In this document: in pieces, positions 1 to 64,000 of the stretch | Layout of the letters: every line of letters starts with the position of its first letter | Position numbering within the stretch: position 1 is the stretch's first letter | Assembly: GCF_014192375.1 (NCBI RefSeq) | Contig: NZ_JACHXV010000002.1 | Span: 1 to 64,000 of the forward strand | From: Endobacter medicaginis | GTDB taxonomy: Bacteria > Pseudomonadota > Alphaproteobacteria > Acetobacterales > Acetobacteraceae | DNA: 64,000 nt | Reading direction: 5' to 3' | Made by a program: the position numbers and the translations under genes | The notes under the pieces: generated by a model | Seen by the model: only the letters and a program-made list of their open reading frames with translations | The model's database searches: none | What the model was told of the DNA's origin: nothing

Positions 1-141
1 AATACGGTCAGCCGAGAGATACCGTTCAACCAGCACCTCGTGGCAGCCATCCGACCCAGCAACCGCGCATGCGACAGATAACTAATACTGGGGCTACGCA
101 TTTCCAGATGACACCTAACGTCCCCTACCTGCTGAACCGGT

Positions 142-226
142 GTTTGTCAGCGCCGCGAGCCGTAGACAAACCGTCTATCCGCAGACATCAGCGCTCATCC
201 GCGCCCGTTGACAAAACAAATTTGTC
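142..226. repeat. Inverted TTTGTC / GACAAA repeats
   Basis: TTTGTC occurs at 143-148 and 221-226, and GACAAA at 165-170 and 210-215, forming two inverted pairs. GTTTGTC (142-148) faces GACAAAC (165-171), and GACAAA (210-215) faces TTTGTC (221-226). They could be iteron-like or operator sites for the downstream initiator. No function is shown by the sequence alone. Confidence 0.4.
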
Positions 227-271
227 TACAGAAGAAAAAAGTCGACTCGGTTTTCGGAGAGATATGTCATT

Positions 272-322
272 GTAGAGAGTCATCCATCACAGCGATTGCC
301 GTCGCTCCGGATGACTCTCTAC
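272..322. repeat. Perfect 14-bp inverted repeat in the rep leader
   Basis: GTAGAGAGTCATCC at 272-285 is repeated as its exact reverse complement at 309-322, separated by 23 bases. The arms would form a strong RNA stem-loop 84 bases before the rep start codon, or serve as a protein-binding dyad. ColE2-type plasmids control Rep through an antisense RNA over the leader, so a similar control element is possible here. Confidence 0.6.
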
Positions 323-341
323 GGGGACTTGATTAGTATGC

Positions 342-353
342 GTCGATTGCACG
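342..353 (+). repeat. Shared 12-mer GTCGATTGCRYG, copy 1
   Basis: GTCGATTGCACG lies 52 bases before the rep start codon. Near-identical copies occur at 3438-3449 and 5232-5243. All three are intergenic and in the same orientation, so a shared regulator site of this element is likely. Confidence 0.45.
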
Positions 354-405
354 CAAACGTCAATGAATCCGTCGGGAAAACGCATGTTTCTCGGGGACGA
401 CGACG

Positions 406-2142
406 ATGCCATTCGACTCTCAAAACTACCTCCGCGGACTGCGGCATATCTCGCCGAACGTTGCGTCGTCGGCCGTCTCGGTTCTCCACACCATCGACCT
501 CAATCAGAACATCGGCCGGCATCACCTGACTCTGGCCGGCGACATCTCACAGCCGCTGCAGAGAGCCATCGTCGTCGCGCAGGCCGCCGCACCGCATCTC
601 GCACCACTCGCCGCCTATATGATTCCTCACCTGCCGGGCAGGCCGCGTGCCGGCGCTGAGATGTCGTCGGCGCAGCAGATGTACCTGGGCGACGCAATCC
701 TGCAGCCGCTGTTCACGCCGAACTCGCCGGAATGGTGCAACGCCCTGGTCATCGATTGCGACGCCCAGGCGGCCGTGGAAGCCCTTCAGCAGCTTCCCCC
801 GTACGTGAGACCGACCCTGGTCATCGACGCCGCCAGCGGCCGTTGCAGCGCGATTGTTCAGCTGGAGACACCGGTCCGCATGACCGAGAACAAACCCGGC
901 GGACGGAAAGACCCGCGCGGCACGCTCTGGTATGCCGGCGCCCTGATGGCTGCCGCTCTAGATGGTGTCCTGCTGCCGCATGTGGCGCTGGTCCGCTCTC
1001 CATGGGCACTGTTGAAAAACCTGCCCGGGCACGAGACAGCGCAGGGATTCTCCGACCCGCAGACCGAGCCTGTGGCGCTGGCGTATCGGACCATCCCCGG
1101 CACACCTGACATGTTGTTGACTGAAATCGTCCACCAGTTACATCCGACCTACGGCCATCTCGTTCGCCGCTCACAGCAGCCCGGCAAACGCCGTCCCGGT
1201 CCCCAGGAGCCGGCTGCCGAGGGCACCAACCGCGGCCTGTTCGACCGCCTGCGGGCATGGGCATTCGAGCGGCACGAGACGGACGCGGACGCCATCGCGG
1301 CGCAGGCCGAGGCCATCAATGATGCGTTCGCCTGGCCGCTGAGCGATGATGAGGTCGCCTCGGTTTCGTCGAATGTCACGATTTTCATGCAAACCAAATT
1401 CGTCCCGGGCGAGACTGCACGCAATGTGAACCGTGGTGTGATGCAGCTCGCCGGCGACACGGAACACACGGTCAAAGAGAAACAGGCTGCCGGCGCTGAC
1501 TATGCGGCGTACACCAAGCGCCTGAGAACGGAGCGGAAAATCGCCGACATCGTGTATGACTGGAATCCCGCCAACCGCATCACACAAACTGCGCTGGCGG
1601 AGGCGATGCAGATGTCGACGAAGACCATGAAGCGGGCATGGGGAGCGCCCCTGGAGACCCTGACGGACGAGGTTCCGGACGGCCGGCCGGACGAACCTCA
1701 CTATTTCCGTGGCCGCCGGTGCTCTGCATGGTCTCGAATGGCCAGCACACCGCTGCGGAATGTCGTTGCGGCTCACAACGCCTGGGCTGACGAGATTGCC
1801 GCTTGCGATGCCATGGCTGCCCGGTGCCACCTGGTCGCCTCCCTGGCAGAGCTTAAGGCGATGAAAGCCAGTCTGCCGAAAGTCGAATACAAGGAAAAAG
1901 AGGTCCAAGAGGTTCTGCCGGACGCCGTACGAAAAGCCCGCATGGCTGTACACTCGGCATTCCTGAAGCGGCGCCGGGAGCTGGTGTCGGCCGACCCGGC
2001 GGCTCGCGAGCACGACCGCGCTGCGGATGCCGAGGTGGAGGATTGGGAACCTCCGAGCGCCGCACAGGATGACGAGGAGCGCCGACTGTTCAGCCACCGG
2101 AACTCTATTCGGATGTCGGCTATGCTCAGCTCCGGGCTCTAA
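406..2142 (+). CDS. ColE2-like plasmid replication initiation protein (Rep)
   Basis: A 578-residue protein that resembles the replicase/primase initiators of ColE2-type plasmids. These bind the origin and prime DNA synthesis. Around residues 112-158 it has the pattern LVIDCD...P...IDAASGRCSAIVQLETPV, matching the acidic and GHaH-like segment of the replicase domain, although the usual GHAH is altered to GRCS. Residues about 273-325 (GTNRGLFDRLRAWAFERH...) match the PriCT-1 primase C-terminal domain. Residues about 388-411 look like a helix-turn-helix (ALAEAMQMSTKTMKRAW). The charged C-terminus is unassigned. The ribosome binding site is weak (CGGGGACGACGACG before ATG). The family call is from motif resemblance. 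Whether it still replicates anything is unknown. Confidence 0.7.
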   Translation: MPFDSQNYLRGLRHISPNVASSAVSVLHTIDLNQNIGRHHLTLAGDISQPLQRAIVVAQAAAPHLAPLAAYMIPHLPGRPRAGAEMSSAQQMYLGDAILQPLFTPNSPEWCNALVIDCDAQAAVEALQQLPPYVRPTLVIDAASGRCSAIVQLETPVRMTENKPGGRKDPRGTLWYAGALMAAALDGVLLPHVALVRSPWALLKNLPGHETAQGFSDPQTEPVALAYRTIPGTPDMLLTEIVHQLHPTYGHLVRRSQQPGKRRPGPQEPAAEGTNRGLFDRLRAWAFERHETDADAIAAQAEAINDAFAWPLSDDEVASVSSNVTIFMQTKFVPGETARNVNRGVMQLAGDTEHTVKEKQAAGADYAAYTKRLRTERKIADIVYDWNPANRITQTALAEAMQMSTKTMKRAWGAPLETLTDEVPDGRPDEPHYFRGRRCSAWSRMASTPLRNVVAAHNAWADEIAACDAMAARCHLVASLAELKAMKASLPKVEYKEKEVQEVLPDAVRKARMAVHSAFLKRRRELVSADPAAREHDRAADAEVEDWEPPSAAQDDEERRLFSHRNSIRMSAMLSSGL

Positions 2143-2341
2143 CCGTCAACAAATTGGTCACTGAATTGGAAGTTTGTAGACATATTACCGATTTGCATTT
2201 TCTGAATACCACATCGCGCCGGGATAACACACACATCGCACCGGCATCATCCCGCCAGCATCCGCCCTACTGGCTATCTCGTGCTCCACTCCAGTCGCCC
2301 CGCAAGTTCATGACTCCAAAGAAACACATCTGCGCGCGCCA

Positions 2342-2376
2342 GGAATCAGATTCCGTGATTCCGACAATCTGATTCC
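2342..2376. repeat. 11-bp inverted repeat with GATTCC iterations
   Basis: GGAATCAGATT (2342-2352) and AATCTGATTCC (2366-2376) are exact reverse complements around a 13-base spacer. The word GATTCC occurs at 2350, 2357 and 2371, with another at about 2438. The repeat lies 200 bases after rep inside a 398-base stretch (2143-2540) with no credible gene. It may be a terminator for rep, but it lacks a T-run, or a site for Rep or a resolution system. Confidence 0.45.
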
Positions 2377-2489
2377 AAACTCCTGCAACCGTCGTACGAA
2401 CGCACGAGGTAACGGGGTTAGCAAACCGGTTTACGATTCCCGCTACCGAGATTCACCTGCCGCCGCTGCACACATCACGCAAACAAACA

Positions 2490-2513
2490 GGGCCGAGGAT
2501 TCCTCCCCGGCCC
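2490..2513 (-). terminator. Terminator of the minus-strand orphan operon
   Basis: GGGCCG and CGGCCC arms with an inner GGA/TCC extension form a hairpin 28 bases past the stop of the 2541-3359 gene. On the minus strand it is followed by TGTTTGTTTG, which fits intrinsic termination. Confidence 0.6.
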
Positions 2514-2540
2514 ATCACGTCATCTTACCGATTTCCGCTA

Positions 2541-3359
2541 TCAGTCTGCGTACTGCAGCTGCACAGCACCCTGGACCGGCGGCACATGGACCTCGCCGGC
2601 ACGATATCTCCGCATCCACGTCTGGCACCGCTCGATATTTCGTATCGAAACCGCTCCGCGCTTCAGTCCCGCGAGCGAGGACTTATGCCCGAGAGCGGCT
2701 CTGGAAACCGTCGTGGGAGGGATGCCGGTGTCAGTGCGGAACCGATTCAGCTCGTTCCGGAATCGGGTGACCGGGTGGAGCGCAGCGCCGGCAGAATCAC
2801 AGATGGCTTCGAACTCCAGCCAAGTCAGCTCGTGACCGGCCGCGCCGTACAGCTCGGCGGCAACATCTTCGATTACGTCGCCATTGTCCCTAAGAACCGA
2901 CCAAGCCGACGCATACAGCTGCTCGTACAGCCCGAGAACGGTCGCACGCGGCACATGATGGCGCCCGTTCTCCAGAACCTCGTCCGCGAACCTGCGCGCC
3001 GCCGGCATCGAGACTCTGGCGATGTTGGAAATCAGATACGCTGCCGCAGCCACGTCATCGAGATTCCGCATCTCATCCAGCGCCGCTTCCACAGCATCCA
3101 TGTCGTCGGCATCCTGGCGCCGTGCCATCAGTTCACCGATAACCCCGGCCAGTGCGACCTCGGTCAGCGGCAGCACGAGCTTCATGATTCGGGATGGCTG
3201 GCCGACAACCGGCATCTGCGAGCGGACGCTGGTGTCGGTTGACACGACAGGCACCGAAAAGCCGTGATGGCGGGCGACGAATGCCGCCGCGGCTGCACGG
3301 GCGCAGCGAGCCACAAGGTCGCGGTCGGGGGTTGGGAAGTCGAAATCGTGGTGTGTCAT
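2541..3359 (-). CDS. Hypothetical protein with C-terminal helix-turn-helix-like segment
   Basis: A 272-residue protein without a recognised family over its first 190 residues, which look helical and alanine-rich. Residues about 205-255 read FRNELNRFRTDTGIPPTTVSR, then a loop, then RNIERCQTWM. The layout resembles the small alphaproteobacterial regulators in which a G-x-x-x-T-x-x-x-x-A-L helix pair precedes a tryptophan or basic wing. A DNA-binding role is inference. It is the last of four co-directional orphan genes, 123 bases after the HExxH gene, and ends at a good terminator. It could be the element's own regulator or an accessory replication or partition factor. Confidence 0.6.
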   Translation of the reverse strand: MTHHDFDFPTPDRDLVARCARAAAAAFVARHHGFSVPVVSTDTSVRSQMPVVGQPSRIMKLVLPLTEVALAGVIGELMARRQDADDMDAVEAALDEMRNLDDVAAAAYLISNIARVSMPAARRFADEVLENGRHHVPRATVLGLYEQLYASAWSVLRDNGDVIEDVAAELYGAAGHELTWLEFEAICDSAGAALHPVTRFRNELNRFRTDTGIPPTTVSRAALGHKSSLAGLKRGAVSIRNIERCQTWMRRYRAGEVHVPPVQGAVQLQYAD

Positions 3360-3437
3360 CGGCTTGCTCCTCGTTTCTGATGACGGGTTTCGTACGCATA
3401 TTGTAGCAGAAAACGTGCAAACGACGCCGTAATAGTT

Positions 3438-3449
3438 GTCGATTGCGTG
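3438..3449 (+). repeat. Shared 12-mer GTCGATTGCRYG, copy 2
   Basis: GTCGATTGCGTG lies between the minus-strand genes ending at 3483 and starting at 3359. It sits beside AT-rich sequence with TTGTAG/CTACAA words on both sides (near 3402 and 3457), which looks like a promoter region for the 3359 gene. Confidence 0.45.
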
Positions 3450-3482
3450 TTATTTTCTACAATGTTGGCTTTGTTGTCTGGG

Positions 3483-4298
3483 TCAGTATCCAACGGACCA
3501 CAGGTCGTCCTCGTCTTCCTCGCGGCCGACGGACATCCAGTGCGCGACGACCTCGTCACCAGAGCCGACTATCATGTTTCCGAAATTCCCCGTGTAGACC
3601 ATCTCGAAAGCGCCCTGAGGCGTGTGCTCGCGCAGAGGTTTCTCGTAGTACATGCCCATGTCGCGGGTGACGGCATATGCGGCATAAGCTCGCGCCCGAC
3701 GCTCGATATCAGTGTCGTAGTAATCCTCATCGCCGATAGCGACGCCCTGGCGCAGTGCGGCATCGATATCGCGCACAATGCGGGGGTTCATGAGCCTCTC
3801 GGCGACATGCCAGATTTCGTGATGGCAAGTCTGCGAAACTGAGGAGACACCGCCGGCACATATTGCCATGGCGATGATTGGCGGATTTCCGGGTGATTGG
3901 CCGACTGCAAGTCCGCGCAAATCGAAGAATTTTGAGCCATGGAGATGAGGAACGGTCAGGCACCGAGACCATGGAACGCACCGTCGGACGGCATCATGGC
4001 ACAGCTGTGTTTTGCGCTCGATATATGTACGATATCGGATTTTGTCGCTGTCCGCGCTTGCCCGGTAACCGGGTCCGCACCGCTTCTGCAGCAAATGGTC
4101 CGCATGCTTGATATCGAGATATCTCAGCCTGGAGCCGCCGGCGTGAGTGATGCGGCAGCAATCCTCCGGCTGCCAGTGCATCCAATCTGATTCCGGGCCA
4201 TCGTCGCGCGGTGCATGCAGTGTCTGTGATTGATATGTCCGTGATGCGGCGCCAGGCGCTGTCCACGGAATCGGCTGTCGTCTGAACCAGTCTCTCAT
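3483..4298 (-). CDS. Putative zinc metallopeptidase (HExxH), element-borne
   Basis: A 271-residue protein of unknown family. The stretch CHHEIWHVAERLM places an HExxH motif at residues 160-164, and ERRARAYAAYA follows with Glu199 as a possible third zinc ligand, about 35 residues downstream. This spacing is seen in small ImmA/IrrE-like and anti-restriction-type peptidases of mobile elements. No transmembrane segment or signal peptide is obvious. I chose the ATG at 4298 because AGGAGG ends eight bases before it. An ATG two codons upstream has too short a spacing, and a longer frame up to 4421 has no ribosome binding site. It sits in a four-gene orphan run. Peptidase activity is inference from the motif. 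Confidence 0.6.
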   Translation of the reverse strand: MRDWFRRQPIPWTAPGAASRTYQSQTLHAPRDDGPESDWMHWQPEDCCRITHAGGSRLRYLDIKHADHLLQKRCGPGYRASADSDKIRYRTYIERKTQLCHDAVRRCVPWSRCLTVPHLHGSKFFDLRGLAVGQSPGNPPIIAMAICAGGVSSVSQTCHHEIWHVAERLMNPRIVRDIDAALRQGVAIGDEDYYDTDIERRARAYAAYAVTRDMGMYYEKPLREHTPQGAFEMVYTGNFGNMIVGSGDEVVAHWMSVGREEDEDDLWSVGY

Positions 4299-4365
4299 TA
4301 TCATTTCCTCCTGTTGCCCCGGGTGGGGTGCTGATTGCTGTGTTCTCCGTTGATGCCGTGTGGCT

Positions 4366-4746
4366 CTACGCCGCCTGTGCGACCCGCATCGGCCTGAATC
4401 CAAAGCGATTCGCCGGACCATTCAGATTCGCCGGCGCGATGTCATGCACGCTGTACGAGTTCGGCGTGCTGCTCAGATGGTCGAGGCGCGCAATCTCATC
4501 GAACTGTGCACGTGCCTCGTCGATTCCAGCGCGTGCGGACCTGTCGTCGATGCGGCCTGCGTAGCGCTGTTCGACGAGGATTTCGAGCACTCGGCTGGAG
4601 TTTGATTTCGTGTAGCGCGGCTCGCTGGACCGCAGAACTCTCAGTGTGAACCCGGTCATCAGAGTGCGGCTATCGACGTCCTTGGTCGACACCAGCAGCA
4701 GCCAGTCGCCACCACACAGTCGGGTTTTCGAGATGATTTCGGGCAT
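4366..4746 (-). CDS. Hypothetical small protein
   Basis: A 126-residue protein with no family I recognise. It begins MPEIISKTRLCGGDWLLLVS and looks like a compact alpha/beta fold. The middle is charged (SSRVLEILVEQRYAGRIDDRSARAGIDEARAQF) and the C-terminus is proline/alanine-rich. The evidence that it is real is a canonical AGGAGG eight bases before the ATG and its place in a run of co-directional genes, 81 bases after one neighbour and 67 before the next. Confidence 0.6.
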   Translation of the reverse strand: MPEIISKTRLCGGDWLLLVSTKDVDSRTLMTGFTLRVLRSSEPRYTKSNSSRVLEILVEQRYAGRIDDRSARAGIDEARAQFDEIARLDHLSSTPNSYSVHDIAPANLNGPANRFGFRPMRVAQAA

Positions 4747-4827
4747 TTCCTGCCTCCTGTTTGATTGTTGGCCGGTCTTGCCGGCGTGGTGGTGATGCCG
4801 GCAGGATGTTCCCCGCCGGCATCGGGT

Positions 4828-5121
4828 TCAGTTCAGATGATGGGCGAGGCCGCCCTCGTCGGAATTTTCATTGTAAAAGACAACGTCGTTTCCGAAAATC
4901 CGCAGATACACAGAGCCATCTCCGGAATCGAGAATGGATGACAGCGCCATCCATTCCTGGCGGTCGAGGACGAGCTCTTGGCCGACCAGGCCGTGTCCGT
5001 CCGGCAGATTCTCCAGCTTCTTGGCGGCTGAGGACAGTGCATCGGAGATGTCGCGGTCGAAGAATCCGAGCAGCTGAAGGTCCAGCGGCGCCGGTCGAAA
5101 AGTGTTGTCCGTGGTGTTCAT
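4828..5121 (-). CDS. Hypothetical small acidic protein
   Basis: A 97-residue protein starting MNTTDNTFRPAPLDLQLLGFF. It is acidic, with alternating hydrophobic residues near the end (GSVYLRIFGNDVVFYNENSDEGG) that suggest a beta sheet. No family is recognised. The start at 5121 follows AGGGGA at a fair distance. An in-frame ATG at 5166 is possible but its extension is proline/glycine-rich and has no ribosome binding site. It is the first gene of the four-gene minus-strand run. Confidence 0.55.
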   Translation of the reverse strand: MNTTDNTFRPAPLDLQLLGFFDRDISDALSSAAKKLENLPDGHGLVGQELVLDRQEWMALSSILDSGDGSVYLRIFGNDVVFYNENSDEGGLAHHLN

Positions 5122-5177
5122 GGTCGTTCCCCTGTTAGCCGGTCCCGCCGGCGGTTGCGAAAGCATCGTGCCTTCTT

Positions 5178-5214
5178 GATTTCAATATACTCGATTTCAA
5201 GCAAAACAGTTCAA
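5178..5214 (-). promoter_or_regulatory. Promoter and direct repeats of the orphan operon
   Basis: On the minus strand TTGAAC (5214-5209) and TATATT (5189-5184) could be -35 and -10 boxes, with a long 19-base spacer. The 8-mer GATTTCAA occurs at 5178-5185 and 5193-5200, so one copy overlaps the -10 box and the other lies in the spacer, as a repressor site would. The local AT richness contrasts with the flanks. Confidence 0.4.
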
Positions 5215-5231
5215 AGAAAGTACTACCTTTT

Positions 5232-5243
5232 GTCGATTGCATG
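5232..5243 (+). repeat. Shared 12-mer GTCGATTGCRYG, copy 3
   Basis: GTCGATTGCATG lies in the divergent region between the orphan operon (start 5121) and the duplicated wing-helix gene (start 5388). Confidence 0.45.
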
Positions 5244-5291
5244 AAATGTTGACGCTCACATGCATGTATCTGCTGGATTCCGGCTTTCATA

Positions 5292-5307
5292 TTAACATCG
5301 ATGTTAA
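5292..5307. promoter_or_regulatory. 16-bp perfect palindrome, likely operator
   Basis: TTAACATCGATGTTAA is a perfect palindrome 81 bases before the ATG of the duplicated wing-helix protein. A second, overlapping palindrome ATGTTAACAT lies at 5301-5310. The AT-rich dyad directly upstream of a probable DNA-binding protein suggests autoregulation. Confidence 0.6.
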
Positions 5308-5387
5308 CATGACGACCTTTCGGTCGAGCGTTCGCATTGCAAATACCGGCACCTGCGGACTATGATGTGCCCACAGGACGCGCCACC

Positions 5388-6323
5388 ATGATTGACAAAA
5401 CCGCCATCAAAGCCATCCAGCATTACATCACCATCTCCGGCGACGCGGCCTACACACTACAAGAATTGCGCGATATCGCCGGCGCCGACGCCAAGCCGGC
5501 CATCGACACGCTGATTCGCCGCCAGGTCCTGGGTCGCCTCGGCCAGGGTCTCTATGTGCCGATGAAGGAGGGCGTGTTCCGACCCGGGCCCGTGCCGGCG
5601 TTTCCATTCGAGCAATCCTGCGCTTGCGTGCTGCAAAAACTCAGAATCGAGTTCCGCCCCGGCCGCGCAGTTCGCGATTACAATGCCGGCAGGACGACCC
5701 AGGTGCCGGCCCGGGTGATTTTCGAAGTCCGGGGCAACCGCATGCCGCAGATGGGATACGGCAAGCAGGTGCTGCTGTACGATAACAAGACCTACCCGAA
5801 ATCTGAGTTGGCCCGTTTCGCTGCCATCGACCCGTGGCCGTGTGATGGCGAGCTGTCTGCCGACCAGGCCATCCAGCGGCTGCGCGACTACATGAGAGCG
5901 GTGCCCGACAGTATCTATCTGCGGCAGGATTTCGAGCACCTGGCCCTGCAGCAGACCGCCACAGCCATCAGGACCATCATCTCCAAGAACTTGGTCGCCG
6001 AGCTGGGCACAGGAATCTATGGCAGGCTGGAATCCTCTGGCGGCGGGTATCAGCTCGCTGCCGGCGGTCTGTATCGAGCTGTCTGTCGCGCACTGGACCG
6101 CATGGATATCGAGTGGCGGCCGAGGATGGCGTGGCGGCGATACCAGTCCGGCGCCGGTCCGAAGCCGTCGGTTCCCAGTTTCGAGGTCCGCGGTCGGCGG
6201 AGGCCTCGGCTGCAGTATGCCGGGGTGCCTGTGGCCTACGATAACGAGCAGATGTCGCCGGCGGAGCTACGGACGGTCGGACGGGATGACCCGTGGCCGG
6301 AAATGGGATGGCCGCCGAGATGA
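5388..6323 (+). CDS. Tandemly duplicated winged-helix (AbiEi/DUF6088-like) protein
   Basis: A 311-residue protein made of two homologous halves. Each half begins with a wing-helix-like unit ending in G-x-G-(L/I)-Y (residues near 53 and 207), followed by C-x-x-L-x-x-(L/M)-x-IE-(F/W)-RP, a Y-x-(A/S)-G segment, FEVRG and DPWP. FEVRG occurs at 112-116 and 265-269 and DPWP at 148-151 and 301-304, so both motifs repeat at exactly 153 residues. The wing-helix part resembles AbiEi-type antitoxins and DUF6088 proteins, which are often autorepressors. No toxin partner is adjacent. The ATG at 5388 was preferred to an upstream in-frame TTG (5337) because only the former has AGGA at a reasonable distance. 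A 16-bp palindrome lies 81 bases upstream. Confidence 0.65.
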   Translation: MIDKTAIKAIQHYITISGDAAYTLQELRDIAGADAKPAIDTLIRRQVLGRLGQGLYVPMKEGVFRPGPVPAFPFEQSCACVLQKLRIEFRPGRAVRDYNAGRTTQVPARVIFEVRGNRMPQMGYGKQVLLYDNKTYPKSELARFAAIDPWPCDGELSADQAIQRLRDYMRAVPDSIYLRQDFEHLALQQTATAIRTIISKNLVAELGTGIYGRLESSGGGYQLAAGGLYRAVCRALDRMDIEWRPRMAWRRYQSGAGPKPSVPSFEVRGRRRPRLQYAGVPVAYDNEQMSPAELRTVGRDDPWPEMGWPPR

Positions 6324-6534
6324 GGTGCCTCAGAAATCGATTCTGGATGGGGCTGGGTGGCTTTTAGGTCGTCTGGGACCTGTCGAGGATATCGGCGCTG
6401 TACGTGGCTGTATGGCGATTTGCTGGAACGTGGACGGAAACACGGTATCAGGACACCGCGCTCAGCATCGATTTCGGGCTCGGTAATGGCATCCTGAGGA
6501 CCGACATGTCAGCTAATTCTTACATCACGCGCCT

Positions 6535-7416
6535 TCAGATACCGGAATTCGGCACCTGCGCACGCCATGAACCGGTGTCGGGGTCCAGGGTCAGCTCGAC
6601 GGCGAGGTGCGGGTTGAAATCGGGGTTCTCCAGCGTTCTGCCACGCATCTCGTAGCCCGCCGGATTTCCCAGCAGCAGGCAGCCGCCGGGGTCCCGAACT
6701 TGGTGCGAGACATGGGTGTGTCCGGACACCCACATCGCCGGCTGCAGGGCGATGACGTCATCGAGATTCGACGCGAATCCAGCGGTAACGGGGTCTCGCA
6801 AATACTGGCGGGCGACGCAGCGGAGCGATGGCTGATGGTGTGTCAGCACCACGGTCGGGCCGGCGTGCGGTGTCCTCAGCTGTGATTCGATGAACTGCCG
6901 GCTGTGAGCGTGTCGACGTGCCGTTTCTCCGGGCGTCAACCGGTCGCGCCAATCAACTCGGTCGGCTCTCCTGATGAGTCGGAAATCGTTCAACGACCGC
7001 TCGACGATGCCGGCATCGACGCGTGGATTGCCGAAAATCGCAAAATCAGTCCACAGCGTCGCGCCGACGACGCGCACATCGGTGCCGCGGACGGGGACCA
7101 CGATGGCCTCGTCCTCCAGCACATGAATCCGGGATTCCGGCGTCGACAGCTCGTCGGCCTGGCGCCGCATCTGCGCGATGCCATCGTCGATGGATTTCTT
7201 CGTCGAGTAATGCTCGTGATTGCCGCCGATGACCACGATGTCGGGGCTCGCGAACAGCCGGCGGGCCTGTGCGACGGCCATACCGGCTTTGTCCGTGTCG
7301 CCGGCGAGCAGCACGATGTCGGCCCATGATTGATTGTCCTCGAATCCGCGATGTGAGGGGCTGAATTCCAGGTGCAGGTCGCTGGTTACCTGGACGATGA
7401 TGGGTTTCGGGAGCAT
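6535..7416 (-). CDS. Calcineurin-like metallophosphoesterase
   Basis: A 293-residue metal-dependent phosphoesterase. The full set of metal-binding motifs is present: D-x-H (Asp13, His15 in SDLHLE), GD (Asp40), GGNHEHY (Asn66, His67), THH in the second half, and GHTH near the end (SGHTHVSHQ). The substrate cannot be told; relatives act on cyclic nucleotides, nucleotides, phosphoproteins or nucleic acids. There is no signal peptide, so it is cytoplasmic. It stands alone, with a 211-base gene-free gap (6324-6534) on one side and the divergent orphan at 7503 on the other. Mobile elements often carry such enzymes, but a defence or repair role is not shown. Confidence 0.85.
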   Translation of the reverse strand: MLPKPIIVQVTSDLHLEFSPSHRGFEDNQSWADIVLLAGDTDKAGMAVAQARRLFASPDIVVIGGNHEHYSTKKSIDDGIAQMRRQADELSTPESRIHVLEDEAIVVPVRGTDVRVVGATLWTDFAIFGNPRVDAGIVERSLNDFRLIRRADRVDWRDRLTPGETARRHAHSRQFIESQLRTPHAGPTVVLTHHQPSLRCVARQYLRDPVTAGFASNLDDVIALQPAMWVSGHTHVSHQVRDPGGCLLLGNPAGYEMRGRTLENPDFNPHLAVELTLDPDTGSWRAQVPNSGI

Positions 7417-7502
7417 GCCGACTCGATATCAATTTCGGGACTCGCCCGCTAGAGTCGACTGATTCAAAAAACTGGCAGCGCTATCAGGCTGGGGATTGAC
7501 TG

Positions 7503-8009
7503 ATGTCAGACGTCACAAGCTGGCTCGCACTGGCGATTAGCGGCACTGCGCTCGGCTTGGGAGAATGGCGGGCTAGGAACCAAAGAAAGTCTCAGGCAGA
7601 AAAAGATACAGCGAAGCTTAGTCTGACCATTCAAGAGAGACTATTGTACGATGCAATACCAGAAGTCGAAATGGTGATAGTAAATTCAGGCTGGAGTGAG
7701 ATTACGCTCGACAGCATTGAATACGTGGTAAACGGTACATCGATACGAGACTCAAAAGACTCATATTCCATAACAGGGAAACGCCTGATTCGCGGACAGA
7801 AGTGCTCATTCAATATCGATTGGCAAGAAATATATCACAAGACAAAGCCGGAATCTGCCGAAATTGATATAACAGTACGTAGCACAATCGGTGACGTCTT
7901 CATATACAAAGGACTGAAGATAGATTTTCGCAGGGCAATTACTAAGATTCGTGAAATGCGGGCAGCCGATAAATCCGGATTGGTGTTCCTCGACCAATAT
8001 GACTACTGA
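7503..8009 (+). CDS. Hypothetical N-terminally anchored protein, AT-rich
   Basis: A 168-residue orphan. Residues about 5-20 (SWLALAISGTALGLGEW) form a short membrane anchor, followed by a charged stretch (RARNQRKSQAEKDTAK). The rest looks like a beta-sandwich, with alternating strands and the segment VEMVIVNSGWSEITLDSIEYVV, typical of small proteins that present an immunoglobulin-like fold on the cytoplasmic side of the membrane. The gene is clearly richer in A and T, with more Lys and Ile codons, than any other gene here, which points to recent acquisition. Function is unknown. It converges with and overlaps the next gene by 7 bases. Confidence 0.6.
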   Translation: MSDVTSWLALAISGTALGLGEWRARNQRKSQAEKDTAKLSLTIQERLLYDAIPEVEMVIVNSGWSEITLDSIEYVVNGTSIRDSKDSYSITGKRLIRGQKCSFNIDWQEIYHKTKPESAEIDITVRSTIGDVFIYKGLKIDFRRAITKIREMRAADKSGLVFLDQYDY

Positions 8010-8383
8010 ATCATAATTTCCGCCGCCAGATACGCCGCCACCCTCTCAAGTCCGCCCGGCTCGCACATCACATTCAGCGCCGACCGACCGGCGAACGCTT
8101 CATTCGGCTTGCGCACCCAAGCGTAGCCGCGCTCTGGGTCCGTGAATGCCATCCGCAGCGACCGGTGAATCGACAGCAGCAGCCCCAGGGACCTGGCATC
8201 GACAGGCCGCAGCTCGACCCGGCCAGCCCGCCATTCCGCCAGCTGTGCCGCATCGATGCCGAGCACCGCGCACTGCTGTGAATCCGACAGCTGCCAGCGC
8301 TCCATCAGCGCCAGCACGGCCTTCACCGCGGCCGCGGATTCGGCGTCGGTCGGCGTGTCGGAGCTGGCGGCGGGGGTGGACAT
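8003..8383 (-). CDS. Xre/MbcA/ParS-type antitoxin, solitary
   Basis: A 126-residue protein with the layout of MbcA/ParS/Xre antitoxins. An N-terminal helix-turn-helix (WQLSDSQQCAVLGIDAAQLAEW, residues about 30-51) is followed by the C-terminal toxin-binding domain with NEAFAGRSALNVMCEPGGLERVAAYL. The family normally neutralises a RES-domain NAD-degrading toxin encoded directly downstream. Here the downstream neighbour is the convergent orphan at 7503-8009, which is not a RES protein. So it is either a solitary regulator, a remnant, or paired with an unrelated toxin. An inverted repeat at 8468-8499 in its upstream region is a likely autoregulatory operator. Confidence 0.75.
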   Translation of the reverse strand: MSTPAASSDTPTDAESAAAVKAVLALMERWQLSDSQQCAVLGIDAAQLAEWRAGRVELRPVDARSLGLLLSIHRSLRMAFTDPERGYAWVRKPNEAFAGRSALNVMCEPGGLERVAAYLAAEIMIQ

Positions 8384-8467
8384 GGCGGCATGGTAGCAGG
8401 CGCGGCCGTGAGAACAGAAGTGGAATCTATGACGGGCCGACGGTCGCTAGATGCTTGTGATTGCTGA

Positions 8468-8499
8468 GTTATACCAAAAATCGGCGATTTGGGTATAAC
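8468..8499. promoter_or_regulatory. Operator-like inverted repeat
   Basis: GTTATACC (8468-8475) faces GGTATAAC (8492-8499), with the arms continuing inward as AAATC/GATTT around GGC. It lies between the antitoxin start (8383, minus) and a small plus-strand gene (8562), so it could control either. The TATAAC in the right arm could double as a -10 box. Confidence 0.5.
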
Positions 8500-8561
8500 T
8501 GTGAACGGGCGCTATCGTGTGTTATCAAACGGTCAGATTGGTACCATGTTCAGAGGTCGTG

Positions 8562-8717
8562 ATGGCTGAGGATGAGAAGGGCGGCGAGGGTATCGTGCCG
8601 GCTGAGCCTCCGGTGGTGGCTGATGATGGGGCGGCGACTGATGAGTTGCTGAAAACTGAGGTGGAGCGGGTGTTGCTGGAGAATGAGGCGGCGTTTCGGG
8701 AGCTAGTGAACCGCTGA
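8562..8717 (+). CDS. Possible small acidic protein
   Basis: A 51-residue frame starting MAEDEKGGEGIVPAEPPVVAD. The first half is acidic and disordered and the last 20 residues form an amphipathic helix (LLKTEVERVLLENEAAFREL). The ribosome binding site is poor and no family is recognised. Position next to an operator-like dyad and opposite the antitoxin gene is the only contextual support. It may be a small partner protein or not a gene. Confidence 0.35.
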   Translation: MAEDEKGGEGIVPAEPPVVADDGAATDELLKTEVERVLLENEAAFRELVNR

Positions 8718-9317
8718 CTAGCTCCAGGCCGAGAAAACTTATATCCGGACGGGATTGACACTCGCCTGCTCTGGCGGCGGCATCACGGAGCGCTGTGAAC
8801 CACACTTTGCCGCCTGTGCCGCCGGTCGATGTCGGGGCGCTCTTGAAACGAGTGCGGGATGGAAAAGCGTGATGATGGCTGAGCGCGAACACTGCGACGG
8901 TCATCGAGCGCATGCGCTGCAAAGCTGCGGTCAACGAAGGGCGGCTGCATGAGGCACGGCGGCTGTAGGTAGGCGGCGATTGGTTGGACCTGGAGCCCCG
9001 GGACGAAGGCGAGTAGTCAAGGTGTGATGCTCGTAGGCAGGTTGCCATCACGCGCCCACATCCGCACTGCACGGCGGCCACACCGCTTCCATCCTATATT
9101 TTTATAAGGCACCTAGCGCCTCGACAAGGTTGTCGGCTCAGCTGCGGTCTCCGAAAGCCCGGCCACTCGCTCGGATGCGAGCGCCATTTCGGTCGTCGAA
9201 GGTAGGGCATAAATCCCATCGCAATGGTATCATTGCCAACCATCCCTTGCTTTCGGTTCCATTCTAGTGGTATCTGAATTAGGTTCACGACACGTTACGA
9301 CCCATCAGGATGGAATA
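8718..9317. other. 600-base stretch without an intact gene
   Basis: No credible complete gene is seen. One plus-strand frame between 8876 and 9016 reads WLSANTATVIERMRCKAAV and then NEGRLHEARRL, a TAG at 8966, and WLDLEPRDEGE before the next stop. It has the composition of a small helical protein broken by a stop codon, so it may be a gene remnant. The rest shows nothing I can name. Confidence 0.35.
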
Positions 9318-10640
9318 ATGTCTGCTGAGCTCAATCTGCAGATTCACTTCGACGGCACATGGCATGATGCTGCAACGCTGCGGATTAACAACGCCAAGGC
9401 TGGCCATCGCAGCTCCGCCGACCTAGATTACAATATCGGATACTGGATGGCTCACGGAACCGTCTCAGGTGCCCCGCCCATTGATGACCGGGCTTTGTCC
9501 GTAGCATTCCCTATTACCATGGAGGCAAAGCAAGCGACCAATTGGCCGGCGTTCCTGCTTGACCTGCTTCCTCAGGGCGACGCGCGCACTCGAATCGCGA
9601 CTCAGCTGAGAATCGATGAGAATTCGCCAGAAGTTGAATTGCCCTTGCTAAGGCTTGCTGGCGGCTCTCCCATCGGCAACATTCGGGTTCAGCAAGCTTG
9701 GGAAGACGCGCAAAAGCTACATAAAGGCGTGGAAATCGTCGGTCTGTCGATGGATGACATAGCTCGTCGCGAAGAGCCGTTTTACGACATTGCACGCCGC
9801 TACGCGCTGCTGGCTGCTGGTTCGAGCGGCGTTCAGGGCGTGTGGCCCAAGTTGCTGCTCACGACTCGCGCTGATGGCATGCTGGCACCAGATTCCGTGG
9901 TGCCAGACGCCGAGGCAGCTGCGCACTTCATCGTCAAGACAGTGGCGCGCAAGAGCGAGAGGCATGATGCCCTCATCTTGCGTAGCGAACCCGGTTACAT
10001 CGAGACCGCGAGGGCGTTCGGTCTGCGCTGCGGGCAACCGCTGTTTTGCATAGGCGATTCACTGATGATTCCTCGCTTCGACCGCGAAATCATCAACGGC
10101 AGCGTTGTTCGTTATGGCCAGGAAAGTATCGTAGCGGCGGCTGGGATTGCTGAGTTCGCCTATTATACGAGCCATGAAGCTTATCTTGATGTCATAAAAC
10201 GAGTAACGACCAAACCAGAGGTCGAGGTCATCGAATACCTGAAGCGCGACATCATAGCGACTGCCATGGGTGACCCCGATAATCACGGCCGCAACACTGC
10301 CCTGACCAAACGACGCGATTATGTCGGACTGACACCGTTATTCGATTTTGCACCCATGCGCCTTAAGTATGATGTCTATCGCTCCACTCGGTGGGCGTGC
10401 GACGAAAAGCCTGTGCCATCGCCGTCTGGCATCCGTGCCATCTGCGCGGCCGTTGCTCGGGATACGAAGCTATACCCCGAGCAGGTGCTGCTCGCCCTGC
10501 AGGAATTGCTGCCGAATTTGCGCCGCATCCGCGAGCTTGCACAAAGTTGCGGTGTCCCGACTGATGAGTTGTCAAGCGTCACTGCGCGTGACCCGTTTGT
10601 GAACGCCGAAGTGCTGGTCAAATCCATCGAGGAGACATGA
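9318..10640 (+). CDS. hipA: HipA-family serine/threonine kinase toxin
   Basis: A 440-residue HipA-like protein kinase. HipA toxins phosphorylate a target (glutamyl-tRNA synthetase in E. coli) and halt growth until neutralised by HipB. Visible motifs: the N-terminal FLLDLLPQGDAR segment, the GSSGVQGVWPK glycine/serine loop that carries the autophosphorylation site in the family, HFIVK with the ATP-binding lysine, the catalytic GDPDNHGRN (Asp321, Asn326), and the metal-binding FDF (Asp343) in LTPLFDFAPM. All are intact, so the kinase should be active. The start at 9318 was chosen because it follows CAGGATGGAATA. The frame extends 17 codons further without a binding site. The toxin precedes its antitoxin, the reverse of E. 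coli hipBA. Confidence 0.85.
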   Translation: MSAELNLQIHFDGTWHDAATLRINNAKAGHRSSADLDYNIGYWMAHGTVSGAPPIDDRALSVAFPITMEAKQATNWPAFLLDLLPQGDARTRIATQLRIDENSPEVELPLLRLAGGSPIGNIRVQQAWEDAQKLHKGVEIVGLSMDDIARREEPFYDIARRYALLAAGSSGVQGVWPKLLLTTRADGMLAPDSVVPDAEAAAHFIVKTVARKSERHDALILRSEPGYIETARAFGLRCGQPLFCIGDSLMIPRFDREIINGSVVRYGQESIVAAAGIAEFAYYTSHEAYLDVIKRVTTKPEVEVIEYLKRDIIATAMGDPDNHGRNTALTKRRDYVGLTPLFDFAPMRLKYDVYRSTRWACDEKPVPSPSGIRAICAAVARDTKLYPEQVLLALQELLPNLRRIRELAQSCGVPTDELSSVTARDPFVNAEVLVKSIEET

Positions 10641-10641
10641 T

Positions 10642-10953
10642 ATGGTTGCAAGAAAGCTTGATTCCGAAGCCAATACACTGCGCGATGAGTTTTTCAGCAT
10701 GGCGAGGAACGGTGAGCTTGGCGTTGCCGATGGTGTTCGCCGGATGCGCGACATGCTGTCGATGACGCAACCCGAATTCGGCGAGCGGTTCGGGCTGACG
10801 AAGCGTCAGGTAAGCGAGCTGGAGAACGGACACGCTAACCCGAAAGCGGAAACCCTCGCGCGTCTCGGCAAGCCATTCGGTCTCAGTGTTGGATTCGTAC
10901 GCGACGCCGGTCTTCAGGCGACGAAAGCTGTTCGCCGAAAAAAGGACGCGTAG
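10642..10953 (+). CDS. hipB: HipB-like Xre-family antitoxin
   Basis: A 103-residue helix-turn-helix protein, one base after the hipA stop. Residues about 33-80 (MRDMLSMTQPEFGERFGLTKRQVSELENG, then NPKAETLARL) are a typical Xre/Cro domain. HipB-type proteins bind HipA and repress the operon. The end is basic (KAVRRKKDA). With the order toxin first, antitoxin supply depends on the same messenger, or on a promoter inside hipA. I see no strong promoter there. This is the last gene of the accessory block. Confidence 0.8.
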   Translation: MVARKLDSEANTLRDEFFSMARNGELGVADGVRRMRDMLSMTQPEFGERFGLTKRQVSELENGHANPKAETLARLGKPFGLSVGFVRDAGLQATKAVRRKKDA

Positions 10954-11029
10954 CTTCAGTGCCTCCGTCCGCCGAGGGATTGTATCTATGCCGCAACGCC
11001 TGCTACAAAAGCCGGATACAAACCGCCTG

Positions 11030-12574
11030 TTAAGTCTCTGAAATCGTTGACCTGAGCTGGAAATTCTGCGCTTCCAGGTCCCCCAGCCAAAGCTCCGAGA
11101 GGGCTTTCAGCGTGCCCACCGCTTCGATGCGAGCCCGGCGGCGTCGCAGATCCTCGATGAAGTCGGCGTGACGATCGAGGCCCCAGTCGCCGAAGGTCGA
11201 CAGTTTCAGGATGGACGCGGGGTCGGCATCCTGCGCCAGGGCGAGATCGGCCGGACCGAGATTGGGCTCGGCGATGCGCGGCAGACCGCCTTGATCGCCC
11301 AGGCCGGCCAGAGTGCGGCCGTAGACCGCGAGCAGGAAGGCCAGCCGGCGGTGGTCGCGGCCCCGGGCGAGAGTCTCGGCGATGGTATCGCCCAGAAAGA
11401 CCGGAATCTTCGAGGCGGTGTCAAAGGCGATGCGGGCAAGCTGGTCGCCGATCACCGGATTGGAGAACCGCCGCAACACCGCGTCGCGATAGGCGACCAG
11501 CTCCATCCCCGGAGGCGCAGTGAGCAGCGGGATCACGTCGCGGTCGAGGAAATCCTCCAGCAGTCGGCGCAGCCTGGGCTCGCCCATCGCCTCGTCGACG
11601 GTGGCAAAACCGGCTCCCAGACCCGGCAGGGCGAGCATGGTGTGTGACGCGTTCAGCATCCGGAGCTTGACCGACTCATAGGCGCCGACATCGTCGGTGA
11701 AGGTGACGCCCACCTGTTCCAGCTTCGGCCGCCCGCCGCTGAAACGGTCCTCGATCACCCACTGGGCAAAGTCCTCCGCGAATACCGGCAGCTTGTCGTC
11801 GATGCCGCTGGCCGCGTTGAGCGCCTCCGCCTTCTCGGCCAGCACCGCAGGGGTGATGCGGTCGACCATGCAGCTCGGGAAGGCGACGTTCGCCTCGATC
11901 CAGTCGGCGAGCCCGGGATCACGCGCACGGGCGAACGCCGTGAAGGCGCGCTTCGCCACCGCGCCGTTATGGCGCAGATTGTCGCAGCTCAGCACAGTGA
12001 ACGGCGCCGTCCCCGCCGCACGGCGTCGCGCGAGCGATTCGATCACGTAGCCGAACACCGTGTGCGGATGCCCCGGATGGGCGAGATCGCGCGCCACCGC
12101 CGGATGGTCGAGCCGGAAGGCGCCGGTCTGGGCGTCGATGTTGTAGCCGCCCTCGGTGATGGTCATGCTGACGATGCGGATCGCCGGGTCGTCCAGACGC
12201 TCCAACACGGCATCGTGGTCGCTTTCGTCACCGATGCCGGGGGCGAAGAAATACTCCACGATCGAGCCGATCACCTGCACCCGCGCCGGCGCATCCGCCG
12301 GGCACAGGGTGAGCGTGTAGAGATCGTCCTGGGCGGGAAAGGTCTCGGTCTTGAGGCGTTCGGTCGCGTCGTCGACGATGCCGATGCCACAGATGCCCCA
12401 GCCCTCGTTGCCCGGCAGCGACAGCAGCGCGTCGAGATACCAGGCCTGATGCGCGCGATGGAAATTGCCGACCGAGAAATGCGCGATCCCGGCCCGGACC
12501 GCGTCGCGGTCATAGCCGAAGCGGGCCACCGACCCGGGCAGTTCGGCCAGAGCCCCACGGTTGAGCGCGATCAT
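11030..12574 (-). CDS. Mannitol dehydrogenase-family polyol/hexuronate dehydrogenase
   Basis: A 514-residue NAD-dependent long-chain polyol dehydrogenase. It fits mannitol 2-dehydrogenase (mannitol to fructose) or fructuronate reductase. Family motifs are VGNFHRAHQAWYLD near residue 35, TITEGGYN, SCDNLRHNG in the Rossmann part, MVDRITP, and in the C-terminal domain KLRMLNASH, RFSNP and DTASKIP, which carry the catalytic Lys/Asn/His set. Length is close to the family norm. The start at 12574 follows GAGGGAACG. An upstream ATG adds 15 unlikely residues. It is the first core gene after the accessory block and stands alone, transcribed away from dnaQ's end. I cannot separate mannitol from fructuronate activity by eye. 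Confidence 0.85.
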   Translation of the reverse strand: MIALNRGALAELPGSVARFGYDRDAVRAGIAHFSVGNFHRAHQAWYLDALLSLPGNEGWGICGIGIVDDATERLKTETFPAQDDLYTLTLCPADAPARVQVIGSIVEYFFAPGIGDESDHDAVLERLDDPAIRIVSMTITEGGYNIDAQTGAFRLDHPAVARDLAHPGHPHTVFGYVIESLARRRAAGTAPFTVLSCDNLRHNGAVAKRAFTAFARARDPGLADWIEANVAFPSCMVDRITPAVLAEKAEALNAASGIDDKLPVFAEDFAQWVIEDRFSGGRPKLEQVGVTFTDDVGAYESVKLRMLNASHTMLALPGLGAGFATVDEAMGEPRLRRLLEDFLDRDVIPLLTAPPGMELVAYRDAVLRRFSNPVIGDQLARIAFDTASKIPVFLGDTIAETLARGRDHRRLAFLLAVYGRTLAGLGDQGGLPRIAEPNLGPADLALAQDADPASILKLSTFGDWGLDRHADFIEDLRRRRARIEAVGTLKALSELWLGDLEAQNFQLRSTISET

Positions 12575-12636
12575 GACAGGTTCGTTCCCTCTGTTCTCGT
12601 TGCACGCAGCATAACGCATCCAGGCGTGGGGGGATT

Positions 12637-12653
12637 GCGGGGCGCCGCCCCGC
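12637..12653 (-). terminator. Hairpin after dnaQ
   Basis: GCGGGGC, a GCC loop and GCCCCGC form a perfect 7-bp stem nine bases past the dnaQ stop. There is no T-run, so it is a weak or factor-assisted terminator at best. Confidence 0.35.
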
Positions 12654-12661
12654 GAATGCGC

Positions 12662-13336
12662 TTACGCGCCCCAGACAGGATCCGTCAGCCGGGCGACGAA
12701 GGCGGCATGGCGGGCAAGATCATCGGCGGGAACGAGGATCGGGCGGGGGATTCGAGCAGCGAGGTCGTGCGTGTAGGTGGCGGTGATGCGGGTGACGGAT
12801 TCCGCCAGCACCAGGCCGCGCTGGCGGCCGCCGGTCAGCTCGACATAGACCTCGGCGAGCAGCTTGCAGTCGAGCAGGGCGTTGTGGGTGGTGCGGGCCG
12901 AGAGGTCGATGTCGAAGCGGCGGCACAGCGCATCGAGCGAGTTGGGCAGGCCGGGGAAGCGGGCCTTGGCCATGGCGAGGGTGTCGATCATCCGGCCGGC
13001 GGCGAGCGAGGGCATCGACAGGCGGGCGAGTTCGGCGTTGATGAAGCCGAAATCGAACGGCGCGTTATGCGCAATGAGCGGATCGTCGCCGATGAACTCG
13101 AGGAAGTCGGCGATCACCGCGTCGAAGGTGGGCTTGCCGCGCAGGTCCTCGCGGGTGAAGCCGTGCACGCGCGAGGCTTCGGGGGGAATGTCGCGCTCGG
13201 GATCGATCAGCACGTGGTAGACGCGGCCGGTGGGCAGGTCGCGATGCAGTTCGAGGGCGGCGATCTCGATGACGCGGTCCCCGGTCAGCGGATCGAGACC
13301 GGTGGTCTCGGTGTCGAAGAGGACGGCGCGGCTCAT
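12662..13336 (-). CDS. dnaQ: DNA polymerase III epsilon subunit (proofreading exonuclease)
   Basis: A 224-residue DEDDh 3'-5' exonuclease that proofreads for DNA polymerase III. The Exo I motif FDTETTGLDP is at residues 7-16, Exo II AHNAPFDFGFINAEL in the middle, and Exo III THNALLDCKLL with the catalytic His and Asp after it. The C-terminal tail that binds the alpha subunit is present but divergent, as usual. The ATG at 13336 overlaps the coaE stop as ATGA, so the two are translationally coupled. A longer upstream frame is the shadow of coaE. The order aroE-coaE-dnaQ is common in alphaproteobacteria. Confidence 0.93.
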   Translation of the reverse strand: MSRAVLFDTETTGLDPLTGDRVIEIAALELHRDLPTGRVYHVLIDPERDIPPEASRVHGFTREDLRGKPTFDAVIADFLEFIGDDPLIAHNAPFDFGFINAELARLSMPSLAAGRMIDTLAMAKARFPGLPNSLDALCRRFDIDLSARTTHNALLDCKLLAEVYVELTGGRQRGLVLAESVTRITATYTHDLAARIPRPILVPADDLARHAAFVARLTDPVWGA

Positions 13337-13923
13337 CGGTGCTTCCTGTGCGCGAGCCAGCGTGCGAGCTGGCGGTAGGTCGACATCTTGCCGATGCCTG
13401 TCGAGAAGACGACATCGGCGCGCCGGCGGCGCTCGGCATCCGGCATCTGGCGGGCGATCAGGGCGTCGATCTCGGCCTCGCTCATGCGGCCACGGGCGCG
13501 CAGGCGGGCGCGCTGCACCGATCCCGGCGCGCTGACGACGATGATCTCGTCGCACAGGCGCCATGCGCCGCCTTCGAACAGCAGCGGGATGTCGAGCACC
13601 ACCAGCGAGCGGCCGGCGCGGCGGGCGCGGGCGAGGAAGCGGGTCTGCGCGTGACGGACCAGCGGGTGGATGATGGCTTCGAGGCGTTTCAGCGAGGCGG
13701 GATCGTTGGTCACACGAGCACGCAGTGCCGCGCGGTCGAGGGTGCCGTCGTGGACGGTGCCCGGAAAGGCGGCGGCGATGGGCGCGATGGCGGCGCCACC
13801 CGGGGCCTGGAGCGCATGGACCGCACGGTCGGCGTCAAAGACCGGGATGTGGCGGCGGCGGAACGTCGCGGCGGTGGTGGACTTGCCCATGCCGATGCCG
13901 CCGGTCAGGCCGATGATGCGCAT
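13333..13923 (-). CDS. coaE: Dephospho-CoA kinase
   Basis: A 196-residue P-loop kinase that phosphorylates the ribose 3'-hydroxyl of dephospho-CoA, the last step of coenzyme A synthesis. It starts MRIIGLTGGIGMGKSTT (P-loop GGIGMGKST). VFDADR supplies the catalytic Asp, and LVVLDIPLLFEGG and the LID-like RARLRARGRM segment follow. Length matches the family. The start overlaps the aroE stop by one base (TGATG) and the end overlaps dnaQ, so the three genes form one translation-coupled string. Confidence 0.93.
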   Translation of the reverse strand: MRIIGLTGGIGMGKSTTAATFRRRHIPVFDADRAVHALQAPGGAAIAPIAAAFPGTVHDGTLDRAALRARVTNDPASLKRLEAIIHPLVRHAQTRFLARARRAGRSLVVLDIPLLFEGGAWRLCDEIIVVSAPGSVQRARLRARGRMSEAEIDALIARQMPDAERRRRADVVFSTGIGKMSTYRQLARWLAHRKHR

Positions 13924-14816
13924 CAGCGTTCGGGGATGTCGGCGCCGACCAGGGCGGCCAGTGCGTCGTCGACCACCGGGTCGATGCCGAACCAGGCGGA
14001 AAACCCGCCGCGCGCCTGGTGCAGGAGCATGCCCAGGCCGCCGACGCAGCGCAGGCCACGCGCCTCGGCGGCGGCGAGAAAAGGGGTGAGTCGGGGGACA
14101 TAGACGATGTCGGCGACAGTGAGGCTGTCGGCGGCGGCTGCGAGGTCGGGCGTGAGTGCGGGCGTGCCGCCCATGCCCGCGGAGGTGGTGTTGACCAGCA
14201 GGGCGAAGCGGCCGAGCGCGGCAGCCCAGTCGGCCCAGTCGAGGCGGGCGAGTCCGGGCAGCGCGGCGCAGAGGGCCTCGGCGCGTTCGGGAGTGCGGTT
14301 GGCGATGGTGACGGGCACGCCGAGCCCGAGCAGGCCTGCCGCGATGGCGCGGGCGGAGCCGCCGGCGCCGAGGATCAGCGCCGGACCGGCAAGCGGATCG
14401 ACGCCATGGGCGCGGAGGTTGTCGAGGAAGCCGGTGCCGTCCGTGCACAGCCCGTGGATGCGGCCATCTTCGGTGAACACCAGCGTGTTGGCGGCCCCTG
14501 CCCCGCGCGCGCTGTCGTCGAGGCTGTCACACAGCGCGAAGGCGGCTTCCTTGTGCGGCAGTGTGATATTGACGCCGCGAAAGCCGCAGGCGCGCAGGCC
14601 GCTCAGCGCCTCGGCGAGACGTCCGGGGGCGACGGGCAGCGGCACATAGGCGCCGTCGAGGCCGTAGCGGGCGAGCCAGTGATTGTGCAGTGCGGGCGAG
14701 CGGGAATGCGTGACCGGCCAGCCGATCACGCCTGCGAGGCGGGCGGCGCCGGTGATGCGGGACTCGGACAAGGCGGGGTGCGGCAGGCTGGACACGATCC
14801 GATCATGCCCCTTCAC
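13923..14816 (-). CDS. aroE: Shikimate dehydrogenase
   Basis: A protein of about 297 residues that reduces 3-dehydroshikimate to shikimate with NADPH. Visible motifs are GWPVTHSRSPALHN (shikimate-binding serines), GVNITLPHKEAAF with the catalytic Lys, TDGTGF with the Asp, the GAGGSARA nucleotide loop, ANRTPERA specifying NADP, and LVNTTSAGM. I chose GTG 14816 because TTGGAGG stands seven bases before it; it then overlaps the end of the dctA-like gene by 14 bases. GTG 14795 is the other candidate. It is followed without a gap by coaE and dnaQ. Confidence 0.9.
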   Translation of the reverse strand: MKGHDRIVSSLPHPALSESRITGAARLAGVIGWPVTHSRSPALHNHWLARYGLDGAYVPLPVAPGRLAEALSGLRACGFRGVNITLPHKEAAFALCDSLDDSARGAGAANTLVFTEDGRIHGLCTDGTGFLDNLRAHGVDPLAGPALILGAGGSARAIAAGLLGLGVPVTIANRTPERAEALCAALPGLARLDWADWAAALGRFALLVNTTSAGMGGTPALTPDLAAAADSLTVADIVYVPRLTPFLAAAEARGLRCVGGLGMLLHQARGGFSAWFGIDPVVDDALAALVGADIPER

Positions 14817-16080
14817 CGCCCCGCCTCCAAGGCCGGCCGCCGAGCACGTCGCGGGCGCGGGTGAGGTCGATATCGTGTCCCCAGCTCGCGACGGCGATGG
14901 TAGCCACGCAGTTGCCCAAGGCATTGCCGAGCGCGCGGGCGATGCCGATGAACCAGTCGACCGACACCACCAGCACCAGCCCGATCGCGGGCACCGAGGG
15001 CACCGCGGCGAGGGTGGCGGCGAGGATGACGATGGCGACGCCGGGGATGCCGTGCGCGCCCTTCGAGGTCAGCAGCGCGGTGCCGAGCACCAGGGCGAGC
15101 TGGGACCAGTGCAGCGGCGTGCCGGTGGCCTGGGCGATGAACAGCACGGCGAGACCGAGATAGATCGACAGCGCATCGAGATTGAAGGAGTAGCCGGCCG
15201 GGATCACCAGCCCGACCACCTCGCGGCGGATGCCCAGCGCGGTGAGCTTGTCCATCAGTTGCGGCAGCACCGCGTCCGACGAGGTGGTGGCGAGCACCAC
15301 CAGCAGCTCGGTGCGCAGATAGGCGATCAGACGCAGCAGGCTCAGACCGCACAGGCGCATCACCGCGCCCAGGGCGACCGCGACGAACAGCGCAACAGCG
15401 GCGAAATAGACGATTACCAGGGCGGCGAGCTGGTCGAGCGAGGCGAGGCCGTAACGGCCGACTGTATAGGCGATCGCGCCCAGCACGCCGAGCGGGGCAA
15501 CGCGCACGATCAGGCCCATGATGCGGAACAACACCGACGCCAGCGCGTCGATCAGCCGCGCGACCGGGGCCGCGGGCGCGCCGGCCAGCGACAGTCCGGC
15601 GCCGAACAGCAGCGCGAAGACCAGCACCTGGAGCACGTCGTTGCCGGCAAGGGCCGCGACCGGGCTGGCGGGAATCAGACCGAGCAGGAAGGCGCCGATG
15701 CCGCCGCGCACGAGGCTGGCGGCGCGCTCGCCGTTACCGGCCAGGACGGAGGAGGACAGCGAGGCGGGATCGACATGCAGCCCCGCACCGGGATGGCAGA
15801 GGAGAGCAACCAGCACGCCGAAGATCAGCGCCAGCGTGGTCATCGCCTCGAAATAGACCAGTGCCGCGAGACCGACACGGCCGGCGGAGCGCAGATCGCC
15901 CGCGCCGGCGATGCCCTGCACGACGACACAGAACACCAGCGGCGAGACGATCATCGAGATCAGACGCAGGAACGCGTCGGAGAGGATCTTCAGTGACTGG
16001 GCGTGCTGCGGCGCGAACACGCCGATCACGGCGCCGAGCAGGCTGGCGGCGACGATCTGGACGAACAGCGAGCGATGCAA
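14803..16080 (-). CDS. dctA: C4-dicarboxylate:cation symporter, DctA family
   Basis: A 425-residue inner-membrane transporter of the glutamate/dicarboxylate:cation symporter family, taking up malate, succinate or fumarate with protons or sodium. The family landmarks are a TTSSDAVLPQLMDKL re-entrant loop, GYSFNLDALSIYL in place of the usual GYSFNLDGTSIY, TSKGAHGIPG as the second re-entrant loop, and VDWFIGIARALGNALGNCVATI with the substrate-binding Arg and Asn. Eight or more hydrophobic segments are clear. Its end overlaps the start of aroE, which is unusual company for a transporter and suggests that the aroE string is read from the dctA promoter. Confidence 0.85.
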   Translation of the reverse strand: MHRSLFVQIVAASLLGAVIGVFAPQHAQSLKILSDAFLRLISMIVSPLVFCVVVQGIAGAGDLRSAGRVGLAALVYFEAMTTLALIFGVLVALLCHPGAGLHVDPASLSSSVLAGNGERAASLVRGGIGAFLLGLIPASPVAALAGNDVLQVLVFALLFGAGLSLAGAPAAPVARLIDALASVLFRIMGLIVRVAPLGVLGAIAYTVGRYGLASLDQLAALVIVYFAAVALFVAVALGAVMRLCGLSLLRLIAYLRTELLVVLATTSSDAVLPQLMDKLTALGIRREVVGLVIPAGYSFNLDALSIYLGLAVLFIAQATGTPLHWSQLALVLGTALLTSKGAHGIPGVAIVILAATLAAVPSVPAIGLVLVVSVDWFIGIARALGNALGNCVATIAVASWGHDIDLTRARDVLGGRPWRRGGEGA

Positions 16081-16087
16081 CGCGATA

Positions 16088-16118
16088 CGGCGGGCGCGGG
16101 ATGGTCCCTCGCCCGCCG
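16088..16118 (-). terminator. Strong hairpin after ndk
   Basis: CGGCGGGCG (16088-16096) pairs with CGCCCGCCG (16110-16118), with an inner GGGA/TCCC extension and a three-base loop, 33 bases past the ndk stop. There is no T-run. It lies in the 71-base gap before dctA and may also fold in the dctA leader. Confidence 0.45.
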
Positions 16119-16151
16119 TCCGGTTCGGCTCGTGCTGTCGCGGAGCTTCGA

Positions 16152-16574
16152 TCAGGGCAGGATTTCGGTCTCGGCGAAGAAGAAGGCGATCTCGGTCTTC
16201 GCGTTCTCCAGGCTGTCGGACCCATGCACCGAGTTGGCTTCGATGCTTTCGGCGTAGAGCGCGCGCACCGTGCCGGCATCGGCCTTCTTCGGATCGGTCG
16301 CGCCCATCACCTCACGGTGGCGCAGCACGGCGTTCTCGCCTTCGAGGACCTGCACCACCACCGGGGCGGCGGTCATCGAGCTGACCAGCGAGGCATAGAA
16401 CGGACGCTCCTTGTGCACGGCGTAGAACGCGCCGGCCTGGGCGTCGGAGAGCTGGATGCGCTTCTGCGCCACGATGCGCAGGCCCGAATCCTCGAACACG
16501 GTGTTGATCTTGCCGGTCAGGTTGCGCCGGGTCGCGTCGGGCTTGATGATGGAGAGCGTGCGCTCGGTCGCCAT
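16152..16574 (-). CDS. ndk: Nucleoside diphosphate kinase
   Basis: A 140-residue enzyme that moves the terminal phosphate between nucleoside triphosphates and diphosphates through a phospho-histidine. TLSIIKPDA is at residues 6-14, [11 protein letters not shown] follows, and the active-site NSVHGSDS is near residue 115. All usual residues are present and the length is standard. The start at 16574 gives the normal N-terminus. It is divergent from the ABC-F gene, with a 130-base shared upstream region. Confidence 0.95.
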
Positions 16575-16704
16575 GACGGGTCGGTCCTCGTTAATGTCTG
16601 CCAAAGGCATCAGTGCTTTCGGATCGCGCGCATCTAGACGAAGCGGCCGCGCTGCGGCAAGCCCGGCGCCGGATTGTCATCTTCCTGCATGGACTGGACA
16701 CGGT

Positions 16705-18588
16705 TTGAGCCTGCTGACCCTGAGTGATCTGAGCCTGCGCGTCGGCACCCGCGCGCTGCTCGACGGCGCCTCGCTCTCGGTGGAGCCGGGGCGGCGCATC
16801 GGGCTGGTGGGGCGCAACGGGGCGGGCAAGTCCACCCTGCTGGCGGCGATCTGCGGCGAGCGGGCCGTCGATGGCGGCACCATCCGGCTGGCGAGCCGCG
16901 CGCGCATGGCCTGGGTGCGGCAGGAGGCGCCGGAGGGCGAGGCGTCACTGCTGGAGACGGTGCTGGCGGGCGATACCGAGCGCACCGCGTTGCTGGCGGC
17001 GAGCCAGGATCCCGAGCGCGCGCATGAGCTGGCCGAGATCCATGAGCGGCTGCGCACCATCGAGGCCGACAGTGCGCCGGCGCGGGCGGGGGCGATCCTG
17101 TCGGGCCTGGGCTTCGATGCGGCCGCACAGGCGCGCGCGGTGCGGGAGTTCTCGGGCGGCTGGCGGATGCGGGTGTCGCTGGCGACCGCGCTGTTCCTCA
17201 ACCCCGACCTGCTGCTGCTCGACGAGCCGACCAACCATCTCGATCTCGAGGCGACGATGTGGCTCGAGGCGTGGCTGGCGAAATTCCCCGGTGCGGCCCT
17301 GGTCGTCAGCCACGATCGCGGCATGCTCGATCGGGCGGTGGAGGCGATCGCGCATCTCGACGGCGGCAAGCTGAGCCTCACCCCCGGCGGCTACAGCGAG
17401 TTCGTCCGCATCCGCACCGAGCAGGCCATGCAACAGGCGCGGATGGCCGAGAAGATCGCCACCCAGCGGGCGCACATGCAGTCCTTCGTCGACCGCTTCC
17501 GCGCCAAGGCCTCCAAGGCCCGGCAGGCGCAGGCCAGGATCAAGGCGCTGGAGAAGCTGCCGCAGATCGAGTCGGTGGTGGAGGCCGCGCCGACGCGGTT
17601 CAATTTTCCCGCCCCCGCCCAGCTCGCCCCGCCGGTGCTGAACTTCGACCGCGTGACGGTGGGATACGACACGACGCCGATCCTGCGCGGCATCAACTTG
17701 TCGATCGACATGGAGGACCGCATCGCCCTGCTGGGTGCCAACGGAAACGGCAAGTCGACCTTCGCCAAGCTGGTCGCAGGCCGGCTCGAACCGATGGCGG
17801 GGTCGATGTTCCGCAACCCGAAACTGCGTGTGGGGTATTTCGCCCAGCATCAGACCGACGAGCTGGTGCTGGGTGACAGCCCGATCGACCACATGGCGCG
17901 GGCGATGCCGAAGGCGATCCCCTCGGCGGTGCGTGCGCAGCTCGCCCGGTTCGGGCTCGATGCGGACCGCGCCGAGACCAGGGTGGGCGAGCTGTCGGGC
18001 GGCGAGAAGGCACGGCTGCTGCTCGCGCTCGCGACCCGGGATGCGCCGCAACTGCTGATCCTCGACGAGCCGACCAACCATCTCGACATCGATGCGCGCG
18101 ATGCGCTGGTGCGCGCGCTGTCCGCGTTCGAGGGCGCGGTGCTGCTGATCAGCCACGACCCGGACCTGGTGGAGCTGGTCGCCGACCGGCTGTGGCTGGT
18201 GGCGGAGGGCGGCGTGAGCGCCTTCGACGGGGACATGGACGATTACCGGCGCTGGCTGTCGGAGCGGGCGCGCGAGGCGCGGGCGGCGAACAAGCCTGCG
18301 AACGTCTCGGCTCAGGCGGCGCGCGAGGACCGACGCGACCGCGCCGAGGCCCGCAAGCAGACCGCGCCGCTGCGCAAGGCCGCGAAGGACGCGGAGGCGC
18401 GACTGGCGCGGCTGACGGACGAACGCAAGAAGATCGAGGCGGAGCTTGCCAGCCCCGATCTCTACGCGGCCGGCAAGAGCGCCAAGGTGGCGGCGCTGAA
18501 CGTGCGCCTCGCCCAGGTCGACAAGCTCACCCAGGCCGCCGAGGCCGACTGGCTGGCCGCGGAGGCGGCGCTGGAGGGGGCGGGCTGA
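16705..18588 (+). CDS. ABC-F family ATPase (YheS/Uup type)
   Basis: A 627-residue cytoplasmic protein with two ABC domains and no membrane segment, typical of ABC-F factors that act on ribosomes. Domain 1 has GRNGAGKST, FSGGWRMRVSLA and LLLLDEPTNHLDLEA. The linker between the domains is long and basic (RMAEKIATQRAHMQSFVDRFRAKASKARQAQARIKALEKL), the family's ribosome-probing arm. Domain 2 has GANGNGKST, LSGGEKARLLLAL and LLILDEPTNHLDIDA. The last 90 residues are a coiled coil as in Uup/YheS. The start is an in-frame TTG at 16705 (L-S-L-L-T-L), since no ATG is in frame before the domain and the upstream frame is antisense to ndk. Confidence 0.88.
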   Translation: MSLLTLSDLSLRVGTRALLDGASLSVEPGRRIGLVGRNGAGKSTLLAAICGERAVDGGTIRLASRARMAWVRQEAPEGEASLLETVLAGDTERTALLAASQDPERAHELAEIHERLRTIEADSAPARAGAILSGLGFDAAAQARAVREFSGGWRMRVSLATALFLNPDLLLLDEPTNHLDLEATMWLEAWLAKFPGAALVVSHDRGMLDRAVEAIAHLDGGKLSLTPGGYSEFVRIRTEQAMQQARMAEKIATQRAHMQSFVDRFRAKASKARQAQARIKALEKLPQIESVVEAAPTRFNFPAPAQLAPPVLNFDRVTVGYDTTPILRGINLSIDMEDRIALLGANGNGKSTFAKLVAGRLEPMAGSMFRNPKLRVGYFAQHQTDELVLGDSPIDHMARAMPKAIPSAVRAQLARFGLDADRAETRVGELSGGEKARLLLALATRDAPQLLILDEPTNHLDIDARDALVRALSAFEGAVLLISHDPDLVELVADRLWLVAEGGVSAFDGDMDDYRRWLSERAREARAANKPANVSAQAAREDRRDRAEARKQTAPLRKAAKDAEARLARLTDERKKIEAELASPDLYAAGKSAKVAALNVRLAQVDKLTQAAEADWLAAEAALEGAG

Positions 18589-18606
18589 GCCCCTCCCCCT
18601 GCACGC

Positions 18607-20127
18607 TCAGTGCCAGACCGGCAGTCCGGCGACGGCCCCGAGCTCGATGGAGGCCCGGAAGCCGAAGGCGAGGATGTTGTGCGAGGCGGAGCGCTGCGAG
18701 GGCTTGAGCACGTTGTCGGGCTGGAGCACGTACTGGATGTTGGGGCTGATGGTGACCCCGCGCATCACCTTCGCGCCGTAGTTGATCTCGAAGATGCCCT
18801 CGCCTTTGGTCACGCGCGATGTGCCCTGGGCGGCGCGGCGCATCGCTTGGAGATAGTCGCGCTCGTTGCGGCCGAGTTGAAGATAGGTGCCGACGATGCC
18901 GAACGTGTCGAGCGGGCGCGAGGCGAACGGGCCGGTAATGACCAGGCCGGCCAGAGCCTGGAGCTTGAAGAGGGTGTAGTCCGGCACCGCCTGGATGACG
19001 CCGCCGAAGACGGTGATGTTGCGGCGCCTGTCGGCTCCGAGACGGGTGAGCACGCCGTCGCCCATCGCATACCAGCCGTCCTGGCCCTCGGGGTGGATCA
19101 GCGCGGTGCCATTGTGGGTCGGTTTCGGCAGGCCACGGCTGTTGTAATAGGGGTCGTTGACCGGCGAACTGTTGCGATAGGCGCCGAAGCGCAGGTTGTA
19201 GGCGTGTGGGGCGAGCTGGCTCGGCGAGTGAATGCCGAGTTCCACGGCGGTCTGCACGCCGGTGCCGCCATGGGTATTCCAGTCGAAACCGTCGGTGGGG
19301 ATCAGCGAGGTATTGGCCTCGAAGGCGCCGGCCTGGATGTAGACGCGCTTGCTCGGATTGACCTTCACCCGCCCGCCCCAGGTGCCATAGGGAAAGAAGG
19401 ACAGCGAGCGGTTCTGGATCGGCAGCGCGGCGGGGTTGAAGCAGATCGCGTTGTTCTGGAACGTGCAGTAGAGCGTCGAGGCGTTGAAATACGTCAGCGC
19501 CGAGACGCGGCCGCCTGAGATCTCGACCGCCCCGTGCAGCAGGCTCTGGTCCCAGGCGAGGGCCGAGAGGCGGAGGTTCTGGTAGGTCTTGTAGCGCGTC
19601 TGGAAGCTGACGGTGTTGCCCGTGTACGCCTGCGCCAGCGAAGTGCCGCCGGATCGGTTGAACGAGATGTGCAGCACCGCGCCGGGAAGGCCGATCATGC
19701 GGTTGAAATCGAGATCGGCACCAAACGGGGTGGCGATCGAGTTGCCGGTGCCACGGCGAACGCCACCCGACACGTTGCCGGCAAATTCGTCCACGGCCAG
19801 GGCACGCAGATAGATGCCGTGATTCTGCAGCGCGATGCCGACCGGGGCGAGCGGGCCGGTAGGCGGGGCCGGGACGAAGCCGGTTTCGGGCGGGGGCAGC
19901 ACATGGAGCTGCGCGATGGCGTGGCTCTCTCGCGGGTCGGGGGCGGACCTGGAGACCGTGGGGCGGGCGGCGGGCCAGGCATGGTTGGTGTCGATCGGGG
20001 GAACGGCAGGGGCGGTCGCGGCGGGGGAAGTCGGGCTGGGGGGTGGGCTGGCGCTCCGGGCGCTGGCCGCAGCCGTGCCGAAACCAGCCGACAGCAGGGC
20101 TGCGGCGGCAACGAGGCGCGTGGACAT
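18607..20127 (-). CDS. oprB: OprB-type carbohydrate-selective porin
   Basis: A 506-residue outer-membrane porin for sugars. A signal peptide covers residues 1-23 (MSTRLVAAAALLSAGFGTAAASA), then a proline-rich linker to about residue 85. The barrel has the OprB-family elements: NRMIGLPGAVLHISFNRSGG, TYFNASTLYCTF, WGGRVKVNP and YIQAGAFEANTS, and the late segment GEGIFEINYGAKVMRGVTISPNIQYV. The protein ends in VWH rather than the usual terminal Phe. It is the last gene of a DHDPS-family/MFS/porin operon; a 12-bp stem-loop separates it from the transporter gene. It converges with the ABC-F gene across an 18-base gap. Confidence 0.85.
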   Translation of the reverse strand: MSTRLVAAAALLSAGFGTAAASARSASPPPSPTSPAATAPAVPPIDTNHAWPAARPTVSRSAPDPRESHAIAQLHVLPPPETGFVPAPPTGPLAPVGIALQNHGIYLRALAVDEFAGNVSGGVRRGTGNSIATPFGADLDFNRMIGLPGAVLHISFNRSGGTSLAQAYTGNTVSFQTRYKTYQNLRLSALAWDQSLLHGAVEISGGRVSALTYFNASTLYCTFQNNAICFNPAALPIQNRSLSFFPYGTWGGRVKVNPSKRVYIQAGAFEANTSLIPTDGFDWNTHGGTGVQTAVELGIHSPSQLAPHAYNLRFGAYRNSSPVNDPYYNSRGLPKPTHNGTALIHPEGQDGWYAMGDGVLTRLGADRRRNITVFGGVIQAVPDYTLFKLQALAGLVITGPFASRPLDTFGIVGTYLQLGRNERDYLQAMRRAAQGTSRVTKGEGIFEINYGAKVMRGVTISPNIQYVLQPDNVLKPSQRSASHNILAFGFRASIELGAVAGLPVWH

Positions 20128-20195
20128 GGGTGTTTCCTGAAATCCTGCCCGTCTGTGGCGGGCTTGTTATGGGATCGGATCGTTTGCGAGTGAGA

Positions 20196-20224
20196 GAAAG
20201 TGGACGGGGCTGCCGTCCACTTTC
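20196..20224 (-). terminator. 12-bp perfect stem-loop between transporter and porin genes
   Basis: GAAAGTGGACGG (20196-20207) and CCGTCCACTTTC (20213-20224) are exact complements around a five-base loop. It starts eight bases past the MFS stop and lies 69 bases before the oprB start. On the minus strand it is followed by TCTCTCAC, a poor T-run, so it may be a partial terminator or an RNA-stabilising element that sets the porin:transporter ratio. Confidence 0.6.
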
Positions 20225-20231
20225 ATCGAGG

Positions 20232-21650
20232 TCAGGGCGAGAGCTGCTCGAGCGACTTGCCGGCGGTCTCGGGGGCGAAGCGCCAGCACATCAGCCCGGT
20301 CAGCAGGGCGATGCCGGCGAAGGCGAGGAACACCGGACCGATCGCGCCGCCGGCGACGATGGTGCCGATCAGCCAGGGGCCGGCCATCGAGCCGAGCCGC
20401 AGCCAGGCGCTGCCGAAACCGGCACCGGTCGAGCGCAGCCGGGTGGGGTAGAGCTCGCCGGAGTAGAGGTAGAGCGAGTAGGTCACCGTCTGCACCGCGG
20501 CATAGGCGAGGGTTGCGAGGCCGAACACGGCCCAGGCCGTGTGGGCACCGATCGCATAGAGCGTGACCAGCGGGATCACGGCGAACAGCAAAGCGCCGGC
20601 ATACCAGCGGCGGCGACCGACACGGTCGATCAGCAGCGCGCAGATCAGCGAGGCGCAGGCGGCCACACCGGTCATCGCGAAACCGAGGCCGATGGCACGT
20701 CCGACCGGCACGTGGAACACGGTGCGATACAGCGTCGGCAGCCAGGTGGCGAGGCCGTTGTTGATCATGTAGGCGCCGAACCACAGCAACCAGAGCAGGG
20801 CGGTGCGCGGTCCGTAGAAGCGGCCGAACATCTCGCGCAGCGAGCCGACGGTGGCCGGCGTGACCGGCACCACGGTATCGACCTCGATCGGCGGGATCGG
20901 CTGGCCGTGCGTACGCGCCGAGGTCTCCATGCGGTCGATCTGGCGCTCGGCACGGTCGAGCCGTCCGGCGCCGATCAGCCAGCGTGGGCTTTCACCCAGG
21001 GTGAGCATCAGCGGGGCGACGACGGCGACCGGGATCACGCCGACGATGAACATCGCCTGCCAGCCGAAGCGGGGCACCAGCGCGTAGCCGACCATGCCGG
21101 AGAACACCAGGCCGACCAGGAACAGCAGTTCGTAGAGCAGGAAGAAGCGGCCGCGGTTGCGGCTGCCGGAGAGCTCGTTGACATAGGCGGAGGCCACCGG
21201 AACCTCGCCGCCGGTGCCGATCCCCTGCAGGAAGCGGAACAGCATCAGCGAGCTCGCATCCCACGAGAAGATGCAGGCGACGGACATGATGCCGAACAGC
21301 GCGATGGTCATGATCAGTACCGGCAGCCGGCCGATGCGCTCGGCGAGCCAGCCGAAGAACAGCGCGCCGAAAAGCTGGCCGAAATAGCCGGACGAGATGA
21401 TCGCGGCCGTGGTGGCGGGCGTGAGGTGCCAGGTCTGCGCCAGGATCGGCATCGCATAGGCGATCGCCAGCGTCGAATACCCGTCGAAGAAGGTGGCCAT
21501 GCCGACGACCGACCGCGCCCAGAGCACCGGGCGCGTCGCGGGCAGGCGTTCGAGCCTGGCAAGCAGGGTGACGCTGCGCTCGGCATCGAGGCTGCGTGAC
21601 AGGGAAGCAGCGCGACCGAGCGCGCTGCCTGCGGCAAGTGTTGCCGTCAT
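20232..21650 (-). CDS. MFS transporter (sugar/acid:proton symporter type)
   Basis: A 472-residue major facilitator with 12 predicted membrane helices. The family signature D-x-x-x-R-x-G-R appears as GWLAERIGRLPV in loop 2-3 and as LIDRVGRRRW in loop 8-9. RFLQGIGTGGEVPVASAYVNE in helix 4 and LYPTRLRSTGAGFG in helix 10-11 are as in the metabolite:H+ symporter branch (sugar acids, aromatic acids, shikimate). The N-terminal 40 residues are cytosolic and charged. It sits between a DHDPS-family enzyme and an OprB porin under LacI-type control, so its substrate is probably a sugar acid or related carbohydrate. Confidence 0.85.
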   Translation of the reverse strand: MTATLAAGSALGRAASLSRSLDAERSVTLLARLERLPATRPVLWARSVVGMATFFDGYSTLAIAYAMPILAQTWHLTPATTAAIISSGYFGQLFGALFFGWLAERIGRLPVLIMTIALFGIMSVACIFSWDASSLMLFRFLQGIGTGGEVPVASAYVNELSGSRNRGRFFLLYELLFLVGLVFSGMVGYALVPRFGWQAMFIVGVIPVAVVAPLMLTLGESPRWLIGAGRLDRAERQIDRMETSARTHGQPIPPIEVDTVVPVTPATVGSLREMFGRFYGPRTALLWLLWFGAYMINNGLATWLPTLYRTVFHVPVGRAIGLGFAMTGVAACASLICALLIDRVGRRRWYAGALLFAVIPLVTLYAIGAHTAWAVFGLATLAYAAVQTVTYSLYLYSGELYPTRLRSTGAGFGSAWLRLGSMAGPWLIGTIVAGGAIGPVFLAFAGIALLTGLMCWRFAPETAGKSLEQLSP

Positions 21651-21775
21651 GGTCGTCTTGTCTCCCGCTCGCGCGCTTCTCTGCCGGACCCTGGGGCCCG
21701 CGGGCGCGTCTATGGACGTTTGTAGAGTGGGTGGTCCGCGACGGGTATCCCGCCGCGGACCGGACCGGCCTGCGA

Positions 21776-22735
21776 TCAGACGATCTTCGCGGCCTTCATG
21801 GCAGCGAAGATCTCGGCCTCGGCCTCCTTGCTCAGATCCTTCAGAGGCGAGCGGATGGTGGCATGCTCCAGCACGCCGCGGGCGACCAGGGCCAGCTTGA
21901 GGGCAACGGTGCCTTCCATGTGCGAGCCACGATGATAGACCGCCTTGGTGACCGGCAGGAGCTGGTCGTGGATGGCGCGGGCCCTGGCGTAGTCCTTCGC
22001 CTTGCCGGCGTTGATCATCGCCATCAGCAGCTCGGGGGCGATGTTGCCGTAGCCGACCAGTGCGCCGTCGACGTCGAACATGGTGTGCAGCAGATACTCG
22101 TCATGGCAGGTGAGGATCTGGAGCTCAGGGAACTCACGGCGCAGCACCGGGATCTCGGTGTCCCAGCGACGCATGTTGCGCACGCCGTTCTTGGTCGCGA
22201 CCACCCCCGGCTGGGCGGCGATCTCGAGCTGGGTCTTGAGGTTGTAGGTGGCCTTGGTGACGTCCGGATACTGGAACAGGATGCATTGCAGGCCGGACGC
22301 CTCGTGGATCGCCTTGTAGCGGTCCTGCGGCGCGCCATCCTGATAGCCGAAGCGCAGCCAGCCATGCGACGGGTAGACCAGCGCGCCGATCGCCCCGGCA
22401 TCGGCGGCGCGGCGTGCCTCGAGGGAGGCGACCTCGGTGCCCTCGCCGGTGATGCCGGCGATCACCGGAACGCGGCCGTCGGCGGCCTCGACCAAGGTCT
22501 CGATGAGCTGCACCTGCTCGGCCTGGGTCAGGAAGGTGCCCTCGCCCGCATGGCCGAGACAGACGAGGCTTTTGACGCCCTCTTTCTCGATCAGCCACTT
22601 CGCCAGCCTGGCATTGGCGGCCCAGTCGACCTTTCCGTCGCGGGTGAAGGCGGTCACCGGGGCGGGGTTGAGGCCGCGCAGGTCCATGACGCGGTCACGC
22701 GAGACCGGTTCGATGGTGGATACGGGCATGTCCAT
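21776..22735 (-). CDS. DHDPS-family aldolase/dehydratase
   Basis: A 319-residue class I aldolase-type (beta/alpha)8 barrel of the dihydrodipicolinate synthase/N-acetylneuraminate lyase family. The Schiff-base Lys is in GVVATKNGV, the catalytic Tyr in LFQYPD, and the substrate-carboxylate loop is CLGHAGEG, which differs from the GTTGE of true DapA. Together with uptake genes in the same operon, this suggests a catabolic member such as a keto-deoxy sugar acid dehydratase or aldolase, not lysine synthesis. The start at 22735 follows GGGAG at seven bases. First gene of the operon; a LacI-type operator lies 100 bases upstream. Confidence 0.8.
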   Translation of the reverse strand: MDMPVSTIEPVSRDRVMDLRGLNPAPVTAFTRDGKVDWAANARLAKWLIEKEGVKSLVCLGHAGEGTFLTQAEQVQLIETLVEAADGRVPVIAGITGEGTEVASLEARRAADAGAIGALVYPSHGWLRFGYQDGAPQDRYKAIHEASGLQCILFQYPDVTKATYNLKTQLEIAAQPGVVATKNGVRNMRRWDTEIPVLRREFPELQILTCHDEYLLHTMFDVDGALVGYGNIAPELLMAMINAGKAKDYARARAIHDQLLPVTKAVYHRGSHMEGTVALKLALVARGVLEHATIRSPLKDLSKEAEAEIFAAMKAAKIV

Positions 22736-22834
22736 GTGTGTGTTCTCCCAGGGTCTGGCAGTGCGCCGGGTGGGCGCAGGCCATCGTTGTCGATTCACCT
22801 TCCCGCGCTGATCCTCATGGACGGGATCGTTTGC

Positions 22835-22846
22835 GGGAACGTTCCC
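22835..22846. promoter_or_regulatory. LacI-type operator
   Basis: GGGAACGTTCCC is a perfect palindrome with the central CG typical of LacI/GalR operators. It lies in the divergent region between the DHDPS-family operon (start 22735) and the LacI-family gene (start 22903), so it is the likely binding site of that regulator. Confidence 0.7.
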
Positions 22847-22902
22847 AGATGACACCCGGGGTCGTGCTTGTGTCAAGCGCGATGTTGCGGCACGCAGGGA
22901 CG

Positions 22903-23937
22903 ATGAGCGCGATCAGCCGGTCGAGGACACCCAGAGCCACCCTGCACAGCGTCGCCGCTGCAGCGGGGGTGTCGAAATCCACCGTGTCGCGGATCCTCGA
23001 CGAGAGGCTGCCGCATTCCGACAACGAGACCGCGCAGCGCGTGCGCCGGGTCGCGGCCGAGCTCGGCTATGTGCGCGACGTCTCGGCGGCGGCCCTGCGG
23101 CGCGGGCAGACGATGACCGTGGGCGTGATCGTGCCACGGCTGACCGATACGGTGATGGCGGTGTTCTACGAGGCGATGGCCCGCGCCTGCGCGCGCAGCG
23201 GCCGTTTCGCGGTGGTCGCCACCACGGATGACGACCCGGGCGCGGAACGGCTGGCGGCCGAGTCGCTGCTGCGTCGGGGCGTCGACGGGCTGGTACTGGC
23301 GACGTTCCGGGAAGGCGATCCGCTGATCGACGACTTGCGCGCGCGCGGGGTGGCCTGCGTGCTCGCATTGCGCACCGACGGACATTCGCTGTCGTCGATC
23401 GGCGACGACCGCCTCGGCGGCTATCTCGCCACGCGGCATCTGATCGATTTGGGCCATCGCCGCATCGGGCTGATTGCCGGCCCCGGTTTCGCCTCGTCCG
23501 CGCGCGGCCGGGCCGAGGGCTACCGGCGGGCCCTGGAGGAAGCCGGCATCACGCCCGACCCCGCCCTGAGCGTGGAGTCGAGCTTCGGCATCGAATCGGG
23601 CGGTCAGGCGGCGCTGCGGCTGATGGACCTCCAGGAGCGCCCGACCGCGCTGTTCTCCGTCAACGACAACACCGCGATCGGGGCGATGTCCGCCCTCGCC
23701 CGGCTCGGGCTGTCGGTGCCGCACGATGTGTCGGTGGTGGGCTACAACGATATCCCGATCGTCGGATTGCTGCCGACGCCGCTGACCACGGTGCGGGTTC
23801 CGTTCGACACCATCGCGGCCTCGGCGCTGGAGCTGCTGGTCGATGGCCCGGAGGCCGGCGCAGGCCGGGTGCGCATCGCGACCCCCAGCCTCATCCCCCG
23901 CCGCTCGACGGCGCGACCCCGTTCCTCGCCTCCATAG
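22903..23937 (+). CDS. LacI-family transcriptional regulator
   Basis: A 344-residue repressor. Residues about 12-60 are the LacI helix-turn-helix and hinge (ATLHSVAAAAGVSKSTVSRILDERLP, then AAELGYVRDVSAAALRRG). From about residue 70 a periplasmic-binding-protein-like sensor domain follows (VGVIVPRLTDTVMAVFYEAM, RRGVDGLVLA, HLIDLGHRRIGLIAG, PTALFSVNDNTAIGAM). It should sense a sugar or sugar acid and control the divergent DHDPS/MFS/porin operon. The ATG at 22903 was chosen as nearest to the domain; in-frame ATGs at 22882 and 22849 also exist, the last touching the palindrome. Confidence 0.88.
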   Translation: MSAISRSRTPRATLHSVAAAAGVSKSTVSRILDERLPHSDNETAQRVRRVAAELGYVRDVSAAALRRGQTMTVGVIVPRLTDTVMAVFYEAMARACARSGRFAVVATTDDDPGAERLAAESLLRRGVDGLVLATFREGDPLIDDLRARGVACVLALRTDGHSLSSIGDDRLGGYLATRHLIDLGHRRIGLIAGPGFASSARGRAEGYRRALEEAGITPDPALSVESSFGIESGGQAALRLMDLQERPTALFSVNDNTAIGAMSALARLGLSVPHDVSVVGYNDIPIVGLLPTPLTTVRVPFDTIAASALELLVDGPEAGAGRVRIATPSLIPRRSTARPRSSPP

Positions 23938-24048
23938 GCCGCGGCTGCTTGCCTCGCTTCGGGTGGACGCTCCCGGACTTTGCCCCTATGCGTCTGATGC
24001 AGGCCTGAGCCAGAGCCTGCACATGACTTGTGGAGCGGCGGAGGAAAT

Positions 24049-25704
24049 ATGGACAGTCAGTCGACCGGCTCGGGCGTCGGAGGTGCGACGCATGTGCATC
24101 GCGTCGTCGGCCGCTGGGCGCTGCTGTTCACGGGGTTGAGCGCGATCATCGGTTCGGGCTGGCTGTTCGGGGCGATGCGGGCGGCGTCGATCGCCGGGCC
24201 GGGGGCGCTCATCGCCTGGGTGATCGGCGCGGTGGTGGTGATGCTGATCGCTCTGATCGGCTCCGAGCTCGGCACGATGATGCCAGAGACGGGCGGGATG
24301 GTGCGGTTCGCGCAATACACCCATGGCGGGCTGGTGGGCTTCATCGCCGGCTGGGCGAACTGGATCGCCATCGCCTCGGTGATCTCTGTCGAGGGCGAGG
24401 CCTCGATCCAGTACATGAGCTCGTGGCCGTTCGAATGGACGCACAATCTCTATGCCCATGGCGAACTCAGCACGCTTGGGCTGGTGCTGTCGGGGCTGCT
24501 GGTGATCGGCTATTTCCTGCTGAACTACTGGGGCGTGAAGCTGTTCGCGCACACCAACTCGGCGATCACGGTGATCAAGCTGATCATTCCGGCGCTGACC
24601 GCGATCGCGCTGATCGCGGCCGGGTTCCACGGCGGCAATGTCAGCGGAGCCACGCCGAGCGGCGGCGACGGCTCGGCCGGCGGCTTCCTGCCCTATGGCT
24701 GGGCCGGGGTGCTCACGGCGGTGTCGACCTCGGGGATCATGTTCTCGTTCAACGGTTTCCAGTCGCCGCTCAACCTCGCCGGCGAGGCGCGCAATCCCGA
24801 CCGCTCGATCCCGTTCGCGGTGATCGGCTCGGTGGCGATCGCCACCGTGGTGTATCTGCTGCTGCAGGTCGCCTATCTGGGCGCGGTCGATCCGGCGCGC
24901 ATCGCGCAGGGCTGGGCGCATGTGGATTTCTCCTCACCCTTCGCGCAGCTCGCGCTGGCCTTCAACCTCAACTGGCTCGCCCTGGCGCTGTATTTCGACG
25001 CCTTCCTCTCGCCCTCGGGCACCGGCACCACCTACATGGCCTCGGTCTCGCGAATGGTGGTCGGCATGGCGCGCAACGGCACCGCGCCGGAAGCCCTCGG
25101 CCGCATCGACCCGGTCTGGCACGCGCCGCGGGCGGCGCTGTGGTTCAATCTCGGCATTGCGTTCGTGTTCCTGTATTTCTTCCGCGGCTGGGGCACGCTG
25201 GCGGCGGCGATCTCGGTCGCGACCGTGTTCTCGTATCTGATGATCCCCGTCGCCGCGATGACGCTGCGCCGCGCAGCCCCCGAGCGACGACGCGCGGTGA
25301 GCGCGCCCGCCCTCGGCGTGATCGCGCCGATCGCCTTCATTGCCGCCTCCGAGCTGCTGTTCTGGGCGAAATGGCCGCTGACCGGCCGCATCATCCTGAT
25401 CCTGGTCATCGGTCTGCCGATCTATGTGTTCTATCGCCGCGATGCGGGCCGCGACGTCTGGACGCGCGACCTGCGCGCCGCCTGGTGGCTGCTGGCCTAC
25501 ATCCCGTTCATCGCCCTGGTCTCGAAGATCGGCAGCCCGCAATTCGGCGGCATCGGCCTGATCCCCTATGGCTGGGACATGGCGCTGGTGGCGGTGGCCG
25601 CCCTGGGCTTCATCACCTGGGGCGCGCGCAGCGGCGGCGATCCGCGCCATCTGGCCGAGATGGACAAGCCGATCGACCCGGAAACCATCCCCGAGGAATT
25701 GTGA
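24049..25704 (+). CDS. APC-superfamily amino acid permease
   Basis: A 551-residue inner-membrane transporter with about 12 hydrophobic segments. The first, WALLFTGLSAIIGSGWLFGAMRAA, carries the GSGW substrate-binding turn of the amino acid-polyamine-organocation family. MMPETGGMVRFAQYTHG and FNGFQSPLNLAGEARNPDRSIPFA, with the Glu and Asn-Pro of the family's helix 6-7 region, follow. The start has an excellent binding site (GGAGGAAAT before ATG). The substrate cannot be told. It is followed after eight bases by a META-domain lipoprotein gene. Confidence 0.83.
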   Translation: MDSQSTGSGVGGATHVHRVVGRWALLFTGLSAIIGSGWLFGAMRAASIAGPGALIAWVIGAVVVMLIALIGSELGTMMPETGGMVRFAQYTHGGLVGFIAGWANWIAIASVISVEGEASIQYMSSWPFEWTHNLYAHGELSTLGLVLSGLLVIGYFLLNYWGVKLFAHTNSAITVIKLIIPALTAIALIAAGFHGGNVSGATPSGGDGSAGGFLPYGWAGVLTAVSTSGIMFSFNGFQSPLNLAGEARNPDRSIPFAVIGSVAIATVVYLLLQVAYLGAVDPARIAQGWAHVDFSSPFAQLALAFNLNWLALALYFDAFLSPSGTGTTYMASVSRMVVGMARNGTAPEALGRIDPVWHAPRAALWFNLGIAFVFLYFFRGWGTLAAAISVATVFSYLMIPVAAMTLRRAAPERRRAVSAPALGVIAPIAFIAASELLFWAKWPLTGRIILILVIGLPIYVFYRRDAGRDVWTRDLRAAWWLLAYIPFIALVSKIGSPQFGGIGLIPYGWDMALVAVAALGFITWGARSGGDPRHLAEMDKPIDPETIPEEL

Positions 25705-25712
25705 GGAACAGG

Positions 25713-26123
25713 ATGATCATGCACAGGGTTCTGCTGCCGCTGCTGGCGATCGGACTGTCCGGCTGCGTCGGGACCGATCCCGGCCATCTGACGCAGACCG
25801 ACTGGGTGCTGGTCGAGCTGAACGGACAGGCGGTGCCGAAACTCCCGCATCCGGCGACGCTGCATTTCGAAGACGGCCATGTCAGCGGCTCCAATGGCTG
25901 CAACCGGTACCACGGCACCTACGCTTTCGACCCCGCGGCGCGCAGCCTGCATTTCGGCCGCGTCGCGAGCACGATGATGGCCTGCGTGAACGGCATGCAG
26001 GTTGAGCGTGGCTTCATGGCCGCCCTGGCCACGACCGATGGCTACACCTTGCGCGCCGACGAGCTCACCCTCGACCGTGCGCAGGTGCCGATGGCCCGGT
26101 TCGAGGTCCTGTCCGCGCCCTGA
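25713..26123 (+). CDS. META-domain lipoprotein (HslJ-like)
   Basis: A 136-residue exported protein. A lipoprotein signal ends at the lipobox L-S-G-C (Cys18). The META domain follows: TDWVLVELNGQ near residue 29, HFEDGHVSGSNGCNRYHGTY with the conserved S-G-x-x-G-C-N-x-x-x-G-x-Y, then STMMACVNGMQVERGFMAAL. Relatives such as HslJ affect heat-shock phenotype and novobiocin resistance; their biochemical role is not known. GAGG stands six bases before the ATG, and the gene follows the permease closely, so they are probably co-transcribed. Confidence 0.85.
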   Translation: MIMHRVLLPLLAIGLSGCVGTDPGHLTQTDWVLVELNGQAVPKLPHPATLHFEDGHVSGSNGCNRYHGTYAFDPAARSLHFGRVASTMMACVNGMQVERGFMAALATTDGYTLRADELTLDRAQVPMARFEVLSAP

Positions 26124-26252
26124 TCGGAGCGGAGCGGCCCTGGCGGCCGCGCGCACCGACGCGCAGGAAACGGGCCGAGGCGCCGACGAACACCCCGAAC
26201 GCGTCGCCGGGCTGGAAAACCGGCAGCTGCCTGCCGGCCCAGACATTCCGGG

Positions 26253-27920
26253 TCAGAACTTGAACTCGAGCGTCTGCATGTAGAACACGCCGCCCTTCGC
26301 ACCTGCGCGCTCCATCGCGTCGGAGGCGGCGAAACCGGCGATGTCGTGGGTCCAGGTCAGATGCGGGGCGAAGTTCCACGCCACCTGCGCCTGCGGGATG
26401 GTGCCGATGTAGCCGCCGGACAGGCCGTTGCGCCAGGTGTAGATCTTGGAGGTCGCGTAGACCGCATCGTTGGTGCTCTCGCGCCAGAAGAACGGCACGT
26501 GCAGGCGCAGCTTGAGGTTGGGCAGCGGCGTCGCCTCGACAAGGGGCCCCGCGCCGACGAGGTTCTGCGAGGTGAGCTGTAGGGTGACATCGTTGTAGTA
26601 GGGCAGCGGAAAATACGGCGTGGCGAAGGTGCCGACGGCGCCGTCGGTGCTCTTGTAGGAGCCGCCGGAGAACAGGTCTGCCTGCAGGCCGACCGAAAGC
26701 TTCGCCGGCGCGGTGGGCGGCGCCCAGGCCACGAAGCCGTTGATCGCATAGGCGCGTACGTCACGCACGGGGGTGAGGTTGCGCGCCGGACGGAACTCGC
26801 CGCCCTGAAAGATGCCGGTCAGGCTGAGGTTGATCGGGCCGGTATTGCCCCACAGGCGGGCGCCGACGGAGTCGCGACGCGTCGAGCCGGCCTGGGTGCC
26901 GCCGACGCGCGCGGTCGGGATCGCCGCCGGGGTGCCGTTGAGCAGGTAGCCGAGAAAGAACACGTCGGCGAACATGCGGCTTTTCACACCGAGAAACGAG
27001 AACGCCGGCAGCGCGGTGGAGCTGTAGGCGCCATACATGCGGGCGGCGAAATTGGTGCCGTCGGAGAAGATGCCGATCGGCTGCTTGTTGGTCTGCATGA
27101 AGTCGAACAGGTCGATGCGCGTGTCGTGCCACAGCGCATAGCCACGGAAGCCGTCCCAGGTCTGCTGCACGTTGGGCAGGTCGCGGGCGGACTGCATCGA
27201 GACCGGTGCGTCGAGGAACACCTGCCGGCCGCCGATCGCACCCATCCGCGCGCCGAGCAGATGGCCGCTCACTTCGAGAATGCCCTGCTGGAGGTCGAGC
27301 CGCTGGCGCTGGATGCCGGTATTGTAGCCGTAATAGTTCGACCCGCCGGCAACGCCGTTGAGCAGCTCGGCATAGGCGTGCACGTGCTGGCCGAGATGCA
27401 GGTCGGCGCCATACTGGCTGCGCAGCAGGACGCGCGAGGCGTCGGTCTTGCCGGCGACGGTGCCCATCAGCGGCTGGTTCTCGAAGATGTAGCGCAGCCG
27501 CTCCTCGCCGCTCAGCGTCAGCCACATCCAGCCGTCGCGGGTGAGCGGGATATGCTTGAGGCGGTTGAACCAGTCATTGCGCAGACGTTCGGGCGGGGTG
27601 TTGACGATGTCGCTCCAGTTCTCGACCCAGCGCGCCTGGCCGTAGGGGCCCACCATGCCGAAGCCGGAGGCAGCACCCTTGCCGGCGTTGAAGACGCCAT
27701 AATCGGTGGTGTGTGGCGTGCGTGCCGGAGCGGGCGGCGTTTTCGGCAGCACGGCACGGGTGGCGGCGACCGGCTTCACGCCGAGTTGTTCGATCCCAGG
27801 CGCGGGGTCCGCATGAGCGGTCGCCGCACAAGCCGGGATCCACAGGGCGGCCAGCAGCCTCCGTGACGTGCGCAGCAGGTCGGATTTCGCAACATTGCTG
27901 TTGCAAGCGATGCTTTTCAT
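26253..27920 (-). CDS. Alginate-export-family outer-membrane porin
   Basis: A protein of about 555 residues with an N-terminal export signal (basic start, then LLAALWIPACAATAHA) and a large beta-barrel domain ending in Phe (MQTLEFKF), as outer-membrane proteins do. WMWLTLSGEERLRYIFENQPL near residue 125, LLRSQYGADLHLGQHVHAYAEL and the GGRQVFLDAPVSM segment match the alginate export (AlgE-like) family, which in non-mucoid bacteria serves as a general uptake porin. The start is uncertain: an ATG 13 codons further upstream is possible. It stands alone, with a 223-base region upstream that holds the dyad ACGGAT/ATCCGT. Confidence 0.78.
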   Translation of the reverse strand: MKSIACNSNVAKSDLLRTSRRLLAALWIPACAATAHADPAPGIEQLGVKPVAATRAVLPKTPPAPARTPHTTDYGVFNAGKGAASGFGMVGPYGQARWVENWSDIVNTPPERLRNDWFNRLKHIPLTRDGWMWLTLSGEERLRYIFENQPLMGTVAGKTDASRVLLRSQYGADLHLGQHVHAYAELLNGVAGGSNYYGYNTGIQRQRLDLQQGILEVSGHLLGARMGAIGGRQVFLDAPVSMQSARDLPNVQQTWDGFRGYALWHDTRIDLFDFMQTNKQPIGIFSDGTNFAARMYGAYSSTALPAFSFLGVKSRMFADVFFLGYLLNGTPAAIPTARVGGTQAGSTRRDSVGARLWGNTGPINLSLTGIFQGGEFRPARNLTPVRDVRAYAINGFVAWAPPTAPAKLSVGLQADLFSGGSYKSTDGAVGTFATPYFPLPYYNDVTLQLTSQNLVGAGPLVEATPLPNLKLRLHVPFFWRESTNDAVYATSKIYTWRNGLSGGYIGTIPQAQVAWNFAPHLTWTHDIAGFAASDAMERAGAKGGVFYMQTLEFKF

Positions 27921-28143
27921 CAGGTTACGGTCTTTCGAGGTGACGTGGATACATGTCACCGCCGCCCATGCGGCTGACGGATCGCCATTGATCCATCCGT
28001 GGTGGCTCAGCCCTTGCGGGCGACAGTCATCTGCACCGGCCTTGACGCAGATCGGTCATATGACGGTTCCGATACAGGTCTGCACGGTATGAAGTCAAAA
28101 CGAAAATGCCATCTCGGGCTCAGAAAACTGCGCAACCCGCAGA

Positions 28144-28542
28144 TCAGTTCTCGAAGGCCGTGAGGATCGGGCACGGTCCGGCGGCGCCGCGGTGACATTC
28201 GTCGGCCAGGCGCGACAGCGCGTCGCGCGCGGCGGTGAGGATCGCGATCTGCGCATCGAGAGCGGCGATCCGTTCACGGGCGATGGCATGGGCGCGCGCC
28301 CGGTCGTCCGTCGCATCGAGCGCAATCAGCCCGGCAATCTCGTCGAGGCTGAATCCGGCCCCCCGGGCACCGCGGATGAAGCGCAGGCGCGCGAGATCGG
28401 CCGCGCCATACCGGTGGATCCCCTCCCCGCGTGGACGCTCGAGCAGGGCGCGACGATGATAGTAGCGGACGGTCTCGACCCCGACGCCGCCGGCACGGGC
28501 GAGTTCGGAAATGGTCATGGCAGGGACTGTGCTCGACATCAT
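28144..28542 (-). CDS. MerR-family metal-type regulator
   Basis: A 132-residue MerR-type activator. The winged helix (TISELARAGGVGVETVRYYHRRALL, residues 10-34) and RYGAADLARLRFIRGARGAGFSLDEIAGL are clear. A long dimer helix follows, and the metal loop near residue 113 reads C-H-x6-C-P-I-L, that is Cys-x7-Cys as in CueR, not the Cys-x8-Cys of MerR. The Cys of MerR's dimer helix is absent. The start could be 28542, 28539 or 28518; the first two use GGAG inside the operator. It is divergent from the glutaredoxin-MauE gene, whose promoter it probably controls by the family's spacer-distortion mechanism. Confidence 0.85.
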   Translation of the reverse strand: MMSSTVPAMTISELARAGGVGVETVRYYHRRALLERPRGEGIHRYGAADLARLRFIRGARGAGFSLDEIAGLIALDATDDRARAHAIARERIAALDAQIAILTAARDALSRLADECHRGAAGPCPILTAFEN

Positions 28543-28573
28543 TGACTCCGTACCGCGGTACGGATGCTAGATT
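28542..28573 (+). promoter_or_regulatory. MerR-type promoter with 16-bp operator
   Basis: TTGACT (28542-28547) and CTAGAT (28567-28572) are separated by 19 bases, the over-long spacer diagnostic of MerR-controlled promoters. The spacer holds the perfect palindrome CCGTACCGCGGTACGG (28548-28563). The mercury-resistance promoter has the same start, TTGACTCCGTAC, and the same GTACGGA half, with a different centre. Transcription would start near 28580 toward the glutaredoxin-MauE gene. Confidence 0.8.
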
Positions 28574-28609
28574 GGTGCGTTGTGGCGCAACAGCAAGGAG
28601 GGCCGCATC

Positions 28610-29410
28610 ATGGACAGTCTGCCTCTCGATCCGCCCGCGCCGATGGCTGCCGATGGCCGACCCCGTCGCGCGATCCTCTATCGCATGGCGCTGCCGGACC
28701 ATCTGTGTCCGTCGGGGCAGAAGGCGCGGTTCCTGTTGCGCCGTCGCGGTTACGACATCGAGGACCATCTGCTGCGCACGCGCGAGGAGGTGGATGCGCT
28801 CAAGGCGCGCCTGGGCGTCTCGACCACGCCGCAGGTGTTCATCGGGGGAGAGCGCATCGGCGGGTATTCCGACATGCGCCAGCATTTCGGTATCGCGCGC
28901 GACCCGAAGGCTACCACCTACCGGCCGGTGATCGCGGTCTTCGTGGTCGCTGCGCTGATGGGGATGGCGACGAGCTGGCAGGCGTTCGGCACGCCGCTGA
29001 CCGCGACGGCGCTGGCCTGGTTCATCTCGTTCTCGATGTGCATCCTGGCGATCCTGAAATTGCAGAATGTCGAGACATTCTCGACGATGTTCCTCAACTA
29101 TGACCTGCTCGCCCGGGCCTGGGTGCCGTATGCCTATATCTACCCGTTCGCCGAAGCCGCGGCGGGCGTGCTGATGGCAGCCGGAATCCTGCCCATGGTG
29201 TCGATCCCGCTTGCGCTGCTGATCGGCGGCATCGGCGCGGTCTCGGTGTTCAAGGCGGTCTATATCGACCGGCGGCAGCTCAAATGCGCCTGCGTCGGCG
29301 GGGGTGCGAACGTGCCGCTCGGCTTCGTGTCGCTGACCGAGAACCTGTTCATGGTCGGCATGGCGCTGTGGATGGCGGCACGGCTGGTCTGGCCGGCGAT
29401 CCCGGGCTGA
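28610..29410 (+). CDS. Glutaredoxin-MauE fusion membrane protein
   Basis: A 266-residue fusion. Residues about 17-97 are a glutaredoxin-like domain (AILYRMALPDHLCPSGQKARFLL, then GVSTTPQVFIGGERIGGYSDM) with the TTPQVFIGG cis-proline region. The active site is C-P-S-G, with one cysteine instead of C-P-Y-C. Residues about 110-266 form four membrane helices of the MauE/DoxX-like redox family, with a K-C-A-C-V-G-G motif before the last helix. MauE proteins support disulfide handling during methylamine dehydrogenase maturation; here no mau genes are nearby. The binding site is strong (AAGGAGG). Preceded by a MerR-type promoter and overlapping the next gene by one base (TGATG). Confidence 0.82.
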   Translation: MDSLPLDPPAPMAADGRPRRAILYRMALPDHLCPSGQKARFLLRRRGYDIEDHLLRTREEVDALKARLGVSTTPQVFIGGERIGGYSDMRQHFGIARDPKATTYRPVIAVFVVAALMGMATSWQAFGTPLTATALAWFISFSMCILAILKLQNVETFSTMFLNYDLLARAWVPYAYIYPFAEAAAGVLMAAGILPMVSIPLALLIGGIGAVSVFKAVYIDRRQLKCACVGGGANVPLGFVSLTENLFMVGMALWMAARLVWPAIPG

Positions 29411-30303
29411 TGACGCCGGCTCGGCCCGGCGGGCTGATCGCCTTTCCGATCACGCCATCGCAGGACGGGATCGTCGACACCGATGCGCTCTCGCACCTGC
29501 TCGAACCGCTGGTCGCAGCCGGGGTGGACGCAGTCGGATTGCTCGGCAGCACCGGTTCGTACCCGTATTTCAGCCGCGCGCAGCGAAGGCGCGCGGTCGC
29601 GGCGGCGGCCGAATGTCTCGCCGGCCGGGTGAAGTTGATGGTCGGCGTCGGCGCGACGGCTACAACGGCGGCGGTCGGGATGACGCAGGATGCGCTGGCG
29701 GCGGGGGCGGCGTTCGGCCTGCTCGCACCGGTCTCCTATGCGCCGCTGACGGCGCGCGAGGTGGTCGGGCTGTTCGAGGATGTCGCCCGGGTCGGCCTGC
29801 CGCTCTGCGTGTATGACAATCCGCGCAACACGCAGTTCGCCGTGACACCGGAGGTGCTGTCGCATCTGGCGAGGATCGATGGCGTGGTGGCGGTCAAGAG
29901 CCCCGCGCCACCACAGGATCAGGCGGCGGGCGCGCTCGCGGCGCTGCGCGGCGTGGTGCCGGCGGGGTTCTCGGTCGGGTTCAGCGTCGACTGGCACGCC
30001 GCCGCAGCCCTGCGCGCCGGGGGCGATGCCTGGTACAGCGTACTCGCCGGGCTCTACCCGCGTCTCTGTCTCGAACTGACGACTGCGGCGTCTGCGGCCG
30101 ACGAGACGGCGCTGTCTGCGCTGTCGAAGCGGCTGGAGCCGGTCTGGGCGCTGTTTCGTGCCCATGGCAGCTACCGGGTGATGCATACGCTGGCGGCGAG
30201 GCGCGGCATTCCCGGCGCCGCACCGCCGCGTCCGGTGCTGCCGCTGGCCGGCGAGGTGGCGCGGGAGGTGGCCCGCGTGGCCGAGACCCATCTGGAGGGT
30301 TGA
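29410..30303 (+). CDS. DHDPS-family protein, second paralogue
   Basis: A 297-residue (beta/alpha)8 barrel of the dihydrodipicolinate synthase family. GLLGSTGSYPYF replaces the usual GTTGE loop, the catalytic Tyr is in CVYDNPRNT and the Schiff-base Lys in VVAVKSPAP. The changed loop suggests that it is not the lysine-pathway enzyme. Its start codon overlaps the stop of the glutaredoxin-MauE gene, so it should be made from the MerR-type promoter. An aldolase under metal or redox control is odd, and the substrate is unknown. Confidence 0.8.
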   Translation: MTPARPGGLIAFPITPSQDGIVDTDALSHLLEPLVAAGVDAVGLLGSTGSYPYFSRAQRRRAVAAAAECLAGRVKLMVGVGATATTAAVGMTQDALAAGAAFGLLAPVSYAPLTAREVVGLFEDVARVGLPLCVYDNPRNTQFAVTPEVLSHLARIDGVVAVKSPAPPQDQAAGALAALRGVVPAGFSVGFSVDWHAAAALRAGGDAWYSVLAGLYPRLCLELTTAASAADETALSALSKRLEPVWALFRAHGSYRVMHTLAARRGIPGAAPPRPVLPLAGEVAREVARVAETHLEG

Positions 30304-30398
30304 GGCAGCCTCGCTCCGACGGGAATAGAACCATCCTCGCGACGATCATGAACCATGGCGGCCGCCCGTTTGGGTGGCGCGCGATGGGAGGATGATCG

Positions 30399-31166
30399 AT
30401 GACGTACCCACTGCCCCTTGCCGCCCTGTTGATGACGGCGACACTGAGCGGGGCACCGCAGGCGTGGGCAAGCTGCCACAACCGCCCCGGCACGCCCGAT
30501 CACCTGACCATCGACACGGTGAGTCCGAACGCCATCGGCTGGAGCTGGCGCAACGCCACCGGCAAGAAGATCGAGGAGCCGCTGATGTGGTTCGACATCT
30601 ACATCCGCGATGGCAACAACCGCCCGATCGGCCGCGACATGACCGGCACCGGGCCGTTCCATGTCAGCTACAACCTGCGCACGAGCCTGAACGAACCCGG
30701 CTTCGCGCCGGCGACACGCTACTGCTTCTCGATGCGCGCCCGTACCCAGGGCGGCACGCAGGGCTGTGTGTCGGGCAATGTCTCCAACATCGCCTGCGCC
30801 ACCACCCCGCCGGCCGGCGCCTCCACGATCCGTCTGACGCCGGCCGCGGCGAGCCCCTCGCCGATCACGATCAGTGCGGCGGGCCAGCCGGGCAATACGA
30901 TCATCATTTCCGGGCATGGCTTCCTGCCCGGCGCGCCGGTCGGCGTGCGGGTGACCGACAACACGCTGCCGTTCGTGCTGATCACCACGATCGGCGGCCA
31001 GCCAATCCGCGCGGATGCGGGCGGCGGGCTGAACGTCACCTTCCACGGGCTGTGCAAGGCGCCCGGGACGCTGTTCTTTTCTGCCGAGGACGGGCGCCAC
31101 GTGCCATCGAACGTCGATCACACCGGTACGCTGTGGAGCAACACGGTGACCATCACCTGCACCTGA
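30399..31166 (+). CDS. Secreted protein of unknown function
   Basis: A 255-residue exported protein. The signal peptide is residues 1-25 (cleavage after AWA-S-C likely). Two beta-rich domains follow: a fibronectin-III-like unit to about residue 130 (HLTIDTVSPNAIGWSWRNAT, CFSMRARTQGG) and a second unit with ITISAAGQPGNTIIISGHGF resembling an IPT/TIG-like fold. Six cysteines in the mature part suggest disulfides. The binding site is very good (GGGAGG, eight bases before ATG). No catalytic motif is visible. The 95-base gap before it shows no clear promoter. Confidence 0.7.
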   Translation: MTYPLPLAALLMTATLSGAPQAWASCHNRPGTPDHLTIDTVSPNAIGWSWRNATGKKIEEPLMWFDIYIRDGNNRPIGRDMTGTGPFHVSYNLRTSLNEPGFAPATRYCFSMRARTQGGTQGCVSGNVSNIACATTPPAGASTIRLTPAAASPSPITISAAGQPGNTIIISGHGFLPGAPVGVRVTDNTLPFVLITTIGGQPIRADAGGGLNVTFHGLCKAPGTLFFSAEDGRHVPSNVDHTGTLWSNTVTITCT

Positions 31167-31175
31167 GCCGGCGGC

Positions 31176-32219
31176 TCACGCCGTGCCGATCAGCCCCGAC
31201 AGCTCCATCCGCCGGCGCGCGGCCTCGATCCCGTCGGTGACGGCCAGCGCCGCCTCAAGCGCACGGCGGCCGGCCAGCGCGTCGACCACCACCGGCGCGC
31301 CGTCGAGGCAGGCGGCGTAGAAAGCGTCGTGTTCGGCAGCGAGCGTGTCGTGGTCCTGCCAGCTCACCACCTCGCGGCGGAAGCCGCCCGTGCCGGGCAG
31401 CGGGATGCCGGCGTCGCGGCCGATCATGGTCAGTTCGCGGGCACCGAAATCGGCCGACAGATAGCCCTCTTCCGAGAACAGCCGCATGCGGCGCTCGGTC
31501 TTGAGCGAGATCCGGCTGGCGGTGATGGTGGCCACACAGCCATTGGCGAAGCGCACCCGGGCATTGGCGATGTCCTCGTGCGGCGAGGTGACGGCCGCGC
31601 CGATCGCATCGACCATCTCGATGGGGGAATCGACGATGGCCAGCACCAGATCGAGATCATGGATCATCAGGTCGAGGATCACCGACACATCGGTGCCGCG
31701 CGGCTTGAAGGGCGCGATCCGGGTGGCCTCGATATAGAGCGGCCGGCGCATGCGCGCGCTGATCGCGGCATGCTCGGCCGAATAGCGCAGCAGATGGCCC
31801 ACCTGGAGCACGCATCCCGACCGCGAGGCGATGTCGGCGAGCGCGTCGGCCTCCTCCAGCGTGGCGGCGATCGGCTTTTCGACCAGCACATGCCGCCCGG
31901 CCGACAGGGCGCGGGCGGCAAGCTCGAAATGGGCGGCGGCGGGAGCGGCGACGATGACCGCCTCCGACGCGGCGATCAGCGCGTCGGCATCGAGCACCGG
32001 AACCGCACTGCTGCCCAGCCTCGCCGCCTCGGCGGCGACACCGGCCGCGCGGGTCGTGTCGGGGTCGGCGAGGCCGCACAGCGTCGCGCGCGGGCTCGCC
32101 GCCACCTTCAGCGTGTGGAAGCGACCGAAATGCCCCGCCCCGATCACGCCGACGCGCAGGGTCCGGCCATCCCCGGCAGGGGTATTGGAAGTGCTGGTCT
32201 TGCGGCCGATGCCGAGCAT
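31176..32219 (-). CDS. Gfo/Idh/MocA-family oxidoreductase
   Basis: A 347-residue NAD(P)-dependent oxidoreductase. The Rossmann fold starts with VGVIGAGHFGRFH near residue 23, the family motif EKPIA is near residue 116, and the substrate domain contains SVILDLMIHDLDLVLAI with the catalytic His-Asp. Members oxidise sugars, nucleotide sugars such as UDP-GlcNAc, or inositol. A lipid A or polysaccharide precursor is a fair guess but not shown by context: the neighbours are a secreted orphan and divergent secD. The start at 32219 follows AAGGGG. Confidence 0.78.
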   Translation of the reverse strand: MLGIGRKTSTSNTPAGDGRTLRVGVIGAGHFGRFHTLKVAASPRATLCGLADPDTTRAAGVAAEAARLGSSAVPVLDADALIAASEAVIVAAPAAAHFELAARALSAGRHVLVEKPIAATLEEADALADIASRSGCVLQVGHLLRYSAEHAAISARMRRPLYIEATRIAPFKPRGTDVSVILDLMIHDLDLVLAIVDSPIEMVDAIGAAVTSPHEDIANARVRFANGCVATITASRISLKTERRMRLFSEEGYLSADFGARELTMIGRDAGIPLPGTGGFRREVVSWQDHDTLAAEHDAFYAACLDGAPVVVDALAGRRALEAALAVTDGIEAARRRMELSGLIGTA

Positions 32220-32388
32220 CAGGACGGTCCCCTTCGGGCGGTGAAGTGCGGCATAAACGCATAGGCTCCCGACCAAGTCGCGCCAAGAGCGCCCCCGCCG
32301 CCGGGCGGCCATTGCATCGGGCCGGGTTGGGCTGCATGTTCCCGCGCCAATTCGCTCCCCGGACCCATAGCGCACAGATGCCCCGCCG

Positions 32389-33948
32389 ATGATGAGTTTC
32401 ACGCCGCTGAAGAAGGCCCTGATCTGGGGGACCTGCCTGCTCGGCCTGCTGCTGTGCATTCCGAACTTCGTCCGCCAGCCGACCCCGTCGACGCCGTGGC
32501 GGCAGATCCATCTCGGCCTCGACCTGCGCGGCGGGTCGTATCTGCTGCTGCAGGTCGATCTCGCCGCCCTCGAACGCGACCGCCTGGCGACGCTGACCGA
32601 CAATGTGCGCGCCAGCCTGCTCGCGGCCGGCCTGGGCTATCGCAATCTGACCGCCGATTCGGCGGCGCATGCGGTGACGTTCACGCCGCGCAGCCCGGAG
32701 GAAAGCACGCCCGATCTCGCCGCGATCGCAAAGATGCCGCGCGCGGTGCCGGGCGAGTTCGATGCCGCCGCGCGGCCCGACGGGTCGATCGCGGTGACGC
32801 TGTCGGGCGAGGCGATGAAGGCGCGCGCGCATGAGGCGCTGAGCCAGTCGGTGGAGATCGTGCGCCGGCGCATCGACGCCACCGGCGCGGTCGATCCGCA
32901 GATCAGCGTCTCGGGTCCGGACCGCATCGTCGTCAACCTGCCGGGGATTTCCGATCCGGAGCGGGTGAAGGCGCTGCTCGGCACCACGGCGAAGATGACG
33001 TTCAGGCTGCTCGACCCGAATGCAAGCCCCAACGCGCCGCCGCCGCCCGGCGTGACGCTGCTGCCGATGCAGGACAATCCGAACGAGAAGCTGCCGGTGC
33101 GCGACCATGTCGATGTCGATGGCGGCGATCTGACCAACGCCCAGGCCGGCCAGGACGGTCAGACCGGGCAATGGGCCGTCAACTTCACCTTCGACAATGC
33201 CGGGGCGCGTGAATTCGCCGATGTCACCCGGGCCAATCTGGGCAAGCGCTTCGCCATCGTGCTCGACAACAAGGTGATCTCGGCCCCGGTGATCCAGGGC
33301 GTGATCCCGTCCGGCTCGGGGCAGATCACCGGCAGTTTCACCGCGCAGTCGGCAACCGATCTCGCGCTGCTGCTGCGCGCCGGCGCCCTGCCCGCACCGC
33401 TGGCCGTGATCGAACAGCGCAGCATCGGCCCCGAGCTGGGGGCGGATTCCATCCGCGCCGGCGCGATCAGCCTGGGCGTCGGGCTGGTGCTGGTGATGGT
33501 GTTCATGGTGCTGTTCTACGGGCTGTTCGGCCTGTATGCAGATTTCGCCCTGGTGCTCAACCTGGTGCTGATGCTGGGCATCCTGTCGCTGTTCGAGGCG
33601 ACGCTGACCCTGCCCGGCATGGCCGGCATGCTGCTGACGCTGGGGATGGCGGTGGATGCCAACATCCTCATCAACGAGCGCATCCGCGAGGAGGTGAAGC
33701 GCGGGCGCACCGCGCTGGCGGCGATGCAGGCCGGGTTCGAGCGCGCCACCGGCACGATCATCGACTCGAACGCCACCGCGCTGCTGGCGCATGTGATGCT
33801 GTTCGTGTTCGGCTCCGGGCCGGTGAAGGGCTTCGCGCTCACCATCACCATCGGCATCGTCACCACCCTGTTCACCACCCTGTTCGTCTCGAAGATGCTG
33901 ATGGTCGGCTGGTATGCCGCGAAGCGTCCGAAGACGCTTCCGGTCTGA
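32389..33948 (+). CDS. secD: Protein translocase subunit SecD
   Basis: A 519-residue inner-membrane protein that works with SecF to drive late steps of Sec export using the proton gradient. One N-terminal helix, the LGLDLRGGSYLLLQVD motif (residues about 44-59), the P1 periplasmic domain, GAREFADVTRANLGKRFAIVLDNKVISAPVIQG, and five C-terminal helices with GMAVDANILINERIREE are all present. The double ATG at 32389/32392 leaves the exact start open. yajC, often upstream of secD, is not here; the upstream neighbour is a divergent oxidoreductase. Confidence 0.95.
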   Translation: MMSFTPLKKALIWGTCLLGLLLCIPNFVRQPTPSTPWRQIHLGLDLRGGSYLLLQVDLAALERDRLATLTDNVRASLLAAGLGYRNLTADSAAHAVTFTPRSPEESTPDLAAIAKMPRAVPGEFDAAARPDGSIAVTLSGEAMKARAHEALSQSVEIVRRRIDATGAVDPQISVSGPDRIVVNLPGISDPERVKALLGTTAKMTFRLLDPNASPNAPPPPGVTLLPMQDNPNEKLPVRDHVDVDGGDLTNAQAGQDGQTGQWAVNFTFDNAGAREFADVTRANLGKRFAIVLDNKVISAPVIQGVIPSGSGQITGSFTAQSATDLALLLRAGALPAPLAVIEQRSIGPELGADSIRAGAISLGVGLVLVMVFMVLFYGLFGLYADFALVLNLVLMLGILSLFEATLTLPGMAGMLLTLGMAVDANILINERIREEVKRGRTALAAMQAGFERATGTIIDSNATALLAHVMLFVFGSGPVKGFALTITIGIVTTLFTTLFVSKMLMVGWYAAKRPKTLPV

Positions 33949-33958
33949 GGGGCATTTC

Positions 33959-34909
33959 ATGGCCGTCATTCCCGCTTTCCGCCCCGTCCTGCGCTTCGTT
34001 CGCGACGACACGCGCATCGGCTTCATGAAGGGCCGCTTCGCCGGGCTCGCGACCTCGGCGGCGCTCTCGATCGCCTCGGTGGTGCTGTTCCTCCATCCCG
34101 GTCTGAAGCTGGGGCTGGATTTCTCGGGCGGTGTCACGGTCGAGGCCCGCACCGCCGGGCCGGCCGACACCGCGAAGCTGCGCACCGCACTTGCCGCGGC
34201 CGGCGTGCAGGCGGCAGGCATCCAGCGCTTCGGGGCAGCCGACGACGTGCTGATCCGGCTCGACCCGGCCGGCTCGGAAGCCGCCACCCAGGCGCAGCAG
34301 GCAAAGGTGAAGTCGGCCATCGAGACCGCCCAGCCCGGCTCGACGATCCTGCGCATCGATGCAGTGGGCCCGTCGGTGTCGGCGGAGCTGTTCCGCAACG
34401 GGCTGCTCGCACTGGGCATCAGCCTGCTGATGATCCTCGCCTATATCTGGTTCCGCTTCGAATGGGAGTTCGCGCTCTCGGCGGTGATCACGCTGGTGCT
34501 GGACCTGACCAAGACGGTCGGGTTCCTGGTGATCACGCGGTTCGAGTTCGACCTGGTGATGGTCGCCGCGATCCTGACCATCCTGGGCTATTCGACCAAC
34601 GACAAGGTGGTGGTCTACGACCGGGTGCGCGAGAACCTGCGCAAATACCGCTCGATGCCGCTGCGCGAGCTGATCGACCTGTCGATCAACGAAACGCTGA
34701 ACCGCACGCTCGGCACCTCCACCACGGTGTTCCTCGCCGCCCTGCCGCTGGCACTGTTCGGCGGCGAGAGCCTGTCGGGCTTTGCCTGGGTGATGCTGTT
34801 CGGCATCGTGGTCGGCACGTCGAGCTCGATCTTCATCGCCGCGCCGCTGCTGCTGCTGATGGGCGAAGGCCGGCTCAAGCGCGCCGCCCAGCCGCCGAAG
34901 GTGCGCTGA
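33959..34909 (+). CDS. secF: Protein translocase subunit SecF
   Basis: A 316-residue partner of SecD. It has the N-terminal helix, LGLDFSGGVTVEAR (residues about 43-56), a short P4 domain, and five helices with ILGYSTNDKVVVYDRVRENLRKYR and the late NETLNRTLGTSTTVFL. It starts 10 bases after secD, with AGGGG before the ATG, so the two are co-translated in the usual order. Confidence 0.95.
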   Translation: MAVIPAFRPVLRFVRDDTRIGFMKGRFAGLATSAALSIASVVLFLHPGLKLGLDFSGGVTVEARTAGPADTAKLRTALAAAGVQAAGIQRFGAADDVLIRLDPAGSEAATQAQQAKVKSAIETAQPGSTILRIDAVGPSVSAELFRNGLLALGISLLMILAYIWFRFEWEFALSAVITLVLDLTKTVGFLVITRFEFDLVMVAAILTILGYSTNDKVVVYDRVRENLRKYRSMPLRELIDLSINETLNRTLGTSTTVFLAALPLALFGGESLSGFAWVMLFGIVVGTSSSIFIAAPLLLLMGEGRLKRAAQPPKVR

Positions 34910-34910
34910 G

Positions 34911-34938
34911 ACCGCGCCGCACCGTTCACGTGCGCGGT
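34911..34938. terminator. Hairpin between convergent secF and lipoprotein genes
   Basis: ACCGCGC (34911-34917) pairs with GCGCGGT (34932-34938) around a partly paired centre. It overlaps the last codons of the convergent lipoprotein gene and would work in both directions. No T-run is present. Confidence 0.35.
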
Positions 34939-35336
34939 GCGGGGGCGGCAGGAAGCGGCGGGTGGCGCAGGAATTCCGGCGGCACGGTCGAGGGCGCCGG
35001 CTGGCCATCGATCTCGCGCCGGGTGACGTAATCGATCAAAGCCTCTGCGGGTGCGGGCGACGTGTTGCCCTGAGCCAGAGACAGCAGGGCCGCGCGATCG
35101 AGATGGATGACCTGGAGCAGGTCCATGCCGGTGGCCCGCCCGGAGGTCATGAAGGCGAGCGCCATGCCGTGCGCGATGGCGTAGCGGTCGCCCGCCACGG
35201 CCGCGGGCGGCGGCGGCGCGGACAGACGGCTGGTCGGCGCGCAGCCCGACAGGCACATCAGACCGCTTAGCAGGGCCAATACGCTGGCAGCTTGCCTGCG
35301 CCGGTGCGGGGAGAAGGCTTGGGCGGATCGGCGCAT
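34926..35336 (-). CDS. Small hypothetical lipoprotein
   Basis: A 136-residue protein with a basic N-terminus, a hydrophobic stretch and the lipobox L-S-G-C (Cys32), so it is probably a lipid-anchored envelope protein. The mature part is proline-rich at both ends, with a helical middle (RYAIAHGMALAFMTSGRATGMDLLQVIHLDRAALLSLAQ). No family is recognised. The ATG at 35336 gives the best signal sequence but lacks an evident ribosome binding site. Confidence 0.6.
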   Translation of the reverse strand: MRRSAQAFSPHRRRQAASVLALLSGLMCLSGCAPTSRLSAPPPPAAVAGDRYAIAHGMALAFMTSGRATGMDLLQVIHLDRAALLSLAQGNTSPAPAEALIDYVTRREIDGQPAPSTVPPEFLRHPPLPAAPAPRT

Positions 35337-35460
35337 CGGGATGGAGGCTAACGCAAACACCGGGCGGGTGAAATCCCACCTTGCCGGATTGCGGGCCGGA
35401 TGGCGCAGCCTTCGGCCATCATCCTTGATGCCGATGCGGTGGCGGCCCTCAAACGCGATC

Positions 35461-35490
35461 GGGCCGGATGGGGCTGCCCCCATCCGGCCC
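35461..35490 (-). terminator. Terminator after mscL
   Basis: GGGCCGGATGGGG (35461-35473) and CCCCATCCGGCCC (35478-35490) are perfect 13-bp arms around a four-base loop, 28 bases past the mscL stop. Only a short GTTTG follows on the minus strand. Confidence 0.65.
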
Positions 35491-35518
35491 GGCCAATGGT
35501 CAGGAACGCCGGGCGCGC

Positions 35519-35959
35519 TTACGAGGCGCGGCCGGTTGCGAGCAGGTCGCGGATCTCGGTCAGCAGTACGTCGGTCGTGCTCGGCGCGGCGGGAGCGGCG
35601 TCCTGACGCACGCGCAGCTTGGTGAGGACGCGCACCAGCACGAAGATCACGAAGCTGACGATGAGGAACTGGATCACCGAGTTGAGGAAGCTGCCGTAGT
35701 TGAAGGTGACGGCCCCAGCCTTCTGCGCCTCGGCGAGGCTCGGCATCACCGGACCCTTGAGCGTGACGAACATGTTCGAGAAGTCGATGCCGCCGGTGGC
35801 AAGCCCGATGAACGGGCTGATCAGATCCTTCACCAGGCTGTTGACGATCGCGGTGAACGCAGCACCGATGATGATACCGACCGCCAGATCGACCACGTTG
35901 CCGCGGGTGATGAACGCCTTGAAGTCGCTGATGAAGCTCGACTTGGGGATTGCAACCAT
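35519..35959 (-). CDS. mscL: Large-conductance mechanosensitive channel MscL
   Basis: A 146-residue inner-membrane channel that opens under membrane tension to release osmolytes. FKAFITRGNVVDLAVGIIIGAAFTAIVNSLVKDLISPFIG covers the N-terminal amphipathic helix and pore-lining helix 1, and FLIVSFVIFVLVRVL is helix 2. The charged C-terminal bundle (TTDVLLTEIRDLLA) follows. Length is typical. Confidence 0.95.
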   Translation of the reverse strand: MVAIPKSSFISDFKAFITRGNVVDLAVGIIIGAAFTAIVNSLVKDLISPFIGLATGGIDFSNMFVTLKGPVMPSLAEAQKAGAVTFNYGSFLNSVIQFLIVSFVIFVLVRVLTKLRVRQDAAPAAPSTTDVLLTEIRDLLATGRAS

Positions 35960-36145
35960 GAAGTCTCTCCGTTGATGGGTCGCGGGATGATGGTGAGTGT
36001 TTGTATTGCAGGCCGGCTGTTCTGAAACAGATGGCTCCAGCGAGCGGGTATTCCTGCCCCTGCAAAATCCCTTCTCACAGAAATAGAAAACTTGTCAAAG
36101 ATGATACGCGGGCGAAGCCATCAGGCAATGGGGGGCGGACGTCGA

Positions 36146-37018
36146 TCACACCTGCCAGGCGAGGATCTCCACCGTCGGGTTCGCGATCGCGTCGCGCGCG
36201 GCGATCAGCGCCAGCTCGCCCCGGTCGGTGACGGGGTCGGGACGGGTCGCCTCCAGCACCGACCAGACCGAAGAGGCAGCGCGGCGCAGGGCGGTGGCGG
36301 CATCGGCACCAGCGCAGACATGATGCAGGAACAGGGCGGCAATCAGGTCGCCCGCCCCGTTGACCTGTACGTCGAGCCGGCGGGTGCGGAGCCGGGTACG
36401 GTGGTCACCGTGCAGCACCAGCAGGTCGAGCGCATCGGCGGGCGTGTCGTCGAGATCGAGACTCGTGACCGCGACGATGCGCGGGCCGGCGGGGCGCATG
36501 CGCGCGGCGAGTGCTTCCGCCGCCGCCAGCGCCCGCACCTCGGTCGTGATGTCGGGGGCGCCGGTCAGCCTGCCGAGCTCGAAAAGGTTCGGGGTGAGGA
36601 TGTCGGCCTGCTTTACCGCCTGATTGGCGAAGAATTCGGCCACGCCGGGACGCACGAAAACGCCGCGCCCGACATCGCCGATCACCGGATCGCAACACCA
36701 CAGCGCATCCTGGCGCGCATCCCGCACCCGGCGCACCGCGCCCAGGATCGCGTCCCCCGTGGCCGGATCGCCGACATAGCCCGACAACACCGCCCCCACC
36801 CCGGCAAGCGCGCCGCGCGCCGCCATGCCGTCCACCAGACCGGCGATGGTGTCGGGCGGCGTGACCATACCGGTCCACGCGCCATAGCCGGTGTGGTTGG
36901 AGAACTGCACGGTATGGATGGCCCATACCTCGTGGCCGAGCGACTGCAGCGGAAAGACCGCCGCCGCGTTACCCACATGGCCATAGGCCACCCAGGACTG
37001 GATCGAGAGGATATTCAT
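36146..37018 (-). CDS. pdxY: Pyridoxal kinase
   Basis: A 290-residue PfkB/ribokinase-fold enzyme that phosphorylates pyridoxal in vitamin B6 salvage. The family's N-terminus [21 protein letters not shown] and [11 protein letters not shown] are present, as is DPVIGD in the ATP site. The catalytic anion-hole loop appears as [12 protein letters not shown]. Length is standard for PdxY. It is divergent from the old-yellow-enzyme gene, with 73 bases between the starts. Confidence 0.9.
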
Positions 37019-37091
37019 CCCCGACGCCTCGAAATCTGCCTCTGCCCGGCCCACATGGCTTGGCTCCCCCTCAGCAATAGAGAATTGATGG

Positions 37092-38162
37092 ATGTCGAGC
37101 CTGTTCAGCCCGATCGTGTTGCGCTCGGTCACTGCGCGCAACCGTATCGCCGTCTCGCCGATGTGCCAGTACAGCGCCGTCGACGGGCTCGGCAATGACT
37201 GGCACATACAGAATCTCGGTGCGAAGGCGGCGGGTGGCGCCGGCATCGTCTGCGTCGAGGCCACGCATGTCTCGCCCGACGCGCGCATCACGCCGGGCTG
37301 CCTGGGGCTCTGGAACGATGCGCAGACGGCGTTTGCCGCCCGGCTGGCCGGGATCATCACTCAAAGCGGGGCGGTGCCGGCCATCCAGATCGCCCATGCC
37401 GGACGCAAGGCGAGCTGTGCGCGACCCTGGGAGGGCGGCGCGCAGCTCGGGCTCGCGGAGGGCGGTTGGCCGACGGTCGGGCCGACCGCGGTGCCGTTCC
37501 AGCCGGACGAGCGCGCGCCCGCGGCACTCGACGATGCGGCGATCGAGACCGTCATCGCGCGCTTCGGCGAAGCCGCGGCGCGGGCACGCCGGGCGGGGTT
37601 CCAGATCGTGGAGGTGCATGCGGCGCATGGCTATCTGCTGCACGAATTCCTCTCGCCGCTGACCAATACCCGTGACGATTCCTGGGGTGGCGATGCGGAA
37701 CGACGGGGAACGCTGCTGATGAGGGTCATCGATGCGGTACGCGCCGAGTGGCCGGCCGAGCTTCCGCTGTTCGTACGCGTCTCCGCCTCGGACTGGGCGG
37801 AAGGCGGTCTCACGATCGACGACACGGTCGCACTCGCTCGGCGTCTGGCGGCGCGGGGAGATGTCGATCTGATCGACTGCTCGTCCGGCGGGCTGGTGCC
37901 GGATGCGAAGATCGCCACCGGGCCGGGCTATCAGGTGCCGTTCGCTGAAGCGGTGCGGCGCGGCAGCGGGCTTGCGACCGGTGCGGTCGGGATGATCGAC
38001 GACCCGCAGCAGGCGCAGGCCATCATCGATTCGAGCCAGGCAGATCTGGTGCTGCTGGCCCGCGCGCTGCTGGCCGACCCGGCCTGGCCGCTGCGCGCGG
38101 CGAAGGCGCTCGGCGCGAAGGTGAACCTGCCGCCGCAATACCTCAGGGCCCACCTGTCGTAG
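37092..38162 (+). CDS. NADH:flavin oxidoreductase, old yellow enzyme (YqjM type)
   Basis: A 356-residue FMN enzyme that reduces activated C=C bonds with NAD(P)H. SPMCQYSA near residue 22 carries the Cys that marks the YqjM class, IQIAHAGRKAS supplies the His and Arg contacts, and VEVHAAHGYLLHEFLSPLTNTRDDSWGG is the family core. The FMN phosphate loop (ATGAVGMI) is near the end. The physiological substrate is unknown. No operon partner is apparent. Confidence 0.88.
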   Translation: MSSLFSPIVLRSVTARNRIAVSPMCQYSAVDGLGNDWHIQNLGAKAAGGAGIVCVEATHVSPDARITPGCLGLWNDAQTAFAARLAGIITQSGAVPAIQIAHAGRKASCARPWEGGAQLGLAEGGWPTVGPTAVPFQPDERAPAALDDAAIETVIARFGEAAARARRAGFQIVEVHAAHGYLLHEFLSPLTNTRDDSWGGDAERRGTLLMRVIDAVRAEWPAELPLFVRVSASDWAEGGLTIDDTVALARRLAARGDVDLIDCSSGGLVPDAKIATGPGYQVPFAEAVRRGSGLATGAVGMIDDPQQAQAIIDSSQADLVLLARALLADPAWPLRAAKALGAKVNLPPQYLRAHLS

Positions 38163-38179
38163 GGATGATGTGAGCGCGG

Positions 38180-38209
38180 TTGCATTTTCCGGCCGGGCTG
38201 CGCTATAGG
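38180..38209 (+). promoter_or_regulatory. Promoter of rpmE
   Basis: TTGCAT (38180-38185) and TATAGG (38204-38209) are spaced by 18 bases, 61 bases before the rpmE start codon. Confidence 0.5.
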
Positions 38210-38269
38210 CCCGCGTCTTACTCAGCGTCCCGGTCGGCATCGGGGCCATGCAGCTCCGAGGATCACGCC

Positions 38270-38500
38270 ATGAAGCCGGGCATCCACCCCGATTACCACG
38301 ACATCAACATCGTCATGACCGACGGCACCACCTATGTGACGCGCTCCTGCTACGGCAAGGCAGGCGACACGCTGCGCCTCGACATCGACCCGAAATCGCA
38401 CCCCGCCTGGACCGGCGTGCAGCGCATGCTCGATACGGGTGGCCAGGTGGCGAAGTTCAACAAGCGCTTCGCCGGCATCGGCACCCGCGCCAAGGGCTGA
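38270..38500 (+). CDS. rpmE: 50S ribosomal protein L31
   Basis: A 76-residue bL31. It starts [22 protein letters not shown] and ends with [14 protein letters not shown], both typical of the alphaproteobacterial form. Only one cysteine is present (in SCYGK), so it is the zinc-less type, lacking the four-cysteine set. GAGGATCACGCC precedes the ATG. A perfect terminator follows the stop. Confidence 0.95.
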
Positions 38501-38525
38501 GTTCCAGCCCCTCGCGGCAGGACGA

Positions 38526-38561
38526 AAAAAGGGCGCCTCCCGGCCGGGAGGCGCCCTTTTT
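38526..38561 (+). terminator. Intrinsic terminator of rpmE
   Basis: GGGCGCCTCCCGG pairs with CCGGGAGGCGCCC with no unpaired arm bases, preceded by A6 and followed by T5. It is symmetrical enough to work in both directions and insulates rpmE from hsp20. Confidence 0.9.
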
Positions 38562-38569
38562 CTGTCTCT

Positions 38570-38598
38570 CTTGACAGCCCGGCTGCGCCTTCCAATCT
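38570..38598 (+). promoter_or_regulatory. Heat-shock (sigma-32-like) promoter of hsp20
   Basis: CTTGACA (38570-38576) and CCAATCT (38592-38598), 15 bases apart, resemble the sigma-32 boxes CTTGAAA and CCCATNT. They sit about 100 bases before a small heat-shock protein gene, so RpoH control is likely. Confidence 0.5.
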
Positions 38599-38604
38599 TT
38601 GCTT

Positions 38605-38698
38605 CATCGAGGTGCCCGCACGGGGCTTCGAGATCACCACCGGTTCCGGCCGCTCGGCGGAACCACACGATGACCTTGCCTTCGAGGAGGTTTTCTTC
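38605..38698 (+). ncRNA. ROSE-like RNA thermometer in the hsp20 leader
   Basis: The leader can fold into successive hairpins. One is GGTTCCG (38642-38648) with CGGAACC (38658-38664). The last pairs ACCTTGCC (38673-38680) with the ribosome binding site segment GAGGAGGT (38684-38691), with a GG mismatch facing the binding-site G, and extends outward a few pairs to 38669/38695. TTGCC opposite AGGAGG resembles the UYGCU motif of ROSE thermometers, which melt on heating and allow translation. Folding is by eye. Confidence 0.5.
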
Positions 38699-39181
38699 AT
38701 GACCTACGATTTCGCTCCCCTGTTCCGTACCGCGATCGGCTTCGACCGCCTCGCGCGTCTGGTCGACACCGCAGCACAGAATGCCGGCAGCACCGGCTAT
38801 CCGCCCTACAATATCGAGAAGACCGCCGATGACAGCTATCGCATCTCGATGGCGGTGGCCGGCTTCGCGCCCGAGGATCTCGACATCACCGTGCGCGAGG
38901 GCACGCTGATCGTCACCGGCCGCGTGCAGGACGAGGATGGTCGTGGCGAGCTGCTGTATCGCGGCATCGCCGGTCGCGCCTTCGAGCGCCGCTTCGCGCT
39001 GGCCGACCATATCGTCGTCGACGGCGCCGATCTGGCCAACGGCCTGCTCAATATCGGCCTGAAGCGGATCGTGCCCGAGGCGCTGAAGCCGCGTCGCATC
39101 GAGATCGGCGCGCTTCAGGACAATGCCGCCCGGGCTCCGGTCGCGACCATCGAGGCCGGCAACGAGCGCAGCGCTGCCTGA
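38699..39181 (+). CDS. Small heat-shock protein (Hsp20/IbpA family)
   Basis: A 160-residue ATP-independent chaperone that holds unfolding proteins. FRTAIGFDRL near residue 9 is the IbpA-type N-terminal segment. The alpha-crystallin domain runs from about residue 34 (YPPYNIEKTADDSYRISMAVAGF) through LIVTGR to GLLNIGLKRIVPE, and the tail carries RRIEI, the I-x-I-type motif for oligomer contacts. GAGGAGG lies eight bases before the ATG but can be masked by the leader hairpin. Stand-alone gene between two terminators. Confidence 0.92.
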   Translation: MTYDFAPLFRTAIGFDRLARLVDTAAQNAGSTGYPPYNIEKTADDSYRISMAVAGFAPEDLDITVREGTLIVTGRVQDEDGRGELLYRGIAGRAFERRFALADHIVVDGADLANGLLNIGLKRIVPEALKPRRIEIGALQDNAARAPVATIEAGNERSAA

Positions 39182-39207
39182 ACGGCGGATTGCCGAATGT
39201 AACTGGA

Positions 39208-39237
39208 GGGGACCGGCCACGGCCGGTCCCCTTTTTT
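39208..39237 (+). terminator. Intrinsic terminator of hsp20
   Basis: GGGGACCGGCC and GGCCGGTCCCC form a perfect 11-bp stem with a two-base loop followed by T6, 27 bases past the hsp20 stop. Confidence 0.9.
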
Positions 39238-39262
39238 CATGCCCGCTTCGCGCCCGGAGCGC

Positions 39263-39322
39263 TTGACCCCTGCCCCGCTGCCGCCCCATATGCCGGTCCT
39301 ACTGGTATCCTTGCCGGATACC
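39263..39322 (+). promoter_or_regulatory. Promoter and inverted repeat upstream of trcR
   Basis: TTGACC (39263-39268) and CATATG (39287-39292) form a plausible promoter with an 18-base spacer. Directly after it GGTATCC (39304-39310) and GGATACC (39316-39322) are exact complements around TTGCC. This is either an operator at the transcription start or a leader hairpin, about 90 bases before the ATG. Confidence 0.5.
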
Positions 39323-39411
39323 GCACGCGACACGGATCTGCCGGCGCGGCCCGGGCCCGGGGTTCGCCGCCCGGTCGTGTCGTGAGATCCCCCGATGAGG
39401 GATAAGAGACG

Positions 39412-39990
39412 ATGACCCTGCCCCTGATGCCGAAGGCGACGGCCGTATGGCTGATCGAGAAGACGGCCCTCACCTTCACCCAGATCGCCGAATTCTGCGG
39501 CATGCACCCGCTCGAGGTGCAGGCCATCGCCGATGGCGAGGTCGCGCAGGGAATCGTCGGTTATGACCCGGTGGCCAATCACCAGGTGACGGCCGAGGAA
39601 ATCACCCGCTGCGAGGCCGATCCGGCGGCGCGGCTGAAGATCCTGCCGCAGGCGCATCCGGCCCCCAAGAAGGGCCGCGGCGCGCGCTATACCCCGGTTG
39701 CGAAGCGCAACGACCGTCCGGACGCGATCGCCTATGTGTTGCGCAACTTCCCGCAGCTCGGCGAGGCACAGATCGTCAAGCTGCTCGGCACCACCAAGGA
39801 CACCATCCAGAAGGTGCGCGACCGCCAGCACTGGAACAGTGCGAACATCAAGCCGCGCGACCCGGTGATCCTGGGCCTGTGCAGCCAGACCGACCTCAAT
39901 GCGATGGTCAATGCCGCCAACGAGCGGCTGATCCGTGACGGCCAGCAGGTGCCGGTCGCCCCGGCCCCGGAAGAAACCGAGACCGTCTGA
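39412..39990 (+). CDS. trcR: Cell-cycle transcriptional regulator TrcR (formerly DUF1013)
   Basis: A 192-residue protein conserved across alphaproteobacteria. It starts MTLPLMPKATAVWLIEKTALTFTQIAEFCGMHPLEVQAIADGE, with one helix-turn-helix-like unit, and a second unit reads LGEAQIVKLLGTTKDTIQKVRDRQHW near residue 115. The family is linked to RNA polymerase and cell-cycle transcription in Caulobacter. Family identity is clear; the role here is taken from the family. GAGGGATAAGAGACG precedes the ATG. It is followed by a hairpin shared with the convergent YdcH-family gene. Confidence 0.9.
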   Translation: MTLPLMPKATAVWLIEKTALTFTQIAEFCGMHPLEVQAIADGEVAQGIVGYDPVANHQVTAEEITRCEADPAARLKILPQAHPAPKKGRGARYTPVAKRNDRPDAIAYVLRNFPQLGEAQIVKLLGTTKDTIQKVRDRQHWNSANIKPRDPVILGLCSQTDLNAMVNAANERLIRDGQQVPVAPAPEETETV

Positions 39991-39998
39991 CATGAGAA

Positions 39999-40023
39999 GG
40001 GCCGGGAGCGATGCCCCCGGCCC
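39999..40023. terminator. Hairpin between trcR and the convergent YdcH gene
   Basis: GGGCCGGG (39999-40006) and CCCGGCCC (40016-40023) form an 8-bp stem nine bases past the trcR stop and 22 bases past the end of the convergent small gene. It can serve both. Confidence 0.55.
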
Positions 40024-40044
40024 CCGCTTTGCAGAGCGGCGCCG

Positions 40045-40212
40045 TCAGTGGTGCTGGAGCCGCTCCATCTCCTCCTTGAGGCGCAGTTTCTGAAGCTTGA
40101 GGCTGGCGAGAACGCCGCTGTCGGGAAGCGGTCGGTGATCCTCGTCGCGGATGCGGTCGTCGAGGCTGGCGTGTCGGGATTTGAGCGTGTCGATCCTGGA
40201 TTGCAGGCTCAT
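40045..40212 (-). CDS. YdcH-family (DUF465) small coiled-coil protein
   Basis: A 55-residue protein, MSLQSRIDTLKSRHASLDD and onward, ending LKLQKLRLKEEMERLQHH. The two-helix hairpin with the central P-L-P-D-S turn and L-K-x-x-K-L-R-L-K-E-E is the DUF465/YdcH pattern. The function of the family is unknown. AAGGAGCCTTGAAC before the ATG is a good start. It is divergent from a second member of the same family at 40308. Confidence 0.85.
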   Translation of the reverse strand: MSLQSRIDTLKSRHASLDDRIRDEDHRPLPDSGVLASLKLQKLRLKEEMERLQHH

Positions 40213-40307
40213 GTTCAAGGCTCCTTCCGTCGTCCGGTTGGGCTTCTGACGCTAGACCCGGATCGCGCGCGCGCGCCACACAAATCCGTCACGCCAAAGA
40301 CTTTGTA

Positions 40308-40574
40308 ATGTCACACCGCGATCCGTCTGGGGCGGGAATGACGGCGGCGGCGGCGCATGCTATGGCGGATTCCATGCTCAACGATCGCGACACGATGCTG
40401 CGTCACCTGCACGAGCTGCGCAGCGAGCACCGGGACCTCGACACGGTGATCAGCCGGCTGGTCGATGCGACCGTCGACCAGCTCCAGCTCCAGCGGCTCA
40501 AGAAGCGCAAGCTGCTGCTCAAGGACGAGATCGCGCGCATCGAGAGCCGGCTGATCCCGGATTCCATCGCGTGA
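40308..40574 (+). CDS. YdcH-family (DUF465) protein, second copy
   Basis: Up to 88 residues. The conserved part starts near residue 24 ([27 protein letters not shown]) and ends [19 protein letters not shown], again DUF465. Four in-frame ATGs (40308, 40338, 40362, 40374) leave the start open; the last gives the usual family length of about 66 residues. Its stop overlaps the GTG start of purE, so it heads the purE-purK operon. Confidence 0.8.
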
Positions 40575-41092
40575 CCGGGCGCGTGAGCGACCACCCCTCG
40601 CCGCTGGTCGGCATCATCATGGGCAGCCAGTCGGACTGGGCGACAATGCGCCATGCCGCCGAAACGTTGTCGGCCCTCGATGTCGCCCATGAGGCACGAA
40701 TCGTGTCGGCGCATCGCACGCCTGATCGTCTCGCCGAATATGCGAAGACCGCCCGCGAGCGCGGATTGCAGGCGATCATCGCCGGAGCGGGAGGCGCGGC
40801 GCATCTGCCGGGCATGTGCGCGGCCTGGACGCCGCTGCCGGTGCTTGGCGTGCCGGTGGAGAGCCATGCGCTGCGCGGGCAGGACAGCCTGCTGTCGATC
40901 GTGCAGATGCCGGCCGGCATCCCCGTCGGCACGCTGGCGATCGGGCGCGCTGGCGCGGTGAATGCGGCACTGCTGGCGGCGGCGATCCTCGCCCTGCACG
41001 ATGCAGGCCTCGCCTCACGTCTGGATGCCTGGCGGGCACGGCAGACCGAAGCGGTGGCCGTCGCACCCGTGGAGCCGGCAGAACCCGCATGA
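40571..41092 (+). CDS. purE: N5-carboxyaminoimidazole ribonucleotide mutase
   Basis: A 173-residue purine-synthesis enzyme that converts N5-CAIR to [17 protein letters not shown] near residue 14, SAHRTPDRL with the catalytic His, and [26 protein letters not shown] are diagnostic for the bacterial class I mutase. The GTG start overlaps the preceding stop (GTGA) and the end overlaps purK (ATGA). It works in sequence after PurK. Confidence 0.95.
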
Positions 41093-42225
41093 ACGCCGCA
41101 CTGCCGCCCGGCGCGGTGATCGGTATCGTCGGTGGTGGCCAGCTCGGGCGGATGTCGGCGATCGCAGCGGCACGGCTGGGCTATCGCGCGCATATCCTGA
41201 CCCAGGAGCCCGACGGACCGGCCGCCCAGGTTGCCGCCGGCCTCACCATCGGCGGCTATGACGATCCGGCGGCCCTGCGCGCGTTCGCGTCCGAGGTCGA
41301 CGTGGTGACTTTCGAATTCGAGAACGTCTCCGTCGCGGGGTTGGACCTGCTGGCCTCGCTGCGCCCGGTGCGGCCCTCGGGAGAGATCCTGCGACTCAGC
41401 CAGGACCGGCTGGCGGAGAAGGCGTTCCTGACCGGTGCCGGCGTGCCGGTGGCTCCCTATCGCGCGGTCACCAGCGCCGACGAGGCGGAGACGGCGCTGG
41501 CCGCGCTCGGCGGGGCGGCGATCCTCAAGACCACCCGGCTCGGCTATGACGGGCGCGGCCAGCGCCGGGTTGGCAGCCCCGACGAGGCGCGCGCCGCGTT
41601 CGCAGCCCTCGAACCGAAGCCGCTGGTCGCCGAGGCGGTGGTCGATTTCGCCTGCGAGCTCAGCGTGATGGTGGCGCGCGGAGTCGATGGCAGCCTCGCC
41701 GTGTTCGACACGGTGCAGAACATCCATACGCACCATATCCTCGATCTCACCCTCGCCCCCGCCCCGGTCGCGCCCGCCATCGCCGCGTCGGCACAGGCGC
41801 TGGCCTGCCGGATCGCCGGGGCGCTGGAGTTGGTCGGTCTGCTGGGGGTGGAGATGTTCCTCGCCGCCGACGGCACGCTGCTGGTCAACGAGATCGCGCC
41901 GCGACCGCACAATTCCGGGCATTGGACGATGGATGCATGTCCGGCAAGCCAGTTCGAGATGCATGTCCGAGCAGTGGCCGGCCTGCCCCTGCCGGCGGCG
42001 CGGCGACATTCGGATGCGGTGATGAAGAACCTCGTCGGGCCGGAGGCGATGGCGGGCTGGCCCGAGATCATCGCCACCGACGGGCTGATCGCGCATCACT
42101 ATGGCAAGGCGGAGGCGCGGCCGGGGCGCAAGCTCGGCCATGTCAACGTGCTGTTTCCGCGCGGCGCCCTGCCCGGCCCGGCTGGCATCGCGCACGCGCT
42201 CGGGCCATTGGGAGGGTCGACATGA
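41089..42225 (+). CDS. purK: N5-carboxyaminoimidazole ribonucleotide synthase
   Basis: A 378-residue ATP-grasp enzyme that makes N5-CAIR from AIR, bicarbonate and [24 protein letters not shown] near residue 12 starts the N-terminal domain, [14 protein letters not shown] the ATP-grasp loop, [15 protein letters not shown] and [14 protein letters not shown] the metal and substrate sites. Overlaps purE by four bases at its start and a carboxylesterase gene by four bases at its end. Confidence 0.95.
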
Positions 42226-43730
42226 AGGGCTGGGCACGCGCCCTGGCGCTGACCGCACTCACGCTCACCGCGGCCGCGCACGCCGCGACCGTGACGACCA
42301 CCGCCGGTCCCGTCAGCGGCGGTTCCGAGACCACGGGCAGCACCACGGTCTCTGTCTATCGCGGCATTCCGTATGCGGCGGCGCCGGTGGGAGCGCTGCG
42401 CTGGGCGCCGCCAAAGCCGCCCACACCCTGGCAACGACCGCGCGATGCGACGCAGTTCGGCGCGATCTGCCCGCAGGTGCCGTTCGGCGACGCACCGCTC
42501 ACGCAGCCGCAATCCGAAGACTGCCTGTTCCTCAATGTCTGGACCCCGCCGCATGCACCGGGCGTGACGCTGCCGGTGATGGTGTTCATCCATGGCGGCG
42601 CCTTCGTAGGCGGCTTCAGCTCCGACCCGCTCTATGACGGCGCCGCCCTTGCCGCGAAGGGGGTGGTGCTGGTGTCGTTCAACTACCGGCTCGGCGTCCT
42701 CGGCTTCCTCGCCCATCCGGAGCTGTCGGCCACGTCGCCCGACCATGTCTCGGGCAATTACGGCATCCTCGACCAGATCGCCGCCCTCGCCTGGGTGCGC
42801 GACAATATCGCCGCCTTCGGCGGCGACCCTGCGCGAGTGACGATCTTCGGCGAGTCCGCCGGCGGCAGCGCCGTGGTCGCCCTGCTGGCGAGCCCGATGG
42901 CCCGAGGGCTGTTCGCGCGCGCCATCGCGGAGAGCCCGGCGGCGGGCTTCCCGCTGCCGACGCTGAAGGCGGCCGAAGCCACCGGCGCGCGGCTCGGCAC
43001 GCTGACGGAACTGCGCGCCCTGCCGGCCGACAAGCTGCTGGCGCTGAACCTCAAGGTGCTGCCGCCCGCCCCGCCGATGGCCCCCGCCCCCTATCCCGGT
43101 CCGGTGGTCGACGGGTGGATGCTGCCCGTCCAGCCACGCAAGGCGCTCGCCAACCCGGTCCCGGCGATCATCGGCGGCAATCTCGACGAAGGCTCGATGT
43201 TCGCAGCCGACTGGAAGTCGCTCGATCGCGCAGCCTATGTCGCACGGCTGCGCACGGTCTTCGGGTCGCTCACGCCGCGCGCACTGCGGATCTACCCGCC
43301 GGCCGATCCGGCCACCTCCGGTCGCGATCTGGTCGCCGACGGACTGTTCGGCGACGGCATCCGGAGCACCGCACGCACGCTGGCCGCAGACCGCCAGCCG
43401 GTCTGGCGGTATCTGTTCGCGCTGCCCCAGGGCGGGCGCGCACCGATGCATTCCGACGAGCTGCGCTATGTGTTCGGCACGCTCGACCTGCCCGGCTATA
43501 CCGGCGAGCCGCCACCCGGGCCCGTGGATCGCCGGGTCTCGGCACAGATGATGTCCGCCTGGGTGCGCTTCGCGGCCACCGGCGATCCGAACCGGCGCGG
43601 CCTCGGCACCTGGGCGCGCACCGGGCACGGTGCGACGGCGCTGCTGCGCATCGCCGATCACGCGAAGATGCAACAGGACGATCACGGCCGGGCGCTCGAC
43701 CTGATCGACGCGCTCTACGCGACCCCCTGA
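42222..43730 (+). CDS. Secreted type-B carboxylesterase
   Basis: A 502-residue alpha/beta hydrolase of the carboxylesterase/acetylcholinesterase family, with a signal peptide (residues 1-21, cleavage after AHA). The oxyanion HGGAF, nucleophile elbow FGESAGG, acid in NLDEGS and base His in MHSDELRYVF complete the catalytic triad. EDCLFLNVW near residue 103 is the family's second signature. It would hydrolyse esters in the periplasm or outside. The start overlaps the purK stop (ATGA) with GGGAGG before it, so it is translation-coupled to a purine gene, an odd partner. It also overlaps the convergent AraC gene by 16 bases. Confidence 0.9.
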   Translation: MKGWARALALTALTLTAAAHAATVTTTAGPVSGGSETTGSTTVSVYRGIPYAAAPVGALRWAPPKPPTPWQRPRDATQFGAICPQVPFGDAPLTQPQSEDCLFLNVWTPPHAPGVTLPVMVFIHGGAFVGGFSSDPLYDGAALAAKGVVLVSFNYRLGVLGFLAHPELSATSPDHVSGNYGILDQIAALAWVRDNIAAFGGDPARVTIFGESAGGSAVVALLASPMARGLFARAIAESPAAGFPLPTLKAAEATGARLGTLTELRALPADKLLALNLKVLPPAPPMAPAPYPGPVVDGWMLPVQPRKALANPVPAIIGGNLDEGSMFAADWKSLDRAAYVARLRTVFGSLTPRALRIYPPADPATSGRDLVADGLFGDGIRSTARTLAADRQPVWRYLFALPQGGRAPMHSDELRYVFGTLDLPGYTGEPPPGPVDRRVSAQMMSAWVRFAATGDPNRRGLGTWARTGHGATALLRIADHAKMQQDDHGRALDLIDALYATP

Positions 43731-44500
43731 CACAAGGCACGTCGCAGCCGGCCAGGTGATTCGCCATATTCGCGGCGCACCGCATCGATGAACCCGGCAT
43801 AGGTGTCGAATCCGGCCGTCTGCGCAATGCTGGCGAGCCCTTGCGCCGGGTCGCGCATCAGGAACACGGCCAGCCGCGCCCGCTCGCGCAGCACGTATTG
43901 CCAGATCGAGCAGCCGAGCGCGGCGCGAAACAGCCTCGCGAGATGAAACGGGCTGGTGGCCGACGCATCGGCGATGGCGGCAAGATCGAGCACGTCCGTC
44001 AGATGGGCGTGGATGAACTGCAGCGCCCGCGCGACGCGCCCGGCCTCGCCGCGGACCCGCATGCCTGCACGCCGGATCTCAGGGGCAAGCCGGCCAGCCA
44101 GTGCGACGAACACCGAATCGCCCACCAGCCGGCCATGCGGCTGCCCGGCCGCTGCATCGGCATGCAGCGCGTGCAGCAGGACGGTGAGTTCGGGCGCATG
44201 CAGCTCGGCGCGGGTGCGCAGCAGCCTGGCACCGTCGATGTCGTCGCGGCCGAGAGCAGCGCCGAGCGAGGCGTCGGAGAAATAGAAACAGGCGGATTCG
44301 TAAGCACCGTCCCAGCTGGTCAGGCCGCCGGTGCCGGCGGTGATCGCGGTCAGCATGAACGGGGCGTTGCGGCCGAACTCCTGCCTGCCGTCCACCCTCA
44401 GCCCGAAGCGCAGTCGCACCGGCTCGAGCGGCAGGGCGAGGTGGTGAAACGGTGCCGCGGGTGCATCGAAGGCGATCGCCCCGATCCGGGAATGCTCCAT
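43715..44500 (-). CDS. AraC-family transcriptional regulator
   Basis: A regulator of about 261 residues. The C-terminal 100 residues are the AraC double helix-turn-helix (LDLAAIADASATSPFHLARLFRAALGCSIWQYVLRERARLAVFLM, then SIAQTAGFDTYAGFIDAVRREYGESPGRLR). The N-terminal part has no recognised sensor domain but shows a beta-rich core. The ATG at 44500 may be late, since the frame continues upstream with plausible sequence (VPAVLAHCIRQRAEWSLCA). Likely targets are the divergent amidohydrolase gene or itself. Confidence 0.82.
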   Translation of the reverse strand: MEHSRIGAIAFDAPAAPFHHLALPLEPVRLRFGLRVDGRQEFGRNAPFMLTAITAGTGGLTSWDGAYESACFYFSDASLGAALGRDDIDGARLLRTRAELHAPELTVLLHALHADAAAGQPHGRLVGDSVFVALAGRLAPEIRRAGMRVRGEAGRVARALQFIHAHLTDVLDLAAIADASATSPFHLARLFRAALGCSIWQYVLRERARLAVFLMRDPAQGLASIAQTAGFDTYAGFIDAVRREYGESPGRLRRALCQGVA

Positions 44501-44684
44501 CGCGCAGAGAGACCACTCGGCCCGTTGCCGGATGCAGTGCGCCAGGACGGCCGGCACCTTGCGGAACAGGGCGGGCGCGGGCGTTTCGATGGTGCGGCTC
44601 CAGCAAAAAAGGCAGGAATCCGAAATACACGGGTCGAGTGGTCGGCTTAAAGCAGCACGACGCAACGCCGGAGAAAATGGCCCC

Positions 44685-46403
44685 ATGCGACCCGCCCGCC
44701 GCCGACTGTCCGCACGGTATTGCTGTGTGCTGCTCGTCGCCTGTCTGAGCGGCGGCTGTGGGGTGCAGGCAATGGCCGAGCCTTCGCTGGTGCTGTTCGA
44801 CGGCCGGGTTTTCACCGCCGATCCGGCACGGCCCGAGGCGCAGGCGATCGCGATCGAGGGCGAACGGATCGTGGCGGTGGGCGACGATGCGACGATCCTC
44901 GCCCTGGCCGGCAGCACCACCCGGCGCATCGATCTCGGCGGCCGCAGGGTGATCCCTGGGCTCAATGACGCGCATGCGCATCTGTCGATCGAGCCGGCGG
45001 ACGAGGTCGTCGCCGATCCCGGCAGCCCTGATCCGGACTGGACCGGGCTGTCGGCGGCGCTGCGTCGCGCGGAGGCAGGTGCCGCGAGAGGGGCCTGGCT
45101 GATGGCAACGTTCGGCACCACGCTGTTCGCCGACCGTGCGGTGGACCGCACCGCACTCGACCGGCTGTGGCCAGACCATCCGGTGCTGCTGGGCAGCTTC
45201 GACGGGCATGCGGCGATCCTCAATTCCGCCGCCCTGCGCCGGCTCGGCATCGGCGAGGACATCGCCGACCCGGCCGGCGGCCGGTTCGAGCGCGATGCGG
45301 GCGGGCGGCTGAACGGGGTGGTTCGCGAATATGCGCTTGGTCAGGTCGCCGGGCGCCTCGCCGACCTCACCTCGGACGCGGACGCGCTGGCCGGGCTGCG
45401 CCACCAGATCGAGGCTGGCGCCCGCTGGGGACTGACGACCATCCAGGACATGCCGGCCTGCGGTTCGGTCGCGCGCCAAGCGCGGCTGCTGGCGCAGATG
45501 CCGAGCCCGATCCGCATCCGGCTGACGCGGATGAACTGCACCACGCCCACGGGGCCGGATTTCGACCAGAACCGCGATGTGGGTCCGCATCCATCGAGGC
45601 TGGTGTCGGTCAATGGCACCAAATGGCTGCTCGACGGGGTGACGTTCGAAGGCACGCTGACGCCGCGCGGGACGGGCCTGGCGCAGACGGCGGCCGCCAG
45701 GGGCCCGGGCAGCCCGCATGATCTGGCCGCGTTGCCGGCGCTGTTTCCGCCGGCGGTCGTCGAGGCGATGCTGCGCGACGGGCTGCGACGGGACGAGCAG
45801 CTGCAGTTCCATGTCTATGGTACGCCGGCCGCCGCCGAACTGCTCGACGCGATGGCACGCACTGGCGGGGCGGCGGTCTGGCGCGGGCGGCGGCTGCGCA
45901 TGGAGCATGGCGACGGTCTGACCCCTGCCCTGCTTCGGCGCGCCCGCGCCATGGGCGTTGTGCTGTCGCAGCAGGGCACGCATCTCGATATCGGCGCGAT
46001 CGATCGCGGTCTGCTGCCGGGGCTGCTGGTACGGATGCGCGCCGCGCGGGCGGAGCCGCTGCGCTCGGCGCTGACCGCGGGCATGCCTCTGGCGCTGGGA
46101 TCGGACGGGCCGCTCAACCCGTGGCTGAGCATCGCCGGCGCGGTCAGCGATGCCAACCGGCCCGACGAGGCGATCAGCCGCACGCAGGCGCTGCTCGCCT
46201 ACACCGCCGGCTCGGCCTTCGCGGAGTTCACCGAGGGTGACAGGGGCCGCCTCATCGCCGGACGGCTGGCCGACCTCACGGTGCTGGACCGCGACGTCCT
46301 CGTGGTGCCGGTCTCCGCATTACCGGACACGCATGCGCTGCTGACCGTGGTCGGCGGAGCCATTGTCTGGGATGCGCATGCGTTGCCGACGTCCGGGCGG
46401 TGA
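44685..46403 (+). CDS. Exported amidohydrolase (YtcJ-like, amidohydrolase 3 family)
   Basis: A 572-residue metal-dependent hydrolase with an N-terminal export signal (YCCVLLVACLSGGCGVQAMA; either a Sec or a lipoprotein site). VLFDGRVFTADPARPEAQAIAIEGERIVAVG is the N-terminal beta-sandwich, DAHAHL supplies the first metal histidines, FHVYG a later His, RMEHGDGL another, and LGSDGPLNPW the catalytic Asp. The YtcJ family acts on unknown amides or imides. It is divergent from the AraC gene and ends seven bases before the 20-bp palindrome that precedes the GMC operon. Confidence 0.82.
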   Translation: MRPARRRLSARYCCVLLVACLSGGCGVQAMAEPSLVLFDGRVFTADPARPEAQAIAIEGERIVAVGDDATILALAGSTTRRIDLGGRRVIPGLNDAHAHLSIEPADEVVADPGSPDPDWTGLSAALRRAEAGAARGAWLMATFGTTLFADRAVDRTALDRLWPDHPVLLGSFDGHAAILNSAALRRLGIGEDIADPAGGRFERDAGGRLNGVVREYALGQVAGRLADLTSDADALAGLRHQIEAGARWGLTTIQDMPACGSVARQARLLAQMPSPIRIRLTRMNCTTPTGPDFDQNRDVGPHPSRLVSVNGTKWLLDGVTFEGTLTPRGTGLAQTAAARGPGSPHDLAALPALFPPAVVEAMLRDGLRRDEQLQFHVYGTPAAAELLDAMARTGGAAVWRGRRLRMEHGDGLTPALLRRARAMGVVLSQQGTHLDIGAIDRGLLPGLLVRMRAARAEPLRSALTAGMPLALGSDGPLNPWLSIAGAVSDANRPDEAISRTQALLAYTAGSAFAEFTEGDRGRLIAGRLADLTVLDRDVLVVPVSALPDTHALLTVVGGAIVWDAHALPTSGR

Positions 46404-46409
46404 CGAAGA

Positions 46410-46429
46410 TTCTGGACACTCGTCCAGAA
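46410..46429. promoter_or_regulatory. 20-bp palindromic operator at the head of the alk-like operon
   Basis: TTCTGGACACTCGTCCAGAA has perfect 8-bp arms around ACTC. It lies 62 bases before the GMC dehydrogenase start and just after the amidohydrolase stop. The size and symmetry fit a TetR-family site, and a TetR gene is the last member of the operon. Confidence 0.65.
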
Positions 46430-46490
46430 ACGGCCCTTACTCGCGGTCAAGCGGCGAAACAGCCGCAGCCATGGGAAGGAAACCTCAGTC

Positions 46491-48140
46491 ATGTCCTCTC
46501 AGGACGTGTTCGACTACGTCATCGTCGGCGGCGGCTCGGCGGGAGCGACCCTCGCCGCGCGTCTGAGCGAGGATCCGACGACCAGCGTCTGCCTGCTGGA
46601 GGCCGGCGGGAACGGCGACCATCTGCTGATCCGCGCCCCGGCCGGCGTGGTCGGGATCCTGCCGGGCTATGGCCATATCTCGAACTGGGCGTATCGCACC
46701 ACGCCGCAACCCGGGCTCAATGGCCGGCGCGGCTACCAGCCGCGCGGCCGCTGTCTGGGTGGGTCGAGTGCGATCAACGCGATGCTCTACATCCGCGGTC
46801 ACCGCGCCGATTACGACGGGTGGGCGGAGCTAGGCTGCGAGGGCTGGTCGTGGGAGGAGTGCCTGCCGTATTTCCGCCGCTCGGAGAACAACCAGCACGG
46901 CGCGGATGAGGTCCACGGTGGCGATGGCCCGCTCCAGGTCTCGGACCAGGCCTCGCCGAGACCCATCTCGCGCGCCTTCGTCGCCGCGGCGCGCGAGTGC
47001 CAGCACCGCGAGGTCGCCGATTTCAATGCCGGCGATAACGAGGGGGTGGGGCTGTATCAGGTTACCCAGTTCCATGACCGCGCGCATCGCGGCGAACGCT
47101 GCTCGGCGGCAGCCGCCTATCTCGAACCGATCCGGGCCGGCCGACCGAATCTGACGGTGTTGACCCGGGCACATGCGACGCGCATCGAGATCGAAGACGG
47201 CCGCGCGACTGGCGTGGCGTTGCGCCACGCACGACGCGACCGGCGGGTGCGGGCGCGTCGTGAGGTGATCGTCTCGGGCGGTGCGTTCAATTCACCGCAG
47301 TTGCTGATGCTGTCGGGAATCGGGCCGGCCGACGAACTGCGCCGCCATGGGATTCGCCCGGTGGTCGACCTGCCAGGCGTGGGACGCAATCTCCAGGACC
47401 ATCTCGATTTCATCCAGGCCTGGACAACGAAGGATCACGACAATTTCGGCATCGGCGCCGCCGCCGGGTTGAAGCTGCTGGCTGAAGTGCTGAAATGGCG
47501 CCGTGACGGAACAGGGATGATCGCCACCCCCTTTGCGGAAGGGGCAGCATTCCTCAAGACCCTGCCGGAACTCGCCCTGCCGGACGTTCAGCTTCATTTC
47601 GTGATCTCGATCGTCGATGACCATGCCCGCAAGCTGCATATGGGGCACGGGTATTCGTGCCATGTCTGCACGCTGCGCCCACATGGGCGGGGAGAGGTCT
47701 TTCTCGAAAGTGCGAATCCATTTGCCGCCCCTGGCATCGACCCGGCCTATCTGTCGGACCCGCGCGATCTCGCGACCCTGATCCGCGGCGCGAAGCTGGT
47801 GCGGCGCATCATGCAGGCACCGGCGATGCGTCCCTATGTCGGGCGCGAGCTGTTCGGCGTTCATGACGACATGACCGATGCCGAGTGGGAACATCACATC
47901 CGCGCCCGCGCTGACACCATCTATCACCCTGTCGGCACCTGCCGGATGGGGCATGATCCGCTCGCGGTGGTCGATCCGCAGCTCCGCGTGCATGGCATCG
48001 ATGGGCTACGGGTGATCGATGCGTCGGTGATGCCGACGCTGATCGGCGGCAACACCAACGCTCCCACCATCATGATTGCCGAACGCGGCGCGGATTTCAT
48101 CCGGGCGGGTGCGATGCGGCACGCGATGGCGGCAGAGTGA
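46491..48140 (+). CDS. GMC-family FAD alcohol dehydrogenase (AlkJ/BetA-like)
   Basis: A 549-residue FAD enzyme of the glucose-methanol-choline family. DYVIVGGGSAGATLAARLSED is the N-terminal dinucleotide fold, GRCLGGSSAINAMLYIRGHRADYDGWA the GMC signature 1, SGGAFNSPQLLMLSGIGP signature 2, and YHPVGTCRMG plus GGNTNAPTIMIAERGAD hold the catalytic His and Asn. Such enzymes oxidise primary alcohols to aldehydes and pass electrons to the membrane. First gene of an operon with an acyl-CoA synthetase and an aldehyde dehydrogenase, as in alkJ-K-H. AAGGAAACC precedes the ATG. Confidence 0.9.
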   Translation: MSSQDVFDYVIVGGGSAGATLAARLSEDPTTSVCLLEAGGNGDHLLIRAPAGVVGILPGYGHISNWAYRTTPQPGLNGRRGYQPRGRCLGGSSAINAMLYIRGHRADYDGWAELGCEGWSWEECLPYFRRSENNQHGADEVHGGDGPLQVSDQASPRPISRAFVAAARECQHREVADFNAGDNEGVGLYQVTQFHDRAHRGERCSAAAAYLEPIRAGRPNLTVLTRAHATRIEIEDGRATGVALRHARRDRRVRARREVIVSGGAFNSPQLLMLSGIGPADELRRHGIRPVVDLPGVGRNLQDHLDFIQAWTTKDHDNFGIGAAAGLKLLAEVLKWRRDGTGMIATPFAEGAAFLKTLPELALPDVQLHFVISIVDDHARKLHMGHGYSCHVCTLRPHGRGEVFLESANPFAAPGIDPAYLSDPRDLATLIRGAKLVRRIMQAPAMRPYVGRELFGVHDDMTDAEWEHHIRARADTIYHPVGTCRMGHDPLAVVDPQLRVHGIDGLRVIDASVMPTLIGGNTNAPTIMIAERGADFIRAGAMRHAMAAE

Positions 48141-48153
48141 GGAGCACGCAGCC

Positions 48154-49773
48154 ATGACGATGATGACCAGCGCGCTAACGATCACCTCGCTGATCGAACA
48201 TGCCGGACGATATCATGCCGGAACCTCGATCGTCTCGGTGGAGAGCGACGGCTCCGTCTCGCGCAGCACCTGGGGCAAGGTGGCGGCCGATGCGCGCCGG
48301 CTGTCGGGCGCGCTCGACCGGCTCGGCATCGCTCGCGGCGCACGCTGCGCGACGATTGCCTGGAACAATCGTCGCCATCTGGAACTGTATTTCGCCTGTC
48401 CGGGCGGCGGGCGGGTGATCCATACGATCAACCCGCGGCTGACGCCGGAGCATCTGTGCTTCATCCTCGGCCAGGCGCGCGATGAGGTACTGTTCTTCGA
48501 CCGCACCTTCCTGCCGCTGATCGGCGCAATCCGGGCACGCGACAATCCGGTGCGGCATTTCGTGCTGATGGGGCCACGCGACGATGAGGCCGCCCTCGCC
48601 GTCGACGGCCTGCTGTTCTACGACGAACTGCTCGCCATGGGCGATCCGGACAGGCCCTGGCCGGAGGTGGACGAGACCGACGAGGCATCGCTGTGCTATA
48701 CGTCCGGCACCACCGGGCGGCCGAAGGGCGTCGGCTACACGCATCGCTCCACCGTCCTGCATGCTCTGGGCGGCAACCAGCCCGACGGAATCGGCATCGC
48801 CGCGCGCGATACGGTGCTGCCGGTGGTGCCGATGTTCCACGTCAATGCCTGGGGCGCACCATACATCGCCGCCCTTGCCGGGGCGAAGCTGGTGCTGCCC
48901 GGCCCGAAGCTCGACGGGGCAAGCCTGGTGCGGCTGATCGATGACGAGCAGGTCACGGTCTCGCTCGGCGTGCCGACCATCTGGCTCGGTCTGCTCGGCG
49001 CGCTGGAAGCGACGGGCTCGAAGGCTGCGTCGATGCGGCGCACCATCGTCGGCGGTTCCGCCCTGCCACCCTCGATGGCGCGGCTGTTTCGCGAGCGCTA
49101 CGGGATCGAACTGATCCATGCCTGGGGCATGACCGAGACCTCGCCGCTCGGCACGGTCAACCGGCCGTTGCAGAAGCATCTGACCCTGTCTGTCGACGAA
49201 CGAGATGCGCTGCGCGAGGGACAGGGGCGCCCGCCCTGGGGCGTCGAGCTTCGCATCGTCGACGAGACGGGCCGCACATTGCCCGCCGACGGCGCAACGC
49301 AGGGCGAGTTGCAGGTCCGTGGCCACTGGATCGTCGCACGGTATGATGGCGCGCAGGAGAGCGCGCTGACGCCGGACGGGTGGTTCGCGACCGGCGACAT
49401 CGCCACCCTCGATGCCGATGGATACATGGTGATCCGCGACCGCGCCAAGGACATCATCAAGTCGGGTGGCGAATGGATCTCCACCGTCGAGCTCGAGAAC
49501 ATCGCCGTCGCGCACCCTTCCATCCACCATGCCGCCGCGATCGGCGTGCGGCATCCGAAATGGGACGAGCGCCCGGTGCTCATCGCGGTCGCATCCCCCG
49601 GCAGTACGCCGGACGAGAGCGAGATCCGCGATCACTACCGCGACAAGGTCGCCAACTGGCAGATCCCCGACCGGGTGGTCTTTGTCGACAGCCTGCCGCT
49701 GGGCGCCACCGGCAAGGTCATGAAGAACGTCCTGCGCGAACGCTACGGCGACGTGCTGATGGAAAAGGTCTGA
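48154..49773 (+). CDS. Medium/long-chain fatty acid-CoA ligase (AlkK-like)
   Basis: A 539-residue adenylate-forming enzyme. TSGTTGRPKGVGYTHRS is the P-loop, WGMTETSPLG the A5 motif, GDIATLDADGYMVIRDRAKDIIKSGGEWIS the A7-A8 hinge, and GATGKVMKNVL the catalytic Lys near the end. The KSGGEWISTVELEN version and the length match AlkK-type acyl-CoA synthetases. It would activate the fatty acid produced by the neighbouring alcohol and aldehyde dehydrogenases. GAGGAGC before the ATG, 13 bases after the GMC gene. Confidence 0.88.
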   Translation: MTMMTSALTITSLIEHAGRYHAGTSIVSVESDGSVSRSTWGKVAADARRLSGALDRLGIARGARCATIAWNNRRHLELYFACPGGGRVIHTINPRLTPEHLCFILGQARDEVLFFDRTFLPLIGAIRARDNPVRHFVLMGPRDDEAALAVDGLLFYDELLAMGDPDRPWPEVDETDEASLCYTSGTTGRPKGVGYTHRSTVLHALGGNQPDGIGIAARDTVLPVVPMFHVNAWGAPYIAALAGAKLVLPGPKLDGASLVRLIDDEQVTVSLGVPTIWLGLLGALEATGSKAASMRRTIVGGSALPPSMARLFRERYGIELIHAWGMTETSPLGTVNRPLQKHLTLSVDERDALREGQGRPPWGVELRIVDETGRTLPADGATQGELQVRGHWIVARYDGAQESALTPDGWFATGDIATLDADGYMVIRDRAKDIIKSGGEWISTVELENIAVAHPSIHHAAAIGVRHPKWDERPVLIAVASPGSTPDESEIRDHYRDKVANWQIPDRVVFVDSLPLGATGKVMKNVLRERYGDVLMEKV

Positions 49774-49777
49774 GACG

Positions 49778-51514
49778 ATGAACCAGATCAACCGGATCGA
49801 CTGTTTCGACGCCGACGCCCTCGATGCGGATGTGGCGGTGGTGTCCGCCGCCGCCACATCCTGGGCGCACACCACGACCGCCGAACGCATCGCGATTCTC
49901 GACGAGATCCGCGATCGCACTGCGGCCGTCGCCGATGGCTGGGTCGGGATCGCCGCGCGACGAAAGCTGCTGCCGGCCGGATCGCCGCTGGCCGGCGAGG
50001 AATGGCTGTCGGGGCCGTACGCGCTGATCTCCGCCTGCAACGGGCTGATCGAGACTCTGTCCAATCTGGACGGCAAGCGCTTTCTGCGGCGCCTGCGCAA
50101 GCGTCGCACCGCGACCGGACAGCTCGCTGTAAGGGTGCTGCCCCACACGCTGTGGGATCGGCTGCTGCTGTCGGGCGTGTCGGCGGAAATCTGGATGCAG
50201 CCCGGCGTGACCAGCGACAATCTCGCCAGCCATACCGCCTCCGCCTATGACGCACCCGCCGCCGGAAGGACCGGGCGCGTCGGGCTGGTGCTGGGCGCGG
50301 GCAACATCGCCGCGATCGCTCCGCTCGACGTGCTGCACATGATGTTCGTCGAGCACCGTGCGGTGATCCTCAAGATGAACCCGGTCAACGACTACCTGAC
50401 CGAGTATCTGTCGAACGCCCTGCGGCCGCTGATCGTGCGCGATGCGCTGCGCATCGTGCGCGGCGGGGCGGATGTGGGTGCGTATCTGTGCGCGCATCCG
50501 TCGATCTCGGCGATCCACATCACAGGTGCTGCCGCCTCGCACGATGCGATCGTGTGGGGCGCGGGCGCGGAGGGTGTGGCCAACAGGGCCGCCGGAACAC
50601 CGAAACTCGACAAGACCATCACCTCGGAACTCGGCGCGGTCTGCCCGACCATTGTCGTGCCGGGGTCATGGAGCCGCGCCGATCTCGCCTTCCAGGCCGA
50701 GCATATCGCCACCCAGAAGCTGCACAATTCCGGCTTCAACTGCGTCGCCTGCCAGATGCTGGTGATCTCTGCTCCGTGGACGCAGAAGGAGGCGCTGCTC
50801 GACCGGCTGCGCCGCGTGATGGCCTCCCTGCAGGGCAGGCCGGCCTATTATCCTGGTGCGGCGGCACGCCTGTCAGCATTCAGCGACGAGGCGGAGCGCA
50901 TCGAGCGTGTCGATTTCGGCACCGACGGCGTGTGTCTCCTGGCACCCGCCCAGGCGACGACGCACGGGCGGATGACACAGACGGAAGTGTTCGGCCCCGC
51001 ACTTTCGGTCCATGAGATCGGCGAGGACGATCCCGCTGCCTTCCTCGCGGCGGCGATCGACTATGCCAACACCCGGCTCCACGGCACGCTGGGGGCCAAC
51101 ATCCTGATCCATCCGGCGACGTTGCGGCAGATCGGGCAGCGCCGCTTCGAGGAGCTGCTGGGCGGGCTGCGCTATGGCGCGATCGCGATCAATGCCTGGT
51201 CGGGCCTCGCCTTTCTCAACACCGCCTGCAGCTGGGGCGCGTTTCCGGGCCATACGTTGCACGATGTCGGCAGCGGCATCGGCGTCGTTCACAATACCTG
51301 GCTGTTCGACAGGCCGGAGCGCAGCGTGGTGCGCGCACCCTGGCGGCCATTCCCGCGCAACCTGCTCTCCGGCGAGCTGAGCCTGCTGCCGAAGCCGCCC
51401 TGGTTCGTCAGCCACCGCACCCAGCACCACATGGGACGGTTGCTGACACGCTTCCAGCACCGCCCGAGCCTGCTGAAGCTGCCGCGCATCTTCCTGCACG
51501 CCCTGCGCGGCTGA
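49778..51514 (+). CDS. Aldehyde dehydrogenase-family protein (long form)
   Basis: A 578-residue NAD(P)-dependent dehydrogenase, about 80-100 residues longer than typical ALDHs. VGLVLGAGNIAAIAPLDVLHMMF is the cofactor fold, TSELGAVCP holds the catalytic Glu, and LHNSGFNCVACQ the nucleophile Cys (the first of the two by alignment with N-x-G-x-x-C). TQTEVFGPALSV and GTLGANILIHP follow. The extra C-terminus is basic (RTQHHMGRLLTRFQHRPSLLKL). Family relation is clear, but the odd active-site spacing and length leave open a specialised aldehyde or acyl-CoA reductase role. It starts four bases after the ligase gene. Confidence 0.8.
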   Translation: MNQINRIDCFDADALDADVAVVSAAATSWAHTTTAERIAILDEIRDRTAAVADGWVGIAARRKLLPAGSPLAGEEWLSGPYALISACNGLIETLSNLDGKRFLRRLRKRRTATGQLAVRVLPHTLWDRLLLSGVSAEIWMQPGVTSDNLASHTASAYDAPAAGRTGRVGLVLGAGNIAAIAPLDVLHMMFVEHRAVILKMNPVNDYLTEYLSNALRPLIVRDALRIVRGGADVGAYLCAHPSISAIHITGAAASHDAIVWGAGAEGVANRAAGTPKLDKTITSELGAVCPTIVVPGSWSRADLAFQAEHIATQKLHNSGFNCVACQMLVISAPWTQKEALLDRLRRVMASLQGRPAYYPGAAARLSAFSDEAERIERVDFGTDGVCLLAPAQATTHGRMTQTEVFGPALSVHEIGEDDPAAFLAAAIDYANTRLHGTLGANILIHPATLRQIGQRRFEELLGGLRYGAIAINAWSGLAFLNTACSWGAFPGHTLHDVGSGIGVVHNTWLFDRPERSVVRAPWRPFPRNLLSGELSLLPKPPWFVSHRTQHHMGRLLTRFQHRPSLLKLPRIFLHALRG

Positions 51515-51519
51515 CGCGG

Positions 51520-52137
51520 ATGATCGCATCGGCGCGCGAGCGGCGGCATGCGGCGCGGCGGGACGCGCTGGCCGATGCCGCCATCGAGACCTTGCAGAGC
51601 CTCGGCTATGCCCACACCTCGCTGCGCGACATCGCGCGGCGCACCGGGCTGTCGCTAGGCCGGCTGCATTACTATTTCGCCGATCGCAATGCGCTGATCG
51701 GCTATTGCGTGCGTCGCTACAAGGCGCGCTTCATCGCGGCGATCGAACAGGCGATCGGGGGTGCGACGCAGCCACGGGTGGTGGCCGCACGGGTGGTGGC
51801 GGCCCTCGCCGCCTCCATCCGCGACAATGCCGAAACCCACCGGCTCTGGTACGACATCCGCGGCCAGGCGATGTTCGACCCCGCACTCGTCGAGGTCGTC
51901 GACGAGGTGGAAACCGCACTGATCGCGATCACCACGCTGGTGACCGGACGCCTCGGCCTCGATCGCGCGCTGGCGCTGTCGATCTATCTCGCGATGGACG
52001 GACATTATCGCTACGCGATGCAGCGCCATCTCGACGGCGACGCGCAGATCGTGCTGGCATTCGAGCGGCTGGCGACGGAAGCTCTGGCGAGATTCCTGCC
52101 CGATGAGGTCCGGATGGATCACGACGCTCATGTCTGA
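51520..52137 (+). CDS. TetR-family regulator
   Basis: A 205-residue regulator. Residues about 8-58 are the TetR helix-turn-helix (ALADAAIETLQSLGYAHTSLRDIARRTGLSLGRLHYYFADRNALIGY). The C-terminal ligand domain is all helical. It is the last gene of the GMC/ligase/ALDH operon, five bases after the aldehyde dehydrogenase, and is likely to act on the palindrome at 46410-46429 in response to an acyl-CoA or alcohol-derived ligand. It overlaps the next gene by eight bases. Confidence 0.88.
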   Translation: MIASARERRHAARRDALADAAIETLQSLGYAHTSLRDIARRTGLSLGRLHYYFADRNALIGYCVRRYKARFIAAIEQAIGGATQPRVVAARVVAALAASIRDNAETHRLWYDIRGQAMFDPALVEVVDEVETALIAITTLVTGRLGLDRALALSIYLAMDGHYRYAMQRHLDGDAQIVLAFERLATEALARFLPDEVRMDHDAHV

Positions 52138-52924
52138 CGCGCTGAGGGCCGGGCTGCGCGCCAACTGGACGCAGGGCGATTTCGGCGAGGTCGCGCGGTT
52201 TGCGCAGCCGGCCGCGGACGCGTTCGTCGAGCGTCTCGCGCTGCGCCCGGGCGAGCGCGTGGCCGACATCGCCTGCGGCACCGGCAATCTCGCCGTGCCG
52301 GCGGCACGTGCCGGCGCCCGGGTCAGCGGCATCGACATCGCGCCGAACCTGATCGAGGCGGCCGCGGCACGGGCCGCGGCCGAAGGGCTGACGATCCGCT
52401 TCGACGAGGGCGATGCCGAGCGCCTCCCCTATGACGACGCCTCGTTCGACACGGTGCTGAGCATGTTCGGGGTGATGTTCGCGCCCGATCAGCATCGCGC
52501 TGCCGCCGAGCTGTTCCGTGTGTGTCGTCCCGGCGGGCGGATCGCGCTGGCGAGCTGGACGCCGGACGGCTTCGTCGGACGGATGTTCGCACTCGGCGCC
52601 CGGTTCGTGCCGCCACCTGCGGGGGTGGCCTCACCGCTGCGGTGGGGTCGCGCGGAAGATGTCGCCGCGCTGTTGCACGATGCGGCGGAGCTGCGGTTCG
52701 CCGAGGGCCGCGCCCGTTTCGACCTGCCGTTCGGGCCGGCGCAGACGGTAGCGTTCTACCGGCGCTGCTTCGGGCCGACGCTGCGCGCCTTCGCCGCCCT
52801 CGATGCGGCCGGGCAGGCGCGTTACGCGGACGCGCTGGAGGAGCTGTGGCGCGAGGCGAACATCGCTCCCGACGGACGCACCTGTGTCGAGGCGGCATAT
52901 CTTGAGGTGATCGCGATCCGCTGA
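52130..52924 (+). CDS. Class I SAM-dependent methyltransferase
   Basis: A 264-residue methyltransferase. Motif I VADIACGTGNLAVPAARAG near residue 42, the acidic GIDIAPNLIE, and DAERLPYDDASFDTVLSMFGVMF (motifs II-III) define a UbiE/Methyltransf_11 fold. The substrate is unknown. It overlaps the TetR gene and may be read with it or form a unit with the MoxR/VWA pair that follows. Confidence 0.82.
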   Translation: MSDALRAGLRANWTQGDFGEVARFAQPAADAFVERLALRPGERVADIACGTGNLAVPAARAGARVSGIDIAPNLIEAAAARAAAEGLTIRFDEGDAERLPYDDASFDTVLSMFGVMFAPDQHRAAAELFRVCRPGGRIALASWTPDGFVGRMFALGARFVPPPAGVASPLRWGRAEDVAALLHDAAELRFAEGRARFDLPFGPAQTVAFYRRCFGPTLRAFAALDAAGQARYADALEELWREANIAPDGRTCVEAAYLEVIAIR

Positions 52925-52971
52925 CGTGCTTGAGTGACGACGCAAGGATGCAGCAGCGGGGACCCAGGCGG

Positions 52972-53810
<839 letters not shown>

Positions 53811-53811
<1 letters not shown>

Positions 53812-54992
53812 TGTTCCTCTCCTTCATCGAGGAACTGCGGGGCGCGGGGCTGAAGGTCGGGCCGAAGGAACACCTCGCCCTGCTGGAGGCGCTCGATGCG
53901 GGCGTGATCGAGCCGCGGGTCGAGGAATTCTATTATCTCGCGCGCGCGACCTTCGTGAAGGATGAAGGACAGATCGACAGGTTCGACCGCGTGTTCGGCC
54001 GGGTGTTCAAGGGCGTGGTCGAGGCGCAGGAGGAGGCTGCCGACATTCCCGAGGACTGGCTGCGTGCGGTGATGGAACGCATGCTCAACGAGGAGGAACG
54101 TGCGGCGATCAAGTCGCTCGGCTCGTGGGACGAGATCATGGAAACGCTCAGGAAACGTCTCGAGGAACAGAAGGAGCGTCACCAGGGCGGCAACAAGTGG
54201 ATCGGCACCGGTGGCACCTCGCCGTTCGGCCATGGTGGCTACAATCCCGAGGGCGTGCGCATCGGCGGCCCGGGACGGCACAACCGGGCGATCAAGGTCT
54301 GGGAGAAGCGGGAATTCCGCAATCTCGACAATTCCGTCGAGCTCGGCACGCGCAACATCAAACTTGCCCTGCGCCGGCTGCGTCGCTTCGCGCGCGAGGG
54401 GGCAGCAGACGAGCTCGATCTCGACGCGACCATCGCCGGCACCGCGCGACGCGGCTTTCTCGATGTGGCGATGCGCCCCGAGCGGCGCAATGCGATCAAG
54501 CTGCTGCTGTTTCTCGACATCGGCGGCTCGATGGACCCGCATATCCATCTGTGCGAGGAGCTCTTCTCGGCGTTGACCGCGGAGTTCAAGCACCTCGAAT
54601 TCTTCTATTTCCACAACTGCGTCTATGAAGGGCTGTGGAAGGACAACCTGCGCCGGCATGGCGAGCGCATCCCGACACGCGACGTGCTGCATCGCTTCGG
54701 CTCCGACTACAAGGCGCTGTTCGTCGGCGACGCGCGGATGAGCCCCTACGAGATCACCATTCCCGGCGGTTCGGTCGAGCACGACAATCCCGAGCCGGGA
54801 GCGGCCTGGATGCAGAGGCTGACCGCGACCTACCCTTGCGCCGCGTGGCTCAACCCGGTGCCGCCGATGGAGTGGGAATATTCGATGTCGACGACGCTGA
54901 TCGGGGAACTGATGGGCGGGCGGATGTATCCGCTGACACTGGACGGAATCGATGCCGCCGCCCGTGCGCTGCTGCGGCCGAACGCACGCTGA
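53811..54992 (+). CDS. VWA-domain protein, CoxE-like
   Basis: A 393-residue partner of MoxR. The N-terminal half is helical and charged and contains GGNKWIGTGGTSPFGHGGYNPEGVRIGG. The C-terminal half is a von Willebrand A fold with the metal site as D-I-G-G-S-M (LLLFLDIGGSMDPH), where the usual D-x-S-x-S has Gly at the second position. CoxE-like proteins mature CO dehydrogenase and related enzymes, but no cox genes are nearby. The start overlaps the moxR stop (TGATG). Confidence 0.87.
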
Positions 54993-54994
54993 AA

Positions 54995-55020
54995 GGAGCA
55001 CAATACCTTCGGCGTGCTCC
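54995..55020. terminator. Bidirectional hairpin between VWA gene and gspK
   Basis: GGAGCAC (54995-55001) and GTGCTCC (55014-55020) are exact complements in the 30-base gap between the two convergent stops. Confidence 0.5.
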
Positions 55021-55022
55021 GT

Positions 55023-55832
55023 TCAGAAGCTCTCCCAGCCCAGCACATGCGCCGGATGGTCGGTATCGGACGGATCGATCAGCACCGTGATCCGCCGCCC
55101 GAACCGTGCGGGGCCGTCGGTTGCGAGGGCCTCGATTTCGTAAGCCTGGGCGCGCAGGGCGCGATCGGCGGCGGCAGCGCCGCCGGCGGAGAGGTTCGAG
55201 TTGCCGGCCAGCGACAATGCGCGCAGCACCACCGGATCGGCGAGTACGGGGTCGGGCTCCAGAGTGGTGGCCAGCGACAGATGCGGCCGCAGCAGCGCTA
55301 GCAGCTCAGGTGTCGTCCCGTAGACCAGCCCCAGCTCGCCAAGCGATTCGAACTGCGTCCCGGGCGGTCCCCAGTCGCGGTTGGTCTGGGTGTATTTCGC
55401 CGCCGACGGATCGCCCATGCCCGGGGTGCGCCAGGCAATCAGCGCGCCGGTGAGCGGTGCTGCGACCTCCCTGGGCACGCCGAGGGCCGTAAACAGACCC
55501 ATCCATTCCTCCGGCGGGGCAAGGTTGGGATTGATGCGTCCGCCGAGCGCGATGATGCGCAAGGCCACCCGCGCCGCGCCGCCGGCCTGCGGGTCCGAAC
55601 GCCACTGCCCGTCAGCGGGCCAGGGCGGCGCTCCCGGCAGGCGATGGAACAGCGCTGTGCGCGCCGCACCATCGGCCAGCGCCTCGAGGCGTGCGGAGCG
55701 CTCGAGATTGCCGGCGAGGGTCATCTCCGTGCGCCCGGCGCCGACGACGCGCGTGCCCAGCAGAGCCAGCAGACCCAGCGTCCACAGCACCACCAGCAGC
55801 GCGAAGCCGCTCTCGCGATGCCGCGGGCGCAT
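55023..55832 (-). CDS. gspK: Type II secretion minor pseudopilin GspK
   Basis: A 269-residue minor pseudopilin that caps the pseudopilus tip. The N-terminus RESGFALLVVLWTLGLLALLGTRVV is the prepilin signal, with cleavage after Gly, but Glu at position +5 is missing (F-A-L-L-V), as is usual for GspK. GRINPNLAPPEEW near residue 97 is a family motif. It is shorter than typical GspK. It is the last gene of the operon, four bases after gspD. Confidence 0.88.
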   Translation of the reverse strand: MRPRHRESGFALLVVLWTLGLLALLGTRVVGAGRTEMTLAGNLERSARLEALADGAARTALFHRLPGAPPWPADGQWRSDPQAGGAARVALRIIALGGRINPNLAPPEEWMGLFTALGVPREVAAPLTGALIAWRTPGMGDPSAAKYTQTNRDWGPPGTQFESLGELGLVYGTTPELLALLRPHLSLATTLEPDPVLADPVVLRALSLAGNSNLSAGGAAAADRALRAQAYEIEALATDGPARFGRRITVLIDPSDTDHPAHVLGWESF

Positions 55833-55836
55833 CGTC

Positions 55837-58230
55837 TCAGGGGCCCAGGCCCACCGAGCGCCGCAGCCGCGCGTTCGGATCGGCGAAGCCGCCGGCGGGC
55901 AGGTTCTGCAGCATGTCCGGCACGCGCGCCGCGTGCTGGAGCTGCTCGCGGAGATCCTCGGTGAGGGCATAGGCGTCGCGCTGGTCGTGCACCACATGCG
56001 GGGTGATCAGCACCAGCAGTTCCGTACGCTGGCGCTTGTTGTTCTGGCTGCCGGCCAGCGCGCCGAGCAGCGGGATGTCCTTGAACCACGGGATGCCGGC
56101 ATTGTCGCGCGAGACATTGTCACGGATCAGGCCCGCCAGCCCGACCGTGTCACCATCCTGCACGGCGACACGGGAGGTCACGTTGCGCTCGTTGAACGTC
56201 GGCGAGTTGATCGCCTGCCCGCCCGAGGTGGTCGGCGTGGTCGAAGACCCCACATCGCTGACCGTCTGCGACACATCGAGCGTGACCAGGCCGCCATTGT
56301 TGACGTGCGGGGTGACCTGCAGGATCACGCCGGTCTGCTGATAGCTGACGGAGTTGGTGATCGGCGCGTTGGCGGTGATCGTCGACTGCGTGGAGGCGGT
56401 CAGATACGGCACCAGATCGCCGACCATCAGCGAGGCGGGGTGGTTGTCGACCACCATCAGCTCCGGCGAGCTCAATACATGCACGGTGGTGACGTCCTGA
56501 AGCGCGTTGATGACGAACGGCGCCCCACCACCGCTATGGCCGCCGATGACGAAGCCGGGAAAGCCGGTCGACAGCATCGCCGCGGTGATCGCCGAGCTGC
56601 CGAGCGACTGCGAGGCGTTCGACAGCACGCCGTTGACGCCGCCCGACTTGAAGAAGAACTGCGTGCCGTATTGCAGGTTGTCGTTGAGCGTCACCTCGGC
56701 GACGGTGGCGTCGATGCGCACCTGAAGCGGGGTGATGTCGATCTTGCGCAGCATCGCCTCGATCTGGTCGTTCTCGTCCGGGGTCGCATAGACCAGCACC
56801 GCGTTGTTCTGCGGATTGGGGATGATGCGCAGCGCATTGGTGTCGGACTGGCCGTTCCGGCCACCGCTTCCGCTGCCGCCGAGCCCTGAGCCGCTGCCGC
56901 CACCCAGGCCGCCCAGCAACGGATTGCCGTCCGGAGAGCTGGTGGTGTTGCCGGTCTGGCCGCCCAGTCCGCCGGCGTTGCCCAGCCCGCCCATCAGGCC
57001 GCCGGACGAGCCCCCCATGCCGCCGCCGAGCCCGGAGCCGCCGCCGAACTGGCCACCCGACTGACCGTTCTGGCCCATCGCATTGCCCATCAGCGCATTG
57101 CCCTGCGACGCCTGGGTCACGGTGGGCGTCGGCTGTGCGGTGACATTGTCGGGGGTGAAGGCCTGCTGCAGCACGTAGGCGATGTCGTTGCTGCGGCTGT
57201 TCTGCAGGTAATAGACGTGCCAGGCGCGCACGGTGCGGCTGCGCTGCCGGGCGACGAGCCGGAACACGCGCTGCGCGTCCTCGATGAGCTGCGGGCTGCC
57301 GGCGGTGATCAACACCGAATCGATGCGCTCCATCGGCACCACGCGCACGCGCCCATAGAGCGGCTCGCCCTTCTGCGCGCCGAACGCGGTCTGGAGCGCG
57401 GTCGCGAAATCCTTCGCGGTGCCGGACTCGACCGGCAACAGCGCATAGGACTGCCCGGCCAGCGCGTCGACATCGAACGCGCGCACCAGTGCGAGCAGCG
57501 CCTCGCGCGTCGCCGGATCGCCGGCCACCACCACCGCGTTGGTGCCCGCATCGGCGACGATACGCGCGCCGTTCTGCGCGAACGGTTGCAGCACGCGCGC
57601 CAGGTTCTCGGCCGAGGTGTAGCGCAATGCGACCGCACTCTCGCCCACCGTATTGCCGCCGATCCCGGTCACCGCAGCGGCCGGCACGACGCGATACAGT
57701 CCATCCTGCTCGGCGAGCGCCGCGCCGTTCTGCGTCAGCAGCGCGCGCAGGGCGGGCAGGAGCTGGTCACGCCGAAGCGGCGTCGTGGTGTGCAGTGTCG
57801 CGGTGCCGTGCACGTTGGGGTCAATCGTGTAGTTCACATGCAGCTGGTTGCCGAGGATCTCGGCGCAGACGGCACGGATGTCGGAATCGGCGAAATCGAG
57901 GTTCACCGTGCCAGCGCCACCCGCATCGTCATCGCCGCCGCCGGCCATCGCCCGTGCGCCACCCGCGCGGCCGCCGCGGCCGACGCTGAGCAGTGCACCG
58001 TCCTCGTGTGGGGTGAGGTCGATCGCGCCGCTGACCCGGGGCGTCGCGACCGTGTTGCCTCCCGACGGCGCCGGCAGTGGCCGCAGCGGCGGCTCGAGCT
58101 GCCGGGACGGGCCGCACCCGTCGAGACCGCCGATCATCGGCGCCAGGACCAGCATGATGGCGGCCCGCCGCGTCCGAAGACGCGCACGGCGCGACCGGGC
58201 ATAACTCGTATCGGCGACGATCGGTTCCAT
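55837..58230 (-). CDS. gspD: Type II secretion secretin GspD
   Basis: A 797-residue outer-membrane secretin. A signal with L-D-G-C (near residue 39) suggests a lipoprotein or Sec signal. N0-N3 domains run from about residue 90 (VNLDFADSDIRAVCAEILGNQLHVNYTIDP). A glycine/serine/asparagine-rich insert sits at residues about 365-463. The secretin domain follows (VLSSPELMVVDNHPASLMVGD, VTLDVSQTVSDVG, GLIRDNVSRDNAGIPWFKDIPLLGALAG, ELLVLITPHVV). The start at 58230 has a weak binding site. The 106-base gap after gspM is the only real gap in the operon, so a separate promoter is possible. Confidence 0.92.
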   Translation of the reverse strand: MEPIVADTSYARSRRARLRTRRAAIMLVLAPMIGGLDGCGPSRQLEPPLRPLPAPSGGNTVATPRVSGAIDLTPHEDGALLSVGRGGRAGGARAMAGGGDDDAGGAGTVNLDFADSDIRAVCAEILGNQLHVNYTIDPNVHGTATLHTTTPLRRDQLLPALRALLTQNGAALAEQDGLYRVVPAAAVTGIGGNTVGESAVALRYTSAENLARVLQPFAQNGARIVADAGTNAVVVAGDPATREALLALVRAFDVDALAGQSYALLPVESGTAKDFATALQTAFGAQKGEPLYGRVRVVPMERIDSVLITAGSPQLIEDAQRVFRLVARQRSRTVRAWHVYYLQNSRSNDIAYVLQQAFTPDNVTAQPTPTVTQASQGNALMGNAMGQNGQSGGQFGGGSGLGGGMGGSSGGLMGGLGNAGGLGGQTGNTTSSPDGNPLLGGLGGGSGSGLGGSGSGGRNGQSDTNALRIIPNPQNNAVLVYATPDENDQIEAMLRKIDITPLQVRIDATVAEVTLNDNLQYGTQFFFKSGGVNGVLSNASQSLGSSAITAAMLSTGFPGFVIGGHSGGGAPFVINALQDVTTVHVLSSPELMVVDNHPASLMVGDLVPYLTASTQSTITANAPITNSVSYQQTGVILQVTPHVNNGGLVTLDVSQTVSDVGSSTTPTTSGGQAINSPTFNERNVTSRVAVQDGDTVGLAGLIRDNVSRDNAGIPWFKDIPLLGALAGSQNNKRQRTELLVLITPHVVHDQRDAYALTEDLREQLQHAARVPDMLQNLPAGGFADPNARLRRSVGLGP

Positions 58231-58336
58231 CAAAAAGCTCTGTCGCAGGCGGCGGTCGGCCTGACAAGCGACCCGCGGGACATACCGGTGCGGCACGCGC
58301 GCCGGTGTGGCGCGGACGACATCATCGCCGCGCGCC

Positions 58337-58996
58337 TCAGGGCGTACCGGCGCGCAGGCCGAAGATCGTCAGCGCTGCGTCGATCGTGGTGTGCCCCGGT
58401 GGCCCGGGACCGGCGGGGCCAAGTCCGGGTGCAGCCTGGATCTGCATGTCGTCGACCAGCAGGCGCGGCGTGGCGGTCTCGATCGCCGCCAGCAGCCCGA
58501 CCATCGAGGCCCAGTCCCCGGTCACCGTCAGCCGCACCGCGATGCGCCGGTAGGCACCCTCGGCCGCCGGCGGGATGGTATCGGCGCTGGCGATGGTGAC
58601 CCCCGCGGCGGTGGCCATGGCCTGCAACCGCTCCTGCAACGCGGCTGCGGCGACCGCATCGCTGTCGCCCTCCACAAGCAGCTTCGGCGCATCGGTCGAA
58701 TTCGCCGCGCGCCTGGCCGCGGCATGCAGATGCGGAAGCGCCTGCACCGCGGCCTCCATGCGCGAAAGCCGGGCCTGGTTCTCGGCCAGCCGTGCGGCGC
58801 GCTCGTCGTAACAGCCGCGCAGCGGCGCGATCACCGCCAGCCAGATCAGCAGCACGGGCAACAGCGTCACCGCCAGTGCCAGCGCCTGGCCCGCCCGACC
58901 GCCCGGCAACCGTTCCGCGCCGGGCCGCAGGCGGCTCGAGCCCCCGCCCGAGCCCCCACCCGAACCCTGTCCCGATCCCTGGATGGTCTCGCTCAC
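58337..58996 (-). CDS. gspM: Type II secretion inner-membrane protein GspM
   Basis: A 219-residue protein with a Gly/Ser-rich N-terminus, one membrane helix (ALALAVTLLPVLLIWLAVIAPL, residues about 37-58), a coiled coil, and a ferredoxin-like periplasmic domain typical of GspM. The GTG start overlaps the gspL stop (GTGA). It joins GspL in the inner-membrane platform. Identification rests on topology and position more than on motifs. Confidence 0.8.
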   Translation of the reverse strand: MSETIQGSGQGSGGGSGGGSSRLRPGAERLPGGRAGQALALAVTLLPVLLIWLAVIAPLRGCYDERAARLAENQARLSRMEAAVQALPHLHAAARRAANSTDAPKLLVEGDSDAVAAAALQERLQAMATAAGVTIASADTIPPAAEGAYRRIAVRLTVTGDWASMVGLLAAIETATPRLLVDDMQIQAAPGLGPAGPGPPGHTTIDAALTIFGLRAGTP

Positions 58997-59979
58997 GGTG
59001 CGGGCCCCGCGCCCGGTGTCTCGACCGAGGGTGCTGCGAGGGTGGCATGGATCGAGAACAGGTCGCGCGTACCGGTGGAGGTCACCGGAGCGGCGAAGCT
59101 CGGCTCGCGCAGTGCCGGGTCGCCGGCGATGCGGCCGATCAGCTTCGCCGCCGCCGCCGACTGCCCGTCGAACGACAGGCGCATCTGATGCAGGCCGAGG
59201 CTGGTGAGATAGGTGTCGTCCGGCAGCGCGCGGGTGAGAGCGGCGATCGCGCCCAGCGCATCGCCGGTAGACTGCCGCGCATGGGCGAAGGCTGCGGCGG
59301 CGGTGCTGCGCCGGGCGAGCTGGCTGCGCAGGCGCTGGGCGATGTCGGCCTGCGCCTGGAGGGTGGCGATGCGCGCCTCCGTGACCGAATTCTGCCGGGC
59401 GACGCGCAGGAACGGCACCCAGGCCGCCAGCCCCGCAAGCACCAGGCAGGCCGCTGCCAGCCAGGCGATGCGCCGCCGCTCGCGCCGTCGCCAGGCCAGC
59501 CCGGCCGGCAGCGTGATCTCGTCGACCCCGTCCGACAGCGCGTGCGGCGCCAGATCCGCGGCCGCGAGTTCGGCCAGCGCCGCATCGACGCGCGCGCGCG
59601 GCACCAGCGCCAGCCGGGCGACCAGCACGCCGCGCCCGGCATCGCGACGCAGCGGCCGCACCCCCCAGTGCAGTTCGTCGGCGGTGAACGGGGTCAGCCG
59701 GTCCATCTCGAAGCCCGCAGCGGCGGCGAGGTCGCGTCCCACCGCCAGCGGCAGGGTGATGTCGCGCGCCAGCAGCATCCCCGACGGCAGCGACAGCACC
59801 AAGGGCGTCTCCGCCACACCCCCCGCCGCATCCGCGAGGCGTCCCTCGCGGTCCAGCCTGATCGAGCGCACCGGCCGCGGCGCCGGGCGCCAGCGTGCGG
59901 GCAGCAGGTCGCGCAGCAGCTCGCCGATCCGCTCGCGCCACCAGACGGCATAGTCGCCGAGGGTCGTCTCCGCGCTCAT
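58993..59979 (-). CDS. gspL: Type II secretion inner-membrane protein GspL (PilN-like)
   Basis: A 328-residue protein. The cytoplasmic part (residues 1-175) is a reduced actin-like region, then IAWLAAACLVLAGLAAWVPFL is the membrane helix, and the rest is a coiled coil plus PilN/GspL-type periplasmic domain (LPDDTYLTSLGLHQMRLSFDGQSAAAAKLI). It anchors the GspE ATPase to the membrane. Starts inside the gspJ stop (ATGA). Confidence 0.8.
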   Translation of the reverse strand: MSAETTLGDYAVWWRERIGELLRDLLPARWRPAPRPVRSIRLDREGRLADAAGGVAETPLVLSLPSGMLLARDITLPLAVGRDLAAAAGFEMDRLTPFTADELHWGVRPLRRDAGRGVLVARLALVPRARVDAALAELAAADLAPHALSDGVDEITLPAGLAWRRRERRRIAWLAAACLVLAGLAAWVPFLRVARQNSVTEARIATLQAQADIAQRLRSQLARRSTAAAAFAHARQSTGDALGAIAALTRALPDDTYLTSLGLHQMRLSFDGQSAAAAKLIGRIAGDPALREPSFAAPVTSTGTRDLFSIHATLAAPSVETPGAGPAP

Positions 59980-60644
59980 TCTCCCCTCTCGCGCATCGGC
60001 GCCCAGACCATGTCCGGCCAGTCCATCGAACCGTTCTCCCCCGACCCGCCGGCGCGGATAACGTGCAGCCGGATCAGGGCGGGAAGCATGTTGGCAGTCC
60101 ACTCGTCATGCCACCGGTGATCGTTGCGGTCGAGATAGGAGAAGGTGATCGAGCGGACACCGTCGAGCAGGACGGTGGACTGCGTCCCCGGCGCCGGGGC
60201 ACCGGGCGGCAGCGGGTGGAGGGGCCGGGCATGGAAATGAGGCGCGCTGCGCAGCACCAGCCGGCCCGGACCGTGCCGGTCCTGTCCGCGCTCGAGACCG
60301 ATCGCGATATCGAGCCGGTCGATCACCTCGGTCTGCCGGCCGAGCAGTGCCGCCGGCGCGATGAAGGCAAGTCGGCCAGCCTCGCCGGTGAGGAAGCCGC
60401 GCCCGTCCGGCGACCCCGCCTCCGCCGCCTCGATCAGCCGGCCCAGCGCGCGATCGACCGGCTCGAGCCCGTCGGCCGCGGCGAGCTGTCGGTCCTGCGC
60501 GTGCCACCCGGCCAGACCCAGCCGCGTACCGCCGGCCAGACCCGCCATCAGCAGCCCGAGCACCACCAGGGCGACGAGGATTTCCAGCAGGGTGAAACCG
60601 GCCTCGTCCAGGCTGGTTCGGGGGGCGGTTCGGGGACGGCTCAC
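59976..60644 (-). CDS. gspJ: Type II secretion minor pseudopilin GspJ
   Basis: A 222-residue pseudopilin. EAGFTLLEILVALVVLGLLMAGLAGG is the prepilin peptidase site with Glu at +5. The C-terminal part (STVLLDGVRSITFSYLDRNDHRWHDEW) matches GspJ. The GTG start overlaps the gspI stop. Confidence 0.85.
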   Translation of the reverse strand: MSRPRTAPRTSLDEAGFTLLEILVALVVLGLLMAGLAGGTRLGLAGWHAQDRQLAAADGLEPVDRALGRLIEAAEAGSPDGRGFLTGEAGRLAFIAPAALLGRQTEVIDRLDIAIGLERGQDRHGPGRLVLRSAPHFHARPLHPLPPGAPAPGTQSTVLLDGVRSITFSYLDRNDHRWHDEWTANMLPALIRLHVIRAGGSGENGSMDWPDMVWAPMRERGE

Positions 60645-61072
60645 GGCGTCGAATCCGCCGGTGCCGGGGCGATGAGACGGGTGTCGAGCGTCACCGGACC
60701 GGCGCCGTCGTCGCCCGGCGGCGAGATTCGTACCTGTACGTCATACAACGCGAGCGGCCGCGAGACCCGCGCCGCCGGCCCGGCCGACACCGCAGCGGCG
60801 GTCTCCGCCGGCCGCACCACGGTGCTCCAGCGCCAGCCGCCGCCATCGTCGCCCTCGCTGCGTCCGGGCACCAGCGCGGTGGCGTTCAGCGCGGCGAGAT
60901 GCGAGCGCGCCCGCACCAGCGCCTCCTCGCGTCGCAGCGCGGCATGGGTGGCGCGCAGACCCGAGCCGATACCGCCGAACAGCACCGCCAGCGCGATCGC
61001 CGCGATCACCGTCGCAACCAGCACTTCCAGCAGCGTGAAGCCGCCCTCGCGACGGGCCCGGGCCGCCCTCAT
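60641..61072 (-). CDS. gspI: Type II secretion minor pseudopilin GspI
   Basis: A 143-residue pseudopilin with REGGFTLLEVLVATVIAAIALAVLFGG (prepilin cleavage before Phe, Glu at +5). The short length and place between H and J identify it as GspI. The start overlaps gspH by four bases (ATGA). Confidence 0.83.
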   Translation of the reverse strand: MRAARARREGGFTLLEVLVATVIAAIALAVLFGGIGSGLRATHAALRREEALVRARSHLAALNATALVPGRSEGDDGGGWRWSTVVRPAETAAAVSAGPAARVSRPLALYDVQVRISPPGDDGAGPVTLDTRLIAPAPADSTP

Positions 61073-61530
61073 GTCGCGTGGACCCGGCCCGTGAACCAGT
61101 CGATGGCGATCCGGGTGCGCAGGCCCGACGCGCCCAGACAGATCTCTCCGTCGCGCGCCGCCCCATCGATCCGCGCGCTGCCATCGGCGAGGAAGGCGAC
61201 CGACAGCATCCGCGGCGCCACGCCGCGCTCGTCGCAGCCGACCGGCACCGAGTCCCCGAGCGTGACCGGCGGTCCGTTGCCGCTGAGCCGGCCCTCGGCG
61301 GACAACCGCATCTCCACCGTGCGGTCCTGCCCGATCGCCGCGCCGCGCGCCGCGCGCAGGGCGCCGATCACCTCCGTCCGCGCCGCCGAGAGCGACAGCC
61401 GCGGCGAATACTGCCGCCCATGCCCGAGCACGATCGTCATCGCCAGCCCCAGCACCACGATCACGACAATCATCTCGATCAGCGTGAAGCCCGTCCGGGG
61501 CCCGCCGCGGAACGCGCCCGGAACGGCCAT
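61069..61530 (-). CDS. gspH: Type II secretion minor pseudopilin GspH
   Basis: A 153-residue pseudopilin. RTGFTLIEMIVVIVVLGLAMTIVLG gives the cleavage site, and the C-terminal GspH-type sandwich has AARTEVIGALRAARGAAIGQDRTV and ends FTGRVHAT. The ATG at 61530 lies 22 bases after the gspF stop. A conventional gspG would be expected between gspF and gspH, but none is present. Confidence 0.83.
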   Translation of the reverse strand: MAVPGAFRGGPRTGFTLIEMIVVIVVLGLAMTIVLGHGRQYSPRLSLSAARTEVIGALRAARGAAIGQDRTVEMRLSAEGRLSGNGPPVTLGDSVPVGCDERGVAPRMLSVAFLADGSARIDGAARDGEICLGASGLRTRIAIDWFTGRVHAT

Positions 61531-61552
61531 CGGACACCGTCCGCTGCGGGTT

Positions 61553-62800
61553 CTACTGGGCAAGATTGTTCAGGCTCAGCATCGCCACCAGCAGCGAGGA
61601 GACGATGCCGGCGATGGCCGCCCCCATCACGATGGTGATCGCCGGCACCAGCAGTGCGACCAGCCGCTGCACGCGCAGGCGCACCGCCTCCTCGTGAATG
61701 TCGGCCGCGCGCAGCGCCATCGCGCCAAGCTGGGCGGTCTCCTCGCCGAGGGCCAGCAGATGGATGGTGCGCTCGGGGAACAGCCCCGAGGCGGCCAGCG
61801 GGCGGGCCAGCCCCGAACCGGCGCGCGCCGAGGTGGTGGCGGCATCGATCGCCGCGGTGCCTGCGGCATTGCCGAGCGCGTCGCGCACGATGCCGAGGGC
61901 TGCGACCAGCGGCACGCCGTTGAGCAACATGGTGCCCAGCGTGCGGGCCAGCCGCGCAGCCATCGTCTCGCGCCATAGCGGGCCCAGCAGCGGCAGGCCG
62001 AGCCGCCAGCGATCGACGGCCAGGCGCGGTCCGGGACGGGCAAGCAGCGCGCGGCCGGCGAAGAACGCCGCCACCGCCACCACAAGTGCCGGCAGCCAGC
62101 TCGCACCGACAATGGCGCCGAGCGCGATCACGAAGCGCGTCGAGGCGGGCAGCTCGGCGCCGCTCTCGGCGAACAGCGGCACGAATTGCGGCAGCACCTG
62201 GGTGAGCAGCAGGCCGATCGAGCCGATCGCGGCGACGATCAGCAGGGTCGGGTAGATCATCGCCGACTGCACAGAGGCCGAGAGCGCGCGTTCGCGCTCC
62301 AGCACCGAGGCGAGGCGGTCGAGCGTCGGGCCGAGCGTACCGCCCGCCTCGCCGGCGCGCACCATGCCGACATACAGGCGCGAAAAGCTGCCCGGCTCGC
62401 GGGCAAGGGCGCCCGAGAGCGGACCGCCGTCGCGCAGATGCGCGCGGACCCGGCCCAGCACCTCGCGCGGGCGCCGCGCTTTCGTGGTTTCGATCAGAAA
62501 GCGCAGCGCGCGGTCGAGATCCTGCCCCGCGCCGAGCATGATCGACAGCTCGCGGGTCAGATGCGCAAGCTCGCTGCGCGACAGGCCGCCACTCCCGAGG
62601 CTGAGCCCAGGGAGGGTGAGACTGACGCCGCCGCGATCGGCGGTGATCGACAGCGGCATGCGTCCCTGCGCCTGCAGCCGGCGCGCCAGCTCCTCGGCGC
62701 TGGGGGCGGAGGCCCTGCCGCGCTCGGTGCGCCCGTCCGCGGTCAGCGCGCGGTAGTGGAAACTCGCCTCCACCAGGCCCGCCGGCACCGCCTCGCGCAT
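61553..62800 (-). CDS. gspF: Type II secretion platform protein GspF
   Basis: A 415-residue inner-membrane platform protein with two T2SSF domains. The first begins HLTRELSIMLGAGQDLDRALRFL, the second RLARTLGTMLLNGVPLVAALGIVRDALGN; three long membrane helices are visible, and the C-terminal AITIVMGAAIAGIVSSLLVAMLSLNNL is typical. The start at 62800 follows the gspE stop by seven bases. Confidence 0.92.
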   Translation of the reverse strand: MREAVPAGLVEASFHYRALTADGRTERGRASAPSAEELARRLQAQGRMPLSITADRGGVSLTLPGLSLGSGGLSRSELAHLTRELSIMLGAGQDLDRALRFLIETTKARRPREVLGRVRAHLRDGGPLSGALAREPGSFSRLYVGMVRAGEAGGTLGPTLDRLASVLERERALSASVQSAMIYPTLLIVAAIGSIGLLLTQVLPQFVPLFAESGAELPASTRFVIALGAIVGASWLPALVVAVAAFFAGRALLARPGPRLAVDRWRLGLPLLGPLWRETMAARLARTLGTMLLNGVPLVAALGIVRDALGNAAGTAAIDAATTSARAGSGLARPLAASGLFPERTIHLLALGEETAQLGAMALRAADIHEEAVRLRVQRLVALLVPAITIVMGAAIAGIVSSLLVAMLSLNNLAQ

Positions 62801-62807
62801 CGGCGGC

Positions 62808-64000
62808 TCAGGCGTCCATGTCGAGCGGCAGCACCGGGGCGGGGTCCGGCGCGGCAAGGGAGTCCGCCTCGCCGGCGGCGCCGATGGCGCGGATCACCTC
62901 CTCGATGGTGGTCTCGCCGGCCAGTGCCGCGTTGAGCCCGGCACGCAGCATCGGCACCATGCCGGAGGCGATGGCGGCGCGCTCGATCTCGCCATGGTCG
63001 GCGCGGGCCAGCACCAGCCGCTCGATCGCCGCGTCGGGCTCGAGGAACTCGGCGATGGCCAGGCGGCCGCGATAGCCGGTGCCGCGACATTGCGCGCAGC
63101 CGGCGGCGTGCCAGATGGTGGCATCGCGCGGGAGCGCGAAGCGCTCGGCGACGGCCGCGCTGACGGTCTCCGGCCGGCGGCAGGCGGCGCAGAGCCGGCG
63201 CACCAGGCGCTGGGCCAGCACGCCGCGCAGCACGGCGGTGACGAGATAGTCCTCCAGCCCCATGTCGCGCAGCCGGGTGATGGTGGCGGCGGCCGAGTTG
63301 GTGTGCACCGTCGACAGCACCAGATGGCCGGTGAGTGCGGCCTGCACGGCGATCTGCGCTGTCTCGAGATCGCGGATCTCGCCCACCATGATCACGTCGG
63401 GGTCCTGGCGCAGGATCGAGCGCAGCAGGGAAGCGAAATCCAGCCCGATCTGCGGCTTGACCTGGATCTGGTTGATGCCGTGCAGCTGGTATTCGATCGG
63501 GTCTTCGACGGTGACGATCTTGCGCGTCGTCGCGTTCAGCGCCGACAGACCGGTATACAGCGTGGTGGTCTTGCCGCTGCCGGTCGGCCCGGTGACCAGC
63601 ACGATGCCGTTGGGCAGGTCGAACGCCGCATGCAGACGCGCCACCAGCCGGGAATCCAGGCCCAGAGTAGCGTAGTCGAAGCGCACAGAGGAGCGGTCGA
63701 GGATGCGCAGCACCACCGTCTCGCCGTGCAGCGACGGGATGGTGGAGACGCGGAAATCGACCTCCTGGCCGCGCACCGCCATGCGGATGCGGCCATCCTG
63801 CGGCAGGCGGCGCTCGGCGATGTCGAGCCGGGCCATGATCTTGATGCGCGAGATCACCGCCGCGATCAGCCCGGCCGGCGGGCTGTCGGCCTCGTGCAGC
63901 ACGCCGTCATGACGGTAGCGGATGCGCAGTCGGTCCTCGAACGGCTCGATATGGATGTCGGAGGCCTGGGTCTCGACGGCGCGGGCGATGATCTGGTTCA
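62808..64000 (-). CDS. gspE: Type II secretion ATPase GspE, 5' part outside the window
   Basis: The C-terminal 397 or so residues of the secretion ATPase; the N-terminus lies beyond 64,000. The visible part begins NQIIARAVETQASDIHIEPF, then RIRYRHDGVLHE. Walker A GPTGSGKTTTLY, the Asp box, Walker B IMVGEIRDLETAQIAVQAALTGHLVLSTVHTN and a four-cysteine zinc loop (CAACRRP, then CAQCRGTGYRGR) are intact. It powers pseudopilus assembly. Confidence 0.95.
   Translation of the reverse strand, partial: NQIIARAVETQASDIHIEPFEDRLRIRYRHDGVLHEADSPPAGLIAAVISRIKIMARLDIAERRLPQDGRIRMAVRGQEVDFRVSTIPSLHGETVVLRILDRSSVRFDYATLGLDSRLVARLHAAFDLPNGIVLVTGPTGSGKTTTLYTGLSALNATTRKIVTVEDPIEYQLHGINQIQVKPQIGLDFASLLRSILRQDPDVIMVGEIRDLETAQIAVQAALTGHLVLSTVHTNSAAATITRLRDMGLEDYLVTAVLRGVLAQRLVRRLCAACRRPETVSAAVAERFALPRDATIWHAAGCAQCRGTGYRGRLAIAEFLEPDAAIERLVLARADHGEIERAAIASGMVPMLRAGLNAALAGETTIEEVIRAIGAAGEADSLAAPDPAPVLPLDMDA

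Follow-up and report, generated by a model that had tools for sequence, protein, structure and literature searches.

The 311-aa protein encoded at 5388-6323 on the plus strand of the window (the whole 64,000-nt stretch of Endobacter medicaginis DNA analyzed here) is an internally duplicated protein of the AbiEi/DUF6088 type. Of the explanations considered, the best is that it acts as a toxin-free, single-chain, AbiEi-derived autoregulator of a plasmid-like element carrying a rep gene, a reading that on balance we regard as probably correct. By analogy with characterized AbiEi proteins, we propose that it may have been kept for regulation after loss of the toxin, as an AbiEi pair in one chain.

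The ORF starts with an ATG at 5388, its stop codon ends at 6323, and it divides into half 1 (residues 1-153; 5388-5846, plus strand) and half 2 (residues 154-311; 5847-6323, plus strand). The two halves share 30% identity over 148 residues (BLASTP, E = 1e-18), and their Smith-Waterman score of 165 compares with 29.5 ± 4.9 for shuffled sequences and a maximum of 62 in 2,000 shuffles (z = 27.5). The motifs FEVRG (residues 112 and 265) and DPWP (residues 148 and 301) recur at a spacing of exactly 153 residues. Both halves end in a YDN...DPWP tail that is absent from single-unit DUF6088 proteins, and this shared tail favors an origin in which a unit that had already gained its extension was duplicated internally, rather than one in which two different units fused. 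The tail is a better argument for this origin than the phylogenetic tree, in which the four halves of the protein and its sister copy formed one clade (support 96/92) with a program warning of long branches meeting.

We then compared the protein with known families. The PADLOC AbiEi model PDLC02229 matched the whole protein in two stretches (E = 2.3e-29) and each half separately (E = 3.9e-20 for half 1 and 9.2e-9 for half 2). Aligned by hhalign with ten single DUF6088 proteins, taken from plasmids and from genomes of Acetobacteraceae, half 1 reached a probability of 98.8% (E = 1e-16) and half 2 one of 98.3% (E = 1.4e-14). All ten of these singles matched Pfam DUF6088 and six matched AbiEi_4; the 311-aa protein itself had no direct match to Pfam (including PF19570) or NCBIfam models. 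When the PDB was searched by sequence with the 311-aa protein, no match was accepted, and hits to ribosomal protein S9 at E about 0.01 were taken as chance.

AlphaFold2 was used to model half 2 alone from an alignment with 41 singles. In the model (mean pLDDT 84), a small mixed domain comes after a winged helix whose element order, H1-S1-H2-H3-S2-S3, agrees with that of the AbiEi winged helix (PMC3985639). Among 350,542 PDB chains searched with Foldseek, the best match to half 2 was Streptococcus agalactiae AbiEi (6y8q; probability 0.96, E = 0.011), with Mycobacterium tuberculosis Rv2827c (1zel) at rank 6 (145 columns aligned, TMq 0.58); these E-values are modest, and the weight rests on the top match being an AbiEi. 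In the full-length model, half 1 was predicted with pLDDT values mostly of 89-98 (residues 1-130), with a winged helix at about residues 1-61 followed by a small C-terminal domain, and the top Foldseek matches were again AbiEi, with Rv2827c third. Half 2 was of low confidence in this model, apparently because the singles align to half 1, and the relative placement of the halves was therefore not read from it. Taken together, the profile, hhalign and structural comparisons support reading each half as an AbiEi/DUF6088-like unit that contains a winged helix. The initial annotation had proposed this family, the 153-residue repeat and a DNA-binding fold in each half; the motif positions bear out the spacing, self-alignment establishes that the halves are homologous rather than unrelated, and a winged helix was indeed modeled.

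The two halves are not equivalent. The YNxGRxTQ motif is nearly invariant in 41 non-redundant singles, with Y98, G101, T104 and Q105 (half-1 numbering) present in 41/41 and N99 in 40/41. Half 1 keeps this motif as YNAGRTTQVP (residues 98-107; 5679-5708, plus strand), whereas its counterpart in half 2, YQSGAGPKPSVP (residues 252-263; 6141-6176, plus strand), has lost the TQ core. In its C-terminal domain, half 1 lacks two arginines conserved in 40/41 singles; R117, found in 40 of the 41, is replaced by N in half 1 and retained as R270 in half 2. A recognition-helix arginine present in 39/41 singles is lost in both halves (P37 and T192), and both recognition helices carry little net charge.

We next examined the genomic setting. 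The host genome (3.63 Mb, 61 contigs) contains a sister copy on contig C9 that is 84% identical to the duplicated protein and is also preceded by the upstream site described below. Each contig begins within one of two paralogous, collinear elements about 9 kb long; in the window the shared extent is 1-8970, truncated on the left where the contig starts and approximate on the right. The elements encode, in order, a Rep-like protein (406-2142, plus strand; weak Pfam Replicase match), a divergent run of four minus-strand ORFs without Pfam family (2541-5121, comprising 2541-3359, 3483-4421, 4366-4746 and 4828-5121) that may form a co-regulated operon, the duplicated gene, a convergent metallophosphoesterase (6535-7416) and an Xre-MbcA-type antitoxin gene. 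Ten further family genomes in the sample and a Pararoseomonas plasmid of 11.8 kb carry relatives of the Rep-like protein, and none of the fetched flanks of other Acetobacteraceae Rep homologues encoded the other element proteins. Since chromosomal genes such as mannitol dehydrogenase and shikimate dehydrogenase adjoin them, the elements appear to be integrated.

Genes for antitoxin and toxin in the AbiEi/DUF6088 family are co-directional and close or overlapping. Neither the window element nor the C9 element encodes an AbiEii-like ORF, and the only AbiEii match in the genome (C41:3658-4512; 5.4e-39) directly follows its own AbiEi, which belongs to a different subgroup from the duplicated protein. 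In the surrounding C41 (L019) region, 2955-6363, this canonical AbiEi-AbiEii pair precedes what look by eye like an AAA ATPase gene and a fragment of a helicase gene; the region may be the end of a defense island. Genome and viral collections supplied 90 related ORFs (including the best 80 of 110 genome loci), none of which contained two units; 65 had an AbiEii within 600 bp downstream, 20 did not and 5 were cut off, the AbiEii profile having been built from four seeds and possibly missing some. Searches of 398 genomes from the family, 397 from the order and 385 from the class, in sets that overlap, yielded single units only and no duplicated copy. First-pass pattern scans of the genome and viral collections with the tandem protein returned no relatives, nor were any found in phage records. 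A duplicated DUF6088/AbiEi member was likewise absent from titles and abstracts of open-licence literature (DUF6088; AbiEi with tandem or orphan). The fused-pair architecture is thus new among the literature searched, its building block being already known.

The initial annotation had reported no adjacent toxin and had named a stand-alone regulator or an antitoxin in trans; given that no AbiEii is adjacent, these were the right alternatives. According to the second, the C-terminal domains would neutralize AbiEii/MenT-type nucleotidyltransferases of competing elements or of the C41 AbiE system, with DNA binding serving only autoregulation. The C-terminal domain of AbiEi is by itself enough for antitoxicity (PMC3985639), the genome does contain a canonical AbiEi-AbiEii pair, and half 1 preserves the motif whose T and Q are invariant in singles that mostly pair with AbiEii. 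It is because of this retained motif that we keep an antitoxin in trans as the chief competing reading, but we consider it unlikely: half 2 has lost the TQ core, half 1 is without the two C-terminal-domain arginines, the C41 AbiEii is already served by an adjacent AbiEi of another subgroup, and relatives linked to AbiEii share no more than about 20-40% identity with either half.

We analyzed the 266-bp intergenic region upstream of the duplicated gene for candidate operators. The perfect 16-bp palindrome of the initial annotation, TTAACATCGATGTTAA, lies at 5292-5307, with 80 nt between it and the ATG. Over 26 bp (TCATATTAACATCGATGTTAACATGA, 5287-5312; candidate site II) it matches at 24 positions, a score reached in 0 of 3,000 dinucleotide shuffles of the region. 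The perfect 16-bp length was rejected as evidence, six such palindromes occurring in the window; AT-richness and place set this one apart. The sequence ACATNNATGT occurs at only two sites in the window, 5258 and 5295, which are 37 bp apart; the first defines candidate site I (ACATGCATGT, 5258-5267), which has the half-site ACAT/ATGT in common with site II. The initial annotation included neither site I nor the sister copy. Throughout the 3.63-Mb genome, ACATNNATGT pairs with 10-40 bp between them were found only upstream of both duplicated genes, and the same was true of the 16-mer with up to two mismatches. Shuffling of the region produced some repeated 4-2-4 half-site in 26 of 5,000 trials and this half-site, which was picked after being seen, in 0 of 5,000. 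The sole sigma-70-like promoter found in a promoter scan, TTGCAA-18-TATGAT (5337-5366, plus strand), is weak (9/12, with 0.6 expected by chance) and begins 25 bp downstream of the palindrome.

Alignment of the two copies revealed a 265-bp block (5275-5539) of 100% identity that spans the promoter, site II and the first 50 codons; its edges are sharp and its surroundings about 82% identical, which suggests a probable recent gene conversion. Because site II lies inside this block and both copies derive from one ancestral element, its recurrence is not independent evidence, and the palindrome at the sister copy was rejected as such. Only site I adds evidence of conservation, since it lies outside the identical block and is conserved on its own, the intervening bases having diverged between the copies. 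No shared operator emerged upstream of single DUF6088 genes; the inverted repeats there were mostly at shuffle level and without a common motif, and the candidate sites are therefore not transferable from relatives. The initial proposal of one fused dimer bound to one palindrome proved too simple, given two ACATNNATGT sites, non-equivalent halves and loss of the recognition-helix arginine from both.

These observations can be accommodated by the single-chain autoregulator that we favor. A unit of about 150 residues, made of a winged helix and a small C-terminal domain, would have been duplicated in tandem to give a single-chain pseudo-dimer whose two winged helices could engage the ACAT/ATGT half-sites at 5258-5267 and 5287-5312. 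Since AbiEi monomers bind two repeats two at a time and cooperatively, the fused chain would mimic an AbiEi pair, and covalent fusion would make cooperativity independent of protein concentration. With the candidate sites placed between its own gene and the divergent four-gene run, such binding may repress or modulate transcription on one side or on both. We infer that the protein binds these sites, regulates its own expression and controls the divergent run. Against the autoregulator stand the lost arginine and little net charge of both recognition helices, the descent of both elements from one ancestor with site II in the conversion-like block, the lack of a shared operator among single DUF6088 genes, and the position of the palindrome upstream of the only predicted promoter, whereas AbiEi repeats cover the -35, the -10 and +1.

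The divergent genes also raise the possibility of a new two-component module in which the protein is the antitoxin or repressor and the toxin, one other than AbiEii, is encoded for example by 4828-5121 and the rest of that run. These genes are kept with the duplicated gene in both elements, have no Pfam family and share with it the intergenic region holding the operator candidates, but no toxin fold or motif was recognized in them, antitoxin and toxin genes of this family do not diverge, and the downstream metallophosphoesterase is convergent. We therefore regard a module of this kind as quite improbable. A role in replication or copy-number control, with the protein acting on rep or replicon DNA instead of its own operon, is suggested by the Rep-like gene in both copies of the element; the ACATNNATGT sites, however, are nowhere near rep, and other Acetobacteraceae Rep homologues lack such a protein in their fetched flanks, making this role very unlikely. 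Between the two genomic copies, codons 52-153 have a dN/dS of 0.13 and half 2 one of 0.26, values similar to those of the neighboring rep (0.18) and phosphoesterase (0.16), and half 2 is therefore maintained by purifying selection. A decaying duplicated antitoxin without current function is the least probable reading of all, for although the toxin and the half-2 motif residues are lost and the neighboring XRE gene has decayed in the window copy, both copies are full-length and open, with dN/dS values comparable to those of their neighbors.

Next, we compared the protein with characterized and annotated relatives. DUF6088 proteins (PF19570), such as WP_011153638 from Synechocystis pSYSM, WP_320533892 from Robbsia and WP_034928088 from Komagataeibacter, are encoded upstream of AbiEii and resemble each half in size (about 137-155 aa), in combining a winged helix with a short C-terminal domain and in sequence (~20-32% identity per half). 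These proteins are single units, and in most cases an AbiEii gene comes right after theirs; the window protein instead combines two units, lacks a toxin, ends each half in a DPWP tail and has a degenerate half-2 motif. S. agalactiae AbiEi, the closest solved structure to the half 2 model, likewise has an N-terminal winged helix and acts through promoter inverted repeats, but it is monomeric (about 195 aa), has a larger C-terminal domain, is bicistronic with AbiEii and uses 23-3-23 bp repeats across the promoter (PMC7319586, PMC3985639). Two AbiEi monomers bind the two 23-bp repeats cooperatively, bend the DNA and repress the operon (PMC7319586). The fold of Rv2827c/MenA4 matches both modeled halves, although this protein is a monomer with an extended C-terminal domain and a toxin partner, Rv2826c. 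AbiEi and Rv2827c both autoregulate through inverted repeats (PMC3985639, PMC7319586), and because Rv2827c has four promoter repeats, multi-site operators do occur in the AbiEi family. In a gammaproteobacterial MAG (JASHPX010000196, locus L055), two DUF6088 units that share 44% identity are neighbors on the same strand; they differ from the window protein in being two separate genes followed by an AbiEii ORF. An adjacent pair of this type is a plausible forerunner of the fusion.

AbiEi is both a repressor and an antitoxin, and which of its surfaces serve which role is still partly unsettled. A naturally fused, toxin-free pair pulls the two roles apart: features that it retains would point to DNA binding and dimer-like cooperativity, and features that it has lost to antitoxin function. 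It also offers a test case for antitoxins turning into stand-alone regulators of mobile elements. It is possible, and we suggest this tentatively, that a type IV antitoxin unit left its toxin-antitoxin context and that duplication and asymmetric motif loss turned it into a single-chain pseudo-dimer with a two-site operator of its own, serving as a core regulator in a hitherto undescribed family of integrated elements that carry rep.

Several further features of the elements were recorded. The product of 3483-4421 (minus strand) contains a zincin-like HEIWH motif, is kept in the C9 copy and has no Pfam match; it showed no similarity to the zincin-like neighbor of an orphan DUF6088 gene on a Defluviicoccus plasmid. 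The Xre-MbcA/ParS-type antitoxin gene is present in both elements (8003-8383 in the window and L003:7501-8100 in C9), and no RES-type partner was seen among the listed ORFs. An XRE helix-turn-helix gene, intact in the C9 copy (L003:8144-8458), is decayed in the window copy (about 8755-8952). Just past the end of the common element, window positions 9267-10953 encode a HipA-like protein and then a HipB-like XRE protein, the toxin gene preceding the antitoxin gene. Adjoining the C9 element, L003:9135-9926 encodes an HEPN_Swt1/Abi_2-like protein, a possible defense gene with both matches below the Pfam cut-off. No Rfam family was found over window positions 1-11000, which include, roughly 85 bp upstream of the rep-like gene, a hairpin whose perfect stem is 14 bp long (272-322 in the window and L003:273-325 in C9). 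The two hairpins have MFE values of -36 and -37.5 (z = -7.4 and -5.7), and their stems covary between the elements, GTAGAGAGTCATCC/GGATGACTCTCTAC in one and GTAGAGAGTTCCGG/CCGGAACTCTCTAC in the other, around a conserved inner hairpin.

Follow-up and report, generated by a model that had tools for sequence, protein, structure and literature searches.

A mercury-type operator between a MerR-family regulator and a glutaredoxin-MauE gene in Endobacter medicaginis, with a probable link to monovalent metals

Regulators such as MerR and CueR activate transcription by distorting DNA, and their selectivity between +1 and +2 ions is set mainly by a residue from the other subunit, which is Ser77 in CueR and a cysteine in CadR and ZntR (PMC9909328). 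A survey of proteobacterial MerR sites gives TCCGTAC-(4)-GTACGGA as the published site and records 20-bp spacers at a few 'mixed' mer sites (PMC1526738). SmGrx3 of Sinorhizobium meliloti, a glutaredoxin fused to a MauE domain, has low deglutathionylation activity and a function that 'still remains to be elucidated', and no transcription factor is given for it in the available part of its description (PMC6315971). Among the matches listed in the open-licence literature there is no paper on the pairing of a Grx-MauE gene with the regulator described here, nor any report of a metal response for the regulator family.

The stretch of Endobacter medicaginis DNA analysed here (the window) is 64,000 nucleotides long, and in it the promoter TTGACTCCGTACCGCGGTACGGATGCTAGATT (28542-28573) lies between a minus-strand MerR-family gene and a plus-strand Grx-MauE gene (Table 1). 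A sequence-only reading of this region had noted that the promoter starts like the classical mercury-resistance promoter and carries a perfect 16-bp palindrome, and both observations hold. The starting segment TTGACTCCGTAC is present at 28542-28553 (0.17 matches are expected per window at ≤1 mismatch), and the window promoter agrees with the mer promoter of pMOL30 (L114) at 18 of 18 fixed bases. The palindrome (28548-28563) extends to a perfect 18 bp and fits the published proteobacterial MerR site (PMC1526738). Its pattern occurs at a single place in the 3.63-Mb genome, with no matches to a reversed control pattern, and under a base-composition model the chance expectation for the 18 fixed bases is ~7e-5 per genome. 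The operator sits inside a promoter spacer of 19-20 bp, as in the MerR family generally, and is of the kind used by Hg(II) MerR; the ACCTTCC...GGAAGGT operator of CueR and HmrR is absent from the window promoter. Two -10 boxes can be drawn, of which TAGATT has four of the six consensus bases and CTAGAT two, and in the 55 family promoters columns 27-31 read TATAT, column 28 being A in every one. TAGATT gives a spacer of 20 bp, as do the family columns, and the spacer is therefore most likely 20 bp in the window and the family, rather than the 19 bp first proposed.

Table 1. Features of the regulator-promoter-Grx-MauE region (window coordinates)
Feature	Position	Strand	Basis
MerR-family regulator, 132 aa	28144..28542	-	Pfam PF13411 + PF09278, alignment, tree, AlphaFold2 model
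-35 box TTGACT, promoter facing Grx-MauE	28542..28547	+	Sequence and column conservation over 55 promoters
Operator, perfect 18-bp palindrome TCCGTACCGCGGTACGGA, 7-4-7 MerR type	28547..28564	no strand	Sequence, family conservation, published consensus
-10 box TAGATT (20-bp spacer)	28568..28573	+	Sequence and family columns 27-31 TATAT
Alternative -10 CTAGAT (19-bp spacer)	28567-28572	+	Sequence
Shine-Dalgarno-like AAGGAGG	28595..28601	+	Sequence
Grx-MauE, SmGrx3 type	28610..29410	+	PF00462 + PF07291

In Grx-MauE an N-terminal glutaredoxin domain, which contains Cys33, is followed by a MauE membrane domain whose CAC motif comprises Cys226 and Cys228; the fusion of the two is what marks SmGrx3. 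The 24 orthologues aligned with it are 57-70% identical, and Cys33, Cys226 and Cys228 are conserved in all 25 aligned proteins (Cys144 in 15). A fold search with the Grx-MauE model (pLDDT 76.9) gave no match at E ≤0.001, the best of several weak glutaredoxin matches having an E of 2e-3. A DHDPS-family gene (PF00701; 29410-30303, plus strand) starts inside the Grx-MauE stop codon (TGATG), and because of this overlap the two may share one transcript; having a homologue at none of 80 related loci, it was rejected as a part of the module. The operon encodes no metal pump, as had been noted from the letters. Beyond the regulator is an alginate-export-type porin gene (PF13372; 26253-27923, minus strand).

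The regulator has the MerR helix-turn-helix and MerR-DNA-bind domains and two cysteines only, C116-x7-C124, followed by Pro-Ile, and the dimer-helix cysteine reported as missing is indeed replaced, with Arg81 at the position of MerR Cys82. Its ATG overlaps the -35 box; an alternative ATG is at 28518. All of its NCBIfam scores are below the cut-offs, both for the mercury models (TIGR02051 MerR, 85.2 bits against 150.85; NF010315, 81.9 against 261) and for CueR (TIGR02044, 74.2 against 147.4). Measured against known sensors, the family has Arg or His in place of the first of the Hg(II) ligands of Tn501-type MerR (Cys82/Cys117/Cys126); it has the two-cysteine loop of CueR and HmrR with no third cysteine, and Arg or His instead of their Ser at the Cys82 position. 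The AlphaFold2 model (pLDDT 89.8) has Tn501 MerR-Hg (5crl, 35% identity) as its top PDB match. Recognition residues V22, E23, T24 and R30 are identical to those of MerR and differ from those of CueR, in agreement with a published table of residue-base correlations (PMC5045206).

The regulator had been called CueR-type, and descent argues otherwise. In a 68-row tree (midpoint root, family rows thinned to 49, three named references only, bootstrap not settled) the family, i.e. those 49 rows and L095, lies on one side of a branch supported at 100/94, and a second branch (99/93) splits the family plus three Hg MerR rows from the remaining rows; rows L096 and L098 carry the Hg MerR label by virtue of their three cysteines. 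CueR, represented by one E. coli sequence, and ZntR are elsewhere (100/76) on long branches. The tree thus places the regulator beside pMOL30 Hg MerR and apart from CueR, as far as sequence relationships can tell, and this position, together with the Arg where CueR has Ser, rules out a CueR-type regulator by descent. A second MerR-like group (L125, L126, L127, L132, L133) forms its own clade (99/96), with the Cys82 position occupied by Ser, Thr, Leu or Cys; it uses an operator of the same kind, which in four cases precedes the member's own gene by 40-55 bp, and L132 adjoins a merA-like gene. Elsewhere in the Endobacter genome (L156 5500-13000, G000:C5) three more MerR-type regulators share a 5-kb stretch; each of them retains the third cysteine, and one adjoins a metal P-type ATPase.

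We surveyed the best 80 of 571 confirmed Grx-MauE loci (from at least 595 candidates; locus length 5.6-10.8 kb), a choice that biases the survey to close relatives. A divergent homologue of the regulator is present in 50 of the 80 (paired loci), and a separate regulator search added four more. Looking for the palindrome before other Grx-MauE genes, a check put forward with the sequence-only reading, finds the operator at ≤3 mismatches in all 54 related pairs; with the window included there are 36 promoters with no mismatch, 13 with one, four with two and two with three, and no sites in 400 kb of background. Both loop cysteines are in all 55 family sequences, spaced x7 in 54 and x6 in one, and the Cys82 position is Arg in 51 and His in four, never Cys, although four of the sequences have a third cysteine at another place. 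In the 39 pair-carrying genomes there are 52 operator sites, and all 14 of the stretches that were read hold the regulator, 13 of them with Grx-MauE (two known copies and 11 additional ones). At L196, the remaining one, the regulator faces a Met/His-rich protein that matches nothing in Pfam or NCBIfam.

The pair is widespread, although rare in the window's own family. Grx-MauE was found in three of 40 relatives searched (the window's genome included), and in none of the other same-family genomes among them, and plasmid records with a relative number 295 for Grx-MauE (E 1e-10) and 88 for the regulator (E 1e-15). One Sphingomonas genome (G436; L062, L189, L190 and L200) has four operator copies with the pair, which suggests that the module is mobile. 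In S. meliloti 1021 a single Grx-MauE gene is present in the 45 kb of pSymA that were read (~157.6-158.3 kb), with the same divergent regulator and a 2-mismatch operator; from its position and domain order we infer that it is SMa0280. In a Sphingomonas paucimobilis plasmid (L107 6092-8735) a mannose-1-phosphate guanylyltransferase gene is between the regulator and Grx-MauE, which are ~1.4 kb apart, and despite this intervening gene the operator stayed with Grx-MauE. A Paracoccus yeei plasmid (L110 7211-8393) has the regulator and a 3-mismatch operator inside a copper cluster, with no Grx-MauE in 16 kb; the regulator there faces the start of what we take, by resemblance, to be an arsH-like gene. 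Across 385 genomes the operator pattern with its 4-base gap has 12 sites in ten genomes, and a negative control pattern with a 3-base gap has none. Four of the 12 are at the regulator family (L120, L124, L128, L130), four are upstream of the second MerR-like group (L125, L126, L127, L132) and four are assigned to neither (L129, L131, L133, L134); since the second group also has pattern sites, the operator is not unique to the regulator family.

The operator and the descent of the protein raise the question of whether this is still a mercury sensor, with MerR binding Hg(II) by two cysteines and inducing a thiol-repair gene in place of mer genes. The regulator groups with Hg MerR and has the same operator, and MerR is its top NCBIfam score, albeit under the cut-off. 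However, Cys82 is absent throughout the family, and the C82Y form of MerR is described as having serious defects in dimerisation and in affinity for Hg (PMC5027573). Genes for merA/T/P/D/E are within 5 kb of none of the 50 paired loci and one of the 30 unpaired ones, and no linked mer genes are in the window. Where merA does score over its cut-off (seven of the 39 pair-carrying genomes), the MerR linked to it belongs in each case to another type, with all three cysteines retained. In the 3.2-4.4 kb read at each of these seven merA loci there is no operator of the present kind, barring one 4-mismatch match inside L212 that looks like chance, and the mer promoters of L207-L211 have CTGTAG-TGG-CTACAG, with variants in L206 and L212. 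We therefore consider a surviving Hg(II) response quite unlikely, and the mer-free paired loci and window, together with the different MerR of the merA genomes, rule out a mercury operon context. The same seven regulators bear on the Cys-x7-Cys loop, which had been read as that of copper sensors. The loop is present in the window's regulator; it fails as a mark of copper, being found in all seven of these MerR proteins from true mer operons (Cys-x7-Cys-Pro in six and Cys-x7-Cys-Ala in L212). Because it is uninformative, the absence of the third cysteine is the only cysteine feature in favour of +1 ions.

The genomic context points in part to copper. The next-best operator in the window's own genome (G000:C1:136859-136880) has two mismatches and the same layout, and is just upstream of a gene for a copA-type multicopper oxidase (TIGR01480, 732.8 bits against a cut-off of 478.95). 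The ATG of this gene begins 39 bases downstream of the point at which the -35 of the site starts. A 2-mismatch site is expected ~0.09 times in a genome of this size from the reversed-pattern control (four matches in 39 genomes, ~167 Mb), and 0.13 times from base composition. No MerR-type gene was found beside this site, and the oxidase is probably a second target of the regulator. We note that at this site (L155 9842-9881, minus strand) the ATG is 7 bases past the presumed -10 (TAGGCT), a gap so short that the transcript would be almost leaderless. In another arrangement, in Sphingomonas (L191, G410), the stop codon of Grx-MauE runs into the start of a tandem copA oxidase gene (TIGR01480, 798.5 bits). 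The window's genome also has copper-type P-ATPases on another contig, and no MerA or CueR over cut-off; two of its loci were scanned and have no such operator at ≤4 mismatches.

Copper-type genes, for which we counted multicopper oxidase, CopB, CopC, CopD, CusF, cupredoxin and, by judgement, DUF411, are within 5 kb of 28 of the 80 loci (16 of 50 paired and 12 of 30 unpaired), or 22 if loci with DUF411 alone are excluded (12 and 10, respectively). Background stretches of ten kb, drawn for copper from two genomes, have copper-type markers in none of 40 (Fisher p 1.9e-6 for 28/80) and mer markers in none of 40. There is no copper marker within 5 kb of 34 of the 50 paired loci, and no copper or mercury markers occur anywhere in the 64 kb of the window. 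Among twelve annotated plasmid loci, copper genes are near L103, L104, L109, L110 and L117, L118 has a heavy-metal P-type ATPase and DUF305, L106 has DUF305 only, and L105, L107, L108, L116 and L119 are isolated pairs. Among unpaired Grx-MauE genes a CsoR homologue is within 2 kb upstream of nine of 30 (five within 700 bp) and three others (L018, L072, L083) are preceded by a CueR-type operator resembling the one at E. coli copA, twelve of 30 in all; the 50 paired loci have one CsoR homologue (L020) and no CueR-type operators. All nine of the CsoR homologues have the Cys-His-Cys triad that we take to be a copper mark, and that of L004 has RicR as its best NCBIfam match, under the cut-off.

Taken together, the regulator is probably a MerR-derived activator of Grx-MauE that responds to a monovalent metal (Cu, Ag or Au), with the metal, the binding, the activation and the biochemical role of Grx-MauE being what we infer, and the operator and its conservation, the cysteine pattern, the descent and the copper genes near relatives being what the sequences show. 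In the mechanism that we propose, a regulator dimer would occupy the mer-type operator, as MerR does its own, within an overlong spacer of 20 bp, and ligand binding would twist the DNA so that RNA polymerase transcribes the divergent Grx-MauE gene. The ligand would most likely be Cu(I) (or Ag or Au), held linearly between Cys116 and Cys124. With an Arg at the Cys82 position a third thiolate from there is impossible, and a linear Cys-M-Cys site would be the simplest outcome; the conserved Arg that replaces the third cysteine of the trigonal Hg(II) site of MerR could balance the charge of the bis-thiolate. It is also not the Ser of CueR, and the chemistry of the metal site could differ as a result. 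Mercury also accepts two thiolates, which counts against copper. Grx-MauE would act as a membrane thiol-redox protein under copper stress, and with one invariant Cys in its glutaredoxin domain and two in its membrane part it could plausibly run a thiol relay at or across the membrane. GigT of C. metallidurans, a membrane protein induced by copper and with a loose relationship to DoxX, has been proposed to do redox work (PMC10304878); against a copper role, the Smgrx3 mutant has no phenotype under the conditions tried (PMC6315971).

Two further explanations concern the signal and the target. Through a disulphide between its loop cysteines, or through their reaction with glutathione disulphide or electrophiles, the regulator might be a thiol-redox sensor that induces a glutaredoxin; the target is a glutaredoxin fusion, and Smgrx3 is listed as heat-shock induced (PMC6315971). 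We nonetheless regard this as unlikely, given that other Grx-MauE genes adjoin CsoR-like genes or follow CueR-type operators, that two copA oxidases have the same operator or operon, and that the loop length and CPI motif match those of metal-sensing MerR proteins. The regulator could also have no control over Grx-MauE, the two being merely co-inherited neighbours and the site serving autoregulation, which would predict the observed overlap of the regulator start with the -35. That is highly improbable, as the -35, palindrome and -10 are oriented towards Grx-MauE in 54 pairs, the L107 site was kept with Grx-MauE and not with the distant regulator, and the copA site of the window's genome lacks an adjacent MerR-type gene.

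The mismatch first remarked on, in which operator and sensor seemed to point to different metals, dissolves: the operator tracks the lineage of the protein and not the metal, as the MerR-like recognition residues indicate, and Grx-MauE sits in copper clusters elsewhere. The suspicion of a metal other than mercury survives, so that the original observation is confirmed and its interpretation partly supported. A fuller account, which we hold to be evenly poised between right and wrong, is that a clade of Hg MerR became a monovalent (copper) sensor through the loss of one Cys to Arg, with the operator frozen and the spacer one base longer. The mer operator would then be a mark of lineage and SmGrx3 a copper-stress protein, and crosstalk would be avoided since co-resident mer operons use another MerR and operator. 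The metal specificity of MerR proteins is usually read from their cysteines and operator, and in this whole clade the two disagree; annotation from the operator alone would therefore label many copper-linked genes as mercury genes. Moreover, the Arg at the selectivity position represents a natural experiment on the change from a +2 to a +1 sensor, the copper reading makes Grx-MauE and SmGrx3 open to a concrete and inexpensive test with copper, silver and gold, and the regulator and promoter are a ready sensor-promoter pair for biosensors.

Comparison with described systems shows a mixture of features. CsoR and RicR, a homologue of which is upstream of the nine unpaired Grx-MauE genes noted above, belong to a protein family unrelated to the regulator, and are repressors and not DNA-distorting activators. 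CueR and HmrR resemble the regulator in the Cys-x7-Cys-Pro-Ile loop, the lack of a third Cys, the copper gene context and a multicopper oxidase as target (a probable one for the regulator), but they differ in lineage, in having Ser77 instead of Arg, and in using ACCTTCC...GGAAGGT in place of CCGTAC-N4-GTACGG. SmGrx3 has the same domain order and CPxG-type site as the window's Grx-MauE. The closest likeness in fold, recognition residues, operator (18/18 fixed bases) and divergent layout is to MerR and the PT promoter of Tn501 and pMOL30, and the pMOL30 protein is in the neighbouring clade of the tree. In contrast to these, the regulator family has Arg or His for Cys82, a loop of x7 (x8 in MerR) and a -10 one base further from the -35 (the TAAGGT of pMOL30 is one base earlier), and it faces Grx-MauE without mer genes.
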